From Candidatus Brocadia sinica JPN1 (GTDB lineage Bacteria; Planctomycetota; Brocadiia; Brocadiales; Brocadiaceae): DNA of 64,000 nucleotides. Every line of letters starts with the position of its first letter. The first letter of the stretch is position 1. The position numbers and the translations under genes are program-made. Where the stretch lies: contig NZ_BAFN01000001.1 in assembly GCF_000949635.1 (NCBI RefSeq), positions 2,294,001 to 2,358,000 on the forward strand, read 5' to 3'. This document shows positions 1 to 64,000 of the stretch, piece by piece. Below the pieces are notes generated by a model. That model made no database searches and was not told where the DNA came from. It was given only the letters and a program-made list of their open reading frames with translations.

Positions 1-2472
1 GAGACTGGTGAAATATATCTGGTGGGTAAAGATAAGTTAATGCTTACCCAGTCAAGGTTTTTCAACGACGCAGTTTCCAGGCAAATAGTGGACACAGAAC
101 CAGTCCGTAAGTTCATCGAAGAGGGTAGAGAGACGGTTGGTGTCTACCGGGATTACAGAGGAAAGGCAGTTGTTGGCGCCTCAATATATTTACCCAAATA
201 TGGCTGGACAATTTTGGCTGAAATGGATAAGGCAGAGTCCTTTGCACCATTAAAGAGATTGGGTCTTATTGCGTTGTTTTTTGGCGTAGTGAGCGCTGTA
301 GCTGTTACCGGTTTAGGAATTTCCTTTGCGGTTTCAACGTCAAGTCCCATCAAGGATTTAAAGGATGCATCGGAGAGATTTTCAGGCGGAGACCTGGATT
401 ATAGGGTAAAGGTAACCCGCAGGGACGAGATTGGCATCCTTGCCAGGAGTTTTAATGCTATGGCTGAGGAACTCAAGAGGGAAATCACTGGTCACAAGCG
501 TGTTGAGGAGGTGTTGAGGGAATCCGAACAAAGATTTAGAACTATTTTCGACGGTGCAACTGATGGCATACTGATCGCCGATACAGAAACCAAAAGATTC
601 TATACAGGCAATAAAGCGATTTGTCAAATGATTGGTTATCCTGCCGAAGAAATGAAAAATTTAGGAATCGTGGATATTCACCCAAAGGAAGACCTGCCCT
701 TTATCACAGAACAATTTGAAAAACAGGCAAAGGGTGAAATTGCCCTGGCTAAAGATATTCCTGTGAAAAGAAAGGACGGCAGTGTTTTTTATGCCGATAT
801 TAACACTTCTCTCGTAACTTTTGAGGGAAAAACCTATCTCATGGGGATCTTTCGGGATATTACTGACCGCAAACGGGCAGAGGAGGCATTGCGGAAGAGC
901 GAGGCCGGTCTTGCCAATGCACAGCGAATTGCCCGCCTGGGAAATTGGGAATGGGATATAACAAGAAATGAATTGCGCTGGTCGGATGAAATTTATCGTA
1001 TCTTTGGTTTAACTCCACGGTCATTTGGAGCAACATATGAGGCATTCCTGAATTTTGTTCATCCCGATGACAGGGGGTTTGTGAAAAAATCCGTCAATGG
1101 GGCTTTATATGAAAAAAAGCCTTACAGCATCGATCATCGGATAGTTTTGCCGGATGGCTCAGTTCGCATTGTCTATGAACAGGCCGAAGTTATCTTTGAT
1201 AATACCGGTAAAGCGATTCAGATGAATGGAACGGTTCAGGACATTACCGAGCGCAAGCGGATAGAAGAAGCGCTGAAGGTGCTCAACGACACTTTGGAAC
1301 AACGTATAGCTGAGCGAACAGCGGCGCTGGTAAAGGCAAACAACGAACTCAAGGTTGAAATCACCGAGCGCAAGCGGGCAGAAGAAGAACTTCGCAAGTT
1401 GTTCAACGCTGTCGAACAAAGCTCATGCTCGATTGTGATTACCGACAGAGAAGGTAACATCGAATACGTAAATCCCAAATTCGTCCGGATAACGGGTTAC
1501 GCGCCAGAGGAGGTAATCGGACAAAATCCCCGTGTCTTAAAATCCGGCGAGAAACCATCCGAAGAATATAAATATTTATGGGATACTATTACCGCCGGCG
1601 GAGAATGGGAAGGAGAATTTCATAACAAGAAAAAAAATGGCGAGCTTTATTGGGAGTACGCATCCATTTCACCTATCAGAAATCCTGCGGGCGCCATTAC
1701 CCATTTTGTTGCGATCAAGGAAGATATCACCGAGCGCAAGCGAACAGAGGAAGCATTGAGGAAACAACGCGATCACCTTGAATTTCTTACGAATCGGCTT
1801 GCTGCCGCCAACAAAGAGTTGGAAGCGTTCTGCTATTCTGTATCGCATGACTTGCGCGCGCCATTGCGGGGCATCGATGGTTTCAGCAAGGCGCTGATGG
1901 AAGACTACTCTGACAAGCTGGATGCACAGGGGAAAAACTACCTCCGGCGTGTGTGCGCGGCCAGCAACTATATGGGGCAACTTATCGACGACCTGTTAAA
2001 CCTTTCCCGTATAACCCGCAGCGAAATGAGCTGTAAAAAAGTTGACCTGAGTGCGCTGGCGAAGAAGATCATGTCGGAACTCCTGGAGACAGAACCGGGA
2101 CGTCAGGCGGACTTTGTTATTGCTGAAAAACTAATCGTCAACGGTGACCCGCGATTATTACAGATAGCGCTTAAGAACTTACTTAGCAATGCATGGAAGT
2201 TTACCAGAAAGCGTCCACGGGCAAGGATAGAACTTGGTGTGATGCAACACGAAGGAAAAACGGTGTATTTTGTGCGTGATAATGGCGCCGGATTCGATAT
2301 GGCCTTCGTCAATAAATTATTTGGCGCATTTCAGCGACTGCACTCAGCGACTGAATTTGAGGGCACGGGCATTGGGCTGGCTACGGTGCAGCGCATTATC
2401 CATCGCCACGGCGGGCAGATTTGGGCTGAGGGCGCTGTGGATCAGGGGGCAACGTTTTACTTTACGATTTGA
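1..2472 (+). CDS. Cache-HAMP-PAS sensor histidine kinase (5' partial)
   Basis: Membrane-bound sensor kinase. The frame is open from base 1, so the N-terminus lies upstream; the GTG at 22 is internal. In order: the end of an extracytoplasmic dCache sensor (to about window residue 80), one membrane segment (about 85-107), a HAMP linker (about 108-160), three PAS domains (about 175-290, 295-420, 470-590) joined by coiled-coil ERKRAEE linkers, a HisKA dimerisation domain with H-box SVSHDLRAPLRG, and a HATPase_c domain with N box NLLSNAWKF, G1 box DNGAGFD and G2 box GTGIGLA. There is no C-terminal receiver. The kinase part resembles phytochrome-like kinases, which often pair with Rcp1-type receivers, and such a receiver is the next gene 42 bases on. 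The signal is unknown. The second PAS domain is close in sequence to the PAS domain of the GGDEF-EAL protein two genes downstream. Confidence 0.93.
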   Translation, partial: ETGEIYLVGKDKLMLTQSRFFNDAVSRQIVDTEPVRKFIEEGRETVGVYRDYRGKAVVGASIYLPKYGWTILAEMDKAESFAPLKRLGLIALFFGVVSAVAVTGLGISFAVSTSSPIKDLKDASERFSGGDLDYRVKVTRRDEIGILARSFNAMAEELKREITGHKRVEEVLRESEQRFRTIFDGATDGILIADTETKRFYTGNKAICQMIGYPAEEMKNLGIVDIHPKEDLPFITEQFEKQAKGEIALAKDIPVKRKDGSVFYADINTSLVTFEGKTYLMGIFRDITDRKRAEEALRKSEAGLANAQRIARLGNWEWDITRNELRWSDEIYRIFGLTPRSFGATYEAFLNFVHPDDRGFVKKSVNGALYEKKPYSIDHRIVLPDGSVRIVYEQAEVIFDNTGKAIQMNGTVQDITERKRIEEALKVLNDTLEQRIAERTAALVKANNELKVEITERKRAEEELRKLFNAVEQSSCSIVITDREGNIEYVNPKFVRITGYAPEEVIGQNPRVLKSGEKPSEEYKYLWDTITAGGEWEGEFHNKKKNGELYWEYASISPIRNPAGAITHFVAIKEDITERKRTEEALRKQRDHLEFLTNRLAAANKELEAFCYSVSHDLRAPLRGIDGFSKALMEDYSDKLDAQGKNYLRRVCAASNYMGQLIDDLLNLSRITRSEMSCKKVDLSALAKKIMSELLETEPGRQADFVIAEKLIVNGDPRLLQIALKNLLSNAWKFTRKRPRARIELGVMQHEGKTVYFVRDNGAGFDMAFVNKLFGAFQRLHSATEFEGTGIGLATVQRIIHRHGGQIWAEGAVDQGATFYFTI

Positions 2473-2514
2473 GATTGCAAATTTGAGAACAATAATTTAC
2501 AATTTTGTATAAGT

Positions 2515-2997
2515 ATGATAAATCAACAATCGATAACCTCAAATGCGCAATCCAAAGTTATCTTGCTTGTAGAAGATAATCCAGACGACGTAGAACTGAC
2601 ACTGCGTGCATTCAGGAAGCACAATATTGTGAATGAGGTAGTGGTGGCAAGTGATGGAGTCGAAGCGCTGGACTATCTCTTCTGCAGGGGTAAGCATGCC
2701 GGACGTGATATGAGTAACTTGCCGGAAGTCGTCTTGCTGGATTTGAAACTGCCGAAAGTGGATGGTCTGGAGGTGTTACACCACCTGCGTGCTGATGAAA
2801 GGACAAAATACCTTCCCGTAGTTATTCTTACTTCGTCGAACGAAGAGCGGGACCTGATAAACGGTTACAAGCTCGGCGCTAACAGTTACATTCAAAAACC
2901 GGTGGATTTTACCCAATTCTCCGAGGCTGTGGGACGACTGGGAATTTATTGGCTTCTCCTGAACAAATCTCCGGGTAACAGAGGTGGAAGGCATTAA
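2515..2997 (+). CDS. Rcp1-type single-domain response regulator
   Basis: A 160-residue stand-alone receiver domain. The acidic pocket (EDNPDD near residue 20), phospho-acceptor Asp76 (VVLLDLKLP), Thr106 and Lys128 are all visible. The long segment between beta 2 and beta 3 containing DYLFCRG is typical of the Rcp1 family that partners phytochrome-like kinases. No output domain is present, so it probably relays phosphate or acts by protein contact. It lies between the kinase and the GGDEF-EAL protein, and its TAA directly abuts the downstream ATG (2998), which indicates translational coupling. The partnership with the upstream kinase is inferred from position and family habit. Confidence 0.93.
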   Translation: MINQQSITSNAQSKVILLVEDNPDDVELTLRAFRKHNIVNEVVVASDGVEALDYLFCRGKHAGRDMSNLPEVVLLDLKLPKVDGLEVLHHLRADERTKYLPVVILTSSNEERDLINGYKLGANSYIQKPVDFTQFSEAVGRLGIYWLLLNKSPGNRGGRH

Positions 2998-5220
2998 ATG
3001 AAAAAACCACTTCGTGTATTAATTGTAGATGATTCGATGGACGACGTTGAATTGATGCTTCGTGAACTGCGACACGGAGGCTATGAGCCGGCATTTGAAC
3101 GGGTTGAAACTGCCTCAGCTATGAAGATGATGCTCGAAAAACAGAAATGGGACATTGTCCTTGCAGATCACTACATGCCGTTCTTTAGCGCAATTGGGGC
3201 ATTAACACAGTTGAAATTGAGTGGACTCGATATCCCTTTTATTATTGTGTCAGGCTCTATTGGGGAGGATATCGCAGTTTCATCTATGAAGGCTGGCGCT
3301 CATGATTATATTATGAAGGATAATCTGACGCGGCTGGTTCCGGCTATTGAGCGGGAATTGATTGAGGTGGAGGAACGACGGAAGTGCAAGTGGGCGGAGG
3401 AATTGTTACGGAAAAGTGAAGCCAGCCTTGCCAACGCTCAACGAATTGCCCATCTGGGAAATTGGGAATGGGACATAGTGAAAAATGAATTGCATTGGTC
3501 TGATGAAGTCTACCGCATCTTTGGTTTCGCCCCACAGTCATTTTGTCCGACATTTGAGATGTTTCTGAATGCTGTTCATAATGATGATAGAGAATTTGTA
3601 GAGAAATTTTTTCATGATATTCTCCATGAACGAAAACCTTACCATATTGACCATCGCATAGTTTTGCCAGACGACGCAGTGCATGTTGTGTATGAACAGG
3701 CTGAAGTTATGTTTGATAATACCGGCAGGGCGATTCAGATGAATGGAATAGTTCAGGACATTACCGAGCGCAAACGACTCGAGGAAGAACTACGATTGCT
3801 GAACGAGTCTCTGGAACGACATGTGGCAGAGCGAACTGCGGCCCTGGTGAAGGTAAACGAAGAATTGCGGATAGAAATCGAAGAGCGCAAGCGGGCAGAG
3901 GAAAAGATCAAACATATGGCTTTTCACGACTCTCTTACCTCATTACCCAATCGGGTATTATTTAACGATCGTCTGACACTGTCGTTGGCACATGCATATC
4001 GTACGACTGAGACACTGGCCGTGATGTTTCTGGATCTGGACAGATTCAAAAGCATAAATGATACGCTTGGGCATAGTGTGGGGGATATGTTGCTCCATGA
4101 AATCGCTAACAGACTGAAAAGATGTATACGAGAAGAAGATACCGTTGCCCGCTTTGCGGGCGATGAATTTATCCTGTTATTGTTAGGAATTAATGAAGCG
4201 GAAGATGTGAGTAGTATTGCCAGAAAGATCCTCGATGCTATCCAGCAGCCTTTGATGATCAGGGGACACGAACTCTACATGACTACGAGCATTGGGATTG
4301 CCATATATCCCAATGATGGCAAAGATGCAGAAACTCTGCTGAAGAATGCAGATACCGCCATGTATCATGCCAAGGAACAGGGGAGAAATAATTATCAATT
4401 CTATACCGAAGCCATGCAGTCTGCATCCTTTGAAAAGATGATTATGGAAAGAAATCTCCGCCGTGCGCTGGACCGTGGGGAATTTGTAGTATACTACCAG
4501 CCGCTGGTGAATATTGGCACCGGTCAGATCGTTGGTATGGAAGCCCTTGTGCGTTGGCGACACCCTGATCGGGGTCTGATTAATCCCGAAGAATTTCTCT
4601 CCTTGTCAGAAAATACCAGGCTGATCGTTTTCATCGATGAATTGGTGTTATATACCGTCTGTGTACAATGCAAGGCCTGGCAGGATGCAGGATTTCAACC
4701 TCTGTGCATAGCGGTGAACCTTTCAGCGCATACATTCCAACAGCCTAATCTGGTGGAGACCGTTATGTCGGCGCTGCAAAAAACCGGTCTGGACCCGCAT
4801 TTTCTGGGTTTGGAAATCACCGAGAGTATTGCTATGCAAGATATAGAAGCTACTATTCATAAATTGAGCAAGTTGAGCGATCTGGGCGTTCAAATCGCCA
4901 TCGATGATTTTGGCACGGGCTTTTCTTCTTTGTATTATCTCAAGAAATTTCCTGTCAAGAAGCTCAAAATTAGCCAGCATTTCGTGAACGGTATTGTGAC
5001 CGACCAAAATGACAAGGTGATTGTGGAGTCAGTAATTGCCCTGGCGCAAAGTCTGAAATTTAAGGTTGTTGCCGAAGGAGTTGAGACGGAAGAACAGCTC
5101 ATCTTTCTTAAGCAAAGACAATGTGACGAGATGCAGGGATATTTGTTCTGCAAGCCTTTGCCAGCTGAAGAGTTTGGGAAAATACCGATGCAGGATAAAC
5201 AGTTGTGTGGCTTGTGGTAA
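2998..5220 (+). CDS. Receiver-PAS-GGDEF-EAL cyclic-di-GMP signalling protein
   Basis: A 740-residue cytoplasmic protein expected to make and/or degrade cyclic-di-GMP under phosphorelay control. Domains: receiver (about 1-125, phospho-acceptor Asp57 in DIVLADHYMP), PAS_3-type PAS (about 140-260), coiled coil (about 260-305), GGDEF (about 305-470) and EAL (about 490-735). The GGDEF signature reads AGDEF, a first-Gly-to-Ala variant known to be active in some cyclases, and an RxxD inhibitory-site motif (REED) lies five residues before it. The EAL domain keeps EALVRW, NLSA, EITES, IDDFGTGFSS and AEGVET, but the usual KID motif reads KIS. Net activity cannot be read from sequence. It is the last gene of the three-gene signalling set. 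Confidence 0.93.
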   Translation: MKKPLRVLIVDDSMDDVELMLRELRHGGYEPAFERVETASAMKMMLEKQKWDIVLADHYMPFFSAIGALTQLKLSGLDIPFIIVSGSIGEDIAVSSMKAGAHDYIMKDNLTRLVPAIERELIEVEERRKCKWAEELLRKSEASLANAQRIAHLGNWEWDIVKNELHWSDEVYRIFGFAPQSFCPTFEMFLNAVHNDDREFVEKFFHDILHERKPYHIDHRIVLPDDAVHVVYEQAEVMFDNTGRAIQMNGIVQDITERKRLEEELRLLNESLERHVAERTAALVKVNEELRIEIEERKRAEEKIKHMAFHDSLTSLPNRVLFNDRLTLSLAHAYRTTETLAVMFLDLDRFKSINDTLGHSVGDMLLHEIANRLKRCIREEDTVARFAGDEFILLLLGINEAEDVSSIARKILDAIQQPLMIRGHELYMTTSIGIAIYPNDGKDAETLLKNADTAMYHAKEQGRNNYQFYTEAMQSASFEKMIMERNLRRALDRGEFVVYYQPLVNIGTGQIVGMEALVRWRHPDRGLINPEEFLSLSENTRLIVFIDELVLYTVCVQCKAWQDAGFQPLCIAVNLSAHTFQQPNLVETVMSALQKTGLDPHFLGLEITESIAMQDIEATIHKLSKLSDLGVQIAIDDFGTGFSSLYYLKKFPVKKLKISQHFVNGIVTDQNDKVIVESVIALAQSLKFKVVAEGVETEEQLIFLKQRQCDEMQGYLFCKPLPAEEFGKIPMQDKQLCGLW

Positions 5221-5369
5221 GAGAAGGTTGCGCTGGTATTTCCCATTTCTTTTGCTCCTTGAGCTGATCCGGGAGTTTTGTTCTAAAGAAGTCTTTCATC
5301 TTTTCTTTGTCTTTTTACCTTCCTGAACCACTGTCTTTTCTTTTTCCTTTTCTCTTTTACCTTACAACG

Positions 5370-6281
5370 TTAAGAGCGCGGATGGTACTGCCGATGGATG
5401 GCTTTAAGGTGATGTTTGCTAACGTGGGTATAGATTTGGGTGGTGGAGACGTTAACATGTCCCAGCATTTCTTGTACTGAACGAAGATCGGCGCCATTTT
5501 CCAGCAAATGAGTGGCAAATGAGTGTCTCAGCTTGTGTGGGGAGATGTGCCCGTGGATGCCAGCTTTTAAAGCACAATTTTTTACAATGACCCATACATT
5601 CTCCCTTCGAAGGGGCTTTCCGGTCTTTGAAAGAAATAAATGAGTGCTCTCCTGGCTGTTTTTTATCTTTGGCCTGGAGATCTTTACATACGTTTGAATG
5701 GCCTCAATCGCCTTTGTCCCAAGGGGTACGATGCGCTCCTTTGAGCCTTTGCCCCTGCACTTCACATAACTGTATTCGAGGTTAATCCAGTCCATCTGAA
5801 TTGCAACGACCTCTGACACCCTCGCGCCGGTAGCATACATAAGTTCAAGAATGGCCTTGTTTCTCATCCCTAATTTCGTTTTTGTATCGGGGACTGAAAG
5901 CAGATCGTCGATCTTATGGACGGGGATCACTTCTGGCAATCTCTTCCAGAGCTTTGGTGAATCGATCACCGTAAAGGGGTTCATCTGCAATCTTCCCTCT
6001 GAGAGGAAAAATTTGTATAACATACGGATGGCCACAATGCAGCGGGTGATGGAGTTGATGGAGAGTCCTCGTTTTTTTTCAGAAATAATGAAGCTGGTAA
6101 TCGTATCGGGACGGACGCCGTCAAAGTCTGCTATGTTTTTCGAGAGCAGGAAGGTGGTAAATATCTGCAGGTCGTGGCTGTAACCGAGGATAGTATTTTT
6201 GGATAAACCGCATTCAACAAGGAGGTAGTTTATAAAAGACTCAATAAATTCGTCCAATTTGTTGATTTTTGATTCATTCAT
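5370..6281 (-). CDS. xerD: Tyrosine site-specific recombinase, XerC/XerD type
   Basis: A 303-residue Xer recombinase with a SAM-like N-terminal core-binding domain and a C-terminal catalytic domain. All six expected active-site residues are visible: Arg154 (ATGARVSE), Lys178 (GKGSKER), His249 and Arg252 (HKLRHSFATHLL), His275 (GHVNVST) and Tyr284 (QIYTHV). Xer enzymes resolve chromosome dimers at dif; relatives serve mobile elements. Length and motif spacing fit housekeeping XerC/XerD better than a phage integrase, but C versus D cannot be settled here. It follows the type III restriction gene by 51 bases on the same strand. No clear Shine-Dalgarno precedes the ATG. Confidence 0.9.
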   Translation of the reverse strand: MNESKINKLDEFIESFINYLLVECGLSKNTILGYSHDLQIFTTFLLSKNIADFDGVRPDTITSFIISEKKRGLSINSITRCIVAIRMLYKFFLSEGRLQMNPFTVIDSPKLWKRLPEVIPVHKIDDLLSVPDTKTKLGMRNKAILELMYATGARVSEVVAIQMDWINLEYSYVKCRGKGSKERIVPLGTKAIEAIQTYVKISRPKIKNSQESTHLFLSKTGKPLRRENVWVIVKNCALKAGIHGHISPHKLRHSFATHLLENGADLRSVQEMLGHVNVSTTQIYTHVSKHHLKAIHRQYHPRS

Positions 6282-6332
6282 CGTTAACGTTTTCTGTTGA
6301 TATGCATGTGTTTTTAAGTCTTAAAATATACA

Positions 6333-8867
6333 TCACCTCATTAAATTCCTCAGTGTCTCGTCCTCCTTTCCTTCCTCAACAAGATAAAATTCTGCTTCCT
6401 CATTAATCGTCATAAAAGGCAATTTCATCTGGTGGTATGTACAAATCTTCTTTTCTCTATGCTGTTCTGTCATCAACTCTAATACCGACTTCTTATATTG
6501 TGTGTCCGGATTTCCGGATAAATGCTCGCCTTTGCTCTCGATCACATAAAGGATTTCAAATCCGTCTTTCCCTTTCTTTTTGGCGGCAACAAAGTCAGGT
6601 CTGATTTTATGCTCCTTCCATCCCTGAATTGCGTACCATCCCTTGCCCTTGTTCGCCTTATTTCTAAACCACCACAATATCTTAGCCTGATTGTCCAATA
6701 TCTGCCCCACCTTTTTCTCAAGATTGTTCATAGTTTCCAGTTCTACGTCCTCAAACAGATAATATTGAAAGGTATTAGGAAAACGCGAAACGGTTATAGT
6801 ATCGGTTTCGGGGACTCTGTATCCTATGGTTTCATCATCAGAAACAGCAAGCAAGAGTTTTTTATTCTCAATGTAATCAAGAAAAACCCACTCCTCCTGC
6901 CTTGCTTTTTCTTCAGTCAGATGTTTTACAACCCAAGAAACAACGAAGCTGAAATGTTCCTGAAGGTTTTTCCTTCCGATTCTTTCTGCAATAGTTTTCA
7001 GGCAGTTATCCGCCAATGTTCTTGCAAGAAAGGGATTTTCAACAATCTCGGTAAAACGTCTCGTCATGTAGCTTATATTAACGTTATTTTCTGCATCTGC
7101 GGATAGTTTCTCAGCCGTATGTGTTGTCCTGCTTTTGTCATCAAGCGTTACCGCAAAGGCAGTCCTTTCCCTTCTTTCCCCGCTGAGCGACTGTTTTAAA
7201 TCCTTTATGAACTCCTCTTTCAGTGCAAGTCTTGAAAAATCAAGACGCGGCTTTATATGCAGCGCATAATTAAATCTCCTCTTCTCCTTTTCGCTTTCAA
7301 TCATCAGCCATACAGGGAGATAAAAGGTGTTGGCGTATTTGTCCTTAAAAACTTTCTTTATCTTCACGGTTTTGGGTTTAAGGTCTTCGTGGTCAGTCTT
7401 CTTTATATTGCCGACAAGGTCTTCCAGTCCTTCATTCTTAAATCCTGCCGCAACCCTGTCCAGTATTTGTCCCGAATCATCCCTTACATAATAGGCATAA
7501 CTCTCGTCCAAATCCTTTATCCCTGTCTTTTTTGCGTTAGGCTGCCGTAAAATCCTGCCGACCAACTGAGTGACACCTGTATTTGAGCCAACATTCGGAA
7601 TAATCCCCAGTATGTATGCAAAAGAACAATCCCAGCCCTCTCTCAATGCCTCTTTGGTAATAATATAACGGACAGGGCAGTCTTCTGAAAACAGGTCAAC
7701 ATCTTCAATATCGTTCTGTGCGCTGGTCTTTATTGCAATTTCATCTGGATTGATGCCAAGCTCTGTCAGATGTTCTTTTGCGTCAAGGCTGTGCACCCTG
7801 CCCCTTCCCCTCTGGTCGTTCCCCGTCGCTTCCACCTGTATTAATGCAATAGGGCGTATATAAATGCCCTTGCCCTGTTTCAACGCACTTGCCTTTTTCT
7901 CAAGCCTCTCACGATGGGTTTTTACTTCATTCAGCATTGTCTTCCAGTCATTCTCAAGATTGCTTGCAGGCGGAAAGATGTGCAGGTCGAGCTTTATCAT
8001 CTCCTCGTCTTTTAACTCCAGTCCGGTTATCTTTACCAGAATATTCATTTCTTCCTTTGGTGTCGCCGACAACCCAAGCACCATTTCAGGATTCAGATTG
8101 TCAATTGTCTTTCGCGCCTGTTCTGAAAACACCTTGTGTATTTCGTCAATAATGATAAACGGCTTTGAACATCGTATGGCGTTTCCGAGGCTTGTTATGA
8201 TTTGAGGAAAAACAGACTTCGCGCCGGAAATCACGTCAAGATTTGGAACGCACTCGATAATCTGTTTATGCAGGTCATATCTGTTGTCGGGCGGGAAGAA
8301 ACTCTCGTAACCGCCGCTGTCCTGAAACACCTTCAATGCCTCTCTTGCATTCCTGCGGCTGACTGACTGAATCATGACAAACAACACCACAAGGTTTTCT
8401 TCAATATCCTGTGTGGTAAGCCTCTGTCCCTTCTCAAGAATAAGGGTCTTGCCCCCGCTGCACTGGTCAAGCAGTTGCCTGAGATAATTACCTTTGTCTC
8501 TCAGTTTTTTGACGGTCTGCGTATAAATAATTTCGCTTGGGACAATCCACACCACAAGCCCTGTGCGTTTCCGGGCAAAGAGGTTTTTGTATTCCCTGAT
8601 GGCCTCAACGGCAAGGAGTGTTTTGCCGCCGCCGGTCGGGACTTTGATGCAAATTCTAGGATAATAATTGCCAAAACCGTTAACACAACTGTCATTGTAT
8701 GGTTTATGCAAATTGCTAAACGTGCTTTGTACCCAGTTCAGTGTATGCCACAGGTTTTCAGGCAGGGCTTTTCTGGCGGTTTCAATGGCGTCCTTGGTTT
8801 CTCTTGCAGTCTGTAAAAATCTCTTTAATTCGCCGACAACCTTTATTTGATAGTTTTTGAGGAACAT
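6333..8867 (-). CDS. res: Type III restriction enzyme, Res subunit
   Basis: An 844-residue ATP-dependent restriction subunit that would act with Mod to cut DNA after translocation or sliding between head-to-head sites. It is a superfamily 2 helicase: Walker A PTGGGKT at 77-83, DEIH box at 241-244, GLSATPKEE (motif III region) and VGRILRQP (motif VI). The C-terminus carries a PD-(D/E)xK-like pattern (RPDFV, then YVIESKG) expected for the endonuclease domain. The frame is uninterrupted. The cognate mod gene lies upstream on the same strand, but a toxin-antitoxin pair separates them. The start ATG is 8 bases after the vapC stop. Confidence 0.93.
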   Translation of the reverse strand: MFLKNYQIKVVGELKRFLQTARETKDAIETARKALPENLWHTLNWVQSTFSNLHKPYNDSCVNGFGNYYPRICIKVPTGGGKTLLAVEAIREYKNLFARKRTGLVVWIVPSEIIYTQTVKKLRDKGNYLRQLLDQCSGGKTLILEKGQRLTTQDIEENLVVLFVMIQSVSRRNAREALKVFQDSGGYESFFPPDNRYDLHKQIIECVPNLDVISGAKSVFPQIITSLGNAIRCSKPFIIIDEIHKVFSEQARKTIDNLNPEMVLGLSATPKEEMNILVKITGLELKDEEMIKLDLHIFPPASNLENDWKTMLNEVKTHRERLEKKASALKQGKGIYIRPIALIQVEATGNDQRGRGRVHSLDAKEHLTELGINPDEIAIKTSAQNDIEDVDLFSEDCPVRYIITKEALREGWDCSFAYILGIIPNVGSNTGVTQLVGRILRQPNAKKTGIKDLDESYAYYVRDDSGQILDRVAAGFKNEGLEDLVGNIKKTDHEDLKPKTVKIKKVFKDKYANTFYLPVWLMIESEKEKRRFNYALHIKPRLDFSRLALKEEFIKDLKQSLSGERRERTAFAVTLDDKSRTTHTAEKLSADAENNVNISYMTRRFTEIVENPFLARTLADNCLKTIAERIGRKNLQEHFSFVVSWVVKHLTEEKARQEEWVFLDYIENKKLLLAVSDDETIGYRVPETDTITVSRFPNTFQYYLFEDVELETMNNLEKKVGQILDNQAKILWWFRNKANKGKGWYAIQGWKEHKIRPDFVAAKKKGKDGFEILYVIESKGEHLSGNPDTQYKKSVLELMTEQHREKKICTYHQMKLPFMTINEEAEFYLVEEGKEDETLRNLMR

Positions 8868-8874
8868 GTTTTCA

Positions 8875-9306
8875 TTATGCGATCAGTTTGAAATTCACGA
8901 ATTCTTTTACCCTTAAAAAATCCTTTGCGTTATTTGTAATAACAGACGCTCCGACCTGCTTTGCGGAAAGGGCAATAAGGACGTCATTCTGTATCCGTGA
9001 CAAAAATATATTTTCGAAGCCGTATTTTCCTCCAAGTTTAGCAACAACCTTGCCCGTAGTTTGCCAATCGTTTGATGTTGGGGTAACAATCCTTTGTGTG
9101 TCATAAAAAGCCTTATACAACTTATCAAGGAGTTTAATAGATTGATTATCAAATGCCCCTGCATAGAGTTCGGCAATAACCACAGTGCTTAAATAGATTA
9201 CTGGTTTTCCTATATCAATCTCCAGACTAGGATGAACAACGCCGCCGTTTACGAAAGGAATATAAATGGATGTGTCCAGAATTGCCTTAATTCTTGCATC
9301 TGCCAT
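8875..9306 (-). CDS. vapC: PIN-domain toxin, VapC type
   Basis: A predicted 143-residue PIN-domain ribonuclease, the toxin of a type II toxin-antitoxin pair. Acidic residues expected of PIN domains are present: Asp11 (ILDTSIYI), a Glu in VVIAELYAG, and Asp in NDVLIALSA; the fourth region reads TNNAKDF, with Asn where many VapC proteins have Asp. I chose the ATG at 9306 (MADARIKAILD) rather than the longer frame from 9351, because it puts the first catalytic Asp at the usual distance from the start and overlaps the antitoxin end by 20 bases, a typical VapBC arrangement. The target RNA is unknown. Confidence 0.87.
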   Translation of the reverse strand: MADARIKAILDTSIYIPFVNGGVVHPSLEIDIGKPVIYLSTVVIAELYAGAFDNQSIKLLDKLYKAFYDTQRIVTPTSNDWQTTGKVVAKLGGKYGFENIFLSRIQNDVLIALSAKQVGASVITNNAKDFLRVKEFVNFKLIA

Positions 9307-9496
9307 AGATGTCTTTGATAGACCCCTTGCCTTTGATTGCCATGAGGACATTCCTTATTTTGCTGTCCGCTATGACGATATCCATAGCCCTGTCAATGGC
9401 TTCTGTGTCTGTCTTTGCTTTCATTATTTTTTTTACTGTTTTTATTTTTTCAGGGTCAAGGATGAACTGTTTTCTCATTTTTAAAGCATGTGTCAT
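9287..9496 (-). CDS. vapB: Probable VapB-type antitoxin
   Basis: A 69-residue basic protein immediately upstream of, and overlapping, the PIN toxin gene. The N-terminal half (MRKQFILDPEKIKTVKKI) followed by TDTEAIDRAMD resembles ribbon-helix-helix antitoxins, where a short beta strand is followed by two helices that bind DNA as a dimer; the C-terminal half would wrap the toxin. A GGAGG ribosome site (complement of 9506-9510) precedes the ATG at 9496. It probably represses its own promoter through the inverted repeat just upstream. The assignment rests on position, size and fold-like pattern rather than strong family motifs. Confidence 0.8.
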   Translation of the reverse strand: MTHALKMRKQFILDPEKIKTVKKIMKAKTDTEAIDRAMDIVIADSKIRNVLMAIKGKGSIKDIYGRCKN

Positions 9497-9511
9497 TTTT
9501 AATTACCTCCA

Positions 9512-9546
9512 TGTGTATTTTATATGAGAGCCATACACATTGTCAA
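9512..9546 (-). promoter_or_regulatory. vapBC promoter with operator-like dyad
   Basis: On the minus strand: -35 TTGACA (9541-9546), a 16-base spacer and -10 TATAAA (9519-9524). A perfect 7-base inverted repeat, TGTGTAT and ATACACA (9533-9539 and 9512-9518), brackets the -10 element, where an autorepressing antitoxin would be expected to bind. It lies between the mod stop and the vapB start, so the toxin-antitoxin pair can be expressed separately from mod. Confidence 0.72.
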
Positions 9547-9569
9547 TTTTATATTATACGGGGTTTATT

Positions 9570-11297
9570 TTACACGTTACCCCTCTGGAAAAGGTTATAC
9601 GGTATGTTTACGAACTCAATCTGATTGGATTCCATGTATTCTTCGTCAAGAAAGCAGGCAGGGGCATAAACAATCCGCTTCTTGTTGGGCTGTTCGGCAG
9701 TAATCCTTTCGGCAACCTCAAGATTAAGCGCCATTCTGGTCAATGCCTCATAGTCCTGTTTGTAAATCAGATAAATCGCCTGATTGCCGAAATCACCCGC
9801 AAAGAATTTTTTCTCGCTTATCTTTTTCTCGTCCTTCAGGTTTTCACCCGTGCAGAGATAATATACGTACCTTGCAAAGGTCTTGTAATCGGGCAGTTTG
9901 CCTTCAAGCAATGTCTCTGCATCCAAAGGTTGTCCCACACGGAGATACTGAAATCCGCTGTCATAGCTGTATTTCTCAATCGCCCTCTTAATCCGCTCAC
10001 GGGTGATGTCTTTACAGATATTTTTGTTTGGCTCATTTTCCGTTGCCTCAGTCATCTGGACAAGGATAAACCTGCGATTGCCGCCGTCTTCCTTGTTCAA
10101 GTCCATAACCGCATGACCAGTAGTGCCGGAGCCGGAGAAGGAGTCGAGGATGAGGGCGTCTTTTCCAGCAGCAAGCTTCATAATATGACGAAGCAATTCT
10201 ATAGGTTTTGGATTATTAAACACTTTTTCTGAATCAAATAAGGATTGTAATAATTTTGACCCAGCAGTCGTCGTACCGTATGTTGTCCATTCACATGCTG
10301 TTTCATAATCAATACCATCTTCAATATACGCTTCGGCGGAACAGTCGCCCCACCAGGATATTTCAATCTCACCAAATTCTTTTTTATCATCCCAGAAAAC
10401 CTTTAATTGAGGCCCGCTTGTTCCCTTTTTACCAAATACAATTCGTTTTTCTTTTAACCATTTTACATAATTATCTTCCTCGGTACGCCAATGGCGCCCT
10501 TTGGGAGGCAAGAACTTTTCCCCTGTAATGGGATTAACAATAGCATACATTAAATTATCTCTGATGCCGGGAGCATCGAATGGGTCAGCTTTCCATAACC
10601 CCCTTGGATCATTATCTGGATTGCTAAACTTCGATTTATCCAATAAAAGTGGCTTAAGCACAAAGCCAGGTATAGCATCCCATTTTTCTGCATTACTTTC
10701 TTTAAGTCGTCTCTCTTCCTGTCGACGATTCTTTGCATATATCAAGACATAATTATGGTTTACACTTATATCGGTATCATTTTGCACAGATTTTCTTGCT
10801 TGCCATACAACGTTAGCAACAAAATTCTCTTCTCCAAATATTTCATCCATTAAGGCCTTGAGGTTTGAGTATTCATTGTCATCGATAGTTATAAAAATAG
10901 CACCGTTGTCATCAAGCAAATCCCTTAGTAGTTTCAATCGCGGCATCATCATGCAGAGCCATTTATCATGGCGAGTTAGGTCATCACGAGCAACTTCTTT
11001 TCCTAACCAATCCTTCAACAGTGGGCTATTAACATTATCGTTGTATACCCAGCTTTTCCCCTCAGCCACATCATTGCCAGTATTATACGGCGGATCAATG
11101 CAGACGACTTTCACCTTGCCTGCATACATCGGCAATAGGGCTTTCAATGCCAGTAAATTATCGCCTTCGATAATGAGATTGCCGTTTGATTTCTCAGGCT
11201 GGAAGTTCAGTTTTGAAACTTCCTCAAGTGTGTGATAAGGCACGGAGAGATGGTGATTCCAGATGATATTTTTCCCTTTAAATTGCAAGGTTGGCAT
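9570..11297 (-). CDS. mod: Type III DNA adenine methyltransferase, Mod subunit
   Basis: A 575-residue DNA N6-adenine methyltransferase that provides sequence recognition for the type III system. Motif order is that of beta-class enzymes: catalytic DPPY at 68-71 (CIDPPYNTGND), then a long variable target-recognition region (about 120-350), then the AdoMet-binding motif DSFSGSGTTG near residue 385. It is intact. A GGGAGG ribosome site precedes the ATG. The ubiB stop lies 48 bases upstream on the same strand, and I see no strong promoter in that gap, so readthrough from the ubiB operon is possible. I see no simple-sequence repeat tract that would suggest phase variation. Confidence 0.94.
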   Translation of the reverse strand: MPTLQFKGKNIIWNHHLSVPYHTLEEVSKLNFQPEKSNGNLIIEGDNLLALKALLPMYAGKVKVVCIDPPYNTGNDVAEGKSWVYNDNVNSPLLKDWLGKEVARDDLTRHDKWLCMMMPRLKLLRDLLDDNGAIFITIDDNEYSNLKALMDEIFGEENFVANVVWQARKSVQNDTDISVNHNYVLIYAKNRRQEERRLKESNAEKWDAIPGFVLKPLLLDKSKFSNPDNDPRGLWKADPFDAPGIRDNLMYAIVNPITGEKFLPPKGRHWRTEEDNYVKWLKEKRIVFGKKGTSGPQLKVFWDDKKEFGEIEISWWGDCSAEAYIEDGIDYETACEWTTYGTTTAGSKLLQSLFDSEKVFNNPKPIELLRHIMKLAAGKDALILDSFSGSGTTGHAVMDLNKEDGGNRRFILVQMTEATENEPNKNICKDITRERIKRAIEKYSYDSGFQYLRVGQPLDAETLLEGKLPDYKTFARYVYYLCTGENLKDEKKISEKKFFAGDFGNQAIYLIYKQDYEALTRMALNLEVAERITAEQPNKKRIVYAPACFLDEEYMESNQIEFVNIPYNLFQRGNV

Positions 11298-11345
11298 AAA
11301 ATTCTTTTCCTCCCACTAAATTCAGCGCATCCGGGTTTTTACACC

Positions 11346-13037
11346 TTACAAACGCCCTGATCGTAAAACTCCTATTGCCAGTCCCAATCCGAGAATACCC
11401 GCGAAGACAAATCCCAGTATACCCAGCACGGGAAAGCCATATACCATGGGACCTCTATTGGCCATAATAATAAGGGAGGAGCCGATAATCAGGGCGGAGA
11501 TGACAAGGCTAAATGAAATCCGGTTGCTTGATTTGTCCATTTCAGCTATGAATTTTGACAGTCCCTGGTGCTCAAATTCGATCTTTAAGTTTCCTCTTTT
11601 TATCTTTTTTACAATTTCATATGCATCTTTTGGAATTATCTTCAGGATATCCAGGAGTTCCGAAGAATACAGGGTCGCGTCTTTAAATATGCGTTTCGGG
11701 TCGTGCCTTTCATGGACAAGTTTTTCTACAAATGGTCTTGTGTGGGCGATGGTGTTAAATTCCGGGTCTAGCTGCCTGGCGACACCATCCATAGTAGCGA
11801 GGGCCTTGATTAAGATATGGAATTGTGGTGGTATCTTTAATTTGTGCCGTGTCATTAAATCGACTGCCTGGGGCAGGATTGTGGAGATTTCGACCTGCTT
11901 TAAAGGGATATCGTAGTACCTTTCCAAAAAATCGCTGACATCGTGTTTGAATTCCCGTACGGATTCCTCTTCCTCGACGAAGGCTCCCAGCATTGCCAGC
12001 GCCTTTAAGATACCATTGATATTTTTCATGGACGCAGCAATCAGGAGGCTTACGATGGCATTACGTGCTTCTTCATCAAGCCTGCCCACAATCCCAAAAT
12101 CCACAAAAGCGGCTGCGTTGTCAGACAGGATGAAAATATTTCCCGGATGAGGATCAGCATGGAAGAATCCGTCAACGAATATCTGTTGCAGGACGGCATT
12201 GGCGCCATTTGCGGCAACGGCCTTTTTTTCTTCGGTTGTATGAGGTTGGTTTATGTAATCATTCAGCCGGATGCCAATGATTTCTTCTATGGTAATGACC
12301 CTGGGTTTGGTATAATCCCAAAAGACCCTGGGGATATGGACGGTGGTGCTGTCCTTAAAGTTTTTGCGAAATTTATCAATATTATGCGCTTCGTAGGTAA
12401 AATCTATCTCCTTTGTTATGACCCTGGAAAATTCATCAACGATACCAACCGGATTAAAAAATTTGACATCCTGCATGTACCGGCTGGCTAGTTGGGCCAA
12501 GGCATAAAGAATATCTATATCCGTTTCGATCATTTTACGGATATCGGGTCGTTGCACCTTTACGACGACGTTTTCACCCGTCTTGAGTTGCGCCCGATGT
12601 ACCTGTCCCAGGGAGGCAGCTGCCAGGGGAGATGGATCAAATGAGACAAATAATTCTTCCGGATACCTTCCAAAGGAGTCCTTTATCTGCTTTCTGGCGT
12701 TTTCGTAACTAAAGGGAGGGACGCTGTCCTGGAGTTTGCTCAGTTCATTGCAGAGGTCTAAAGGAATCAGGTCTGGTCGGACACTCAGGATTTGCCCAAA
12801 TTTTATGAATGTAGGGCCGAGTTCTTCCAATACCTTCCTGAGGCGGACAGCCCTTGATTCCAGAGGCTCTGTAAAACGGCGTAATATCCGGGTTTTGATA
12901 ATGCCCCTGCCAATGATATGCTCTTCTAAATGAAGTTGCTGGATGGCAAAACCAAAACCATGTTTGGTCAATATCCTGAGAATTTGATTGAAACGGCGTA
13001 TATCCCGGATCTTTTGGCCGATTTTTCGGAGTTGCAT
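11346..13037 (-). CDS. UbiB/ABC1-family (AarF) atypical kinase-like protein
   Basis: A 563-residue member of the UbiB/ADCK family, membrane-associated ATP-binding proteins linked to quinone or isoprenoid-lipid metabolism. Signature elements: the KxGQ motif (FIKFGQ), the Ala-rich nucleotide loop (AAASLGQVHRA) followed by VVVKVQRP carrying the ion-pair Lys, HADPHPGNIF in the catalytic loop and VDFGIVGRL at the DFG position. Two hydrophobic C-terminal segments (about 505-525 and 535-558) would anchor it in the membrane. It sits directly after a phasin-like gene (3-base gap), a pairing common in other bacteria. The exact substrate is unknown for most bacterial members. Confidence 0.9.
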   Translation of the reverse strand: MQLRKIGQKIRDIRRFNQILRILTKHGFGFAIQQLHLEEHIIGRGIIKTRILRRFTEPLESRAVRLRKVLEELGPTFIKFGQILSVRPDLIPLDLCNELSKLQDSVPPFSYENARKQIKDSFGRYPEELFVSFDPSPLAAASLGQVHRAQLKTGENVVVKVQRPDIRKMIETDIDILYALAQLASRYMQDVKFFNPVGIVDEFSRVITKEIDFTYEAHNIDKFRKNFKDSTTVHIPRVFWDYTKPRVITIEEIIGIRLNDYINQPHTTEEKKAVAANGANAVLQQIFVDGFFHADPHPGNIFILSDNAAAFVDFGIVGRLDEEARNAIVSLLIAASMKNINGILKALAMLGAFVEEEESVREFKHDVSDFLERYYDIPLKQVEISTILPQAVDLMTRHKLKIPPQFHILIKALATMDGVARQLDPEFNTIAHTRPFVEKLVHERHDPKRIFKDATLYSSELLDILKIIPKDAYEIVKKIKRGNLKIEFEHQGLSKFIAEMDKSSNRISFSLVISALIIGSSLIIMANRGPMVYGFPVLGILGFVFAGILGLGLAIGVLRSGRL

Positions 13038-13040
13038 ATA

Positions 13041-13358
13041 TTACTCTGTCTGGTCTTCTCTTGATTCCAATCTCTTTATGATCTCCTCAAGTTTTTTCTG
13101 CATTTGTTGAAGTTCTTTTCGTGTGGGTATATCCAGCTTGTGGAGCGCATTTTCCACAATCTTTTCAATCTTAGATTCAATTTCCTGTTTGCTTGATGAC
13201 ACTCTTTTCAGTAGCTCATTTACCTGTGCCTTTGCTTCATCCTTCTTGATTTCCCCTTTTTTTACCATTTCATCAATGAGTTCCTCAATATTCTCTTTCG
13301 TTACAATCAGTGCGCCAAAACCGAGGTTGATTACCTTACCGATGATATCTGTCATCAT
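13041..13358 (-). CDS. Phasin-like coiled-coil protein
   Basis: A 105-residue, highly charged, mostly helical protein. The N-terminus (IGKVINLGFGALIVTKENIEE is the segment around residues 5-25) followed by a Lys/Glu-rich coiled coil (about 30-105) matches the small proteins labelled phasin-family or PhaF-like that sit next to ubiB genes in many genomes. No polyhydroxyalkanoate synthase is visible in the window, so a storage-granule role should not be assumed. The short gaps on both sides (3 bases to ubiB, 21 to the DUF2284 gene) indicate one transcript. Confidence 0.75.
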   Translation of the reverse strand: MMTDIIGKVINLGFGALIVTKENIEELIDEMVKKGEIKKDEAKAQVNELLKRVSSSKQEIESKIEKIVENALHKLDIPTRKELQQMQKKLEEIIKRLESREDQTE

Positions 13359-13379
13359 GATTTTTCCTCCATAATAAAT

Positions 13380-13946
13380 TTATTCCAGTAAGACCAGGCC
13401 GTATATATTGGCCTCTTCGTTGTTGTTTTTCAGCGTTTCTATTTTTAAGTTATGATTTCTTGCTGTCTGATAGACATCGATGCCGCACGCCTCCATGGAA
13501 GGTCTGGCTTCCATGGTGCGAACACATGATGCAGTGGTTTCGCAATTTTCACACAATTTGCAAGGACCGGCTCCGAGTCCAAAGGCTTTATAAAATCCCA
13601 TGGAAAATGCCATTTTTTCAACCTCAGCGGTAATGTAGCGCATCTGCCAGCTCAGGTGCCCATGGAGAAGTAATGCCTTATTATATTCCCTGAGAATTTC
13701 TTTCGTCTCTTCATGCGATGGTGAGTGGGGGGGACAGGTGAGTTTTTTTCCGTATTCTTCACATCCGTATTTGCATTTCAATTGAACCCATCGTCCAACG
13801 GTAATTGTGTTGGGATGAATAATGACTGCCTGCTCGCAACCGAGTTCTATTGCTTTTTTGATCAATACATTACACAAATCGTTAGAGGACTGAAGTGATG
13901 GAAGAACGGCTTGAATTTCAGGCATTGCCGAATCCTGGGTGTGCAT
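13380..13946 (-). CDS. DUF2284 cysteine-rich predicted metal-binding protein
   Basis: A 188-residue protein with the cysteine pattern of DUF2284: CKYGCEEYGKKLTCPP near residue 53, then CKLCENCETTASC near 128 and a further Cys in MEACGIDVY near 153. The spacing suggests a metal or iron-sulfur site; the function is not established. AGGAGG (complement of 13955-13960) sits just upstream of the ATG. It is the first gene of the operon with the phasin-like protein and UbiB, and has a plausible promoter at 13986-14014. Confidence 0.85.
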   Translation of the reverse strand: MHTQDSAMPEIQAVLPSLQSSNDLCNVLIKKAIELGCEQAVIIHPNTITVGRWVQLKCKYGCEEYGKKLTCPPHSPSHEETKEILREYNKALLLHGHLSWQMRYITAEVEKMAFSMGFYKAFGLGAGPCKLCENCETTASCVRTMEARPSMEACGIDVYQTARNHNLKIETLKNNNEEANIYGLVLLE

Positions 13947-13985
13947 AGGTAAACCTCCTAAAGGGTCATTCTTGTATCCAGTGTT

Positions 13986-14014
13986 ACTATAAACAAGGCG
14001 AGGTGTTTAATCAA
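13986..14014 (-). promoter_or_regulatory. Sigma-70-type promoter for the DUF2284-phasin-ubiB operon
   Basis: On the minus strand: TTGATT (14009-14014), a 17-base spacer and TATAGT (13986-13991), about 40 bases before the ATG at 13946. It diverges from the radC promoter at 14051. Confidence 0.6.
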
Positions 14015-14050
14015 ATCTTTTTTCCGGAAAACGCACGCAAGGACATTTTA

Positions 14051-14078
14051 TTGACAGGGGCAATTCATACGGTATAAT
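14051..14078 (+). promoter_or_regulatory. Consensus sigma-70 promoter for radC
   Basis: A perfect -35 TTGACA (14051-14056), 16-base spacer and perfect -10 TATAAT (14073-14078). A 7-base inverted repeat, TGACAGG (14052-14058) and CCTGTCA (14079-14085), overlaps the -35 and the bases just after the -10, and may be a repressor site. Confidence 0.78.
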
Positions 14079-14133
14079 CCTGTCAGGAAAATAGAATTAG
14101 CTATCTGAAAATAAACTACTTCATGATTTTGGT

Positions 14134-14151
14134 ATGCCACTGATGTGGCAT
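14134..14151 (+). repeat. Hairpin at the radC 5' end
   Basis: ATGCCAC (14134-14140) pairs perfectly with GTGGCAT (14145-14151) around a TGAT loop. In mRNA it would bury the first candidate radC ATG and lies just upstream of the alternative start at 14158. Confidence 0.55.
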
Positions 14152-14862
14152 TATGACATGGTGATGAAGGAAGAGAAGAAACATCCTACGATCAAACAGC
14201 TTCCCACCCATGAAAGACCCCGGGAAAGGCTCATTCAAAGTGGTGATGAACACCTGACAGACGCGGAACTTTTAGGAATCATCATCCGTGATGGTACTAC
14301 AAATTACAGCGCAGTTGATTTAGCCAAAAAGCTTCTCTCTGAATATGGGGACTTTCGAAGGCTGAGTTTGGCTTCTGTCGGTGAATTGTGCAAAATAAAA
14401 GGAATAGGCCCGGCGCGTGCTGCCCAGATCAAGGCGTCTTTGGCCATTGCAAAACGTTTTTCTACCATTTCGGTAAAACCCCTCCAGCAATTTAAATGCA
14501 GTAACGATATTTTTGGTCATTTCCATGAACGTTTGCGGGGAAGGAAACAAGAAATCTTTTTGATTGTTTTGCTGGATAATAAAAACCGTATTATGAAAGA
14601 ATTAACTATTTCTTCCGGCAGCCTGACATCCAGCATCGTCCACCCAAGAGAGGTATTCAATCCTGCAATTAAGGAATCTGCGGCTTCAGTAGTCTTTGTA
14701 CACAATCATCCCTCCGGTGACCCGGAACCAAGCAAAGAAGACATCCAGATAACCCAACGGTTGTTAGAGGCAGGAAATATTGTTGGCATAAGGGTTTTGG
14801 ACCATATCATCATCGGAAACGAGTGTTTTGTGAGTTTTAAGGACAAGGGGATTATGTCTTGA
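14134..14862 (+). CDS. radC: RadC-family JAB/MPN-domain protein
   Basis: A protein of up to 242 residues with the RadC layout: an N-terminal helix-hairpin-helix part (LCKIKGIGPARAAQIKA) and a C-terminal JAB/MPN domain with the zinc-protease-like motif VHNHPSGDPEPSKED (HxH, then Ser and Asp). RadC was once linked to DNA repair, but its function is unsettled. The start is uncertain: ATG at 14134 and at 14158 (MVMKEEKK) both precede the conserved LPTHERPRERL, and neither has a clear Shine-Dalgarno. A hairpin (14134-14151) covers the first ATG, which argues for the later one. Transcription probably begins near 14085. Confidence 0.9.
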   Translation: MPLMWHYDMVMKEEKKHPTIKQLPTHERPRERLIQSGDEHLTDAELLGIIIRDGTTNYSAVDLAKKLLSEYGDFRRLSLASVGELCKIKGIGPARAAQIKASLAIAKRFSTISVKPLQQFKCSNDIFGHFHERLRGRKQEIFLIVLLDNKNRIMKELTISSGSLTSSIVHPREVFNPAIKESAASVVFVHNHPSGDPEPSKEDIQITQRLLEAGNIVGIRVLDHIIIGNECFVSFKDKGIMS

Positions 14863-14887
14863 CAATGACTTTTGATATGCTTATACT
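14859..14887 (+). promoter_or_regulatory. Sigma-70-type promoter for tRNA-Arg(ACG)-tadA
   Basis: TTGACA (14859-14864), a 17-base spacer and TATACT (14882-14887). The -35 box overlaps the radC stop codon. The predicted transcript would run about 145 bases before the tRNA; I recognise no element in that leader. Confidence 0.65.
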
Positions 14888-15038
14888 TGTTTTCTGTCGC
14901 TTATCGATGTGCACGCCTCCACCAATAGCATTAATCCTTTGCTTGTAAATGCAATTTGCTCAAGAATCCGCTGTTTTGCAAAGATGTGTTTTTTCTATGG
15001 AATAGATTGGTTACTGGCAAATGAAACAATTATTGTTA

Positions 15039-15112
15039 GCGCCCATAGCTCAATTGGATAGAGTCACGGACTACGAATCCGGAGGTTGGAGGTTCAAATC
15101 CTCCTGGGCGCG
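15039..15112 (+). tRNA. tRNA-Arg (anticodon ACG)
   Basis: Cloverleaf with acceptor GCGCCCA (15039-15045) pairing with TGGGCGC (15105-15111). The anticodon loop is CTACGAA, giving ACG. The T arm is GGAGG-TTCAAAT-CCTCC. CCA is not encoded. The A34 of this tRNA is the standard substrate of TadA, encoded 41 bases downstream. Confidence 0.95.
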
Positions 15113-15153
15113 TTTTAAATTTCATTCAACGGCTAATATGGATAATTCCAAAG

Positions 15154-15624
15154 ATGTTTGAAACTACCGATGCACACGAATATTTCATGAGACAGGCTAT
15201 TGTTGAGGCAGAAAAGGCTGTGGAGAAGGACGAGGTGCCTGTGGGGGCCGTAATTGTTTGTGAAAACCGTATTATAGCCAGGGCACATAACCAACGTGAA
15301 ATGCTCAATGACCCAACTGCCCATGCCGAAATGATAGCAATAACTCAGGCAGCCGCCTATTTGCAGAACTGGCGTTTGACCAGGACAACGATCTATGTTA
15401 CCCTGGAACCTTGTGCAATGTGCGCCGGAGCATTAGTACAGTCAAGGGTTGGTACGCTTGTTTACGGGACTGTAGATAAAAAGGCTGGGGCATGCTCATC
15501 AGTGATGAATCTTGTTCAGGAGCCCAGGTTTAACCACCGTTTGGAAGTTATACCCAATATCCTTGCCAACGAGTGTAAGTGTTTGTTGCAGAAGTTCTTT
15601 TTGGAAAACTGTCGTACTAAGTAA
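15154..15624 (+). CDS. tadA: tRNA-specific adenosine deaminase TadA
   Basis: A 156-residue zinc deaminase that converts A34 of tRNA-Arg(ACG) to inosine so it can read CGU, CGC and CGA. The catalytic HAE is at 57-59 (HAEMIAI) and the zinc motif PCAMC at 86-90. Length is usual for the family. Its tRNA substrate gene lies immediately upstream and probably on the same transcript, which would couple enzyme and substrate supply. A 13-bp stem-loop follows the stop. Confidence 0.95.
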   Translation: MFETTDAHEYFMRQAIVEAEKAVEKDEVPVGAVIVCENRIIARAHNQREMLNDPTAHAEMIAITQAAAYLQNWRLTRTTIYVTLEPCAMCAGALVQSRVGTLVYGTVDKKAGACSSVMNLVQEPRFNHRLEVIPNILANECKCLLQKFFLENCRTK

Positions 15625-15635
15625 CTTATCTATTT

Positions 15636-15671
15636 AAACGGCTTAAACCGGTAAATCTGTTTAAGCCGTTT
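15636..15671 (+). terminator. Stem-loop after tadA
   Basis: A perfect 13-bp inverted repeat: AAACGGCTTAAAC (15636-15648) and GTTTAAGCCGTTT (15659-15671) with a 10-base loop. Only three T residues end the stem, so it could be a terminator or a processing/stability hairpin before the tRNA-Ser gene. Confidence 0.55.
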
Positions 15672-15684
15672 GAACCACGAGAGG

Positions 15685-15778
<94 letters not shown>

Positions 15779-15834
15779 ACACCCATTGACAGGGTAGACA
15801 GGAACAAGGTCATGATTTACAAGTTGCGATTTCA

Positions 15835-15868
15835 GATTTACGATTTCATGAATCCAAAATCGTAAATC
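15835..15868. repeat. Intergenic 12-bp inverted repeat
   Basis: GATTTACGATTT (15835-15846) and AAATCGTAAATC (15857-15868) form a perfect 12-bp palindrome arm pair with a 10-base loop, in the 182-base gap between the two tRNA-Ser genes. The adjoining bases carry further GATTT/TACGA-like words. It may be a dispersed intergenic repeat or a weak terminator. Confidence 0.6.
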
Positions 15869-15958
15869 GTAAATTTTACTGAATAGGCTACTATATTTTT
15901 GTTAAGCAATTATCCTTGATATATGCTTTTTTAATATTTTTAAACAAAGTTAATAATT

Positions 15959-16051
15959 GGAGAGGTGTCAGAGTGGCCGAATGAGCGCGCTTGGAAAGCG
16001 CGTATACCGACAAAATCGGTATCGCGGGTTCGACTCCCGCCCTCTCCGCCA
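15959..16051 (+). tRNA. tRNA-Ser (anticodon GGA)
   Basis: Class II tRNA with the same acceptor GGAGAGG/CCTCTCC as the preceding tRNA-Ser. Anticodon stem CGCGC/GCGCG with loop TTGGAAA gives GGA. The long variable arm contains ATACCGA...TCGGTAT. CCA is encoded. The SRP RNA begins 14 bases downstream. Confidence 0.95.
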
Positions 16052-16065
16052 GTTTTGTTGTAATT

Positions 16066-16336
16066 GGCCGTGCTAGATGGGGAGCTAGCGGTTCCCTGTA
16101 ACCTGCAACCCGCTATAGCAGGGTCGATCGCTTTTTCGAGGGCTCACGACTATTTGCTTTATCAATGTAAGTGGTGATGAGGGCCGGATCTCATGCAATA
16201 AGAGATTATGTGAACCTGGTCAGATGCGGAAGCAAGCAGCCATAAGCATTGATCCTTATGTGCCGTGAGCCAGTCTGGCCTGAGCTTACTGCATGGATAA
16301 GCTAATGGAAATGGGAACAAAAAAAAGTGCACGGCC
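16066..16336 (+). ncRNA. ffs: Signal recognition particle RNA, large bacterial type
   Basis: The 5' part (GCTAGATGGGGAGCTAGCGG and CCGCTATAGCAGGG) is the Alu-domain sequence of large bacterial SRP RNAs. The domain IV tetraloop region GGTCAGATGCGGAAGCAAGC (about 16218-16237) binds Ffh. The ends close perfectly: GGCCGTGC (16066-16073) pairs with GCACGGCC (16329-16336), followed by TTTT. The 271-base length fits the large type that retains an Alu domain, as in Bacillus. It lies just upstream of dnaX, an arrangement seen in several bacterial groups. Confidence 0.93.
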
Positions 16337-16414
16337 TTTTCTACAATTCTTTATAATAATATTGCTGCCTTTTTTTGATTTTGGCTTGCTGAATAAGTGG
16401 CGGAAGAAAGTGTA

Positions 16415-16443
16415 TTGCTATAAGGTAAAGGGAAACGTATAAT
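16415..16443 (+). promoter_or_regulatory. Sigma-70-type promoter for dnaX
   Basis: TTGCTA (16415-16420), a 17-base spacer and perfect TATAAT (16438-16443), 50 bases before the dnaX ATG and beyond the end of the SRP RNA. Confidence 0.65.
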
Positions 16444-16493
16444 TGATGCATTAATGAACGTTGTATTTGATGTGGTTATCGAGGTGACCGTTA

Positions 16494-18161
16494 ATGTCGT
16501 ATGTTGTATTAGCCCGCAGATATCGCCCTCAAACCTTTGAGGATCTGGTTGGGCAAGAGCCCATCGTAACAACTCTCAGGAATGCTATCCGCTCCAACAG
16601 AGTTGCCCATGCCTATTTGCTGGCAGGACCCCGCGGGGTGGGGAAGACTTCGATGGCACGGATACTGTCAAAGGCGCTAAACTGCCAACACGGACCTACG
16701 GATACACCCTGCAATATCTGTGATATTTGCCGAGGCATCTCCGATGGGAATGATATTGATGTTTTAGAAATTGATGGCGCTTCCAACCGGGGGATCGATG
16801 AGGTGCGAAATATCCGGCAAAACGTCGGCTATGCTCCGTCCCGGGCTCGTTATAAAATTTATATCATCGATGAAGTTCATATGCTTACCCGTGAGGCTTT
16901 TAACGCACTCCTGAAGACTCTCGAAGAACCACCGTCACACGTCAAGTTTATTTTTGCTACAACAGCAGCCAATCGCCTTCCTGAAACTGTGCAGTCCCGA
17001 TGCCAGCGGTTCGATTTTAAAAATATTTCCATCCACGATATTGAAAAGCGGCTTTTGGATATCTGCAAGGCTGAAGGTGTGCTGGTCGAACCCGCTGCCA
17101 TTCACATGATTGCAAGATATGCCAGGGGTGGGTTGCGGGATTCTCAGTCGGTTTTGGACCAACTCCTTTCATTTTGCAAGGACAGGATTTCGCCGGAAGA
17201 TGTAAATTTTGTTTTGGGTTGTATTGATGAAGACAAGATCCATGGTATGTTCGACAGCTTTGCCAAAAAGGATGTATCCTCTGCCTTGAGGATTGTGGAT
17301 GAGGTTTTAACTGAAGGAAAGACGCCGGGGGAATTTATTGACCAGTTGCTCTCGTGCGTCAGGGATCTTTTGATCTTTTCTTCCTGTGGTCAAGAGGCAA
17401 CGTGGTTTGAGTTTAATGCCTCTTTTGTGCGACGACATGGAAAATCTTTTTCTTGTGATACCCTGGTGTATATGGTCCAAATCCTTTCGGATTCGAAGAT
17501 GCGTACGACAGACTCCCTCTTGCAGCGTATTTTGCTGGAAATGGCTGTAATTAAGTTGTGCCGGATGGAATCTGTTGGTTTGTTGAATGAAATTGTAGAA
17601 AAGATTGCATCATTGGAAGATAGACTTGTGCGTTGCGATAGTGTGCCAGGGAGGAAAAATGAAGAAATAGCGCCGGTTCAAAAATCTGTTGCTCAGCAAA
17701 TGGTGTTGGAATCAGTATCAGAGGAATATCATACGGCAGCGGCTAAAGGTAATGATTTCGAGAACCTGAGTGATGAAAAAAGTGTTTGGGGGAAGGTGCT
17801 GCTCATGGTTCAGAGCAAAAAAAAGTCAACCTGGGCGCTTTTGAAAGAAGGCCGATGTGTTGGGTTCAAGGACGGGGAAATAAGCATCGAATTTCCCGGT
17901 AATTGCTCATTTCACAAAGAAAAACTTGATCAAACCGAAGAAAAGAAACTTATCGAACAGTGTGCCAAAGAGGTAGTGCAGAGAGACGTGAGGCTAAAAC
18001 TTGTAGTATCCAAAAATGGAAGTCCTGAAAAAAGAAAAACGGATGTATCCTCGGGGCATGAATCTTCTCATCTGCAGCCGGTCGATTCGCTACTTTCTGA
18101 GCCTGCAGTAAAAAAGACCCTGGACCTTTTTGGTGGGCACGTCGTTAAGGTTAATAAATAA
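16494..18161 (+). CDS. dnaX: DNA polymerase III tau/gamma subunit
   Basis: A 555-residue clamp-loader ATPase that organises the replicative polymerase. AAA+ features: Walker A GPRGVGKT (45-52), the four-Cys zinc module (Cys64, 73, 76, 79), Walker B IIDEVH and the SRC motif QSRCQRF. The C-terminal 170 residues would be the tau-specific part. At 17817-17824 an A8 run is read in frame as AAA-AAA-AAG (Lys442-444); slippage by -1 would add 25 residues and stop at 17900-17902, giving a gamma-like form of about 469 residues. The ybaB-recR pair follows, the usual dnaX-ybaB-recR order. Confidence 0.96.
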
Positions 18162-18180
18162 GAGAGAGGAGGTCAATGCG

Positions 18181-18531
18181 ATGAAAGGTTTTGGTAATAT
18201 TGCAGAAATGATGAAACAGGCACAAAAACAGGCGCAAAAAATGCAAAAGCAGATGGAAGAGATTCAAAATGATTTGAAGGAACGTGTTGTAGAGGCCAGT
18301 TCCGGTGGTGGAATGGTCACTGTGCACATGAATGGCAAGCAGGAGATTCTCTCTATCAAGATCGACCCGGAGGTGGTAGATCCGAAAGACGTACAGATGC
18401 TCGAAGACCTGATTCTTTCTGCTATTTCACAAGCACTTAAGAAATCACAGGAGTTATACCAGTCTGAGATGGGAAAAGTTACCGGAGGGCTGAATATGCC
18501 CGGAATGCAGGGATTGTTTGGTGGTATGTAA
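18181..18531 (+). CDS. ybaB: YbaB/EbfC nucleoid-associated protein
   Basis: A 116-residue DNA-binding protein of the YbaB/EbfC family. It starts at the ATG at 18181 ([20 protein letters not shown]) behind a strong GAGAGGAGG ribosome site; an in-frame upstream extension overlapping dnaX is unlikely. The Met/Gln/Lys-rich helix, the central [17 protein letters not shown] strand region and the Gly-rich end ([10 protein letters not shown]) are characteristic. It sits between dnaX and recR as in many bacteria. Family members bind DNA as dimers; the exact role is unclear. Confidence 0.95.
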
Positions 18532-18575
18532 GCGACGGAAATGATTAAAAAGAGTGATTTAAGAGGTTTTTTGTT

Positions 18576-19184
18576 TTGAATGCGTATCCGCAATCCGTGA
18601 TAAAACTTATCGATGAATTCGGCAAGATGCCTGGTATAGGACAGAAAACGGCAGAACGCCTTGCGTGCCATATCTTAAAACTACCGGCAGAAGAAGCTAT
18701 GCAGCTTGCCTACGCCATCCGTGATGTAAAGAAACATGCCAAGACGTGTTCGGTCTGTTTCAATGTTTCAGAAAATGATCCGTGTCACATTTGTAGTGAT
18801 ATGTCGAGAGACAGATCTGTGATTTGTGTCGTTGAACAACTTGCGGACTTTCTGACGATAGAAAAGACGGGGAAATACCATGGCCTTTACCATGTACTCC
18901 AGGGGCATATTTCTCCATTGGAGGGTATTCACCCCGAATCTCTGACAATTGAAAAACTTTTGCAGCGAGTGAAGGCGGATCACGTGAAAGAAGTTCTTTT
19001 GGCTACGAATCTCAATATGGAAGGAGATGCAACTGCTTTGTATATTCATAAACAATTGTATGTCTTAGGTGTTCGGATTACAAGGCTTGCGCGTGGATTG
19101 CCAACGGGAAGTTATCTTGAATATGCAAATACGGCGATTGTTGCCGATGCCATCAGTGGTAGAAGTGAGATGTTAGGAGTTTAA
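18576..19184 (+). CDS. recR: Recombination mediator RecR
   Basis: A 202-residue protein of the RecFOR pathway, loading RecA at gaps. It shows the helix-hairpin-helix (MPGIGQKTAERLA), the Cys4 zinc finger (CSVCFNVSENDPCHIC) and a Toprim domain (VICVVEQ ... GLYHVLQGHISPLEGI). The best start is TTG at 18576, since the family N-terminus begins just before YPxS and no in-frame ATG fits; AAGAGG lies upstream. Confidence 0.95.
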   Translation: MNAYPQSVIKLIDEFGKMPGIGQKTAERLACHILKLPAEEAMQLAYAIRDVKKHAKTCSVCFNVSENDPCHICSDMSRDRSVICVVEQLADFLTIEKTGKYHGLYHVLQGHISPLEGIHPESLTIEKLLQRVKADHVKEVLLATNLNMEGDATALYIHKQLYVLGVRITRLARGLPTGSYLEYANTAIVADAISGRSEMLGV

Positions 19185-19212
19185 GTTCGTTTTTTATGGA
19201 AGGTGATGTTTC

Positions 19213-20652
19213 ATGAAAATGCAATCATCCTTATTACCGCAGCTTCAACAAAAGCTGAAATTGTCTCCCCAAATCATCCAATCAATTGAGATTTTACAGT
19301 TACCGTTATTGGCCCTTGTTGAGCATATACAGCAAGAGATGGTAGATAATCCTGTGCTTGAAGAGGTGTTGGATGAGAAGAAAGACGAAAATCCCAAAGA
19401 GGGGGATGATGTAGTTCAGGTTGCCGAAGATAATGAGAAAGTCGATGAAATTGATAAATTGGGCGAGATTGCCGAAGATTGGCGTGATTACTATTCACAA
19501 ACAACAGTACGACGAAATAACGTTTCGGAAGAACGTGATCAAAAGCAGGAAGCATTAGAGAACACGGCAGCCAAGCCGATGTCCCTTCATGATTATTTAA
19601 TGGGACAGTTGTCATTAATTGATATTCCGGATCATCTCGTAGAGGTATGTGAAAATACCATTTATTCAATAGACAAATCCGGATATTTGGCTAGTCCGTT
19701 AGAAGAAATTATGCAATCCCTTGAAAAACCTCTTTCTCTGGAAGAAGTCAAGGATGCATTGAAGATTATTCAGACATTGGAACCGCCCGGTGTTGGCGCC
19801 AGGAACCTGCAAGAATGTTTAATGCTCCAACTGGACAAACGGGACCCAAATTATCAACTGACAAAGGAACTACTCCTCAATCACCTGGAAGATATCGAAA
19901 TGAAGAAATATCCCCTCATAGCAAAAAAGACCGGATACAGCCTGGAGGTGATAAAGAGACAAGTGGAGTTTATACGTACGTTGAACCCCAAGCCTGGTTC
20001 TCTTTTTTGTGATGAGACTATTCCGTATGTAGTTCCAGAAGTAAAAGTAGAATATATTGATGGGAAATACGAGGTATTTCTTATTGACAACACCAATCTG
20101 CCTCATTTACATATCAGTTCTTTTTATAGGAAATTTTTGAATGAGAATGGCACTGACACATCGACGCGCCAGTATATACAAAAGAAAATTGAATCGGCGA
20201 AATGGCTCATTGATGCTATTGAACAGAGACGGAGTACGTTATATAAGGTAGCCTCTAAAATAGTAGAGTTACAAAAGGATTTTCTTGATGAGGGAATCCA
20301 TCGTCTTCGGACGCTCAAGATGCAAGATGTTGCAGATGTTGTTGGCGTACACGTTTCAACGGTAAGCCGTGCCATTGCGCATAAGTATATTCAGACACCG
20401 CAGGGCATATTCGAAATGAAATTCTTCTTTACGGGAGGTTTTCAGAATGTAGACGGGTCAATGGAATCATGGGAAGCGATAAGGCAGAAGCTTGCCGAGA
20501 TTGTTGCAAAAGAAAATAAAGCAAATCCATTGAGCGATGAAGAAGTCGCTGAAAAATTACATGCATCCGGTATCGCCATCGCCAGGAGAACGGTGACAAA
20601 ATATAGACGGATTATGAAAATACCATCATCAAGACAGAGGAGGGAATATTAA
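19213..20652 (+). CDS. rpoN: RNA polymerase sigma-54 factor
   Basis: A 479-residue sigma factor that recognises -24/-12 promoters and needs AAA+ activators. Region I is Gln/Leu-rich (KLKLSPQIIQSIEILQLP); a variable acidic region II follows; the DNA-binding part has a helix-turn-helix (DVADVVGVHVSTVSRAIAHK) and the RpoN box ARRTVTKYRRIMKIPSS at the C-terminus. An AAGGTGATG stretch precedes the ATG. No sigma-54 activator gene lies in the window. The next gene starts at the base after the stop. Confidence 0.97.
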   Translation: MKMQSSLLPQLQQKLKLSPQIIQSIEILQLPLLALVEHIQQEMVDNPVLEEVLDEKKDENPKEGDDVVQVAEDNEKVDEIDKLGEIAEDWRDYYSQTTVRRNNVSEERDQKQEALENTAAKPMSLHDYLMGQLSLIDIPDHLVEVCENTIYSIDKSGYLASPLEEIMQSLEKPLSLEEVKDALKIIQTLEPPGVGARNLQECLMLQLDKRDPNYQLTKELLLNHLEDIEMKKYPLIAKKTGYSLEVIKRQVEFIRTLNPKPGSLFCDETIPYVVPEVKVEYIDGKYEVFLIDNTNLPHLHISSFYRKFLNENGTDTSTRQYIQKKIESAKWLIDAIEQRRSTLYKVASKIVELQKDFLDEGIHRLRTLKMQDVADVVGVHVSTVSRAIAHKYIQTPQGIFEMKFFFTGGFQNVDGSMESWEAIRQKLAEIVAKENKANPLSDEEVAEKLHASGIAIARRTVTKYRRIMKIPSSRQRREY

Positions 20653-20862
20653 TTGATAAAGCAAAAAACTTCCCTGACAAATATCCTCTTTTTTATTATA
20701 AGTGTGGCGGTTCTCTGGTGTTCGGCCAGCTGCTCTCCCACCGATAAGTATCACAGCAAAAGACACGACGATACTATGAAGAAAGATATCGATGCTGCAC
20801 ACCGGGACATCGACAGGGTGCTGGGATTGGATGAGCCTTCTCCACTGATAGAAGAAAAATAA
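20653..20862 (+). CDS. Small putative lipoprotein
   Basis: A 69-residue protein of unknown function starting with TTG directly after the rpoN TAA. It has a lipoprotein-type signal: Lys-rich start, hydrophobic stretch LFFIISVAVLW and a lipobox-like SASC with Cys at about 27. The mature part is about 43 polar residues rich in His and Asp. Coupled translation with rpoN is suggested by abutment. I do not recognise a family. Confidence 0.6.
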   Translation: MIKQKTSLTNILFFIISVAVLWCSASCSPTDKYHSKRHDDTMKKDIDAAHRDIDRVLGLDEPSPLIEEK

Positions 20863-20936
20863 CGTCTCAAAAGTGAAATCACTATTCACCCGCTGTCAAT
20901 AAAGCATATCTATTCCTTAATCCCGATAGGGCGATA

Positions 20937-22517
20937 ATGGATTTTGATCTCATAATAAAAAATGGAACGGTAATCGATGGCACAGGTATGGCCGGGCAAA
21001 ATCTGGATATTGGCATCAGGCAAGATACGATTACCCTTTTGGATCCGTATATTCCCGACAACGGGTGTCCTACCGTTTATGCAAAAGGGATGATTGTTGC
21101 CCCAGGATTTGTTGATATCCATTCCCACAGTGATTTTTTGTGGCTTGTTCGCCCGGAAAGTGACAGCAAAATACTCGATGGCGTAACTACGGAGATTTGC
21201 GGAAACTGTGGTCTGTCCGCCTTTCCATTGCGCGGGAAGATGTTGGAGAGACGAACCCAGGGGTTAGCAAAATATGGCATTGTTCCTGCCTGGCAATCGG
21301 CTGCAGAGTTTTACGAGGTAGCGGAAAAAGGTAAAAGTTCTATCAACAGGGCATTCCTTGTTGGCCATGGGAATATCAGGGCATGTGTCATTGAATATGA
21401 AAACAGAAGGCCTGATCCGTATGAATTAGTTTACATGAAGAAAGATCTGGAAGAAGCCATGCAGTCCGGGGCGTTTGGCATGTCCAGCGGCCTGATCTAT
21501 CCGCCGGGATGTTATGCAACGACAGGGGAGATTACGGAAATGTGCAGGGTAATTGAGAAATATGGCGGCTTTTATACAACCCATATTCGGAATGAAGGTG
21601 ATTTGCTTGAAGATGCCCTTACAGAGGCAATTGAAGTGTCAAAACGCTCGGGGGTCAGATTGCAGGTATCTCACCTTAAGACATCTGGAAACCGAAACTG
21701 GCATAAGATCGAAGACATAAAAACGATTATTGAGCATGCTATTGGCGAAGGGATTGATGTTACCTGCGATCGTTATCCCTATATTGCAGCTGCTACCGAT
21801 CTGGACGTGGTCCTGCCAAATTGGGTCTATGAAGGTGGTGCCGAAAAACAAATCCAGCGATTAAAAGATGCAAATACCCGAAAGCACATTGCAAAGGAAG
21901 TATCCCGGGAGTACGATGATACTTTCTGGAATGGACTCATGATTTCATCTGTCTGCTATGATAAAAATAAGTGGATGGAAGGGAAAACAATCTCAGAGAT
22001 TGCAAAGGATCTCAATAAGCCCCCTCTAGAAACTATTTTTGATTTGCTTATAGATGAAGATACCAGGGTAGATATTTTTTTGTTCAGTATGTGCGAAGAA
22101 AATCTGGAGAGGATACTGCTCTGGGATTTTGTATTTATTGGATCTGATAGTTCTCTGCGCGCCAGGGAAGGGATCCTGAGTGAAGGCAAACCTCATCCAC
22201 GGAGCTATGGAACTTTTTCCCGTGTTTTGGGAAGATTTTGCCGGGAAGAGAAAGTCCTTTCCGTGGAAAAGGCTATCCAGAAGATGACGGGTCTGCCTGC
22301 ACAAAAAGTCGGGTTGGCTAGAAGAGGTTTGATAAGAGAGGGATATTTTGCAGACATAACCATTTTTCATCCTGAAAAGATTACTGATAAAAGCACATTT
22401 ACGGAGCCCCATCAATATTCGGAAGGGATAGAATACGTGATAGTAAATGGAAAGATTACCGTAAGTAATGGTAGGCACAATGGCACAACGAATGGACGTA
22501 TATTGCGAAAAATATAG
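20937..22517 (+). CDS. N-acyl-D-amino-acid deacylase family amidohydrolase
   Basis: A 526-residue metal-dependent amidohydrolase of the D-aminoacylase type, predicted to remove the acyl group from N-acyl-D-amino acids. Metal-binding elements are visible: HSHSDF near residue 63, EICGNCGLSAFP with the Cys that bridges zinc in this family, THIRNEG and QVSHLKTSG supplying His ligands, and GSDSSLRAR near the C-terminal Asp. The N- and C-terminal strands form the usual beta-sandwich (IIKNGTVIDGTG). The natural substrate is unknown; cell-wall D-amino-acid recycling is possible. No signal peptide is seen. Confidence 0.9.
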   Translation: MDFDLIIKNGTVIDGTGMAGQNLDIGIRQDTITLLDPYIPDNGCPTVYAKGMIVAPGFVDIHSHSDFLWLVRPESDSKILDGVTTEICGNCGLSAFPLRGKMLERRTQGLAKYGIVPAWQSAAEFYEVAEKGKSSINRAFLVGHGNIRACVIEYENRRPDPYELVYMKKDLEEAMQSGAFGMSSGLIYPPGCYATTGEITEMCRVIEKYGGFYTTHIRNEGDLLEDALTEAIEVSKRSGVRLQVSHLKTSGNRNWHKIEDIKTIIEHAIGEGIDVTCDRYPYIAAATDLDVVLPNWVYEGGAEKQIQRLKDANTRKHIAKEVSREYDDTFWNGLMISSVCYDKNKWMEGKTISEIAKDLNKPPLETIFDLLIDEDTRVDIFLFSMCEENLERILLWDFVFIGSDSSLRAREGILSEGKPHPRSYGTFSRVLGRFCREEKVLSVEKAIQKMTGLPAQKVGLARRGLIREGYFADITIFHPEKITDKSTFTEPHQYSEGIEYVIVNGKITVSNGRHNGTTNGRILRKI

Positions 22518-22534
22518 TAACTATTCGCCGACGA

Positions 22535-23194
22535 ATGAATGTGGATTTCCACGATAACAGATTCAAGACGGAAATTGAGGCAAAGTTTATTTGTCCTGAT
22601 GGACTTGGCTTGGATATCCTTCTGTATGTTGTAAAAACCCTTGGTTTCCAATACGCCAAAGAAAAACCGTGTTTTCAGACGGATGTCTACTTTGATACAC
22701 CACGATATACACTCCTCAATTCCGATATTGGCCTGCGCATCCGTCAAAGGGGTGAAGACTATGTGGGAGCCTGCAAATTGTCTAAAAATCAGCAAGGCGC
22801 CATCTTCGAACGTAAGGAACATGAATGGATACTTTCTCGCGACGAAATAAAACTCTGGAGTGAAGAGAAAAAACTAACGATCCCACCATCAATCATCGAT
22901 GCCCTGAACCTCTGTGGGCAAACATTAAGAAAGGTATTGGTAATAAAGACACTGCGTTATACCGCAACAATTCATGGTAACGAAGGATTTAAGGCAGAGT
23001 TGTCCCTCGATGAAGTAACATTTCGTGGACACAAGGGCCAAAAACAGTATCGGGAAATCGAAGCAGAACTAGTAAACGGGCGATTTGAACAGCTCAAACA
23101 AGTCACCGATAGCCTGCAAAATCAGTTAAAATTGCAACCCGCCGTCGACTCAAAATACAAAACAGGGCTGATGCTGGTTGGAACACAAGCCTGA
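22535..23194 (+). CDS. CYTH-domain (class IV adenylate cyclase-like) protein
   Basis: A 219-residue protein with the CYTH ExExK signature (EIEAKF near residue 12), then DVYFDTP, GLRIRQRG, the basic strands with ERKEHEW, and a late acidic strand (YREIEAELV). CYTH proteins form a triphosphate tunnel and include class IV adenylate cyclases, thiamine triphosphatases and inorganic triphosphatases; the activity here cannot be told. No CHAD domain follows. It starts 17 bases after the deacylase stop and is probably cotranscribed. Confidence 0.88.
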   Translation: MNVDFHDNRFKTEIEAKFICPDGLGLDILLYVVKTLGFQYAKEKPCFQTDVYFDTPRYTLLNSDIGLRIRQRGEDYVGACKLSKNQQGAIFERKEHEWILSRDEIKLWSEEKKLTIPPSIIDALNLCGQTLRKVLVIKTLRYTATIHGNEGFKAELSLDEVTFRGHKGQKQYREIEAELVNGRFEQLKQVTDSLQNQLKLQPAVDSKYKTGLMLVGTQA

Positions 23195-23511
23195 GCCCTG
23201 AACTCCACAAGGGAAATAGTACGATAACAGCAGAATGACTCAAAAATCTTTCTAAGGAAGTATTCGTTACGGTTTCTCTGCACTGCAGTATTTATGCTTA
23301 ATAGGCGCAGTAATTATACTGCAATTTCAGTAATACGATCCGATACCTTGTTTTATTCCGTTTCTTGTCATATCATAAAGCTTGATATAGCAAGACTTTG
23401 TGGAACTAATACAAAAACTACTTTTTCTGTATGTTAGGCACATTATTTGTTGTTTTGTATGCAGGTAAGAGAATCTTGTATCATGTATCTAACTTTAACT
23501 GGAGGTTTACT
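23195..23511. other. 317-base gap upstream of pssA
   Basis: No gene is recognised here. It contains an 8-base inverted repeat, TGCAGTAT (23284-23291) and ATACTGCA (23316-23323), and AT-rich stretches near 23360-23420 with no convincing promoter spacing. A GGAGG ribosome site (23501-23505) at the end serves pssA. Confidence 0.5.
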
Positions 23512-24243
23512 TTGGAAATAAAAAAAATGTTACCCACCATGGTAACTATGGGGAATATTATATGCGGTTTTGTTTCGGTACTATGTGTTTCAAATCAGAA
23601 GTTTGAACTTGCCGCATGGTTGATTGTGGTTGCCATGGCATTAGATGCCTTTGACGGAAGACTTGCCCGTATGATGAAGAGCACCAGCAAGACGGGAGCT
23701 CAGTTGGATTCCATGGCAGATTTGGTAACATTCGGCATTGCGCCAGCCGTTCTTATGATTAAGACGTGCGACAATTTCCCGGTTATCTTTTTGTGGGGCA
23801 TTGGCTTGTTTTTTATGATGTGCGCCGCTTTCCGGTTGGCAAGATTTAACGTACAAAAGGAAGATGGTGTAAATATACCAAAACATTTTTTCACGGGATT
23901 ACCCACCACGCTTTCGGGGGGGACGATTGCACAGCTCGTTATTCTTAATCATTTTGTGCAAACAAGATTTGGACCGAATGTAGTTGCTATACTTTTGCCC
24001 ATTGTTACGTTTGTACTAGGCTTGTTTATGGTCAGCAAAGTTCCGTTTTTTAATATTACAAGCAAAATCGGTTTTCGGCAGGGTATTTGGGCCATGGTAT
24101 TAGAATTTTCTGCGGCCATTTTATTCTTTGTAATTACCCCGGAATTGGCGCTATCAACGGTATTAAGCTGTTATCTGATCATATGTGCGATGTATGGAGT
24201 GGTAAAAGGCAAACATCTGAACAAGGGATACTCTACAACATAA
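23512..24243 (+). CDS. pssA: CDP-diacylglycerol-serine O-phosphatidyltransferase
   Basis: An integral membrane enzyme that makes phosphatidylserine, the precursor of phosphatidylethanolamine. The CDP-alcohol phosphotransferase motif is complete: DAFDGRLAR, then GAQLDSMAD. Multiple hydrophobic segments follow. I chose the TTG at 23512 (MEIKKMLPTMVTMGN, 243 residues) because GGAGG lies six bases before it and family members begin near LPT; the open frame extends to 23431 but that part is not family-like. No psd decarboxylase is visible in the window. Confidence 0.93.
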   Translation: MEIKKMLPTMVTMGNIICGFVSVLCVSNQKFELAAWLIVVAMALDAFDGRLARMMKSTSKTGAQLDSMADLVTFGIAPAVLMIKTCDNFPVIFLWGIGLFFMMCAAFRLARFNVQKEDGVNIPKHFFTGLPTTLSGGTIAQLVILNHFVQTRFGPNVVAILLPIVTFVLGLFMVSKVPFFNITSKIGFRQGIWAMVLEFSAAILFFVITPELALSTVLSCYLIICAMYGVVKGKHLNKGYSTT

Positions 24244-24316
24244 ACTTTTATTTTTATCGTGCCCACTCAGCATGGGTGCAGTACAGGTCTGTGGTCATGA
24301 GAGGATGGCGATGAAT

Positions 24317-24334
24317 AACGGTTCCGTTCTTTTT
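24317..24334 (+). terminator. Weak terminator-like hairpin after pssA
   Basis: AACGGTTCCGTT (24317-24328) can form a short stem with a tiny loop, followed closely by CTTTTT. It lies between the convergent pssA and suhB. The stem is short, so this is tentative. Confidence 0.35.
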
Positions 24335-24372
24335 GCGATGTGTTTAAGATCCATAATACCTTAAATAGCTAC

Positions 24373-25182
24373 TCACTTCTTAAAGGTTTTTTGAATAATT
24401 TCCAGCATCTCATGATGAACTCCTTTGGAACCTGCAATGATGTTACCGGTTTTTAGATATTGATCATTGCCTTTAAAATCTGTGACCATACCACCTGCCT
24501 CTTCTACCAGAAGTGCACCTGCAGCCATGTCCCATGGCGACAGGGCACATTCAAAAAACCCTCCAAAAATATCCTCTGCCGTATACGCAAGGTCGAGACA
24601 GGCTGAACCTCCCCTTCTGATACCGGTGGCACACATGAAAAAATCTTTAAATACCTTAAGATAGGGGTCAATAATGTCTTTTATTCTATAAGGAAAACCG
24701 GTTGCAATCAACGAGGTGTTCAGTGTTTTGGAGTGGGAGACCTGGATGCGTTTGTTATTTTTAAAAGATCCATGTCCCTTCATTGCAGAATAAGTGTTTT
24801 CCCTGAGAGGATCGTAGATGAGGCCAACTGCCAGATTCCCCTCGATTTCTAAGGCAATTGAGATTGCAAAATTCGGCAGGCCGTGGATATAATTTAAAGT
24901 GCCGTCCAGGGGATCGATAATCCATAAAAAGGCGGAAGTATTTTTTTCTTCCAAAGATTCTTCTGCTAAGATGCCATGGTTGTTAAAATGAGATTTAATA
25001 TGGCCTTTGATAATTTCCTCAGATTTTTTATCAACATCAGTGACGTAATCGTTTTTGGCCTTTTCGTCGATCATTGAGGGGCACACTTTCCCAAAATGTT
25101 CTTTTAAAATAACGCCGGCGTGAAGGGCGGCCTCCCTTGCAACTTCAAGATATGTATTTAAATCATGTGGATTTGTTGTCAT
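24373..25182 (-). CDS. suhB: Inositol monophosphatase family protein (SuhB-like)
   Basis: A 269-residue Mg-dependent phosphatase of the inositol monophosphatase/SuhB family. Metal-binding motifs: EES in GILAEESLEE, WIIDPLDGTLNYIHG and the late WDMAAGALLVEEAGG. I start it at the ATG at 25182 (MTTNPHDLNTYLE); the open frame extends much further but that part would overlap purC and is not conserved-looking. It may hydrolyse inositol phosphate or a related substrate, or act like SuhB in rRNA transcription. It follows purC by 22 bases on the same strand. Confidence 0.92.
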   Translation of the reverse strand: MTTNPHDLNTYLEVAREAALHAGVILKEHFGKVCPSMIDEKAKNDYVTDVDKKSEEIIKGHIKSHFNNHGILAEESLEEKNTSAFLWIIDPLDGTLNYIHGLPNFAISIALEIEGNLAVGLIYDPLRENTYSAMKGHGSFKNNKRIQVSHSKTLNTSLIATGFPYRIKDIIDPYLKVFKDFFMCATGIRRGGSACLDLAYTAEDIFGGFFECALSPWDMAAGALLVEEAGGMVTDFKGNDQYLKTGNIIAGSKGVHHEMLEIIQKTFKK

Positions 25183-25204
25183 TCTTCTAATGAAAAGACG
25201 TTTT

Positions 25205-26110
25205 TCAGATAAGGCTTTTTCCCGTGAGTGCATTATAGGCACTGAGGTATTTTTCAGAAGTTTTTTGGATGATGTCAGGGGGAAGGGCTGGCGCCGGCGG
25301 TTTCTTGTCCCAATAGATGCTCTCGAGATAATCGCGGATAAACTGCTTATCGTAAGAGTGTTGTGGTTTTCCCGGCTCATAACCTTCTTGTGGCCAAAAG
25401 CGTGATGAATCCGGGGTGAGCGCCTCATCAATCAGTATTGTCTTGTTATCTTTTGTGACACCCCATTCAAACTTGGTGTCACAGATGATAATGCCTTTGT
25501 CTCTTGCATAGTCGCTTGCCTTGAGATAAATTTTCATGCTCTTTTCTTTCAACTCTTCGGCGAGTTTTTTGCCAACCATATCGATAACCCTTGAAAAGGG
25601 GATATTCTCATCGTGTCCTGTTGTTGCCTTGGTAGAAGGGGTAAAAATGGGTTCAGGCAGCTTGTCAGATTCTTTCAGTCCGGCAGGCAATTTTATCCCA
25701 CAAATTGACTGGGTCTTCTGGTATTCTTTCCAGCCAGAACCGGCTAAATAACCCCGAATGATGCACTCTACCGGGATGACAGCCACCTTCTTCACGAGCA
25801 TGGAACGACCCTGCAGGATGTCTTTTTGTCTCGCAATAACGTCGTTGTTCATTTTCTCAATCTGGGTGGTAATAAGGTGGTTCTCGATAATGTCAGAGGT
25901 GTATTTGAACCAAAATTCAGAAAGTCCGGTGAGTACCTTCCCTTTGTATGGAATACCGTTTGGCAGAACTACATCGAATGCCGAGATACGGTCTGTGGCA
26001 ATGATTAATAAGGTGTCATTAATTTCATAAATGTCCCGTACCTTGCCACGGTTGCATAATTTGAGTTGTGGTATGTTCGTGGTAAGGATGGGAATGGTTT
26101 TTTTGTTCAT
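25205..26110 (-). CDS. purC: Phosphoribosylaminoimidazole-succinocarboxamide synthase
   Basis: A 301-residue SAICAR synthetase, joining aspartate to CAIR with ATP in purine synthesis. Signature stretches: GKVRDIYEIND near the N-terminus, IIATDRISAFDVVLPNGIP, VECIIRGYLAGSGWKEYQ, ICDTKFEWG, and DEALTPDSSRFWP. Length matches the longer PurC form. It starts 11 bases after the DnaJ-TPR gene and precedes suhB, so the three form a probable operon. Confidence 0.97.
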   Translation of the reverse strand: MNKKTIPILTTNIPQLKLCNRGKVRDIYEINDTLLIIATDRISAFDVVLPNGIPYKGKVLTGLSEFWFKYTSDIIENHLITTQIEKMNNDVIARQKDILQGRSMLVKKVAVIPVECIIRGYLAGSGWKEYQKTQSICGIKLPAGLKESDKLPEPIFTPSTKATTGHDENIPFSRVIDMVGKKLAEELKEKSMKIYLKASDYARDKGIIICDTKFEWGVTKDNKTILIDEALTPDSSRFWPQEGYEPGKPQHSYDKQFIRDYLESIYWDKKPPAPALPPDIIQKTSEKYLSAYNALTGKSLI

Positions 26111-26121
26111 CGGTTATAGTT

Positions 26122-26937
26122 TTATATGGCAAAGTCTGTAATATGTAGTTTGAGTTTTGTCTTAAGTTTATTTGCGCCTTGAAGGTTTGGTTTTAACGAC
26201 AAGGCAATATTCAGGTGTTTTAAGGCATTTTCATATTCTTCCATTTTAAGAAAGCACTCGGCCATTTTTTTGTAAATAAAGGCATTTTCGTTTTTATATA
26301 AATTGAGCTTCAGCACCTTTTCGTAATAGCCCAGAGCCTTTTCAGGAGGAGCGGTTCTTGCCAGGTTACGGCAATAGATGTTTCTTATCCGTTCTTTAAT
26401 CTCGTGGAGCAAATGTCTGCGGTTGGTAGAACCTTTTCCCCTTTCCAGGATAAATTCGTAAAGTTCGATGGCAACATCGTATCTTTTGAGTTTTTCATAA
26501 GCCTCAGCCAATAAAAATTTGCAGTCGATATAGTCCCGGTGATTTAAGTACGAAAAAAAATCAATAGCATCAAAATCTTGTAAGAGACGTTCGTAATTAT
26601 CGATGGCACTATTTGAATGACCTTCCAGGAGGTCAAAGAAAATAACACGTATGCGCGCTTGAATATCACTGTCTAGCGTTGTTTCTTTTTTAGAGAAACT
26701 TGATTTTTTCCTTGTCTGGAAGAGATGTTTGTATTGCTTATCGTATTGTTCGCGTGTTACAGAATCAGAGAGCGTCTTATATGCTTGTATAATAATCTTG
26801 GTTTTTGATTCAGCCCATAGCTTATTCCGGCTGTGTATATCGGGGTGATATTTTTTGATAAGCGTTCGAAACGAGCGTTTTATCTCTTCCACACTTACTT
26901 CTTGATGAACTTCGAGGATGTCGTAATAATTTACCAC
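26122..26937 (-). CDS. DnaJ-domain protein with tetratricopeptide repeats
   Basis: A 271-residue protein with an N-terminal J domain (about 1-65, HPD at 31-33) followed by TPR-like helices (about 115-260; for example ENALKHLNIALSLKPN). J domains stimulate Hsp70 ATPase; TPRs bind partners. It starts with GTG at 26937; an in-frame stop lies just upstream and no Shine-Dalgarno is visible, while an overlapping leader frame with a good ribosome site begins at 27004. It is the first gene of the operon with purC and suhB. Its client is unknown. Confidence 0.85.
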   Translation of the reverse strand: MVNYYDILEVHQEVSVEEIKRSFRTLIKKYHPDIHSRNKLWAESKTKIIIQAYKTLSDSVTREQYDKQYKHLFQTRKKSSFSKKETTLDSDIQARIRVIFFDLLEGHSNSAIDNYERLLQDFDAIDFFSYLNHRDYIDCKFLLAEAYEKLKRYDVAIELYEFILERGKGSTNRRHLLHEIKERIRNIYCRNLARTAPPEKALGYYEKVLKLNLYKNENAFIYKKMAECFLKMEEYENALKHLNIALSLKPNLQGANKLKTKLKLHITDFAI

Positions 26938-27004
26938 GATTAATGTCTATAGTGAAGTAATAACGAGACGTTTTATGAGAAAATATCCATACTATCTGTA
27001 GCAT
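26822..27004 (-). CDS. Possible leader ORF overlapping the DnaJ-TPR start
   Basis: A 60-codon frame from ATG 27004 (MLQIVWIFSHKTSRYY), preceded by GGGAGG (complement of 27015-27020) ten bases upstream. It overlaps the first 115 bases of the DnaJ-TPR gene in another frame. The protein itself is not recognisable and its later part looks like a frame shadow, so any role would be to bring ribosomes to the weak GTG start. Low confidence as a real gene. Confidence 0.25.
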   Translation of the reverse strand: MLQIVWIFSHKTSRYYFTIDINRGKLLRHPRSSSRSKCGRDKTLVSNAYQKISPRYTQPE

Positions 27005-27032
27005 GTGTTTACCACCTCCCAATCCTGACTAT

Positions 27033-27059
27033 AAGGGTTGGTGCTACATTTCAACCCTT
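27033..27059 (-). repeat. Stem-loop in the DnaJ-TPR leader
   Basis: AAGGGTTG (27033-27040) and CAACCCTT (27052-27059) form an 8-bp stem with an 11-base loop in the 5' leader of the dnaJ-purC-suhB transcript. No T-run follows on the minus strand, so it is not an obvious terminator. Confidence 0.5.
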
Positions 27060-27124
27060 TTATAAGCCACAATGCCCAAATAGGGTTTGATACGAAGATA
27101 GACGGTAGACGAATTAATGAAGTT

Positions 27125-27153
27125 ATGCTATCAGCTATTTTGTCACCTGTCAA
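27125..27153 (-). promoter_or_regulatory. Sigma-70-type promoter for the DnaJ-TPR-purC-suhB operon
   Basis: On the minus strand: TTGACA (27148-27153), a 17-base spacer and TAGCAT (27125-27130). Transcription from here would give a leader of roughly 180 bases before the GTG at 26937. Confidence 0.58.
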
Positions 27154-27184
27154 TAGTTTTGATTAAATTCACGGCATGAGCAGG

Positions 27185-28447
27185 CTATTCATAACGCAAC
27201 GTCTCTACGGGGTCGAGACGCGCAGCCCTTAAAGCGGGATAGATACTAAATACCACACTACTTGCAATGGCAATGGCTGCTGTGAATACAATACTAGTTG
27301 GATTTACTACCGTGGGGATCTGATTAAAATAATAAACCTCAGGCGGGAACGGTCTCCAGCCTGTCATATGGTATAGGGCATTTTCAATCCAATTAATCCT
27401 TAAAACAATTGATAATCCGGCAGCAGTTCCAATGCTTGCACCAATGCTGCCGATAAGTAATCCATTTAAAAGGAAGATAGACATAATACCCTGCGTGGTT
27501 GCACCGAGTGCTTTGAGAATGCCGATGTCCTTGGATTTTTCAAGGACAATCATGGTGAGTATGGCCAGGATATTAAATCCTGCTACCACAATGATGAAAA
27601 ATAGTATGAATGCCATTACGCGTCTTTCCATCATCACGGCTGTCAAGAAGGTTTTTCTGGCATCTTCCCATGTTTGCACATAATATTCAATACCCAGAGC
27701 GGCCTGTAGTTTGTCCCGTACCTGGTTAGCGTAACGGTAATCATCTAGTTTTATGCTTATCCCGGTGACAGCATCTTTTCCCTTTGAACCGGTTAGCTCC
27801 TGTGCCACAGTAAGGGGGATGTATACATAGTTTTTATCAAAATCGTACATTCCCGATTTGAATTTTCCGACAACAACAAATGCCTTCACACTAATTTTAT
27901 CCCATTCTTTCAGTGTGACCAGCACAATTTGTTCGCCGTTTTGTATGAAACTTCCCGGGTCTTTTTCAGGTTCCCCGGGACCGACCCTGAATAATTCTGA
28001 ACCACCAAATACGCTGCCGGTATTTTTTTCTCCGTGGGTTTTTAATAAATCTTCAGGTTGATTTCCGAACGGGGTAATATACGACGTAAAATCACCCACG
28101 CTTGCTTCTGCATCAGGGTCAATTCCTTTGAAGTAGACGAATTCCTTTCTATTTCTCAATTTGATAAGCGCCGGACCCTCCACATAGGGTGCACAGGCTG
28201 TTACATGCTCAAAAGTTTTCACTTTTTCGATCACTTGTTTATAATCTTCGAGTCCGTACATGCCGCCTTTTAAAATAATAATATGCGCCAGTGTGCCTCG
28301 AATCCTGCTTCGAAGTTCCTGATCAAAGCCATTCATCACGGAAAGTACAACAATCAGGGTCATTACTCCAACGGCAACTCCGGCCACGGCAAAAAAGGAT
28401 ATTTTTCTATTACGCAGATAGCGCAGACTAATGAAAAGATTATACAT
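27185..28447 (-). CDS. LolC/LolE-type lipoprotein ABC transporter permease
   Basis: A 420-residue inner-membrane permease of the FtsX/MacB superfamily in LolC/E form. It has one N-terminal membrane segment (FFAVAGVAVGVMTLIVVLSVMNGF), a large periplasmic domain (about 45-270), and three C-terminal segments (FILFFIIVVAGFNILAILTM; LLNGLLIGSIGASIGTAAGL; VFTAAIAIASSVVFSIYPAL). The tail RAARLDPVETLRYE is typical. LolCDE releases outer-membrane lipoproteins from the inner membrane. No LolD ATPase gene is adjacent in this window, which is unusual. Confidence 0.9.
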   Translation of the reverse strand: MYNLFISLRYLRNRKISFFAVAGVAVGVMTLIVVLSVMNGFDQELRSRIRGTLAHIIILKGGMYGLEDYKQVIEKVKTFEHVTACAPYVEGPALIKLRNRKEFVYFKGIDPDAEASVGDFTSYITPFGNQPEDLLKTHGEKNTGSVFGGSELFRVGPGEPEKDPGSFIQNGEQIVLVTLKEWDKISVKAFVVVGKFKSGMYDFDKNYVYIPLTVAQELTGSKGKDAVTGISIKLDDYRYANQVRDKLQAALGIEYYVQTWEDARKTFLTAVMMERRVMAFILFFIIVVAGFNILAILTMIVLEKSKDIGILKALGATTQGIMSIFLLNGLLIGSIGASIGTAAGLSIVLRINWIENALYHMTGWRPFPPEVYYFNQIPTVVNPTSIVFTAAIAIASSVVFSIYPALRAARLDPVETLRYE

Positions 28448-28559
28448 CGGACAGGTTTTGCATTGTTATTTTGAGTTGTTAAATATATAATTTCCGAATT
28501 CTAGCATATATAAATTTTTAGGCAATGAAATAATAAATTTGCCGTTTTGGAGACATGGA

Positions 28560-29696
28560 ATGTTATATTTTAAAACTGCAGGAGAATCTCACGGAAAATG
28601 TCTTGTCGCGATGATTGAAGGGTTTCCCTCGGGAGTGTTTATTGACGAAGCGGTTATCAACAAGGAAATGAAGCGAAGACAAGGTGGGTTAGGCAGGGGT
28701 GGGAGAATGCAGATTGAGGAAGACCGGGTGGAAATTCTCTCCGGAATTAGGAAAAATATAACCTTAGGCAGCCCCATTTGTTTAATGATCAAAAATAGTG
28801 ATTATAAAATTGATGAGTTGCCCGCTGTTACTCGCCCCAGACCAGGCCATGCAGACTTGGCTGGTGTCCTAAAATATAATCTAAAGGATGCGCGAAACAT
28901 ATTGGAACGGGCAAGTGCAAGAGAGACAGCGGCCAGGGTAGCAGTTGGCGCGGTGGCAAAAATTTTACTCTCTCTCTTTGGAATAGGCATATTTGGTTAC
29001 GTAAAGGGGATCGGGGGTATTCATTCAGATAAATTCCTCAAAGACATCGATGTTGCAGAAAAAATTCGTGAGAAAAGTTCCGTATATTGTATTGACCAGG
29101 ATATTGAGGGGAAAATTATCGAAAAGATTCAGCAAACCGCGGAAAAAGGAGATTCTCTCGGGGGTGTTGTTGAAGTTATTGCGTATGGGCTGCCTGTGGG
29201 ATTAGGAAGCCATACTCAGTGGGATCTCAGATTGGATGCAAGGCTTGCCGGCGCCCTGATGTCTGTTCAGGCAATCAAAGGTGTTGAATTGGGATTGGGT
29301 TGTAATGTTGCGAACAGATTCGGTTCAGAGGTGCATGACGAGATTTTTTATGAAAAGCCAAAACAGGGCAAATCAGTAACAGGCGGATTTAAAAGGATGA
29401 CAAACAATGCTGGAGGAATAGAAGGCGGTATCAGTAATGGGGAACCGATTATAGTAAGGGCATATATGAAACCTATTCCGACATTGAAAAAGCCATTAAG
29501 ATCTGTGGATTTGTTGACAAAAGAGCCAATCACGGCTACCTATGAAAGATCGGATGTGTGCGCGGTTCCGGCTGCTTCTGTGGTTTGTGAATCTATGATT
29601 GCCTTTGAAATTGCCAGAGCATTTCTGGAAAAATTTGGAAAAGATAGTATTGACGAAGTAAAGCGTAATTTTGAAGGGTATCTTTCAGGTTTCTGA
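28560..29696 (+). CDS. aroC: Chorismate synthase
   Basis: A 378-residue FMN-dependent enzyme that makes chorismate from 5-enolpyruvylshikimate-3-phosphate. Signatures: [20 protein letters not shown] at the start, RPGHADLAG, and [15 protein letters not shown], with the late [15 protein letters not shown]. The start at 28560 places TAGESHG at the usual position and has GGAG seven bases upstream; the upstream in-frame start at 28539 lacks both. It is divergent from the Lol permease. Confidence 0.97.
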
Positions 29697-29757
29697 TGTT
29701 GGTTATAAATTTTACTTGAATAATTTGTATGTTTTGATATCATAAAACCTTTTCTGA

Positions 29758-29832
29758 GCTAGCGTAGCTCAATGGCGGAGCAGCGGTTTTGTAAACCGCA
29801 GGTTGTGGGTTCGAGTCCCACCGCTAGCTCCA
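29758..29832 (+). tRNA. tRNA-Thr (anticodon TGT)
   Basis: Acceptor GCTAGCG (29758-29764) pairs with CGCTAGC (29822-29828); CCA is encoded. Anticodon stem GCGGT/ACCGC with loop TTTGTAA gives TGT. First of four tRNAs in the thrU-tyrU-glyT-thrT-tufB order known from E. coli. Confidence 0.96.
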
Positions 29833-29874
29833 GAATGTGTTTCAGTAACAAACTCATAAGAAAGAGAATAAAAA

Positions 29875-29959
29875 GGGTGGATTCCCGAGTGGCCAAAGGG
29901 GACAGACTGTAAATCTGTTGGCATAGCCTTCGGAGGTTCGAATCCTCCTCCACCCACCA
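29875..29959 (+). tRNA. tRNA-Tyr (anticodon GTA)
   Basis: Class II tRNA. Acceptor GGGTGGA (29875-29881) pairs with TCCACCC (29949-29955); CCA is encoded. Anticodon loop CTGTAAA gives GTA. Confidence 0.96.
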
Positions 29960-29987
29960 GTTTTCGTGGAATTAAAGTTTGGTTTCT

Positions 29988-30058
29988 GCGGGCGTAGCTC
30001 AATGGTAGAGCCCTAGCCTTCCAAGCTAGTCATGTGGGTTCGATTCCCATCGCCCGCT
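29988..30058 (+). tRNA. tRNA-Gly (anticodon TCC)
   Basis: Acceptor GCGGGCG (29988-29994) pairs with CGCCCGC (30051-30057). Anticodon stem CTAGC/GCTAG with loop CTTCCAA gives TCC. CCA is not encoded. Confidence 0.96.
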
Positions 30059-30097
30059 TGATCTGTTTAAAAAAGAAAATAAAAAAGCACTTTGTGT

Positions 30098-30125
30098 TTG
30101 ACATTTATTTTTCTTGTGATAAAAT
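30098..30125 (+). promoter_or_regulatory. Sigma-70-type promoter for tRNA-Thr(GGT)-tuf-secE-nusG
   Basis: TTGACA (30098-30103), a 16-base spacer and TAAAAT (30120-30125), placed after tRNA-Gly and about 80 bases before tRNA-Thr(GGT). Confidence 0.68.
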
Positions 30126-30207
30126 ACGTGACTTCTATGCTTGTATTAGAAAAAGGGTGATGTATGAAGATGTGGTGTGGCTATAAGGTTTGCTTTGTCA
30201 TGTACAT

Positions 30208-30282
30208 GCTGCTGTAGCTCAGTGGTGGAGCACGTCCTTGGTAAGGACGAGGCCATGGGTTCAAATCCCATCAGCAGCTCCA
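30208..30282 (+). tRNA. tRNA-Thr (anticodon GGT)
   Basis: Acceptor GCTGCTG (30208-30214) pairs with CAGCAGC (30272-30278); CCA is encoded. Anticodon stem CGTCC/GGACG with loop TTGGTAA gives GGT. It is 56 bases before tuf, as thrT is to tufB in E. coli. Confidence 0.96.
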
Positions 30283-30338
30283 TATAAAATAAAAAATATT
30301 AAATATTAAAGCAGGGAATTATAAGGGAAAGGGAGTTT

Positions 30339-31541
30339 ATGGGAAAAGAGGTATTTAAGCGGACGAAGCCGCATGTGAATGTGGGGACGATAGGGCATGT
30401 GGATCATGGGAAGACGACGTTGACGTCAGTGATAACGCATGTGTTGGCGAAGCAGGGGTTGGCGAAGGAGAGGCCGTATGATTCGATAGACAAGGCTCCT
30501 GAGGAGAGGGAGAGGGGCATAACGATAGCGATATCGCATGTGGAGTACGAGACGCAGAAGAGGCATTATGCGCATGTAGATTGTCCTGGGCATGCTGATT
30601 ACGTGAAGAACATGATAACTGGTGCGGCGCAGATGGATGGTGCGATATTGGTGGTGAGTGCTCCGGATGGGCCGATGCCGCAGACGAGGGAGCATATTTT
30701 GCTGGCGAGGCAGGTTGGTGTGCCAAGGATTGTGGTGTTTATGAACAAGGTGGATATGCTCGAGGATAAGGAGTTGTTGGATTTGGTGGAGATGGAGGTT
30801 CGTGAGTTATTGAGTAAGTATAATTTTCCTGGGGATGAGATACCGGTGGTCAGGGGGTCTGCGCTCAAGGCGAATGAGTGTGGGTGCGGGGCGGCTACGT
30901 GTGCGAATTGTGGGCCTGTGTTGAAGTTGATGGATGCGGTGGATGCATATATTCCTGATCCGGTAAGAGAGATAGATAGGCCGTTTTTGATGTCAGTGGA
31001 AGATGTGTTTAGTATCAAGGGAAGGGGGACGGTGGGAACTGGGAGGGTAGAGAGGGGTCGGGTGAAGGTTGGCGATGAAGTGGATATAGTGGGGATAAGG
31101 CCGGAGATTAAGAAGTCTGTGGTAACAGGGGTGGAGATGTTTAATAAGACGCTGGATGAGGGGCAGGCGGGAGATAACCTTGGGGTGTTGTTGAGGGGTA
31201 TAGAGAAGGATGATTTGGAGAGGGGTCAGGTGTTGGCGAAGCCTGGGAGTATAACACCGCACAGGAAATATGAGGCAGAGGCGTATATATTGACGAAGGA
31301 AGAGGGTGGCAGACACACGCCATTTTTTAATGGGTATAGGCCGCAGTTTTATTTTAGGACGACGGATGTGACGGGGGTGGTGAGTCTGACAGGCGGTGCG
31401 GAGATGGTAATGCCTGGTGATAATGTGAAGGTAAATGTTGAGTTGTTGACGCCGATAGCGATGGATGAAGGGCTGAGGTTTGCTATTCGGGAAGGTGGAA
31501 AAACTGTCGGCGCTGGTGTCGTTACAAAAATTATTGAATAA
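30339..31541 (+). CDS. tuf: Elongation factor Tu (copy 1)
   Basis: A 400-residue GTPase that delivers aminoacyl-tRNA to the ribosome. G motifs: GHVDHGKT (19-26), DCPGHADY (81-88), NKVD (136-139) and GSALK (173-177). It carries a short Cys-rich segment with Cys181, 183, 188 and 191 in the GTPase domain. The protein is identical to the second copy at 46172, and the two genes differ at one base that I can find (30653 G versus 46486 A, synonymous). Codon use is strikingly G-ended (GGG, ACG, GTG, AGG, TTG) except over roughly the last 25 codons. The sense strand is so purine-rich that long spurious frames appear on the other strand. Confidence 0.98.
30339..31541 (+). repeat. Direct repeat: tuf copy 1 (partner 46172-47374)
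   Basis: The 1203 bases repeat at offset +15833. By eye only position 30653 (G, versus A at 46486) differs. Flanks share nothing obvious beyond the coding sequence. Homologous recombination between the copies could delete or duplicate the rplK-fusA segment. Confidence 0.9.
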
Positions 31542-31559
31542 AAACTTTGGGAATGCGCG

Positions 31560-31709
31560 ATGCGTGAATATGTGACTATGGTGTGTAAGGAGTGTTCTAA
31601 TAGAAATTATAGAACACCGAAAAAGACACAACAAACAGAAAAGCTGGAACGAAAGAAGTTTTGCAGGTATTGCAGGAAGCACACGGATCATAAGGAATAC
31701 AAGAAGTAG
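31560..31709 (+). CDS. rpmG: Ribosomal protein bL33
   Basis: A 49-residue protein starting MREYVTMVCKECSNRNYRTP, with two CxxC knuckles (CKEC, CRYC) and the typical HTDHKEYKK-like basic end. This is the zinc-binding form of L33. It lies between tuf and tRNA-Trp, a place where rpmG is found upstream of secE in many bacteria. Confidence 0.95.
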   Translation: MREYVTMVCKECSNRNYRTPKKTQQTEKLERKKFCRYCRKHTDHKEYKK

Positions 31710-31751
31710 ATTTTTACTTTAATGGTGATGGGTAGTTTTCATATAAAATAA

Positions 31752-31828
31752 AGGTCTGTAGCTCTAATTGGTAGAGCACCGGACTCCAAATCCGGCCGTT
31801 GGGGGTTCGAGTCCCTCCAGACCTGCCA
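31752..31828 (+). tRNA. tRNA-Trp (anticodon CCA)
   Basis: Acceptor AGGTCTG (31752-31758) pairs with CAGACCT (31818-31824); the CCA end is encoded. Anticodon stem CCGGA/TCCGG with loop CTCCAAA gives CCA. It lies between rpmG and secE. Confidence 0.96.
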
Positions 31829-31847
31829 TATATAAAGAGATTTCATA

Positions 31848-32309
31848 ATGCCGTTTTTAGGGGTTTATAGAAAAGGATTTGGCGTTTATAGCAGGGTTGC
31901 TGTAGGGATAGCCTTGGGTCTGCTTGCATTGTTTGCTTCTATCTCGTTGTACAATGTTTTGATAGATTTGCCTAATATTGCCGGAAGTGCAAGGATTCCG
32001 TTGGTTGATATTAGCTTGTCTTGGGGATTGGTGTGTGCTTTTTTGCTTTTTGTTTTTTTGGGTTTTTTGATTGGTATTTTTGTTGTAGGTTTTGAGACGG
32101 GGATTAGGCCTTTAGACAGCAGCGGCAAAAAGACGGTTGAATTTCTCATTGATACTCAGGGAGAGCTTCAAAAGGTTTCGTGGCCAACAAGATATGAGTT
32201 GGTCGGTTCAACGGCGGTTGTTATCGTGTCGGTTATTGTAATAGGAGTATTTATATTGGGTGTTGATTGGTTTGTATCTATGGTAATGGAGTACATAGGT
32301 GTGCTTTAA
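31848..32309 (+). CDS. secE: Preprotein translocase subunit SecE
   Basis: A 153-residue membrane protein of the SecYEG channel. It has two extra N-terminal membrane segments (about 18-38 and 55-80) and the conserved C-terminal segment (about 125-148), preceded by the cytoplasmic hinge motif GELQKVSWPTR. This three-span form resembles the E. coli type. A 192-base gap with no recognised feature separates it from nusG. Confidence 0.95.
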   Translation: MPFLGVYRKGFGVYSRVAVGIALGLLALFASISLYNVLIDLPNIAGSARIPLVDISLSWGLVCAFLLFVFLGFLIGIFVVGFETGIRPLDSSGKKTVEFLIDTQGELQKVSWPTRYELVGSTAVVIVSVIVIGVFILGVDWFVSMVMEYIGVL

Positions 32310-32501
32310 AGTATGTTGGTGATTTGGGTGAAAGGTTGGGTATTACGCCTCCGTGTGGCATAATGACGAGTTACGGATGATCCTCAGGCTGTTTACTCCT
32401 CGGTTTCCTTCCTTGTGATTGAATAAAGCAGATTAATCAATATTTTGCAGCGATTGTAGAGTGTTTGTAGTAGCTTTTTTCTATAAGGGATAAACATTAA
32501 A

Positions 32502-33050
32502 ATGTCCAGGCAATGGTTTGTATTGCGCGTTCAGAGCAATAAAGAGGACAAGGTAAGAGATAGTTTGGCGGAGCTCATTAAGGCGCGCGGCCTAGAAAAG
32601 CTGATTACAAATGTTTTGGTTCCCAGTGAGAAGGTTTCAGAAGTTAAGGGTGGTAAGAAGAAGATAACGGAAAGAAAAATATATCCAGGTTATATAATGG
32701 CAGAGGTTGAAGTGGATGAGCACGGTCAGATACCGAAGGAAGTTTGGTTTTTGATCCGTGAAACGCCTGGCGCTGGTGATTTTATCGGTGGACAAAACAA
32801 ACCGGTGCCTATGGCAAGTTATGAAGTGGAGAAGTTGCTATCTGAAGTTGAGCATAAAGAAGAAAAACCTAGGGCAAAGATTGAATTCCGAGAAGGTGAG
32901 AAGGTGAGGGTTAAGGAAGGACCGTTTGAAAATTACGACGGGATTGTCGAAGAGGTATTGCCTGCCAGCGGTCGTGTGAAAGTAATGCTTACGGTATTTG
33001 GCAGGGCGACTCCGGTTGAGTTGGAATATTGGCAGGTTGAGGCAATTTGA
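32502..33050 (+). CDS. nusG: Transcription termination/antitermination factor NusG
   Basis: A 182-residue factor that binds RNA polymerase and couples it to Rho or the ribosome. It has an NGN domain (WFVLRVQSNKEDKV ... RKIYPGYIMAEVE) and a C-terminal KOW domain (VRVKEGPFENYDGIVEEV). Length and order secE-nusG-rplK are standard. Confidence 0.97.
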   Translation: MSRQWFVLRVQSNKEDKVRDSLAELIKARGLEKLITNVLVPSEKVSEVKGGKKKITERKIYPGYIMAEVEVDEHGQIPKEVWFLIRETPGAGDFIGGQNKPVPMASYEVEKLLSEVEHKEEKPRAKIEFREGEKVRVKEGPFENYDGIVEEVLPASGRVKVMLTVFGRATPVELEYWQVEAI

Positions 33051-33065
33051 TAGTAGGAGTATAAG

Positions 33066-33491
33066 ATGGCAAAAGAGATATTGGCAAAGATTAAACTGCA
33101 GTGTCCGGGAGGGCAGGCTACCCCAGCACCACCAGTAGGACCAGCGCTTGGTCAGCATGGAGTAAATATAGGACAATTCGTAAAGCAATTTAATGACAAG
33201 ACAAAAGACTTGCAAGGTGTGTTGACACCGGTAGAGATTACGGTTTATAAAGATAAAACATTTACATTTATTTTAAAATCTCCCCCTGCCTCGGTATTGT
33301 TAAAGCAATTGGCTGGTATTGCAAAGGGCTCTTCCGAGCCAAACCGGCAAAAGGTAGGGCAGGTAACCACGCAACAATTAAAAGAAATTGCTAGTAAAAA
33401 ACTGGCGGATTTGAATGCTGATAATTTGGATGCCGCTATAAAAGTCGTAGAGGGAACTGCTCGTAATATGGGGATTAAGGTGATAGATTAA
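33066..33491 (+). CDS. rplK: Ribosomal protein uL11
   Basis: A 141-residue protein of the GTPase-associated centre. The start [20 protein letters not shown], the motif [12 protein letters not shown], and the late [12 protein letters not shown] are characteristic. The usual 141-142 residue length is kept. Confidence 0.98.
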
Positions 33492-33532
33492 CTTCCATAA
33501 AAGTGTATGTTCTGGATGTTTGAAAGGAAAGT

Positions 33533-34219
33533 ATGCAGATGGCAAGAAAAAGCAAGAGATATATAGAGTCTTGTAAGATTGTTGATTCAGGGAAAAAGTA
33601 TGATTTAAAAGAGGCTATTAAGTTGCTTAAGTCTTTTAAACCAGCAAAATTTGACGAAAGCGTTGAAGTTGCAATGAAGCTGGGTATTGACCCGAAGCAA
33701 TCGGATCAGCTTGTAAGAGGGTCTGTTTCTTTGCCCAACGGTATTGGTAAAAGTCTTAAAGTAATTGTTTTTGCTGCCGGTGAAAAGGCGGTTGCAGCAA
33801 AAAAAGCTGGTGCGGATGAAGTTGGAGCTGAAGAATTAGTAAAAAAGGTTGAGGGCGGATGGACTGATTTTGATGTGGCAATTGCCGCTTCTGATATGAT
33901 GAGGTTGGTCGGTAAGTTGGGTAGGGTTCTTGGGCCTCAGGGTAAGATGCCTTCGCCTAAATCGGGGACGGTGACAGATAATATTGAAACGGCTGTAAAG
34001 GAGTTTAAGGCGGGTAAAATCGAGTATAGAACTGATGCGGGTGGAAACGTCCATACCATTGTAGGAAAGGTTTCGTTTTCAGAAAAAGATTTAGAGGATA
34101 ATATAAATACGTTTGTTAAGCATATCGTTAACTCACGTCCGGCCTCAGCAAAAGGGGTATTTTTGGAAAAGGTTTCAGTATCTTCAACAATGAGTCCTGG
34201 AATCACAGTACAGATTTAG
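33533..34219 (+). CDS. rplA: Ribosomal protein uL1
   Basis: A 228-residue L1-stalk protein, also a translational repressor of its own operon in other bacteria. Motifs include LGIDPKQSDQLVRGSVSLP, GRVLGPQGKMPSPKSGT and the C-terminal SSTMSPGI. Two starts are possible (ATG at 33533, or at 33539 giving MARKSKRYIE); AAGGA at 33524-33528 is compatible with either. Confidence 0.97.
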   Translation: MQMARKSKRYIESCKIVDSGKKYDLKEAIKLLKSFKPAKFDESVEVAMKLGIDPKQSDQLVRGSVSLPNGIGKSLKVIVFAAGEKAVAAKKAGADEVGAEELVKKVEGGWTDFDVAIAASDMMRLVGKLGRVLGPQGKMPSPKSGTVTDNIETAVKEFKAGKIEYRTDAGGNVHTIVGKVSFSEKDLEDNINTFVKHIVNSRPASAKGVFLEKVSVSSTMSPGITVQI

Positions 34220-34255
34220 GTTTAGAAATAATTGTGAGGGGAATGAAATAAAGCA

Positions 34256-34783
34256 ATGGCAAATGAATTAAAAGAGCTTGTTGTAAAAGGATTGATTTCC
34301 AACTACCGCAACACGAGCAATTATTTGGTAGTTAGCTATCAGGGGATAAAAGCATTAGAATTTGATCAACTGCGAAAAGATTTGAGAAAAAAGAAAATTT
34401 GCATGGAAATAGTTAAAAATTCGCTTGCGGTGATTGCATTCAAAGAACTTGGAATTACGGGACTTGTGAGTATGCTTATCGGCCCTTCAGCGATAGTAAC
34501 CGGAGGGGATGATCCGGTCGTTATGGCAAAAGAAACCCTTGAGTGGTCGAAAAAAATACCTTTTTTACGTTTGCGCGGCGGGTTTGTTGATGGGACAACA
34601 GTTTCAGTTAACGATATAAATGATCTGGCAAAGCTTCCCGCTATGCCAGTGCTTCGTACACAAATAATTACTGGTATCAATGCACCCATTGTAGGGGTTG
34701 CAAGTGCTTTTAATGCTGTTTTGCGTAGCCTGGCAACGGTTTTCCAGGCAGTTAAGGATAAGAAAGAAAAAAGTGGTGTATAG
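34256..34783 (+). CDS. rplJ: Ribosomal protein uL10
   Basis: A 175-residue stalk base protein that anchors L7/L12 dimers. It shows the N-terminal domain with LVVSYQGIKALEFDQLRKDL and VKNSLAVIAFKELG, and a helical C-terminus (VASAFNAVLRSLATVFQAVK) for L12 binding. The leader is only 36 bases, shorter than the L10 autoregulatory leaders of other bacteria. Confidence 0.96.
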   Translation: MANELKELVVKGLISNYRNTSNYLVVSYQGIKALEFDQLRKDLRKKKICMEIVKNSLAVIAFKELGITGLVSMLIGPSAIVTGGDDPVVMAKETLEWSKKIPFLRLRGGFVDGTTVSVNDINDLAKLPAMPVLRTQIITGINAPIVGVASAFNAVLRSLATVFQAVKDKKEKSGV

Positions 34784-34819
34784 TTTTTTTGCAGAATTCC
34801 CGAAAGGTAGGAGGATAAA

Positions 34820-35242
34820 ATGACTCAGGTTGGTGAAGAAAAGACAGTTGAGCCGTCTGGCAAAATTTTACAAGTGCTGGATTTAGTGGCAGGAATGACG
34901 TTGCTGGAAGCCTCGCAACTCGTTAAAGCGTTTGAACAGAAATTCGGTGTCTCAGCGGCAGCGGTTGCAACCATGCCATCTGGTGTTGCGGCCGTAGCAG
35001 CGGAAGGTAAGGCTGCCGCTGTTGAGGAAAAGTCTGCTTTTGATGTGATTCTGAAGGATGGTGGCGCAAACAAAATCCAGGTGATTAAGGCCGTTCGTGC
35101 TGAGACGAATTTGGGTTTAAAGGAAGCTAAGGACCTTGTAGAAGGTGCTCCTAAAACAGTTAAAGAGGGGGTTTCGAAAGAGGACGCAGAGAAGATTAAG
35201 AAATCGCTTGAGGCAGCAGGTGCTAAGGTAGAAATTAAATAG
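34820..35242 (+). CDS. rplL: Ribosomal protein bL12 (L7/L12)
   Basis: A 140-residue stalk protein that recruits translation factors. The C-terminal domain ([20 protein letters not shown], then [15 protein letters not shown] and the end AGAKVEIK) is canonical. The N-terminus is about ten residues longer than common L12 proteins; the Ala-rich hinge is present (about 55-75). AGGAGG lies upstream of the ATG. Confidence 0.97.
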
Positions 35243-35279
35243 GAATTTGTATTTTCCAACTTAATAACACAGGTATATC

Positions 35280-38200
35280 ATGGAAATCCGGAATTGTGGC
35301 AAAATTGAAGATGTTATAGAAATCCAGAACCTTGTTCAGATTCAGACAAGAGCATATGGTGATTTTTTGCAATCGGACGTGCCTGCCTCTAAAAGAAAGA
35401 ATCACGGAATCGAAGCGATATTGAGGGAGATATTCCCGATAAGTAACTATGACGGAACGATGTCTTTGGATTATATTAAATACGAACTTGGGAAACCGAG
35501 ATATACGCAAGATGAGTGCAGACAATTGCGGTTAACATATGGTTGCCCGTTTCGGATTTGGCTGAGATTAAATAAAGCAGAGCCTATCGAGGAAGAGGTA
35601 TACTTGGGTGAAATACCCGTTATGATAGGTGGCGGTGAATTCATTATTAATGGGACTGAAAGGGTAATTGTAACTCAATTGCATCGTTCGCCAGGAATAG
35701 ATTTCATCGAGGAATTTCATGCTGAGAAGAGGTTGCATTCGTGTAGAATTATTCCAGAGAGGGGCAGTTGGATTGAGTTGGAAGTAGGAAAGAAGGATAG
35801 CCTTACAGTAAAAATCGACCAGAGCGGAAAGTTGCCTGCTACCTGTTTCCTAAGGGCTTTATCGGAAGAATATACGAACGATGAAGACATTATCCGTCTT
35901 TTTTATGAATCGGAAGTTGTAAAAATATCAGATTTTGCATCAGCCACAAAATTAAGAGGCAGGTACACTGTCGATAAGATTGTGAACCCCCAAACTGGAG
36001 AAATTGTTCTTGAAGCAGGCCGACAAATATCCGATACGTTGATAAAAACGATTACGGATTTGGAAATCAAGAAAATTGAAGTAATTAAGAAAATGGAAGA
36101 TCCGTTGATGTTGAATTCGTTGGAGTCTGATTTTACTAAATCCCACGAAGACGCCTTGTTGAAAATTTATGCTCGGTTTCGACCGGGAAATCCACAACAA
36201 GTAGAAAAGGCCAGACAGCTATTTTATGATAAGTTCTTTGATGTAAAGAGATACAGATTGGGATCGGTGGGAAGATTTAGGCTGAACAGGAAGTTGGGGC
36301 ACAACATTAATGAAGCCGAGATGACGTTACAAAAAGAAGATTATGTAGAGGCCGTACGGTATATAATGAAGTTACGCAAAGGTGAGACTGGGGCATCTGT
36401 TGACGATATCGATAATTTAGGGAATCGGCGGCTTCGAACCATTGATGAGCTGGCAGGGGAAGAGTTACGCAAAGGTTTTTTGAAACTAAGGAGAACTGTG
36501 CAAGAACGGTTAAGCGTAAAAGATTCCGAGCAATTAACACCGCGTTCGCTGGTTAACTCTAAGGCTATTTTTTCGGCGATAGACTATTTCTTTAGTAGAA
36601 GCGAACTGTCGCAAGTATTAGATCAGACAAATCCTTTGGCACAATTAACTCACGAAAGAAGATTAAGTGCTTTAGGACCTGGCGGGTTAAACAGAAAGCG
36701 AGCGGGTTTCGAAGTTAGAGATGTTCATGTATCTCATTATGGCAGGGTTTGTCCAATCGAGACGCCTGAAGGTACCAATATAGGCTTGATTGCATCCTTG
36801 AGCATTTATGCTACAACGGATGAATATGGTTTTTTGATTACGCCGTATCGTATAATCGATAAGGGAAAGATTACTGATAAAATAACGTATCTTCGTGCTG
36901 ACGAAGAAGAAAATAAATTAATAGCTCCTGCGGATGTGTTAATAAGCGGTACGGAGAAACTAGAGAAGGAAAACGTTTTATGTAGATATAACGGTGATTT
37001 TCACCAGGTGAATTTTAAAGACGTAAATTACATGGATGTTTCTCCCAAACAACTGGTAGGAGTATCGGCCAGCCTGATACCTTTTCTTGAACATAGCGAT
37101 GCGAACAGGGCGCTAATGGGTTCTAATATGCAAAGGCAGGCAGTGCCACTGTTAAAAACAGAACCTCCAATAATATCCACTGGTATGGAACGGTTCGTTG
37201 CACAGAATTCAAGTATGACTGTCCAGGCGATGAACGCTGGGGCTATAACAAAAGTAACGGCAGATGAAATTGTTATAGATGATAAGGATATCTACAAACT
37301 GAGGAAATTTGTAGGTTTAAATGAAGGTACATGTTTGAATCAGAAACCAATGGTTGTTGAAGGTCAAAAGGTAAAAAGGGGAGAGGTGATCGCTGATGGA
37401 GCCGCCACTTGCAGGGGTGAGCTAAGTTTAGGCAAAAATGTTTTGGTGGCCTTTATGACCTGGGATGGATACAATTTTGAAGATGCCATAGTGATCAGCG
37501 AGGCATTACTTAAGGATGATCGTTTTACTTCCATACACAGAGATGAGTTTGAGGTGGAAATACGGGAGACGAAGTTGGGAAGGGAGGAGTTTACCCGTGA
37601 TATTCCCAATGTTTCCGAAAAAGCTTTAAGTAATCTTGATGAAAACGGTGTAATACGAATTGGGACAAAGGTAAAGCCTGGAGATATACTGGTTGGCAAG
37701 ATTGCCCCAAAGAGCAGGAGTGAATTGTCTCCCGAAGAAAAATTATTGCATGCCATTTTTGGACGTGCAGGTGAAGATGTGAAAAACGAATCTCTTGAGG
37801 TTCCTTCCGGCATGGAAGGAATTGTAATCAATACGCAGGTGTTTTCCAGAAAGTCTTATCTATCTGATGACAAGAGACAGAAGATTTTACAAGAAATAAA
37901 CGAAATAGAAACAAAATATGATGAAAGTATTTCAAAAGAATTTGTGAAAATGTTGAAGGCAATAGATGAGGACATCAAAGAACCTTTGGTGGATATACAA
38001 ACAGGACAGACATATTCGGTTGAACGAGGTATGCCAGTGAAGTCTATCCTTATGCTCGAGGAACGTTTTGATATTGAGAACATAGAGTTCAGCAATAAAA
38101 AGAAAAAAGAGAAGGTCGTCGAAATTAGTCGTGAATACTGCGAAAAAATTGAATTTTTGAAGGATGAAAGAGATAGAAAAATTAATCATTTGAAACGGGG

Positions 38201-38972
38201 TGATGAATTACCTACTGGAGTATTGGAGCTCGCAAAGATATCTGTTGCGACGAAGAGAAAGCTGTCTGTTGGGGATAAAATGGCTGGGAGACATGGTAAT
38301 AAAGGTGTTATTTCCAAAATTCTTCCGGAGGAGGATATGCCTTTCTTGGCTGACGGGACAAGAGTGGAGATGTTGTTGAATCCGCTGGGTGTACCTTCGA
38401 GAATGAATGTTGGTCAGATTCTTGAGACCCATTTAGGATGGGCAGCGAAAAAAATGGGATTCCGGGCAGTCACTCCAATTTTTGAGGGGGCAAGTGAGGA
38501 AGAAATTAGGGCGACCCTGAGGAATGCTGGCCTGCCTGAGGACGGAAAAGCCGTTTTGTACGATGGCCGCAGTGGTGAACCTTTTGAACAAAAGGTTACG
38601 GTAGGTTATATGTATATGTTAAAACTCCATCATTTGGTAGACGAAAAAGTACACGCAAGGGCGACGGGCCCATACTCGTTGATTACTCAGCAACCGTTAG
38701 GTGGGAAGGCAAGATTCGGTGGGCAGAGATTCGGTGAAATGGAAGTTTGGGCGCTTGAAGCGTATGGCTCTGCGCATAATTTGCAGGAATTGCTGACTGT
38801 GAAAAGTGATGATGTCGAGGGAAGAACAAAGATTTACGAATCGATGGTAAAGGGTGAAAATACGCTGGAAGCTGGGACACCGGCGTCTTTTGAAGTACTT
38901 GCGAATGAAATTGCTGGGCTGGGGTTAAGTTTGAAATTGGAAAAGAAAAAAATGGAAGTGTTAAAAGAGTGA
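35280..38972 (+). CDS. rpoB: RNA polymerase subunit beta
   Basis: A 1230-residue catalytic subunit. The rifampicin pocket region ([20 protein letters not shown] is at about 458-477) and [13 protein letters not shown] are intact, as are [12 protein letters not shown], the active-site [13 protein letters not shown] segment and the C-terminal [19 protein letters not shown]-like region. It is uninterrupted, and 84 bases separate it from rpoC. Confidence 0.98.
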
Positions 38973-39056
38973 TCGATGAAGGTAGTTTGATTTCTATTAC
39001 AGCAAAAAGTAATAAAATGAAATAGGTAAGGAATTTCTATTAAGAGGTTTTTTAGA

Positions 39057-42000
39057 ATGGCAGATATAGTGTACGATAAAATAAATGAGTATAGCTCAGT
39101 GAAAATATCACTTGCATCGCCTGAAGATATTAGAAGTTGGTCTTACGGGGAGGTAAAAAAGCCGGAAACGATCAATTATCGTACGTACAGGGCTGAAAAA
39201 GATGGCTTGTTTTGTGAACGTATTTTTGGCCCTGAGCGCAATTGGGAATGTTTTTGTGGGAAATATAAAGGGATAAAGCATAAAGGAATTATATGCGACC
39301 GTTGTGGTGTGAAGATTACCCACTCACGTGTTAGAAGAAAGCGTATGGGTCATATCAATCTGGCTGCACCCATTGTTCACATTTGGTTCTTTAAGGCAAT
39401 GCTGTCCCGTCTGGGTACACTCTTGGGGATGAAAACCACCTCGCTGGAAAGAATTATCTATTTTCAGGATTACGTTGTAATAGAGACTGGAAGTACTCAG
39501 TTAAAAGAATATCAGATACTCAGTGAAGAAGAATATAAAACGAATAAAGAAAAATATGGAGAGCAGTCTTTCAAAGCCGGAATGGGTGCAGAGGCGATAC
39601 GGACCCTTCTGCAAAAGATCGATTTAGTTGCGTTGTCAAAGGAGTTGCGCGAAGAACTTAATCAAACGAAATCGAAACAACGTGCCAAAGAGATAATTAA
39701 ACGGTTGGAAATTGTTGAGGCATTCAGAGATTCTGGAAATAAACCTGAATGGATGGTGCTTAGCGTGGTTCCGGTTATTCCTCCTGATCTGAGACCACTG
39801 GTGCTTCTCGAAAGCGGAAACTTTGCAACGTCTGATCTCAATGATCTGTACAGGAGGATTATTAACCGTAATAATCGTTTAAAGAAGTTGATCGATTTGA
39901 ACGCCCCGGAAGTAATTATAAGAAACGAAAAAAGAATGTTGCAGCAGGCTGTTGATGCCTTGTTTGATAATACGAGGGGAAAGCGCCCTGTATTGGGTAG
40001 CAACAACAGACCATTAAAATCGTTAACCGATATGATAAAAGGCAAACAAGGGCGTTTTAGAGAAAATTTACTTGGGAAAAGGGTCGATTATTCTGCGCGT
40101 TCTGTGATAGTTGTGGGACCTGAGTTAAAATTGCACCAATGTGGCTTGCCAAAGAAAATAGCGCTCGAATTGTTTCAGCCATTCATAATTCGAAGGTTAA
40201 AAGAGATGGGACTTGCCGATACAATTAAGAGTGCTAAAAAGATGTTGGGTCGCAAAGATAAGGAAGTTTGGGATATTCTTGAAGAGGTGGTCAAACGACA
40301 TCCTGTATTGCTCAATCGGGCGCCCACATTACATAGGATGGGCATACAGGCTTTTGAGCCTATTCTGGTGGAGGGGAATGCTATCAAATTGCATCCGTTA
40401 GTATGTCGCGGCTTCAATGCCGATTTTGATGGCGATCAGATGGCTGTTCATCTCCCTCTTTCTATAGAAGCCCAGGTTGAGGCGATTACCTTAATGCTGT
40501 CTACGAATAATATCTTTTCGCCGGCTTCTGGTGAACCAATTATTACGCCAACCCAGGATATTGTATTGGGTTGTTCTTTTCTTACCACAAGTTTGCAGGA
40601 CAGCTCGGAAGATAAATACAAAAAATTTAGCGGTCCTGACGAAGTTGTTTATGCGCTTTCTCAGAAAAAGGTACATTTGCACACGAAAATTGAGGTAAGA
40701 ATAAAACAAACAAGAATTATAAAAGATAGATTTGGCGCTGAAGAATCCAAGAATGGTTTATGCAAAACAACAGTAGGTCGTGTTGTTTTTAATAATATAT
40801 TACCTGATGGAATGCCTTTTTACAATTATACATTGGATTTAAAAGGTATTAGCAGGATAATTCAAGATTGTTATAAGTTGCTTGGCAGAGAAAAAACGAT
40901 TGATTTATTAGATAATATTAAAGAAATAGGTTTCAAGGAATGTACTAAGGCAGGCCTTTCGTTTGCTATAACAGATGTAAAAATGCCCACAAAGAAACAG
41001 GAGATTATTGACAGGACGCAAGAGGAGATCGAAAAAATACAGAAACTATATCGAAAAGGAATAATAACGGAAGGAGAAAGGTACAATCAGATCATAGATA
41101 CTTGGACCTATGCCGGTGAAAGGGTTGCAGAGGAGATGTTGAGTGAGCTGAAAAACGATGTGAGGGAAGGGAAGCGGTATCTGAACCCTGTGTATTTAAT
41201 GTCATCATCCGGTGCAAGGGGTAGTTCTCAGCAGTTAAGACAGCTTGCCGGTATGCGTGGATTGATGGCGAAACCTTCTGGTAAGATTATTGAGGCTCCA
41301 ATAAAAGCTAATTTCAGGGAAGGGTTAGGGGTACTGGAGTATTTCAGTTCCACACACGGTGCGAGAAAAGGATTGGCTGATACAGCCTTAAAAACGGCAG
41401 ATTCTGGTTATTTGACAAGGAAATTGGCTGACGTTGCACAGAACGTGGTCATAACAGCGCTAGATTGTGGCACCACTAATGGTATTACCAAGAGTGTTGT
41501 TTACCGGGGGGAAAAAGTAGAGGTACCGTTGAGTAAGGTGATTACAGGACGAGTTGCGAGGAATAATATTGTAGATTTGGTAAAAGACGAAGTAATCGTG
41601 AGGGAAAATGAATTAATTACAGAAGAAAAAGCAAAGAGAATAGAAGCTTTAGGATATGAAAAGATTAAAGTCCGTTCGCCGTTGACTTGTGAAATGTCCC
41701 TGGGGCTTTGTATAAAGTGCTACGGAATGGATTTGTCACGAGGGCAATTTGTGGAAGAAGGTATGGCTGTGGGGATTATTGCGGCGCAATCGATTGGTGA
41801 ACCAGGTACACAACTTACCATGAAAACGTTTCATATCGGTGGCACTGCAACTCGTTCGGTGGAAGAGTCAGAGATAAAGGCAAAGCGGGCTGGAACCGTG
41901 AAGTATAACAATTTAAATGTAGTGAAAAATCCACAGGGAAAAAATGTTGCCATTAATGCAAACGGTGAGATATTTCTTATCGATTCCAAGGGGAGACAAA

Positions 42001-43166
42001 TTGATAAACATACAGTAGTGCTTGGTGCAGAGGTATTGGTCAAAGAGAATGATAATGTCGTTGCTCACCAAGTGCTGTCTAGGTGGGACCCCCATATGAT
42101 ACCCATATTAACAGAAATGTCTGGAAAAATCCGTTTTGAAGATATTGTGTTAGGTAAGACTATGAGGCAAGAGTCTGATGCTTCGACCGGTGTAAAGCGG
42201 AAGGTGATTATGGAACATAAGGGAGATTTGCATCCTCAAATCATTATTGAGGACGAAACAGGTAAAATTCTTGGCCTCTATCCAATTCCGGAGAAGGCGC
42301 ATATTGAAGTGGAAGAAGCTGAATTTGTTACTGCTGGAACTTTGCTTGCAAAAACACCGAGAGAAATTTCAAGGACTGAAGATATTACAGGTGGTTTGCC
42401 AAGGGTAGCAGAGATTTTTGAGGCGAGAAAACCGAAAGACCCTGCGGTAATGAGTGAAATTGATGGTGTTGTGGAGGTGGGTGAAAAGCGTAGAGGGAAA
42501 CGCACGATATTAGTTAAGAGTGAGACGGGGATGGAAATAGAACATCTCGTTCCCCGGGGCAAGCATTTAAAAGTACACAGAGGTGATCATATTAAGGCAG
42601 GTAGTCCGCTAGTGGAAGGGCCTCTCATACTGCAGGACATTTTAAGAATAAGCGGAGAGGAAGAGTTGCAGACATATATGCAGAAAGAAGTTCAAAATGT
42701 CTATCGGTCTCAAAATGTACCAATTGATGATAAACATATTGAGATTATCATTGCTCAGATGCTCAGAAAGGTAAAAGTGGATGATGTTGGTGACACGGGT
42801 TTTCTGCCAGGTCAGGTTGTCGATAAATTTAGATTTAAAGAAGAAAATAAGAAAATCATCGGAAAAGGTGGAAAACCTTCAACAGCGAAACCATTATTGA
42901 TGGGCATAACAAAAGCCTCTTTGCAATCTGACAGTTTTATATCTGCGGCATCGTTTCAGGAAACAACCAAAGTTTTAACCAGAGCTGCGCTTGAAGGTAA
43001 AGTTGATGGGCTGGTTGGATTAAAGGAAAATGTTATACTTGGGCATCTGGTGCCAGCCGGAACTGGTTATAAGTCCTATTGTTCACTTTCTGCTGTGCCA
43101 AGTGAAGTAGTCTCTTCAAAAGAGTTAGAAAAACGTGAGGAAAAAGAACTTGTTACATCAACCTAA
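39057..43166 (+). CDS. rpoC: RNA polymerase subunit beta'
   Basis: A 1369-residue catalytic subunit. The N-terminal zinc ribbon ([20 protein letters not shown]), the Mg-binding NADFDGDQM near residue 460, the trigger-loop region ([20 protein letters not shown]) and the second zinc site ([11 protein letters not shown]) are present. Length fits forms without very large insertions. rpsL follows 21 bases after the stop, so the rif and str clusters are joined. Confidence 0.98.
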
Positions 43167-43187
43167 TAATATAGGGATGAGGAAAAT

Positions 43188-43559
43188 ATGCCAACAATAA
43201 ATCAGTTAATCAGGAAAGGCAGAAAGGGCGCCAAAAACAAAAGTAAAAGCCCGGACCTGGAAAAATGCTCCCATAAGAAGGGGGTATGTCTTCAAGTTAT
43301 GACGAGGACGCCAAAAAAACCTAATTCTGCATTAAGAAAAGTAGCTAGGGTTCGATTGTCTAATGGCAGGGAAATAACTGCCTATATTCCAGGTGAAGGT
43401 CATAATTTGCAAGAACACTCTATTGTATTGGTAAGAGGGGGGCGAGTAAGAGACCTCCCTGGTATTAAATATCATATCATTCGAGGAACGTTAGATTGTG
43501 CAGGTGTTGATGGCAGAAGGCGTTCCCGTTCCAAATACGGGACAAAAACACCCAAATAG
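43188..43559 (+). CDS. rpsL: Ribosomal protein uS12
   Basis: A 123-residue decoding-centre protein. [20 protein letters not shown] holds the Lys changed in streptomycin-resistant mutants (here Lys, the sensitive form), and the second loop reads [16 protein letters not shown]. It is the first gene of the str cluster rpsL-rpsG-fusA-tuf. Confidence 0.98.
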
Positions 43560-43584
43560 GTTTTCATGAAGGAGAATTTAGTTT

Positions 43585-44067
43585 ATGGCGCTTGCATACA
43601 GGAGCACAGAGGTATATCTGCAGCCGGATATAAAATATAAGAGTAAGTTGGTATCCAAGTTTATTAATTGCCTTATGCGGAAGGGTAAAAAAAGTGTAGC
43701 TGAGAAAGTATTTTACGATGCAATGGGGATTATAGAAAAAAAGATAACAGATGTTGAACCTTTGGAGATATTTGAAACTGCAGTAAATAACGTTAAACCG
43801 TTAGTGGAAGTAAGGTCAAAGCGTGTAGGGGGAGCAACATATCAGGTGCCGGTAGAGGTTCCAAAGCAAAGACAAATTTCTTTGGCATTTCGGTGGATAA
43901 TAGGCGCAGCGAAAGGGAAAAAAGGACGTCCAATGTTCCAGCGATTGGCTGATGAACTGGCGGATGCATATAAAAAACAGGGAGCAGCCATAACCCAGAG
44001 GGAAAATACTCACAAGATGGCTGAGGCCAATAAGGCATTTGCACATTTTGCATGGTCAAAATTTTAG
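43585..44067 (+). CDS. rpsG: Ribosomal protein uS7
   Basis: A 160-residue 30S head protein. Motifs include LVSKFINCLMRKGKKSVAEK, VKPLVEVRSKRVGGATYQVP and the tail HKMAEANKAFAHFAW. Length is normal and the order is standard. An AAGGAG site precedes the ATG. Confidence 0.97.
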   Translation: MALAYRSTEVYLQPDIKYKSKLVSKFINCLMRKGKKSVAEKVFYDAMGIIEKKITDVEPLEIFETAVNNVKPLVEVRSKRVGGATYQVPVEVPKQRQISLAFRWIIGAAKGKKGRPMFQRLADELADAYKKQGAAITQRENTHKMAEANKAFAHFAWSKF

Positions 44068-44085
44068 TACAGGAAGTTTAATAAT

Positions 44086-46140
44086 ATGAATATTGAAAAA
44101 ATGAGAAATTTTGGTATTGCAGCACATATTGATGCCGGTAAGACAACCACTTCAGAACGAATTCTTTATTATACCGGAAAGTCATATAAAATGGGTGAGG
44201 TACACGATGGAACTGCGATAATGGATTGGATGGAGGAGGAACAAAAACGTGGAATTACTATTACGGCGGCTGCGACAACGTGTTCCTGGAATGATTATCA
44301 TATTAATCTGATTGATACCCCAGGCCATGTTGATTTTACTATAGAAGTAGAGAGGTCGCTCCGCGTGCTTGATGGTGCCATTTGTGTATTTTGTGGTGTG
44401 GGCGGTGTCGAGGCACAATCTGAGACGGTTTGGCGTCAGGCAGACAGGTATAATGTACCCAGAATATGCTTTGTGAACAAAATGGACCGTATTGGTGCTG
44501 ATTTCATGAAGGTTGTGGGAGAAATCAATGAACGATTAGGGATAAAGGCGGTTCCTATTCAGCTTCCACTGGGTAAAGAACAAGAATTTAAAGGAGTAAT
44601 TGACCTTGTAACTATGAAGGCCATAATCTACTCGGACGATGTTGATAAATTGGGGGTCAATTTTTCAGTAGAAGAGATCCCGTCTGAATATAAAAAAGAG
44701 GCTGAAATTCATCGTGAAAAGATGATTGAGTGGCTAGCTGAACAAGTTGAGTGGCTTACGGAAAAATTTTTAAATGGTGAGACTATAACAAATGAAGAAA
44801 TAAAAAAGGCCATTAGGGAAGGGACGATTAATTTAAAACTCGTACCTGTAATGTGTGGCTCAGCGTTTAAGAGAAAGGGGGTTCAACCGCTTCTTGATGC
44901 AGTGTGCGATTACCTGCCTTCACCGCTTGATAGGAAATCAATTGTTGGTACAAATCCATATACAGACGAAGATGTATCAAGAAAACCGCTTCCTGCAGAG
45001 CCTTTTAGTGCCTTGGCTTTTAAAATCGCATCAGATAAGCACGGAGATCTGACATTTGTAAGGGTGTATTCCGGGAAAATAACTTCTGGTACGAGGGTAA
45101 TAAACTCTGGAAAAGATAAAAAAGAATTAGTTAGTCGTATTTATAAAATGCACGCTAATACCCGCGAACAGGTGGATGAGCTTGTTGCCGGAGATATAGG
45201 CGCTGTGGTTGGTTTGAAGTATACCGTAACGGGAGACACCTTGTGTGATCCGGATAATCCTATTGTTCTTGAGAAGATGGAATTTCCTGATACTGTGATA
45301 TCAATGGCGATAGAACCTAAGACGGATGCAGAAAAAGAAAAACTTGGCGTTGCCCTGTCAAAACTGGCAAAAGAAGACCCAACGTTCAAAGTTCGCATGG
45401 ATCAGGAGACTGGGCAAATGATTATCTCAGGTATGGGTGAGCTGCATTTGGAAGTAATTAAAAATAGAATGCTGAGCGAATATAAAGTCGATGCCAATGT
45501 GGGTGCTCCAAAGGTATCTTACAGAGAAACAATTGGCAAAAAGGTTGAGGTGGAAGGTAAATTTATTCAGCAGACAGGTGGCCACGGTCAATACGGACAC
45601 GTATGGATTATACTGGAACCATTTAAGGGCGAGGAACCGGTAACTTTTGAAGATGCAATTGTTGGTGGAAAGATTCCGAAACAATATATAAGATCTGTAG
45701 AAAAAGGAATCAGGGAAACAGCAACGACTGGTGTTGCCGGTGGATACCCCCTCATCGATATTAAAGTTACGCTTACCGATGGTTCAACTCATCCTGTGGA
45801 TTCATCCGATTTAGCATTTTATACTGCTGCGAGTATTGCGCTGAGAAAAGGTGTGGAAATGGCAAAATCTATATTGCTAGAGCCAATAATGTCTTTGGAA
45901 ATTGTTGTTCCTGAGCAATATATGGGAGATGTGATAAGTGAGGTCCATAGTCGAAGGGCAAATATTCTTGAAATGGGTACAAGGGGTGGTCTCAAGATCA
46001 TCAAGGGTGACGTGCCCCTTGCAGAAATGTTCGGGTACTCGACGGTATTGCGATCAATTACACAAGGTAGAGGTACTTTTACTATGGAACCGTTGGAATA
46101 CAGACCTGCACCTGCGAAGGCGTTCAGTAGTGTTGCATAA
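44086..46140 (+). CDS. fusA: Elongation factor G
   Basis: A 684-residue translocase GTPase. The P loop AHIDAGKT (13-20), the switch region [22 protein letters not shown] and NKMD are clear, and domain IV keeps the [11 protein letters not shown] stretch that distinguishes canonical EF-G. Being in the str cluster supports the housekeeping role. The second tuf follows after 31 bases. Confidence 0.98.
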
Positions 46141-46171
46141 GGTAATTTCAAAATAATCGGAGGTTTGAACG

Positions 46172-47374
46172 ATGGGAAAAGAGGTATTTAAGCGGACGAA
46201 GCCGCATGTGAATGTGGGGACGATAGGGCATGTGGATCATGGGAAGACGACGTTGACGTCAGTGATAACGCATGTGTTGGCGAAGCAGGGGTTGGCGAAG
46301 GAGAGGCCGTATGATTCGATAGACAAGGCTCCTGAGGAGAGGGAGAGGGGCATAACGATAGCGATATCGCATGTGGAGTACGAGACGCAGAAGAGGCATT
46401 ATGCGCATGTAGATTGTCCTGGGCATGCTGATTACGTGAAGAACATGATAACTGGTGCGGCGCAGATGGATGGTGCGATATTGGTAGTGAGTGCTCCGGA
46501 TGGGCCGATGCCGCAGACGAGGGAGCATATTTTGCTGGCGAGGCAGGTTGGTGTGCCAAGGATTGTGGTGTTTATGAACAAGGTGGATATGCTCGAGGAT
46601 AAGGAGTTGTTGGATTTGGTGGAGATGGAGGTTCGTGAGTTATTGAGTAAGTATAATTTTCCTGGGGATGAGATACCGGTGGTCAGGGGGTCTGCGCTCA
46701 AGGCGAATGAGTGTGGGTGCGGGGCGGCTACGTGTGCGAATTGTGGGCCTGTGTTGAAGTTGATGGATGCGGTGGATGCATATATTCCTGATCCGGTAAG
46801 AGAGATAGATAGGCCGTTTTTGATGTCAGTGGAAGATGTGTTTAGTATCAAGGGAAGGGGGACGGTGGGAACTGGGAGGGTAGAGAGGGGTCGGGTGAAG
46901 GTTGGCGATGAAGTGGATATAGTGGGGATAAGGCCGGAGATTAAGAAGTCTGTGGTAACAGGGGTGGAGATGTTTAATAAGACGCTGGATGAGGGGCAGG
47001 CGGGAGATAACCTTGGGGTGTTGTTGAGGGGTATAGAGAAGGATGATTTGGAGAGGGGTCAGGTGTTGGCGAAGCCTGGGAGTATAACACCGCACAGGAA
47101 ATATGAGGCAGAGGCGTATATATTGACGAAGGAAGAGGGTGGCAGACACACGCCATTTTTTAATGGGTATAGGCCGCAGTTTTATTTTAGGACGACGGAT
47201 GTGACGGGGGTGGTGAGTCTGACAGGCGGTGCGGAGATGGTAATGCCTGGTGATAATGTGAAGGTAAATGTTGAGTTGTTGACGCCGATAGCGATGGATG
47301 AAGGGCTGAGGTTTGCTATTCGGGAAGGTGGAAAAACTGTCGGCGCTGGTGTCGTTACAAAAATTATTGAATAA
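46172..47374 (+). CDS. tuf: Elongation factor Tu (copy 2)
   Basis: A 400-residue EF-Tu whose protein is identical to copy 1 at 30339. Identity runs from the ATG to the TAA and stops sharply at both ends, so it is confined to the coding sequence. It sits at the end of the str cluster as tufA does in E. coli. It shares the same Cys-rich insertion and the same G-ended codon preference. A good ribosome site (CGGAGG) precedes it. Confidence 0.98.
46172..47374 (+). repeat. Direct repeat: tuf copy 2 (partner 30339-31541)
   Basis: Second arm of the tuf direct repeat; identity begins at the ATG and ends at the TAA. Confidence 0.9.
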
Positions 47375-47389
47375 TACAACATTTTGATG

Positions 47390-47417
47390 TTGACTTTTAT
47401 TGAATATATGTTAATAT
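47390..47417 (+). promoter_or_regulatory. Sigma-70-type promoter for the S10 cluster
   Basis: TTGACT (47390-47395), a 16-base spacer and TAATAT (47412-47417), between the second tuf and rpsJ. It would let the S10-spc-alpha genes be transcribed separately from the str cluster. Confidence 0.6.
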
Positions 47418-47468
47418 TATTCCCTTTTGCAAAGAAAGTTTCACTATTACATTAATTGGAGCGTTAGA

Positions 47469-47777
47469 GTGCTGGATCAGAAAATAAGAATACGAATGGA
47501 AGCTTACGATCACAGAATACTGGATCAATCAGCTTTGGAGGTTGTAGAGACGGCGAAACGCACCGGAGCAAAAGTGTTTGGCCCAGTCCCGCTGCCGACA
47601 CGCATCGAACGATACACTGTGCTAAGGTCGCCTCATGTTGACAAAAAATCCAGGGAGCAATTTGAAATAAGAACACATAAGAGGTTGATCGATATTGTTG
47701 AGCCTACTGCAAAGACTATGGACGCGTTGAACAAGATAAATATGCCTGCCGGTATAGAGATTAAAATAAAAGCGTAA
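47469..47777 (+). CDS. rpsJ: Ribosomal protein uS10
   Basis: A 102-residue protein of the 30S head that also pairs with NusB in antitermination. I start it at GTG 47469 ([16 protein letters not shown]), with GGAG seven bases upstream; the open frame extends to 47427 but that part is not conserved-looking. [20 protein letters not shown] is the family signature. Confidence 0.97.
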
Positions 47778-47818
47778 ATTCAAGATTACAAATTTCATAG
47801 GATTGAGGTGAAAGAAGG

Positions 47819-48442
47819 ATGCTGAATGGCTTTCTTGGTAAAAAAATAGGGATGACTCAGATATATTCTGGGGATGGAAGGTTGTTGCCGGTAACTCTGA
47901 TACAGGCTGGACCATGCAGTGTGATGCAGGTAAAAACCGTTGAAAATGATGGATATATTGCTGTTCAGCTTGGGTTTGATGATAAGAAGATGAAAAAAAC
48001 GAATAAACCGGAGATGGGGCATGCGACAAAGTCATCTTTGGGGCCAAAGAGATTTATACGCGAAGTAAGACCTGAGGCGGGGGCAGACATCAGAATAGGT
48101 CAGAGCGTTACCGTGGAAATATTTAACGATGTCAAAAAGGTGGATGTTGTTGGTATGACGAAGGGGAAAGGGTATGCTGGTGTAATGAAGAGGTGGAATT
48201 TTAAAGGCGGTCTCAATACCCATGGATCCACCAGGCATAGACCACCAGGTTCTATTAGTTCGAACACAGATCCGGGAAGGGTGATTCGCGGAAAGAAGAT
48301 GGCTGGAAGGTTAGGGGGGGAGCGTGTAACGATAAAAAATATTGATGTCGTTGGAATTGATAAAAACAGAAATCTGTTGTTTGTTAGGGGTGCCGTTCCC
48401 GGGCATAAGGGTGGGTATCTCATATTGAATAAAGCAAGGTGA
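47819..48442 (+). CDS. rplC: Ribosomal protein uL3
   Basis: A 207-residue protein of the 50S core. Start LGKKIGMTQIYSGDG, the central loop WNFKGGLNTHGSTRHRPPGS near the peptidyl transferase centre, and GKKMAGRLGGERVT are typical. It is followed by rplD after 20 bases. Confidence 0.97.
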   Translation: MLNGFLGKKIGMTQIYSGDGRLLPVTLIQAGPCSVMQVKTVENDGYIAVQLGFDDKKMKKTNKPEMGHATKSSLGPKRFIREVRPEAGADIRIGQSVTVEIFNDVKKVDVVGMTKGKGYAGVMKRWNFKGGLNTHGSTRHRPPGSISSNTDPGRVIRGKKMAGRLGGERVTIKNIDVVGIDKNRNLLFVRGAVPGHKGGYLILNKAR

Positions 48443-48462
48443 AAAGATAGGCAAGTGAAATT

Positions 48463-49071
48463 ATGGATATACCTGTATACAATAAAGTAGGGGAAAAGAT
48501 AGATAGCGTGCAGCTTGATGAGAGATTTGGTGGTCCGGTTCGCAAGACGCTGCTCCGTGATGCCGTGTTGATGTATGAAGCAAATAAACGACAGGGTAAT
48601 GCTTCCACAAAAACAAAGGGGGAGGTCGCAGGCGGTGGAAAAAAGCCTTGGGTTCAAAAACACACGGGTAGGGCTAGGGCTGGTAGTATTCGTTCTCCTC
48701 TCTGGAAAGGCGGTGGAGTGGTTTTTGGTCCAAAACCAAGGGAATATTCATATGCTATTCCCAAAAAGGCAAGGAAGCAAGCGCTTTTTTCGGCACTGAC
48801 AGCCAGGGTCAGAGATAATGAGTTGGTTGTGGTTGAAGATTTGAACTTCGATGCTCCCAAGACCAAGCAGATGGTTGAAATATTAAAGGCTCTGGGAATA
48901 AATGGCCTTAGATGTTTAATTGTTATACCAAATGCAAATGAGATGGTTTGGAAATCTGCCAGAAATATTCCTTCTGTGAAAGTCATGAACAGCGCAGAGT
49001 TGAATGCATATGAAGTGCTAAAGCCGGAAAAAGTACTGCTAACAAGGGAAGCTTTGGGTAATATAAGATAG
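48463..49071 (+). CDS. rplD: Ribosomal protein uL4
   Basis: A 202-residue protein lining the exit tunnel. The extended loop is seen as TKGEVAGGGKKPWVQKHTGR and ARAGSIRSPLWKGGGVVFGP. In E. coli L4 represses the S10 operon through the leader; no such leader structure is evident here. Confidence 0.97.
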   Translation: MDIPVYNKVGEKIDSVQLDERFGGPVRKTLLRDAVLMYEANKRQGNASTKTKGEVAGGGKKPWVQKHTGRARAGSIRSPLWKGGGVVFGPKPREYSYAIPKKARKQALFSALTARVRDNELVVVEDLNFDAPKTKQMVEILKALGINGLRCLIVIPNANEMVWKSARNIPSVKVMNSAELNAYEVLKPEKVLLTREALGNIR

Positions 49072-49084
49072 GAGTTCGGGTTTT

Positions 49085-49366
49085 ATGAACAGTTATCAGA
49101 TAATAAAAAGGCCTTTGAGAACTGAGAAAAGCGTTGCCGATGGACAAGCGACAAATTCGTATCATTTCGAGGTCGATTTACGAGCAAACAAGATTCAAAT
49201 CAAGCAAGCGATAGAGAAATTCTTTAGCGTAAAGGTTGATGATGTGCGGACATTGGTCAGGAAGGGGAAGAGCAGGAGGGTTAGATTCAAGTTGGGTAGA
49301 ACAAAAGATTGGAAGAAAGCCATCGTTACGCTAAAAGAAGGAAATACTATAGATCTTGGCTATTAA
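49085..49366 (+). CDS. rplW: Ribosomal protein uL23
   Basis: A 93-residue protein at the tunnel exit, the docking site for trigger factor and [23 protein letters not shown] and the basic loop [20 protein letters not shown] are typical. Its stop is 35 bases before rplB. Confidence 0.96.
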
Positions 49367-49401
49367 TAATTAAGCCTGAATACGGGAAGAGGGTGTGTTT
49401 T

Positions 49402-50247
49402 ATGGGTATTATATATTATAAACCAGTGTCGGCAGGAAGAAGATTTGCAAGCGTTTCTGATTTCTCTGAGCTTACAAGGGGTAAGCCGGAAAAATCGTTA
49501 TTGGAACCATTGAAAAAAACTGGTGGCAGGAATTCAGAAGGTAAAATAACAGCGGAGCATATAGGTGGGGGAAGTAGGCGCCATTACAGGCTTATCGATT
49601 TTAAACGGAAGAAGGATAGTGTGCCGGCAAGGGTCGCGAGTATAGAATATGACCCCAACCGATCCGCCAGAATTGCGTTGTTGCATTATGCGGATGGCGA
49701 GAAGAGATATATCCTTGCGCCGGAAAATTTAAGGGTTGGTCAGACGGTAATGTCTGGCAATAAGATTGAGCCAGAAATTGGTAATTGTATGCCGCTCAAA
49801 AATATACCGTTGGGTTTGGATGTGCATAATATTGAATTGCGTCCAGGCCAAGGAGGCCGATTGGTTCGCTCTGCTGGTGGGGCGGCTAAGTTGATGGCCC
49901 GGGAGGGAAACTATGCGCACATTGTTCTTCCGTCTGGCGAGGTAAGAAAGGTATTTTGTGATTGCAGGGCGACAATTGGGCAGCTTGGGAATGTAGATCA
50001 TGTGAATGTTAGAATTGGAAAAGCTGGCAGAAACCGATGGAAGGGTAGAAGGCCTCATGTAAGGGGTGTCGCGCAAAATCCGGTAGCTCATCCTTTGGGG
50101 GGTGGTGAAGGTAGGAGCGGGGGTGGGAGGCATCCATGTTCGAGGACTGGTTTATTGGCAAAGGGTGGAAAAACGAGAAAAAAGAAGTCGTTAAGTAATA
50201 AATTTATCATACGAAGAAGAAAAATTGGTGCTAGGGGTAATCTATAG
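49402..50247 (+). CDS. rplB: Ribosomal protein uL2
   Basis: A 281-residue 50S core protein. I take ATG 49402 ([15 protein letters not shown]) as the start, with a GGGAAGAGGG stretch upstream; the open frame to 49309 overlaps rplW. The conserved His-containing C-terminal part [20 protein letters not shown] is intact. Confidence 0.97.
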
Positions 50248-50277
50248 AATGAAAAAAATTAGTACTCGGGAGACATT

Positions 50278-50562
50278 ATGAGTCGTTCAGTTAAAAAGGG
50301 ACCGTATATCGACGGTAAGTTAATGAAAAAGGTGTTGAGGCAAAAAGATTCCGGGAATAATGAGCCTATCCGGACGTGGTCAAGGAGTTGTACGATTGCC
50401 CCTGAATTTGTATCGCATACGTTTATGATTCATAACGGCAAGACATTTCAAAAACTTTTTGTTACAGATGATATGGTTGGTCACAAGCTTGGCGAGTTTG
50501 CCCAGACGCGAATTTTTAGGGCCCATGGGGGTGTGAAGAAGAAGGAAACACCGCATGGATAG
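50278..50562 (+). CDS. rpsS: Ribosomal protein uS19
   Basis: A 94-residue 30S head protein. SRSVKKGPYIDGKLMKKV at the start, RSCTIAPEFVSHTFMIHNG and VTDDMVGHKLGEFAQTR are signature stretches. Confidence 0.97.
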   Translation: MSRSVKKGPYIDGKLMKKVLRQKDSGNNEPIRTWSRSCTIAPEFVSHTFMIHNGKTFQKLFVTDDMVGHKLGEFAQTRIFRAHGGVKKKETPHG

Positions 50563-50610
50563 CGAGACGTAATGTTTTTTTGAGTGGAACACTGAAAGGT
50601 TGGACGCTAT

Positions 50611-50970
50611 ATGGAATTCAGATCCAGTTATAAATACGCACGAATATCCCCGCGAAAGGCAAGATATGTGATAGATCTTGTTCGTGGAAAATCGGTTAAT
50701 GATGCACTGAGAATTTTGAGGGTGACTCATAAACGATCATCATACATGATCGATAAGGCAATAAGGGCGGCGATAGCCTCGGCAAATGAAAATCTAGATG
50801 TTGATATTGATTCTTTATATGTGGCACAAGCCCTTGTGGATGCAGGGCCTAGCAGAAAATGGCAACGTCCAAGGCCGCGTGGCATGTCAGCCCGTATATT
50901 AAAACGAACAAGCCATATTACCGTGGTGTTATCGGAAAAGGCTAAGAGTGGAATATTTAATAATAAATGA
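50611..50970 (+). CDS. rplV: Ribosomal protein uL22
   Basis: A 119-residue exit-tunnel protein. RISPRKARYVIDLVRGKSVN and DAGPSRKWQRPRPRGMSARI are typical, the latter forming the tunnel-reaching loop. rpsC begins nine bases after the stop. Confidence 0.97.
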   Translation: MEFRSSYKYARISPRKARYVIDLVRGKSVNDALRILRVTHKRSSYMIDKAIRAAIASANENLDVDIDSLYVAQALVDAGPSRKWQRPRPRGMSARILKRTSHITVVLSEKAKSGIFNNK

Positions 50971-50979
50971 GGAGATGAA

Positions 50980-51678
50980 ATGGGTCAAAAGGTTTGCCCA
51001 ATAGGTTTAAGAATAGGAATTACGCAAGGTTGGAAGTCCCTTTGGTATGCCGATAAAAAAGATTTTGGTTCTTTGCTGGTGGAAGACCAAAAGATACGCA
51101 AAATAATAAAAAAAAGTTATGGTTTTGCAGGAATACCCGTTATAGAGATTGAAAGAACTCGGCAAGATGCTAAGGTAACATTGCACACCGCCCGCCCTGG
51201 TTTGATTATAGGCAGAAAAGGAGCCGAGGTTGACAAACTTAGAGATGAACTCCAGAAGTTCATAGGTCGTGAAGTAGTTATAAAAATAAAAGAAATTACC
51301 AAACCAGAATTATATGCGCAGCTTGTTGCCGAAAACATAGCGGAGCAATTGGAAAAAAGAGCAGCTTTCAGAAGAACGATGAAGAAGGCTATGGATGCAT
51401 CCGTAGATGCCGGTGCGAAGGGTGTGAAGATGCAGGTGGCAGGTAGATTGGGTGGAGCCGAGATTGCTAGGACTGAGAAGATGTCGTTTGGAAGTATTCC
51501 CTTGCACACCTTAAGAGCTGATGTTGATTATGGTTTTGCAGAGGCTAAAACTACGTATGGTGTGATTGGGGTAAAGGTGTGGATCTATAAAGGTTTAATT
51601 GGTTCCGGGAAGGAGAAGAAATATGCGCCTGATGCCGAAGAGGGTGAAGTTCAGGAAGTCGCAAAGACAGAAAATTAA
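50980..51678 (+). CDS. rpsC: Ribosomal protein uS3
   Basis: A 232-residue 30S protein with a KH domain ([18 protein letters not shown]) that contributes to the mRNA entry helicase. The C-terminal part [20 protein letters not shown] is standard. Its final 56 bases overlap the start of rplP in another frame. Confidence 0.97.
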
Positions 51679-52042
51679 AGGAAATGCTACGAGATGTAAT
51701 ACGGTAGCCTTTGGTGAGTATGGTTTGCAATCCTTAGAGCCTGGCTGGATAACCGCTCAGCAATTGGAAGCAGGGAGGGTGTCAGCTTCTCAGTACCTTC
51801 CAAGGGAAGGAAAGCTAACTATACGGGTTTTTCCACACAAATCGGTTTCATCAAAGCCAATAGAAACACGAATGGGTAAAGGGAAGGGAGAGCCTGAATT
51901 TTGGGTTGCCGTGGTGAAGCCTGGGACTATGCTTTATGAATTGAGTGGGATTAATGAAGAGATAGCCAGACTGACGTTTAACAGAATTGCCCATAAAATG
52001 CCAGTAAAAGTACGGCTTGTTCAGAGGAGAAAGACGATTTGA
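51623..52042 (+). CDS. rplP: Ribosomal protein uL16
   Basis: A 139-residue protein near the A-site tRNA. I start it at ATG 51623 ([15 protein letters not shown]); ATG 51632 (MPKRVK) is the alternative. Either way it overlaps rpsC, by 56 or 47 bases. GYLQ-like [20 protein letters not shown] and [19 protein letters not shown] confirm identity. Confidence 0.95.
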
Positions 52043-52269
52043 AAGCCAGTGAAATTAGAACAAAATCTAGGCAGGAAATTTTGGATGAAATAGACGCCAG
52101 CAGACGTGAATTGCTAAATATTTGCTTTCAGTGGCAGGCAGGCGAAACGAGAAATCCTGCGCAGAGGAAAGATATTAGAAGGAAAATTGCTAGGCTGCAA
52201 ACCATTCTGAAGGAGATAGATTTAGGTATAATCAAGAATTCTCAGAGCGAAGGAGTAGAAAACAGATGA
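52039..52269 (+). CDS. rpmC: Ribosomal protein uL29
   Basis: A 76-residue helical protein at the tunnel exit. It starts with TTG (52039) in a TTGA overlap with the rplP stop. The core reads [20 protein letters not shown], then [13 protein letters not shown]. It is slightly longer than the usual 65-70 residues. Confidence 0.94.
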
Positions 52270-52535
52270 AGCTTGGAGATACGCGTGGTAGAAGGAAAAA
52301 AATTGTAGGAATGGTGGTAGGCAATAAAATGCACAAGACGATAGTGGTCGAAGTTGAGCGACTTATTAAACATACGAAATACGGAAAGTATATAAAAAGG
52401 TCTACCGTATATAAGGCGCATGATGAAAACAATCAGGCAGGGATTGGTGATAGAGTCGAAATTATAGAAACGAGACCGCTGAGCAAAACGAAAACTACAA
52501 AATTGTTAAGGGTTATTGAGAAAGCAAAGCAATAA
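52266..52535 (+). CDS. rpsQ: Ribosomal protein uS17
   Basis: An 89-residue primary 16S-binding protein with [20 protein letters not shown] and the later [16 protein letters not shown]. Its ATG overlaps the rpmC stop (ATGA), indicating coupled translation. Confidence 0.97.
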
Positions 52536-52555
52536 TAGTAATTGGAGTTTTTGAA

Positions 52556-52924
52556 ATGATAATGGAACAAACAAAGCTGGATATCGCTGATAACAGCGGG
52601 GCAAAAAGAGCAACCTGTATTAAGGTCCTTGGAGGAAGCGGAAGAAAATATGCGACCGTGGGAGATGTCATTGTAGCTGCAGTAAAGAAAGCTATCCCCG
52701 AGGGAGTTGTAAAAAAAGGAGATGTGGTGAAGGGGGTTGTTGTCAGAACAAGAAAAAATATTCGCAGAGATGACGGGTCATATTTAAAATTTGATAAGAA
52801 CGCAATTGTTATTATCGACAATGATGGCAATCCGAGAGGAACACGCATATTTGGCGCTGTTGCCAGAGAGTTGAGGCAAAAGAATTTTATGAAGATTGTG
52901 TCGTTGGCTGCAGAAGTTGTGTAG
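52556..52924 (+). CDS. rplN: Ribosomal protein uL14
   Basis: A 122-residue protein at the subunit interface. [40 protein letters not shown] and the end [12 protein letters not shown] are diagnostic. Length is exactly that of the family. Confidence 0.98.
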
Positions 52925-52966
52925 GTTGATTCAGATATAATAGTAAATAGTATTTTGGAGAGACAT

Positions 52967-53302
52967 ATGCATGTTCGTTTGAATGATTTAGTTGCCGTAA
53001 TGGCTGGCAATGAGGCCGGTAAAACGGGAAAGATAATAAAAGTTTTGCGTGATAAGGAACGAGTTGTAATAAAAGGTGTGAATTTAGTTTACAGGCATAC
53101 AAAACCGAGTCAAAAAAATCCGCAAGGCGGGAGAATACAAAAGGAGGCATCTCTTTCTATATCGAATGTGCTGCCGATTTGTCAAAATAAAAGCTGTAAC
53201 AAGTATAATATGGGTGTCAGGACGAGGAAAAGGATATTGGGCAGTGGTGATAAGCCACGCATTTGCGTTTATTGTGGTTCTGAAATAGTGTCGACTGAAT
53301 GA
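52967..53302 (+). CDS. rplX: Ribosomal protein uL24
   Basis: A 111-residue assembly protein with a KOW motif (VMAGNEAGKTGKIIKVLRDK). I start it at ATG 52967 (MHVRLNDL), six bases after GGAG. The C-terminal knuckle pair often seen in bacterial L24 is altered: CQNKSC replaces the usual CxxC, with CVYC as the second pair. Confidence 0.95.
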   Translation: MHVRLNDLVAVMAGNEAGKTGKIIKVLRDKERVVIKGVNLVYRHTKPSQKNPQGGRIQKEASLSISNVLPICQNKSCNKYNMGVRTRKRILGSGDKPRICVYCGSEIVSTE

Positions 53303-53321
53303 AGGTTATGGGATTTAAAAT

Positions 53322-53864
53322 ATGGTGAGACTGTTAGAAAAATACAAGCATCAGGTTGTTCCGCAGCTTATTGAGAAATTCAGATATAATAATAAATTAT
53401 CTGTACCACGGCTTCAGAAGATCGTTGTCAATATGGGTATAGGCAGGGCGACGGAGAATAAAAAACTTATTGAGGAAGGGGTTGAGCATCTCTCAATTAT
53501 AGCGGGGCAAAAGCCGCTCATTACCAAAGCAAAAAAGGCTATTTCTGGTTTTAAACTCAGGAAAGGCCAGGCTGTGGGATGTAAAGTAACGCTCCGTGGA
53601 GATAGGATGTATGAATTTTTGGATCGTTTAATTAGCATTGTGTTGCCGAGAATTCGAGATTTTAGAGGGATTTCAGCGAAGTCATTTGATGGCCGTGGAA
53701 ACTATACCGTTGGACTTACAGAACAGATCGTATTTCCTGAAATAAGTGTGGACACGGTTGAATTTGTTCAGGGAATGGATATTACTTTGGTAATTACAGG
53801 CAATTCGAATGAACAATCTTATGAGTTATTAAGGTTATTAGGTATGCCTTTTAGATTAGAATAG
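53322..53864 (+). CDS. rplE: Ribosomal protein uL5
   Basis: A 180-residue 5S rRNA-binding protein. [36 protein letters not shown] and the late [10 protein letters not shown] match the family over its full length. rpsN follows nine bases later. Confidence 0.98.
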
Positions 53865-53873
53865 GGAGTGTGA

Positions 53874-54059
53874 ATGGCGAGGAAATGTCTTATCGAGAAG
53901 TCGAAGAAAGAGCCGAAATATCAGACGAGAAAGTATAATCGGTGTAAACTCTGCGGGCGTCGGAGGGCTTACTATCGCAGATTCCAGATTTGCAGACTTT
54001 GCTTTAGAAAGCTCGCTTCGAAGGGTGAGATACCGGGGGTAAAAAAGGCTAGTTGGTAG
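53874..54059 (+). CDS. rpsN: Ribosomal protein uS14, zinc (type Z) form
   Basis: A 61-residue S14 of the short zinc-binding type, with [20 protein letters not shown] holding both CxxC pairs and the end [11 protein letters not shown]. No long zinc-free paralogue is seen in this window. Confidence 0.97.
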
Positions 54060-54115
54060 GGAGAAGGTAACTGAATAATATTTGTAAACTGTGTTAAATT
54101 TAAGGAAATACAAAA

Positions 54116-54517
54116 ATGAGTATGACAGATCCAATTTCTGATATGCTTACGCGTATGAGAAATGCAATTATGATAAAGCGCGAAAGTGTAGATATTCCCT
54201 TGTCTAAGCTAAAGTTATCAATTTTGAGGATACTGAGAGAGGAAGGTTTTATAAAAGAATTCAAAGAGATACCAAGTGAGAATAATCAAAATCTTGTTAG
54301 GGTATATCTAAAGTATGGGCCACTAAGGCAGCAAATAATCAACAAATTGGAAAGGGTGAGTAAATCAAGCCGACGGATTTATAAGAAGAAAGAAGAAATT
54401 AATAAAGTTTTTGGCGGGATAGGGGTTGCGATATACTCGACATCAAAAGGAATTATCAGTGATAAAGAGTGTAGACGGCTGAAAATAGGCGGTGAACTAA
54501 TTTGTATTGTATCGTAA
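54116..54517 (+). CDS. rpsH: Ribosomal protein uS8
   Basis: A 133-residue 16S-binding protein; S8 represses the spc operon in E. coli. DPISDMLTRMRNAIMIKRES and the C-terminal GIGVAIYSTSKGIISDKECR are diagnostic. Confidence 0.98.
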   Translation: MSMTDPISDMLTRMRNAIMIKRESVDIPLSKLKLSILRILREEGFIKEFKEIPSENNQNLVRVYLKYGPLRQQIINKLERVSKSSRRIYKKKEEINKVFGGIGVAIYSTSKGIISDKECRRLKIGGELICIVS

Positions 54518-54543
54518 CATGATTTATTTGATAGAGGCTTAAT

Positions 54544-55107
54544 ATGTCACGAATAGGGAAGCAACCAGTTAGAGTTCCAGACAATGTAAAGCTGTCGATA
54601 GCTGGTAATACGTTGAATATTGAAGGACCGAAAGGGAAACTGAGACAGGTCGTTCATCCTGATATTGCAATAGAATATAATCAACAGAATAAACAAATTT
54701 TAATAAAAAGGGCATCTGACGAAAAGTATCATAAGGCGCTACATGGCTTGACTCGTGCGCTTATAGCAAATATGATTACAGGTGTTACGAACAGTTTTTC
54801 AAAAAATCTTGAAATTGTTGGACTCGGTTACAATGCCAAGGTACAAGGTAAAGAGCTGGTTTTGTCGCTTGGTTATACACATCCGGTGCATTTGGAGATT
54901 CCAATGGGAATAAAAGTGGATGTTACTAATCCTACTAACCCGGCGAAACTTACAGTTTCTGGTCCTGATAAGCAAATGGTGGGACAATTTTCTGCAGTAA
55001 TAAGGGGGAAGAAGCCACCCGAGCCGTATAAAGGGATGGGAATCAAATATGAGGGTGAAGTTATTAGAAGAAAGGCTGGGAAGGCATTTACCTCTGGTGC
55101 TGCATAG
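54544..55107 (+). CDS. rplF: Ribosomal protein uL6
   Basis: A 187-residue protein with two alpha/beta repeats. MSRIGKQPVRVPDNVKLS starts it, and the C-terminal KKPPEPYKGMGIKYEGEVIR is the family signature near the sarcin-ricin loop. Confidence 0.98.
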   Translation: MSRIGKQPVRVPDNVKLSIAGNTLNIEGPKGKLRQVVHPDIAIEYNQQNKQILIKRASDEKYHKALHGLTRALIANMITGVTNSFSKNLEIVGLGYNAKVQGKELVLSLGYTHPVHLEIPMGIKVDVTNPTNPAKLTVSGPDKQMVGQFSAVIRGKKPPEPYKGMGIKYEGEVIRRKAGKAFTSGAA

Positions 55108-55128
55108 CTGATATAAAAGGGTTTAACT

Positions 55129-55497
55129 ATGAATCATATACAGGAAAAAAAACGCAAGAGAGAAAGGCGTCATCTTAGGATTAGGCGGAAAGTGATCGGA
55201 ACCAGTGACAGGCCACGTTTAAGCGTCTGTCGAACATTAAAGCATATTTATTGCCAAATTATTAATGATATTGAGGGCAAGACCTTGGCAGCAGCATCGA
55301 CACAATCTGCTGATATTCGGTCGCAGATTAAGTATGGTGGGAATGTGAAGGCTGCAGAGATTGTCGGAAAAAAAATTGCAGACGAAGCAAAAAGTAAGGG
55401 TATTACAAAAGTTGTCTTTGATAAGGGTGGTTATAAGTACCACGGCAGAATAAAGGCATTAGCTGAGAGTGCTAGAAAGAATAATCTGAGTTTCTAA
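55129..55497 (+). CDS. rplR: Ribosomal protein uL18
   Basis: A 122-residue 5S rRNA-binding protein. [20 protein letters not shown] and the C-terminal [20 protein letters not shown] are typical. Confidence 0.97.
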
Positions 55498-55523
55498 AAG
55501 CGGATTCTTACAAGGAGATTCAC

Positions 55524-56009
55524 TTGGCTCGTATTGAAGAACCTATAAATATGGAAGAAACGGTTGTAAGGGTTAACCGTTGCACAACAGTAACAAAAGG
55601 CGGTAAGTCAATGAGTTTTAGCGCTCTTGTTGTTGTCGGTGATAAGAAGGGTAGTGTAGGCATCGGATTTGGTAAGGCACGTGAAGTGCCGAACGCCGTA
55701 AGTAAGGCGGTTAAGGAAGCAAAAAAACAAATAGTAAAAATTCCATTGAAAGGCGGCACGATACCACATGTGGTTTGGGGAAGATTTAAGGCTGCTAATA
55801 TTTTTTTGAAACCGGCATCGCCTGGAACTGGTATTAAGGCAGGAGCTTCGGCGCGGGCTGTACTTGAGTCTGCAGGAGTTAAAAATATTCTGACGAAATG
55901 TTACGGTAAAAGAAACCCGCTTAATGTGGCCAAGGCGACATTGTTCGGATTGAAATCTTTGAGAACTAAGGAAGAGATCGGAGAGTTAAGGGGAGTGAAG
56001 ATAGAATGA
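55524..56009 (+). CDS. rpsE: Ribosomal protein uS5
   Basis: A 161-residue 30S protein that supports decoding accuracy. It starts with TTG 55524, with AAGGAG six bases upstream. [20 protein letters not shown] and [20 protein letters not shown] are diagnostic. Its TGA overlaps the rplO ATG (ATGA), so the rpmD (L30) gene usually found here is absent. Confidence 0.97.
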
Positions 56010-56449
56010 ATTTTATAGACGTAAAAGCAATTTCGTTTCAAAGAAAACGCAGGAGGAGAGTTGGCCGTGGCAGAGGGTCTGGTATGGGAAAGACCTCTGG
56101 AAGGGGTGGCAAAGGCGCGACTGCAAGGTCTGGAAATGAAACAAGGATACAGTTTGAGGGTGGACAGACTCCTCTTTTCCGCAGGCTACCAAAAAGAGGG
56201 TTTAATAATCCGTTTAAAAAGAAATATGCTATCGTTAATATAAAAGACATTGCCCGTTTTGATAGTGGAACGACCGTGACTATGGACAAGCTTTTGGAAT
56301 CCGGGATTATTAAAAAAGTGTTAGATGGTATAAAGATACTCGGTGAAGGTGAGATTAAAAACGTTTTGACGGTTGTAGCGCATAAATTCAGTAGGGTAGC
56401 TATGGAAAAGATTGAGGCGGCAGGGGGGAAAGCAAAGGTTCTGTCATGA
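56006..56449 (+). CDS. rplO: Ribosomal protein uL15
   Basis: A 147-residue 50S core protein with the Gly/Arg-rich N-terminal tail ([20 protein letters not shown]) and [19 protein letters not shown]. It overlaps both neighbours by four bases (ATGA junctions with rpsE and secY). Confidence 0.97.
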
Positions 56450-57828
56450 TCGAACAATTTGGAAATATTTTTCGAATCCCTGAATTACGTAAGAAAGTAC
56501 TGATAACTCTCGGGCTTATAGCATTGTGTCGTGTTGGTGTGTATATACCAATTCCAGGGATTGATACGATGGTGCTAAAGTCATATTTTAATCAATTTAC
56601 ACAAACCGGTGTTGGTCAGTTGTTAGGACTTGTAGATATGTTTGCTGGGGGTGCCTTGGCTTCCGGTGCAATCTTTGGTTTAGGGGTGATGCCTTACATC
56701 AGTGCATCCATTATTTTCCAATTGTTGGTTGGCGTAATACCTTATTTGGAGAGATTGCAGAAAGAGGGTGAGGTTGGAAGAAAGAAGATTAATCAGTATA
56801 CTCGGCTTACGACTGTAGGATTGTGTCTCTTTCAGGCGTTTGTGATGACGAGGACGCTTTATACGGTCGAACTGAATGGTGCGCCTGTGATTCCAGTCTA
56901 TCTGCAAGGTTTTGGGTTTCAGGCCATGGCTGCGCTTCTGTTAACTACTGGAACGATGGTCTTGATGTGGATTGGAGAACAAATCGAGGAACATGGGATT
57001 GGTAGCGGAATTTCAATAGTTATTATGGTTGGCATTATCGATCGCCTGCCTTGGGCATTCTCGCAAGTGATGGAGAACTTTACCTTTTCAGTAACGCCTG
57101 CTGAACATCAGATTGGCGTTGTAAAATTAATCATTTTGTTGGGTATGTTTTTTGCCATTGTTGGTGGAGTCGTGTATATCACGCAAGGGCAGAGACGTAT
57201 ACCTGTGCAACAGGCGAAGCACACGCGTGGACGGAAGGTATATGGTGGGCAAAGGCATTTTTTACCCCTTCGTGTGAATCAGGCAGGTGTTATGCCTATA
57301 ATATTTGCACAGTCGTTGTTAATCTTTCCTGCAGCGATTATGCAGGGTGTCCAAGTCAGGCTGGAGCCAGGTAGCTTTGGATACTGGGTCACATCTCGCT
57401 TATCTGAAATTTTACAAGGTGGCGTGGTTTACGTACTGCTTTATATTCTCCTTATAACGTTCTTTTGTTACTTTTGGACTGCTATACAGTTTAATCCCAA
57501 AGAGATGTCAAATAATATGAAGGATTATGGAAGTTTTATACCAGGAATCAGACCAGGGCAAAGAACCGCAGAATATTTAGAAGGGATTATGGGGAAGATT
57601 ACGTTGGCAGGCGCTGCATTTCTGGCTTTAATTGCTATTTTGCCAAAACTTGTGGCGGGGGGTTTTGAGCTTAACCGCGCTATAGCAGGTTTCTATGGTG
57701 GAACAGGTTTGCTTATAATAGTAGGTGTGGCGCTTGACATGGTTCAAAGGATAGAATCTCATATGATCATGAGGCAATATAGCGGATTTCTCAGCGGTGG
57801 TACTAGAATCAGGGGACGAATGGGATGA
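56446..57828 (+). CDS. secY: Preprotein translocase subunit SecY
   Basis: A 460-residue channel subunit with ten predicted membrane segments, the first at about 17-37 and the plug-containing loop near residues 60-75 ([13 protein letters not shown]). [20 protein letters not shown] and the cytoplasmic loop [20 protein letters not shown] are characteristic. Junctions with rplO and adk are ATGA overlaps. Confidence 0.98.
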
Positions 57829-58508
57829 GGATTGTGTTTCTTGGACCTCCTGGCGCAGGCAAAGGTACGCAGGCTGAAACTATTAGTAGAGAAAAAAAAT
57901 TACCGCATATATCTTCTGGTAATTTATTGAGAGAGGCGGTTGAGACCGATACTGAAACAGGTAGAAAGGCACGCGAATATATAGAGAAAGGATTGTTGGT
58001 ACCTGATCAGATAGTTGTCGACATTATTAAAGATCGTATTGTAAAAGATGATTGTAAAGACGGATTTATTTTAGACGGCTTTCCAAGGACAGTTTCTCAA
58101 GCTAAGGTGTTGGATGAGATGTTAAAACAGCTTGGGAATAAATTGGACTTGGTATTTTATTTTTCAGTATCTGAAGAGAGTGTGATTCTCAGGTTATCAG
58201 GTAGAAGGATTTGTAGCAGTTGCGGTGCAAATTATCATATTAAATTTGTTCCGTCCTCGAAAGATGGAATTTGTGACAAATGTGGCGGGAAGTTATATCA
58301 ACGTGCAGATGATAAGTTAGAAACTGTCTCGGAGCGGCTCAGAGTTTACCACGATCAAACTGAAGACCTCGTTGAATATTATAAAAAGAACGGTATTTTA
58401 AAAGAGATAATAGCAGATGCAAATATAAAAGTAATTACTAAAAATATATTTGATGCCATTAAGTGTACTCAGAAGAACAGACCATTAATTGGCTATGGAG
58501 TAGTTTGA
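57825..58508 (+). CDS. adk: Adenylate kinase
   Basis: A 227-residue nucleotide kinase (AMP + ATP to 2 ADP). The P loop GPPGAGKGTQAE starts at residue 7, the AMP-binding FILDGFPRTVSQA is present, and the LID carries a four-Cys zinc site (CSSC and CDKC). It overlaps secY by four bases, the standard secY-adk-map order. Confidence 0.97.
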   Translation: MRIVFLGPPGAGKGTQAETISREKKLPHISSGNLLREAVETDTETGRKAREYIEKGLLVPDQIVVDIIKDRIVKDDCKDGFILDGFPRTVSQAKVLDEMLKQLGNKLDLVFYFSVSEESVILRLSGRRICSSCGANYHIKFVPSSKDGICDKCGGKLYQRADDKLETVSERLRVYHDQTEDLVEYYKKNGILKEIIADANIKVITKNIFDAIKCTQKNRPLIGYGVV

Positions 58509-58509
58509 G

Positions 58510-59262
58510 TTGATAGTTCGGAAATCACCCCGGGAAATTGAATTGATGAGGGTGGCTGGGAAAATTACCGCGGGGGCTCTGAGGTTAGCTAAGGAAATTG
58601 CAAAGAAAGATGTAACTACCGACTATTTAAATACAGAGCTTGAAAAGTACATTATAAATGAAGGTGGAATACCGATTTTTAAGGGGTACAGGGGGTTTCC
58701 GAAAAGCATATGTGCCTCAATAAACGAGGAAGTTGTCCATGGAATACCAGGAAGTCGAAAGCTGAAAAATGGTGATATCCTTAGTATTGACGTTGGTGTT
58801 GGCTATCGCAAATATGTGGCTGATGCAGCATTAACAATTCCCATTGGTGAAATAACGGCAGAGGCCAGACACATCATCGATGTTTGCGAAAAGTCGCTTT
58901 ATCTTGCAATTAATGTCATTAAAGCGAATGAAAAGCTTTCCTTGATTTCCAGGACAATACAAGATTATGTAGAGAGAAATGGGTATTCCGTCATAAGAAA
59001 TTATACTGGTCATGGAATTGGAAGATGTATGCATGAGGATCCGCAAGTCCCCAATTTTGTGAGTAAGGCGTTGTTGGAAGCAGATGAAATTTTAATGCAG
59101 GGAGTGACGATCGCGATAGAACCCATGATATGTCAAGGGAATTGTGATACCGAAGTATTAAATAACAAATGGACGGTTGTGACCAAAGATAGAAAATTAT
59201 CTGCCCATTTTGAACATTCAGTTGTGGTTACTGATGATGGGGTGGATATTTTGACATTATAA
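58510..59262 (+). CDS. map: Methionine aminopeptidase, type I
   Basis: A 250-residue enzyme that removes N-terminal Met. Metal ligands: Asp in [16 protein letters not shown], His in [20 protein letters not shown], Glu in IAIEPMI and the late HFEHSVVVT. It starts with TTG 58510, one base after the adk stop. Confidence 0.96.
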
Positions 59263-59287
59263 CAGATATTTTATATACTATAATAAA

Positions 59288-59506
59288 ATGCCAAAAGAAG
59301 AGCCAATTCGGGTTGAAGCAACTGTCAAGGAAGCGTTGCCCAATGCAATGTTTTGGGTAGAATTGCAGAATGGACATAGGGTGCTTGCGCATGTTTCTGG
59401 AAAAATGCGCATGCATTTTATCAAAATATTACCAGGTGATAAAGTGACTATCGAAATGTCACCATATGATCTCGATAAGGGAAGAATTATCTATAGACAG
59501 GTGTAG
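59288..59506 (+). CDS. infA: Translation initiation factor IF-1
   Basis: A 72-residue S1-fold factor. [40 protein letters not shown] and [11 protein letters not shown] are diagnostic; length is exactly typical. rpmJ follows. Confidence 0.97.
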
Positions 59507-59558
59507 TCTTGGGTTAATATTTGAAATACTGCATAATTAAATGTAAAAGGATGATGAT

Positions 59559-59672
59559 ATGAAGGTTAGAGCATCTGTAAAACGAATCTGTGAAAACTGT
59601 AAGATAGTAAGAAGAAAAAATCTTGTTCGTGTGATTTGCATAAATCCTCGTCACAAACAGAGACAAGGATAA
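59559..59672 (+). CDS. rpmJ: Ribosomal protein bL36
   Basis: A 37-residue zinc-binding protein starting [20 protein letters not shown], with CENC and a later CINPRH giving the CCCH site. It lies between infA and rpsM as usual. Confidence 0.96.
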
Positions 59673-59714
59673 TGTTTAGGGTTAAATTAAAGAAATTGAG
59701 AAAAGGATATATAA

Positions 59715-60098
59715 ATGCCAAGAATTGCTGGAAACGATATTCCTGCCGATAAAAGGGTTGTTATTGCGCTTACTTACATTTATGGGATTGGAAAGGCACT
59801 GTCTCAAAAGATATTGAAAGATTTGAATATCGATGAGAATGTGCGTGCAAAGGACATACATGAAGATCAATTGAGCATGTTGGGCGCATATATCGAAAAG
59901 AATTTTACCATTGAGGGTCAGTTGCGCAGGCAGGAAATGCAGAATATCTCGCGTATGAAAAGTATCAACTGTTACCGTGGAATACGACACAAAGTAGGTT
60001 TGCCAGTGAGGGGGCAGAGAACTAAAACAAATGCCCGCACAAGAAAAGGTCGAAAAAAGACAGTGGCCGGTAAAAAAAGTGTAAAAGAATTGGGTTAA
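59715..60098 (+). CDS. rpsM: Ribosomal protein uS13
   Basis: A 127-residue 30S head protein. MPRIAGNDIPADKRVVIALT, IYGIGKALSQKIL and RGIRHKVGLPVRGQRTKTNA are diagnostic. The usual next gene, rpsK, is displaced by a methyltransferase-like gene. Confidence 0.98.
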   Translation: MPRIAGNDIPADKRVVIALTYIYGIGKALSQKILKDLNIDENVRAKDIHEDQLSMLGAYIEKNFTIEGQLRRQEMQNISRMKSINCYRGIRHKVGLPVRGQRTKTNARTRKGRKKTVAGKKSVKELG

Positions 60099-60152
60099 TG
60101 TGACATCGTCTTATGCTCAGATTGCTGATATGTTACCTTGAAGAGAATCGCT

Positions 60153-60989
60153 ATGACAGGCAAAGAAACAATAGAAGGTGTGCTGAAATCTAGCGATGAA
60201 TTATTAAAGATTCTTGATCTAAATATTGATCAGTCAGGGGATGACAGGGAAAAAAAGAAATTCAATGAAGTGGTAGGGTTTTGCGAGCAAGTTCTGCGGG
60301 TTATAGAAACTTATGCGGCAGATAAGGAGATTGTGTTTCTTGATTGCTCGTGCGGTAAATCATACTTATCATTTGCACTAAATTATATATTTTTGAAGTG
60401 CCTTTTTAGAAAAGCTTTTTTTTATGGTGTAGATACTAATCGGGTACTTATAGAGAAATGTGAACAAATTAAAAAAAGTTTAGGTTTTCAAAACATGCTT
60501 TTTGTCAACGGCAGGATTATCGATGTTCAGCCAGAAAAGTATGTTGATATGGTGATTGCATTGCATGCCTGTGATATTGCCACCGATGAGACAATTGCCA
60601 AGGGTATTAAGCTTGGGGCGAAATATATAATAGTAGTGCCTTGTTGTGAGAATCAAATTCGGGGACGACTAAAGGCTGGGCACCCGTTAGTCGGTTTAAC
60701 TGACTTTGGGCTTTTAAGATATCGTTTTGCAGACATTCTAACGGAAGCTTTGAGATCGCAATTCTTAACTGGCGCAGGCTATCATGTGAAACTTATTGAG
60801 ATCGTATCTCCGAAGTTTACTCCGAAAAATTTAATGATTATAGCACGAAAGAAAAAGGAATACAGAAATTGCAACATGGATAAATATAAAAAGCTAGATG
60901 AAATGTTTAACACGAAATTTGTTTTAAAAAATTATTTTGATGAATGTGAATTAAAACGAGATGATTGCTTTAGTTCTGTTAACAGTTAG
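60153..60989 (+). CDS. Methyltransf_32-like SAM-dependent methyltransferase
   Basis: A 278-residue putative class I methyltransferase placed between rpsM and rpsK. The AdoMet site reads FLDCSCGKSYLSFAL (motif I), then YGVDTN (end of beta 2), IALHACDIATDE (motif IV region) and VVPCCENQIRG. The HACD and PCC motifs match the Methyltransf_32 group (METTL25- and GSTCD-like proteins), whose bacterial substrates are mostly unknown. I prefer ATG 60153 (GAAGAG upstream) over TTG 60138. The first DxGxG-type motif has Cys and Ser substitutions. Its position suggests rRNA or a ribosomal protein as target, which is inference. Codon use resembles its neighbours. Confidence 0.8.
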   Translation: MTGKETIEGVLKSSDELLKILDLNIDQSGDDREKKKFNEVVGFCEQVLRVIETYAADKEIVFLDCSCGKSYLSFALNYIFLKCLFRKAFFYGVDTNRVLIEKCEQIKKSLGFQNMLFVNGRIIDVQPEKYVDMVIALHACDIATDETIAKGIKLGAKYIIVVPCCENQIRGRLKAGHPLVGLTDFGLLRYRFADILTEALRSQFLTGAGYHVKLIEIVSPKFTPKNLMIIARKKKEYRNCNMDKYKKLDEMFNTKFVLKNYFDECELKRDDCFSSVNS

Positions 60990-61023
60990 AGAACTTGTTT
61001 AGTTTGAGGACAATAAAACAATT

Positions 61024-61404
61024 ATGTCAAATGTAGGTAAGAAAAAGATACGGCGTAATGTAACACGAGCAATTGCTAACATACAGGCGACTTTTAATAA
61101 TACCTATGTCACGATTTCAGATATTAACGGTGAGACGATATGTTGGGCAAGTGCTGGTACAGTGGGATTTAAAGGGTCCCGCAAAAGCACACCCTTTGCT
61201 GCCCAGAAGGCGGCATCGAGTGCTGCGGAGAAAGCCCAAAAATTTGGGGTTCAGGAGATAGAAATCAGGGTAAAAGGTCCTGGCCCTGGTAGGGAGTCGG
61301 CAATTACGGCACTTCAGGCAGCAGGTCTGAGTGTGAAAGCGATTGAAGATGTAACGCCGCTTCCACACAACGGTTGTCGGCCCAGAAAAAAACGCAGAGT
61401 ATAA
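61024..61404 (+). CDS. rpsK: Ribosomal protein uS11
   Basis: A 126-residue platform protein. [37 protein letters not shown] and [18 protein letters not shown] are diagnostic over the whole length. Confidence 0.98.
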
Positions 61405-61438
61405 ATACGTTATAAGATGAGCTTTAGGAAAGGATAAT

Positions 61439-62065
61439 ATGGCTAGATATATAGGTCCGCAGTGTAGATTGTGTAGGCGGGAGGGCGAAAAACTATTCCT
61501 TAAAGGAATGAGATGTGACACCGTAAAGTGTGCAATTACAAAACGTAAATACCCCCCTGGCCAATTTACGTGGGGAAGAGGTAAATTATCAAAATATGGC
61601 ATTCAATTTAGAGAAAAACAGAAAGTAAAACGGTTCTACGGAATTTTGGAAAGGCAATTTCGGAATTATTTTAGGCGGGCAGAGAGACAAAAGGGGAATA
61701 CAGGCGAAAATTTTCTGAATATGCTAGAGAGAAGATTGGATAATGTTGTTTATTTACTTTTTTTTGCTGCGTCTAGAAAAAGCGCAAGACAGCTTATTTT
61801 GCATGGCCATATAATGGTTAATAATAAAAAAGTAGATATTGCTTCTTACCTTGTAAAGGTTGGTGATGTTATAAAACCGAGGAATAACGAGGTGAGTCAA
61901 AACATAGTAAAAGCAAATATCGAATTGGTTAAAGGTAGGAATCTTCCTGCTTGGGTTCAATTTAAAGCTGACGCACTGGAAGGGGTGGTAACACAGCTCC
62001 CTACAAGGGAAGATATTTCAGTTCCTGTTCAAGAACAGTTAGTAGTTGAACTGTGTTCTAAATAA
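61439..62065 (+). CDS. rpsD: Ribosomal protein uS4, zinc form
   Basis: A 208-residue 16S-binding protein. The N-terminus has the zinc ligands Cys9, 12, 26 and 31 (CRLC ... CDTVKC), and the S4 domain reads [21 protein letters not shown]4 represses the alpha operon in E. coli. A 154-base gap to rpoA follows. Confidence 0.98.
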
Positions 62066-62219
62066 GTTATTTGGTCAGTTCAATTCATTCCACAACTGTA
62101 ATACCAGCGAATGATTGTAAATAGCCTCACGATTTTTGTTTTTCTTATTAGATAATATTATTCACGACCAACATTAATTTATTTTAAAATCCCTTATTAA
62201 CTGGATTAGGGGGAAAAAT

Positions 62220-63236
62220 ATGCGAATAAGGTGGAGAGGTCTTGAGCTTCCTGTCCGTGTGGATGTGGAAAAAGAGACTTTGACCGATAAATATGGCAAG
62301 TTTATAGCTGCTCCTTTTGAGCGAGGTTTTGGGCATTCTATAGGTAATAGTTTACGTAGAATTTTACTTTCTTCGTTAGAGGGAAGTGCGGTTGTATCTG
62401 TTAAAATAAATAGTGTAAGTCATGAATTTACTACTATTTCTGGTGTTGTTGAGGATGTGGCAGATATCATATTGAATATCAAAAATCTTGTTGTGAAGCT
62501 ACACACTGACCAACCTAAGGTAATAAGAATTGACGCGAACAAAAAAGGGGAAGTAAAAGCAAAAGATATTATAACGGATGCCAGCGTGGAGGTCGTAAAT
62601 GGAGATTTGCACATTGCCACGCTCTCGGAGGATATAAATTTTACTGTAGAAATGGAAGTGCGAAAAGGCCGGGGGTATGTTACGGCTGAGGAAAATGAGC
62701 CAGATGAACAGGAATTTGGATTAATTCCCGTCGATTCTTTATTTTCTCCCGTAAGAAATGTTCGTTATACTATTGAAGAAACTCGTGTTGGAAGACGTAC
62801 GAATTATGATAAGCTCGTTATGGAAATATTTACGAACAGTGTGGTTTCCCCTGAGATGGCCTTAGTTGAAGCAGCAAAAATTATGAGGAAACATCTAAAT
62901 CCTTTTGTGCAGTATTTTGAGATAGGCCGTGAGTTGCAACAAGTAGAAAAGAGAATGGGAATAGAATCAGTTTCAGAGATATCCGAGGAAGAGCTCAATA
63001 AAAAACTAGGTATACCGATAACAGAGTTGGACTTATCAGTAAGGGCTTCCAATTGTCTTGAGACTTCAGGCATTGCTACGGTGGGAGATCTTGTAGCAAA
63101 GACGGAAGAACAACTGCTAAAGATAAAAAATTTTGGTAAAACCACATTAAAAGAAGTAAAGGCGAAATTGTCACAGTTAAACTTGTCGATAGGAATGCCT
63201 GTGGCAGTTAAACAAACGGAAGAAGGGAAAGGATAG
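62220..63236 (+). CDS. rpoA: RNA polymerase subunit alpha
   Basis: A 338-residue assembly subunit. The N-terminal domain includes PFERGFGHSIGNSLRRILLS and the C-terminal domain reads ELDLSVRASNCLETSGIATV followed by KTEEQLLKIKNFGKTTL. Length is normal. The 154-base gap upstream is AT-rich with no convincing promoter. rplQ follows four bases after the stop. Confidence 0.98.
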   Translation: MRIRWRGLELPVRVDVEKETLTDKYGKFIAAPFERGFGHSIGNSLRRILLSSLEGSAVVSVKINSVSHEFTTISGVVEDVADIILNIKNLVVKLHTDQPKVIRIDANKKGEVKAKDIITDASVEVVNGDLHIATLSEDINFTVEMEVRKGRGYVTAEENEPDEQEFGLIPVDSLFSPVRNVRYTIEETRVGRRTNYDKLVMEIFTNSVVSPEMALVEAAKIMRKHLNPFVQYFEIGRELQQVEKRMGIESVSEISEEELNKKLGIPITELDLSVRASNCLETSGIATVGDLVAKTEEQLLKIKNFGKTTLKEVKAKLSQLNLSIGMPVAVKQTEEGKG

Positions 63237-63240
63237 TTCC

Positions 63241-63801
63241 ATGAGACACAGAATGAGAGGAAGACATTTATCAAGGACTGCCGCTCACAGAAAGGCATTA
63301 AGGCAGAATATTGTAAACAGCCTTTTTACCTATGGGAGAATTATTACAACACTTGAAAAGGCAAAAGAGACGAGATCGTTTGCTGAAAAGGTAATTACCA
63401 CTGCTAAAAAAGGCTTATTAAAAAAGAATGCTGATAAACCGGGTTATGTCCATTGTTATCGACAGGTCCTTGCGAAATTAAGAAATGTCGATGTCGCAAG
63501 GAAACTGTTTGGGGAAGGGCAGTGGCGGGAAACGGGTGGTCTTGCCCAGAGATATATGGACAGGAATGGCGGATATACAAGAATATTAAAACTATCAGGG
63601 ACTCGGTTAGGAGTTCTGTCGGGTGGTAGTGTCGGGAAAATACCGGAACTTGAATATAACATGGAAGGCAGAGATCGAAAATTACGGTTGCTGGGAAGAC
63701 GACTCAATGATAATGCATCCCGCGTAATCTTTGAGTTAGTCGAAGGTGCGGTTGAAACACAATCTGCTGAGGAAATTAAACCAGAAGTTACTACAGCCTA
63801 G
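63241..63801 (+). CDS. rplQ: Ribosomal protein bL17 with internal insertion
   Basis: A 186-residue L17, longer than the usual 115-130. The start MRHRMRGRHLSRTAAHRKAL and RYMDRNGGYTRILKL are canonical, and the final strand (LNDNASRVIFELV) matches the normal end. Between them lies an extra segment of roughly 30-35 residues (about 125-158), plus a short acidic tail. It is the last gene of the cluster; a terminator follows. Confidence 0.95.
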   Translation: MRHRMRGRHLSRTAAHRKALRQNIVNSLFTYGRIITTLEKAKETRSFAEKVITTAKKGLLKKNADKPGYVHCYRQVLAKLRNVDVARKLFGEGQWRETGGLAQRYMDRNGGYTRILKLSGTRLGVLSGGSVGKIPELEYNMEGRDRKLRLLGRRLNDNASRVIFELVEGAVETQSAEEIKPEVTTA

Positions 63802-63842
63802 CTGGGGAATATAAGCGGGTTTTTTAACGGTGCCGTAATCTT

Positions 63843-63878
63843 ACCCTTCTGCTAAATGAATAGTAGAAGGGTTTTTTT
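63843..63878 (+). terminator. Intrinsic terminator of the S10-spc-alpha cluster
   Basis: ACCCTTCT (63843-63850) pairs with AGAAGGGT (63865-63872) across a 14-base loop, and the T-run follows (63872-63878). Stem plus T-run are the classical form. Confidence 0.85.
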
Positions 63879-63884
63879 ATTAAA

Positions 63885-64000
63885 ATGGAAACTATTCTCA
63901 AGAAGCGTTTAGTGCTGGCTTCAAATTCGCCAAGACGGATTGCCTTGCTAAAAACGTTGGGACATCATTTTGATGTTATACCACACAATATAGAGGAATG
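63885..64000 (+). CDS. maf: Maf-like nucleoside-triphosphate pyrophosphatase (3' partial)
   Basis: The first 38 codons of a gene cut by the window end. METILKKRLVLASNSPRR is followed by IALLKTLGHHFDVIPHN, matching the N-terminus of Maf/YceF house-cleaning pyrophosphatases (LASxSPRR motif). It starts just after the cluster terminator. Confidence is limited by the truncation. Confidence 0.85.
   Translation, partial: METILKKRLVLASNSPRRIALLKTLGHHFDVIPHNIEE

Follow-up and report, generated by a model that had tools for sequence, protein, structure and literature searches.

A Methyltransf_32 gene held between rpsM and rpsK in the alpha operon of Candidatus Brocadiia and its possible role in translation

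The locus and its genes

The window, a 64,000-nucleotide stretch of the genome of Candidatus Brocadia sinica JPN1, contains a continuous ribosomal operon, its genes named here all on the + strand, in which a coding sequence of 278 residues plus stop (60153..60989) stands between rpsM (ribosomal protein S13, 59715..60098) and rpsK (S11, 61024..61404). Next comes rpsD (S4, 61439..62065); these genes were assigned by open reading frame and Pfam, in the case of the inserted gene also by the starts of its relatives. Two further genes, which we take from their sequences to be rpoA (62220..63236) and rplQ (L17, 63241..63801), complete the alpha operon, and both match the positions of rpoA and rplQ at a locus in Sphingobacteriaceae (L143, see below). 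The inserted protein (hereafter MT) matches Methyltransf_32 (PF13679) with an E value of 6.5e-34 and 117.4 bits, against a cut-off of 27, and is the sole protein of the whole genome above that cut-off. The original prediction of a 278-residue Methyltransf_32-like gene between rpsM and rpsK is thus confirmed. An alternative TTG start at 60138 lies 15 bases before the ATG at 60153; since relatives begin near the position of the ATG, the latter, giving 278 residues, is judged to be the correct start and the TTG is disfavoured. No NCBIfam model matched the protein at E <= 1, a PHROGs search returned nothing and, within the sequences of solved structures, only generic methyltransferases were found. 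The GC3 of the gene (0.319) falls inside the range of nine neighbouring operon genes (0.298-0.399), in agreement with the earlier description of an intact gene with codon use like that of its neighbours; its overall GC (0.352) is the lowest among the ten operon genes compared.

Distribution within Ca. Brocadiia and the phylum

The gene context was read by tblastn in a sample of 75 genomes of the class Ca. Brocadiia (Planctomycetota). A family match was obtained in 73 of them, and in 71 genomes the gene lies in the alpha operon, one locus in each. The full S13-MT-S11 order on one strand is present at 68 of the 71 loci, and at the other three (L180, L185, L028) MT adjoins S11 and the upstream side is cut by a contig end. 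In one genome (G019) the site is hidden by a contig break, the contig starting inside S11 (L195). In the remaining three (G062, G063 and G064; loci L196-L198), S13 and S11 directly adjoin each other, which accords with the earlier statement that rpsM and rpsK are nearly always neighbours. G062 and G063 carry a longer family member elsewhere in the genome, and no family member was detected in G064. Four genomes (G066, G068, G069, G074) have a remote paralogue each besides the operon copy. MT is held in place in all 71 readable class genomes outside families f6 and f7, with no case seen of a move out of the operon; as a shared derived character, the gene makes a clean marker within the class. 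At one locus (L027, genome G010), and only there, the MT frame is broken near the C-terminus, for which decay or an assembly error is possible. For the arrangement as a whole, an assembly error or a recent insertion was rejected on account of its recurrence at 68 of 71 operon loci, and the view of a settled gene stands. The listings and abstract openings covered by our literature search held no paper on the rpsM-MT-rpsK arrangement.

Across the phylum, the MT alignment was matched in 97 of 294 sampled genomes; beyond the class, the matching open frames are mostly longer. None of the 78 named loci outside the class (L076-L153) adjoins S13 or S11, and the remote paralogues of the four class genomes are not beside these genes either; therefore, Methyltransf_32 as such is no ribosomal-operon family, and one subfamily became one. 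It had been proposed that relatives found outside ribosomal operons would speak against a link to the ribosome. On this point, the prediction stands for the orthologues of the class, never seen outside the operon in the 75 genomes, but does not extend to the wider family, which lies away from S13 and S11.

Origin and evolution of the operon form

Sequences that were shorter than 180 aa, contained stops or X, or were identical to others were excluded, leaving a set of 155 rows, and rows below 230 aa were further excluded for a tree of 152 proteins. In this tree, 67 operon copies fall on one side of a branch with a support of 99, so that one origin would be enough for them and we infer a single entry. 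Long branches (L076) make the choice of a nearest outgroup for this clade uncertain. Three remote paralogues from genomes that also carry an operon copy (L189, L190, L191) are attached by a long branch close to the operon clade and may be the source from which the operon gene came.

Outside the class, most relatives are about 390-410 residues long, and their methyltransferase domain begins from about residue 140-200; thus, the operon form is without the N-terminal region of about 150 residues that most relatives elsewhere have. Such longer members occur in Acinetobacter, Sphingobacterium, Micromonospora, Verrucomicrobiota and others, and share with MT the catalytic domain (about 26-41% identical) as well as the LHAC...D and PCC motifs. 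Their N-terminal region gave no Pfam match over cut-off in the three that were scanned. They do not occupy the rpsM-rpsK site. The operon copies, for their part, are short and carry fixed residues of their own, absent from most others (e.g., S66, V162, T183, P224). Considering the methyltransferase part only, the median pI is 8.7 in operon copies versus 7.2 in the others. The dN/dS of MT is 0.070-0.122 in four of seven relatives, dS being saturated in the remaining three, and the gene is under purifying selection, evolving faster than S13 and S11. A family enzyme, cut down to its catalytic domain, would have entered the alpha operon once, in the ancestor of most Brocadiia, and would have stayed between rpsM and rpsK from then on.

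Outside the class, L143 is the only one of the 78 named loci to lie near an alpha operon gene, with flanks of up to 3 kb considered. In Sphingobacteriaceae, a full-length relative was matched in 25 of 101 genomes, one of them weakly. Nine of the 24 strong relatives are near rplQ and on the same strand, in eight cases directly after it (L143, L207, L214, L216, L219, L221, L223, L224); in the ninth (L222), an open reading frame of the opposite strand separates the two genes. For the other 15, no rplQ was found within the fetched stretch. Where the stretch reaches that far, the gene downstream of the relative presumably encodes DnaK. The adjacency of rplQ and the family gene in Sphingobacteriaceae arose independently. 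When the neighbourhoods of 112 loci not belonging to the operon group, many of them closely related to one another, were clustered, no general partner emerged; the larger clusters are lineage-bound.

Motifs, fold and related families

An alignment of 104 hand-chosen rows, all of which match the Methyltransf_32 profile, served for the analysis of motif invariance and for the second fold model. Three motifs on the + strand stand out. In AdoMet motif I (DCSCGKSYL, residues 64-72, 60342..60368), G68 is invariant in the 104 sequences; the same applies to L, H, A, C and the final D of LHACDIATD (residues 137-145, 60561..60587), and to P and both C of VPCC (residues 162-165, 60636..60647). The residue that follows VPCC is E in the window protein, Q, E or H in operon copies, and H or Q in the others. 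Because the glycine of motif I, LHAC...D and PCC are invariant, the protein is probably an active enzyme. The fold model built from the 104 sequences (pLDDT 89.1, pTM 0.89) is that of a class I methyltransferase; an earlier model from 13 sequences had a pLDDT of 69, and its Foldseek list was superseded by that of the 104-sequence model. Class I methyltransferases with tied scores, many of them RNA-modifying, head the list of structural matches. Among the matches listed, none is titled Methyltransf_32 or Trm13, and they indicate the general class I fold only. KsgA/RsmA, the 16S rRNA dimethyladenosine transferase, shares this fold and is among the matches; however, a true ksgA lies elsewhere in the genome, and the lack of an NCBIfam match to MT includes TIGR00755.

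Of the characterised Pfam families, the nearest is TRM13 (PF05206), a tRNA ribose 2'-O-methyltransferase that acts on position 4 in yeast, and whose profile covers the motif region in most MT relatives. At E <= 0.01, 69 of the 104 relatives match the profile (the lowest value being 1.5e-11), and 11 of 13 operon copies do so at E <= 1 (lowest 5.1e-6); one relative (L095) exceeds the cut-off, with 28.5 versus 26 bits. The window protein, in contrast, has no TRM13 match at E <= 1 and is without the zinc finger of Trm13, as no zinc-finger family, CHHC or other, was found in the Pfam scans, which points to kinship and not to membership. In the excerpted text of one report, a model of yeast Trm13 sets several conserved cysteines, together with K307, H350 and E467, in a pocket next to the AdoMet site; C304, C310, C343, C347, C348, C352, H308 and H350 are given as probable structural or metal ligands (PMC10608323). 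Judged by eye against the residues given in that excerpt, the HxC and CC pairs of MT resemble the ligand spacing of the yeast enzyme. The METTL25 group of human methyltransferases has the same Pfam domain, PF13679; the group is eukaryotic and its likeness to MT is one of family membership. Little is known of its function (PMC11514484). For bacterial Methyltransf_32 proteins, the listings and abstract openings covered by our search named no substrate.

Transcription and translation signals

No terminator-like site was found between 57500 and 62300, where 3.0 are expected by shuffling, and the gaps from MT to its neighbours are short (medians of 41 and 37.5 bases). The Shine-Dalgarno pairing stretch before the MT start (60131..60149, + strand) is weak, at -2.9 kcal/mol versus -5.6 for S13 and S11. 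A comparison across loci kept 66 of 71 MT starts, 68 of S13 and 71 of S11, with start sites chosen mechanically and loci without a usable start dropped. Anti-Shine-Dalgarno pairing of MT was at chance level, with a median of -2.9 versus -2.7 kcal/mol in shuffled sequences (p 0.12, a value that overstates independence, as the rows are related). The medians were -5.9 versus -3.3 for S13 and -5.8 versus -3.3 for S11, and MT pairing was weaker than that of S11 in 55 of 66 loci and than that of S13 in 59 of 66. The missing terminator-like site, together with chance-level pairing at MT against strong pairing at S13 and S11, suggests that MT is probably co-transcribed with the operon but sparsely translated, in the manner of an enzyme and not of a subunit. 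It would then be transcribed with S13, S11, S4, the alpha subunit of RNA polymerase and L17, and weak translation would provide a catalytic, not a stoichiometric, dose whenever ribosomes are made. A sigma-70-like promoter match (11 of 12) was noted at 59251-59279, just upstream of infA, and could serve as an internal promoter for the stretch infA-rpmJ-rpsM-MT-rpsK; promoter-like matches in the region (19) are not much above those in shuffles (14.0, sd 4.2).

Possible substrates

The fixed position in the operon suggests that MT modifies a component of the translation machinery, either the ribosome or another, and a role in the maturation of the small subunit may be read from that position as well. 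Our best guess, to which we give about an even chance, is a translation-linked role, likely RNA methylation. MT would most likely methylate RNA of the translation machinery, with 16S rRNA of the 30S subunit under assembly, the place at which S13 and S11 bind, as first candidate and tRNA as second; co-transcription, a low dose, an RNA substrate and a timing with 30S assembly would all belong to this picture. The position kept at 68 of 71 loci, with the other three cut by contig ends, argues for it, as do the single, well-supported group in the tree, the low dN/dS, the more basic operon copies, the lack of a terminator-like site, the weak ribosome-binding site of MT, the confident fold model and the many RNA-modifying enzymes among its structural matches. 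The kinship with TRM13, an RNA methyltransferase, and the independent rplQ adjacency lend a little more weight. Against it stand the failure of the window protein to match TRM13, the absence of a consistent translation neighbourhood in the rest of the family, the lack of any 16S modification gap that coincides with the presence of MT, and the three class genomes without an operon copy, of which G064 has no detectable family member at all.

Moreover, removing or moving a gene within an essential operon is costly, and inertia alone can preserve a position. The main rival is therefore a substrate unrelated to translation, with an operon that gave steady transcription and inertia that keeps the gene where it is, which we regard as possible though not probable. 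The unrelated neighbourhoods of family members elsewhere, the ribosome-binding site at chance level and an evolution faster than that of the neighbours agree with it, but the gene was not seen to have moved out in any readable class genome outside f6 and f7, and the rplQ adjacency is an independent one in another phylum.

Alternatively, MT could methylate a ribosomal protein of the same operon (S13, S11 or S4), for instance at the N-terminus or a side chain. S11 of E. coli is methylated at its N-terminus by an unidentified enzyme, and the place between the S13 and S11 genes would fit; kinship, however, favours an RNA enzyme, with TRM13 matched by 69 of 104 relatives versus 27 of 104 for PCMT, and we consider a protein substrate improbable.

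Returning to RNA methylation, a more specific proposal, doubtful as a whole, is that a lineage-specific, short TRM13-like enzyme adds a new methyl group to 16S rRNA (or to S13/S11) during 30S assembly in bacteria of the anammox class. In the same proposal, co-transcription would couple the amount of enzyme to ribosome synthesis, and the weak translation start would keep that amount low. If MT marks the 30S subunit, ribosomes of this class bear a modification that model bacteria do not have, and a lead is gained for the eukaryotic relatives of the family. The operon setting yields a concrete guess at the substrate for one Methyltransf_32 subfamily.

The question of a replaced standard enzyme was addressed with profile searches for KsgA, RsmD, RsmI and RsmG in a panel of 19 genomes, 14 of them from the class. 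RsmI and RsmG exceed their cut-offs in two panel genomes each, and none of these four carries an operon MT. In the window genome, neither RsmG nor RsmI gave a match at E <= 0.001. RsmG was unmatched in 12 of the 14 class genomes and weak in the other two, and RsmI was found in one of the 14 (G063). RsmG and RsmI, usually widespread 16S rRNA methyltransferases, thus seem to be missing from the class. That MT stands in for one of them, such as RsmI (2'-O-methyl C1402, the reaction type of TRM13) or RsmG (m7G527), would agree with this distribution and with a match to the MT alignment in only one of 18 RsmI genomes (G063, a remote copy) versus 96 of 276 others, a comparison that ignores kinship, but is very improbable, since both enzymes are also missing in class genomes without the operon MT (G062, G064), RsmI is rare throughout the phylum (over cut-off in 18 of 294 genomes) and many genomes have neither RsmI nor a match to the MT alignment. 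A replacement of KsgA or RsmD was rejected, as both are present as separate genes, KsgA over cut-off in 19 of 19 panel genomes and RsmD matched in 19 of 19, over cut-off in 17. The KsgA match of the window genome, over the TIGR00755 cut-off, lies at G000:C1:230410-231231.
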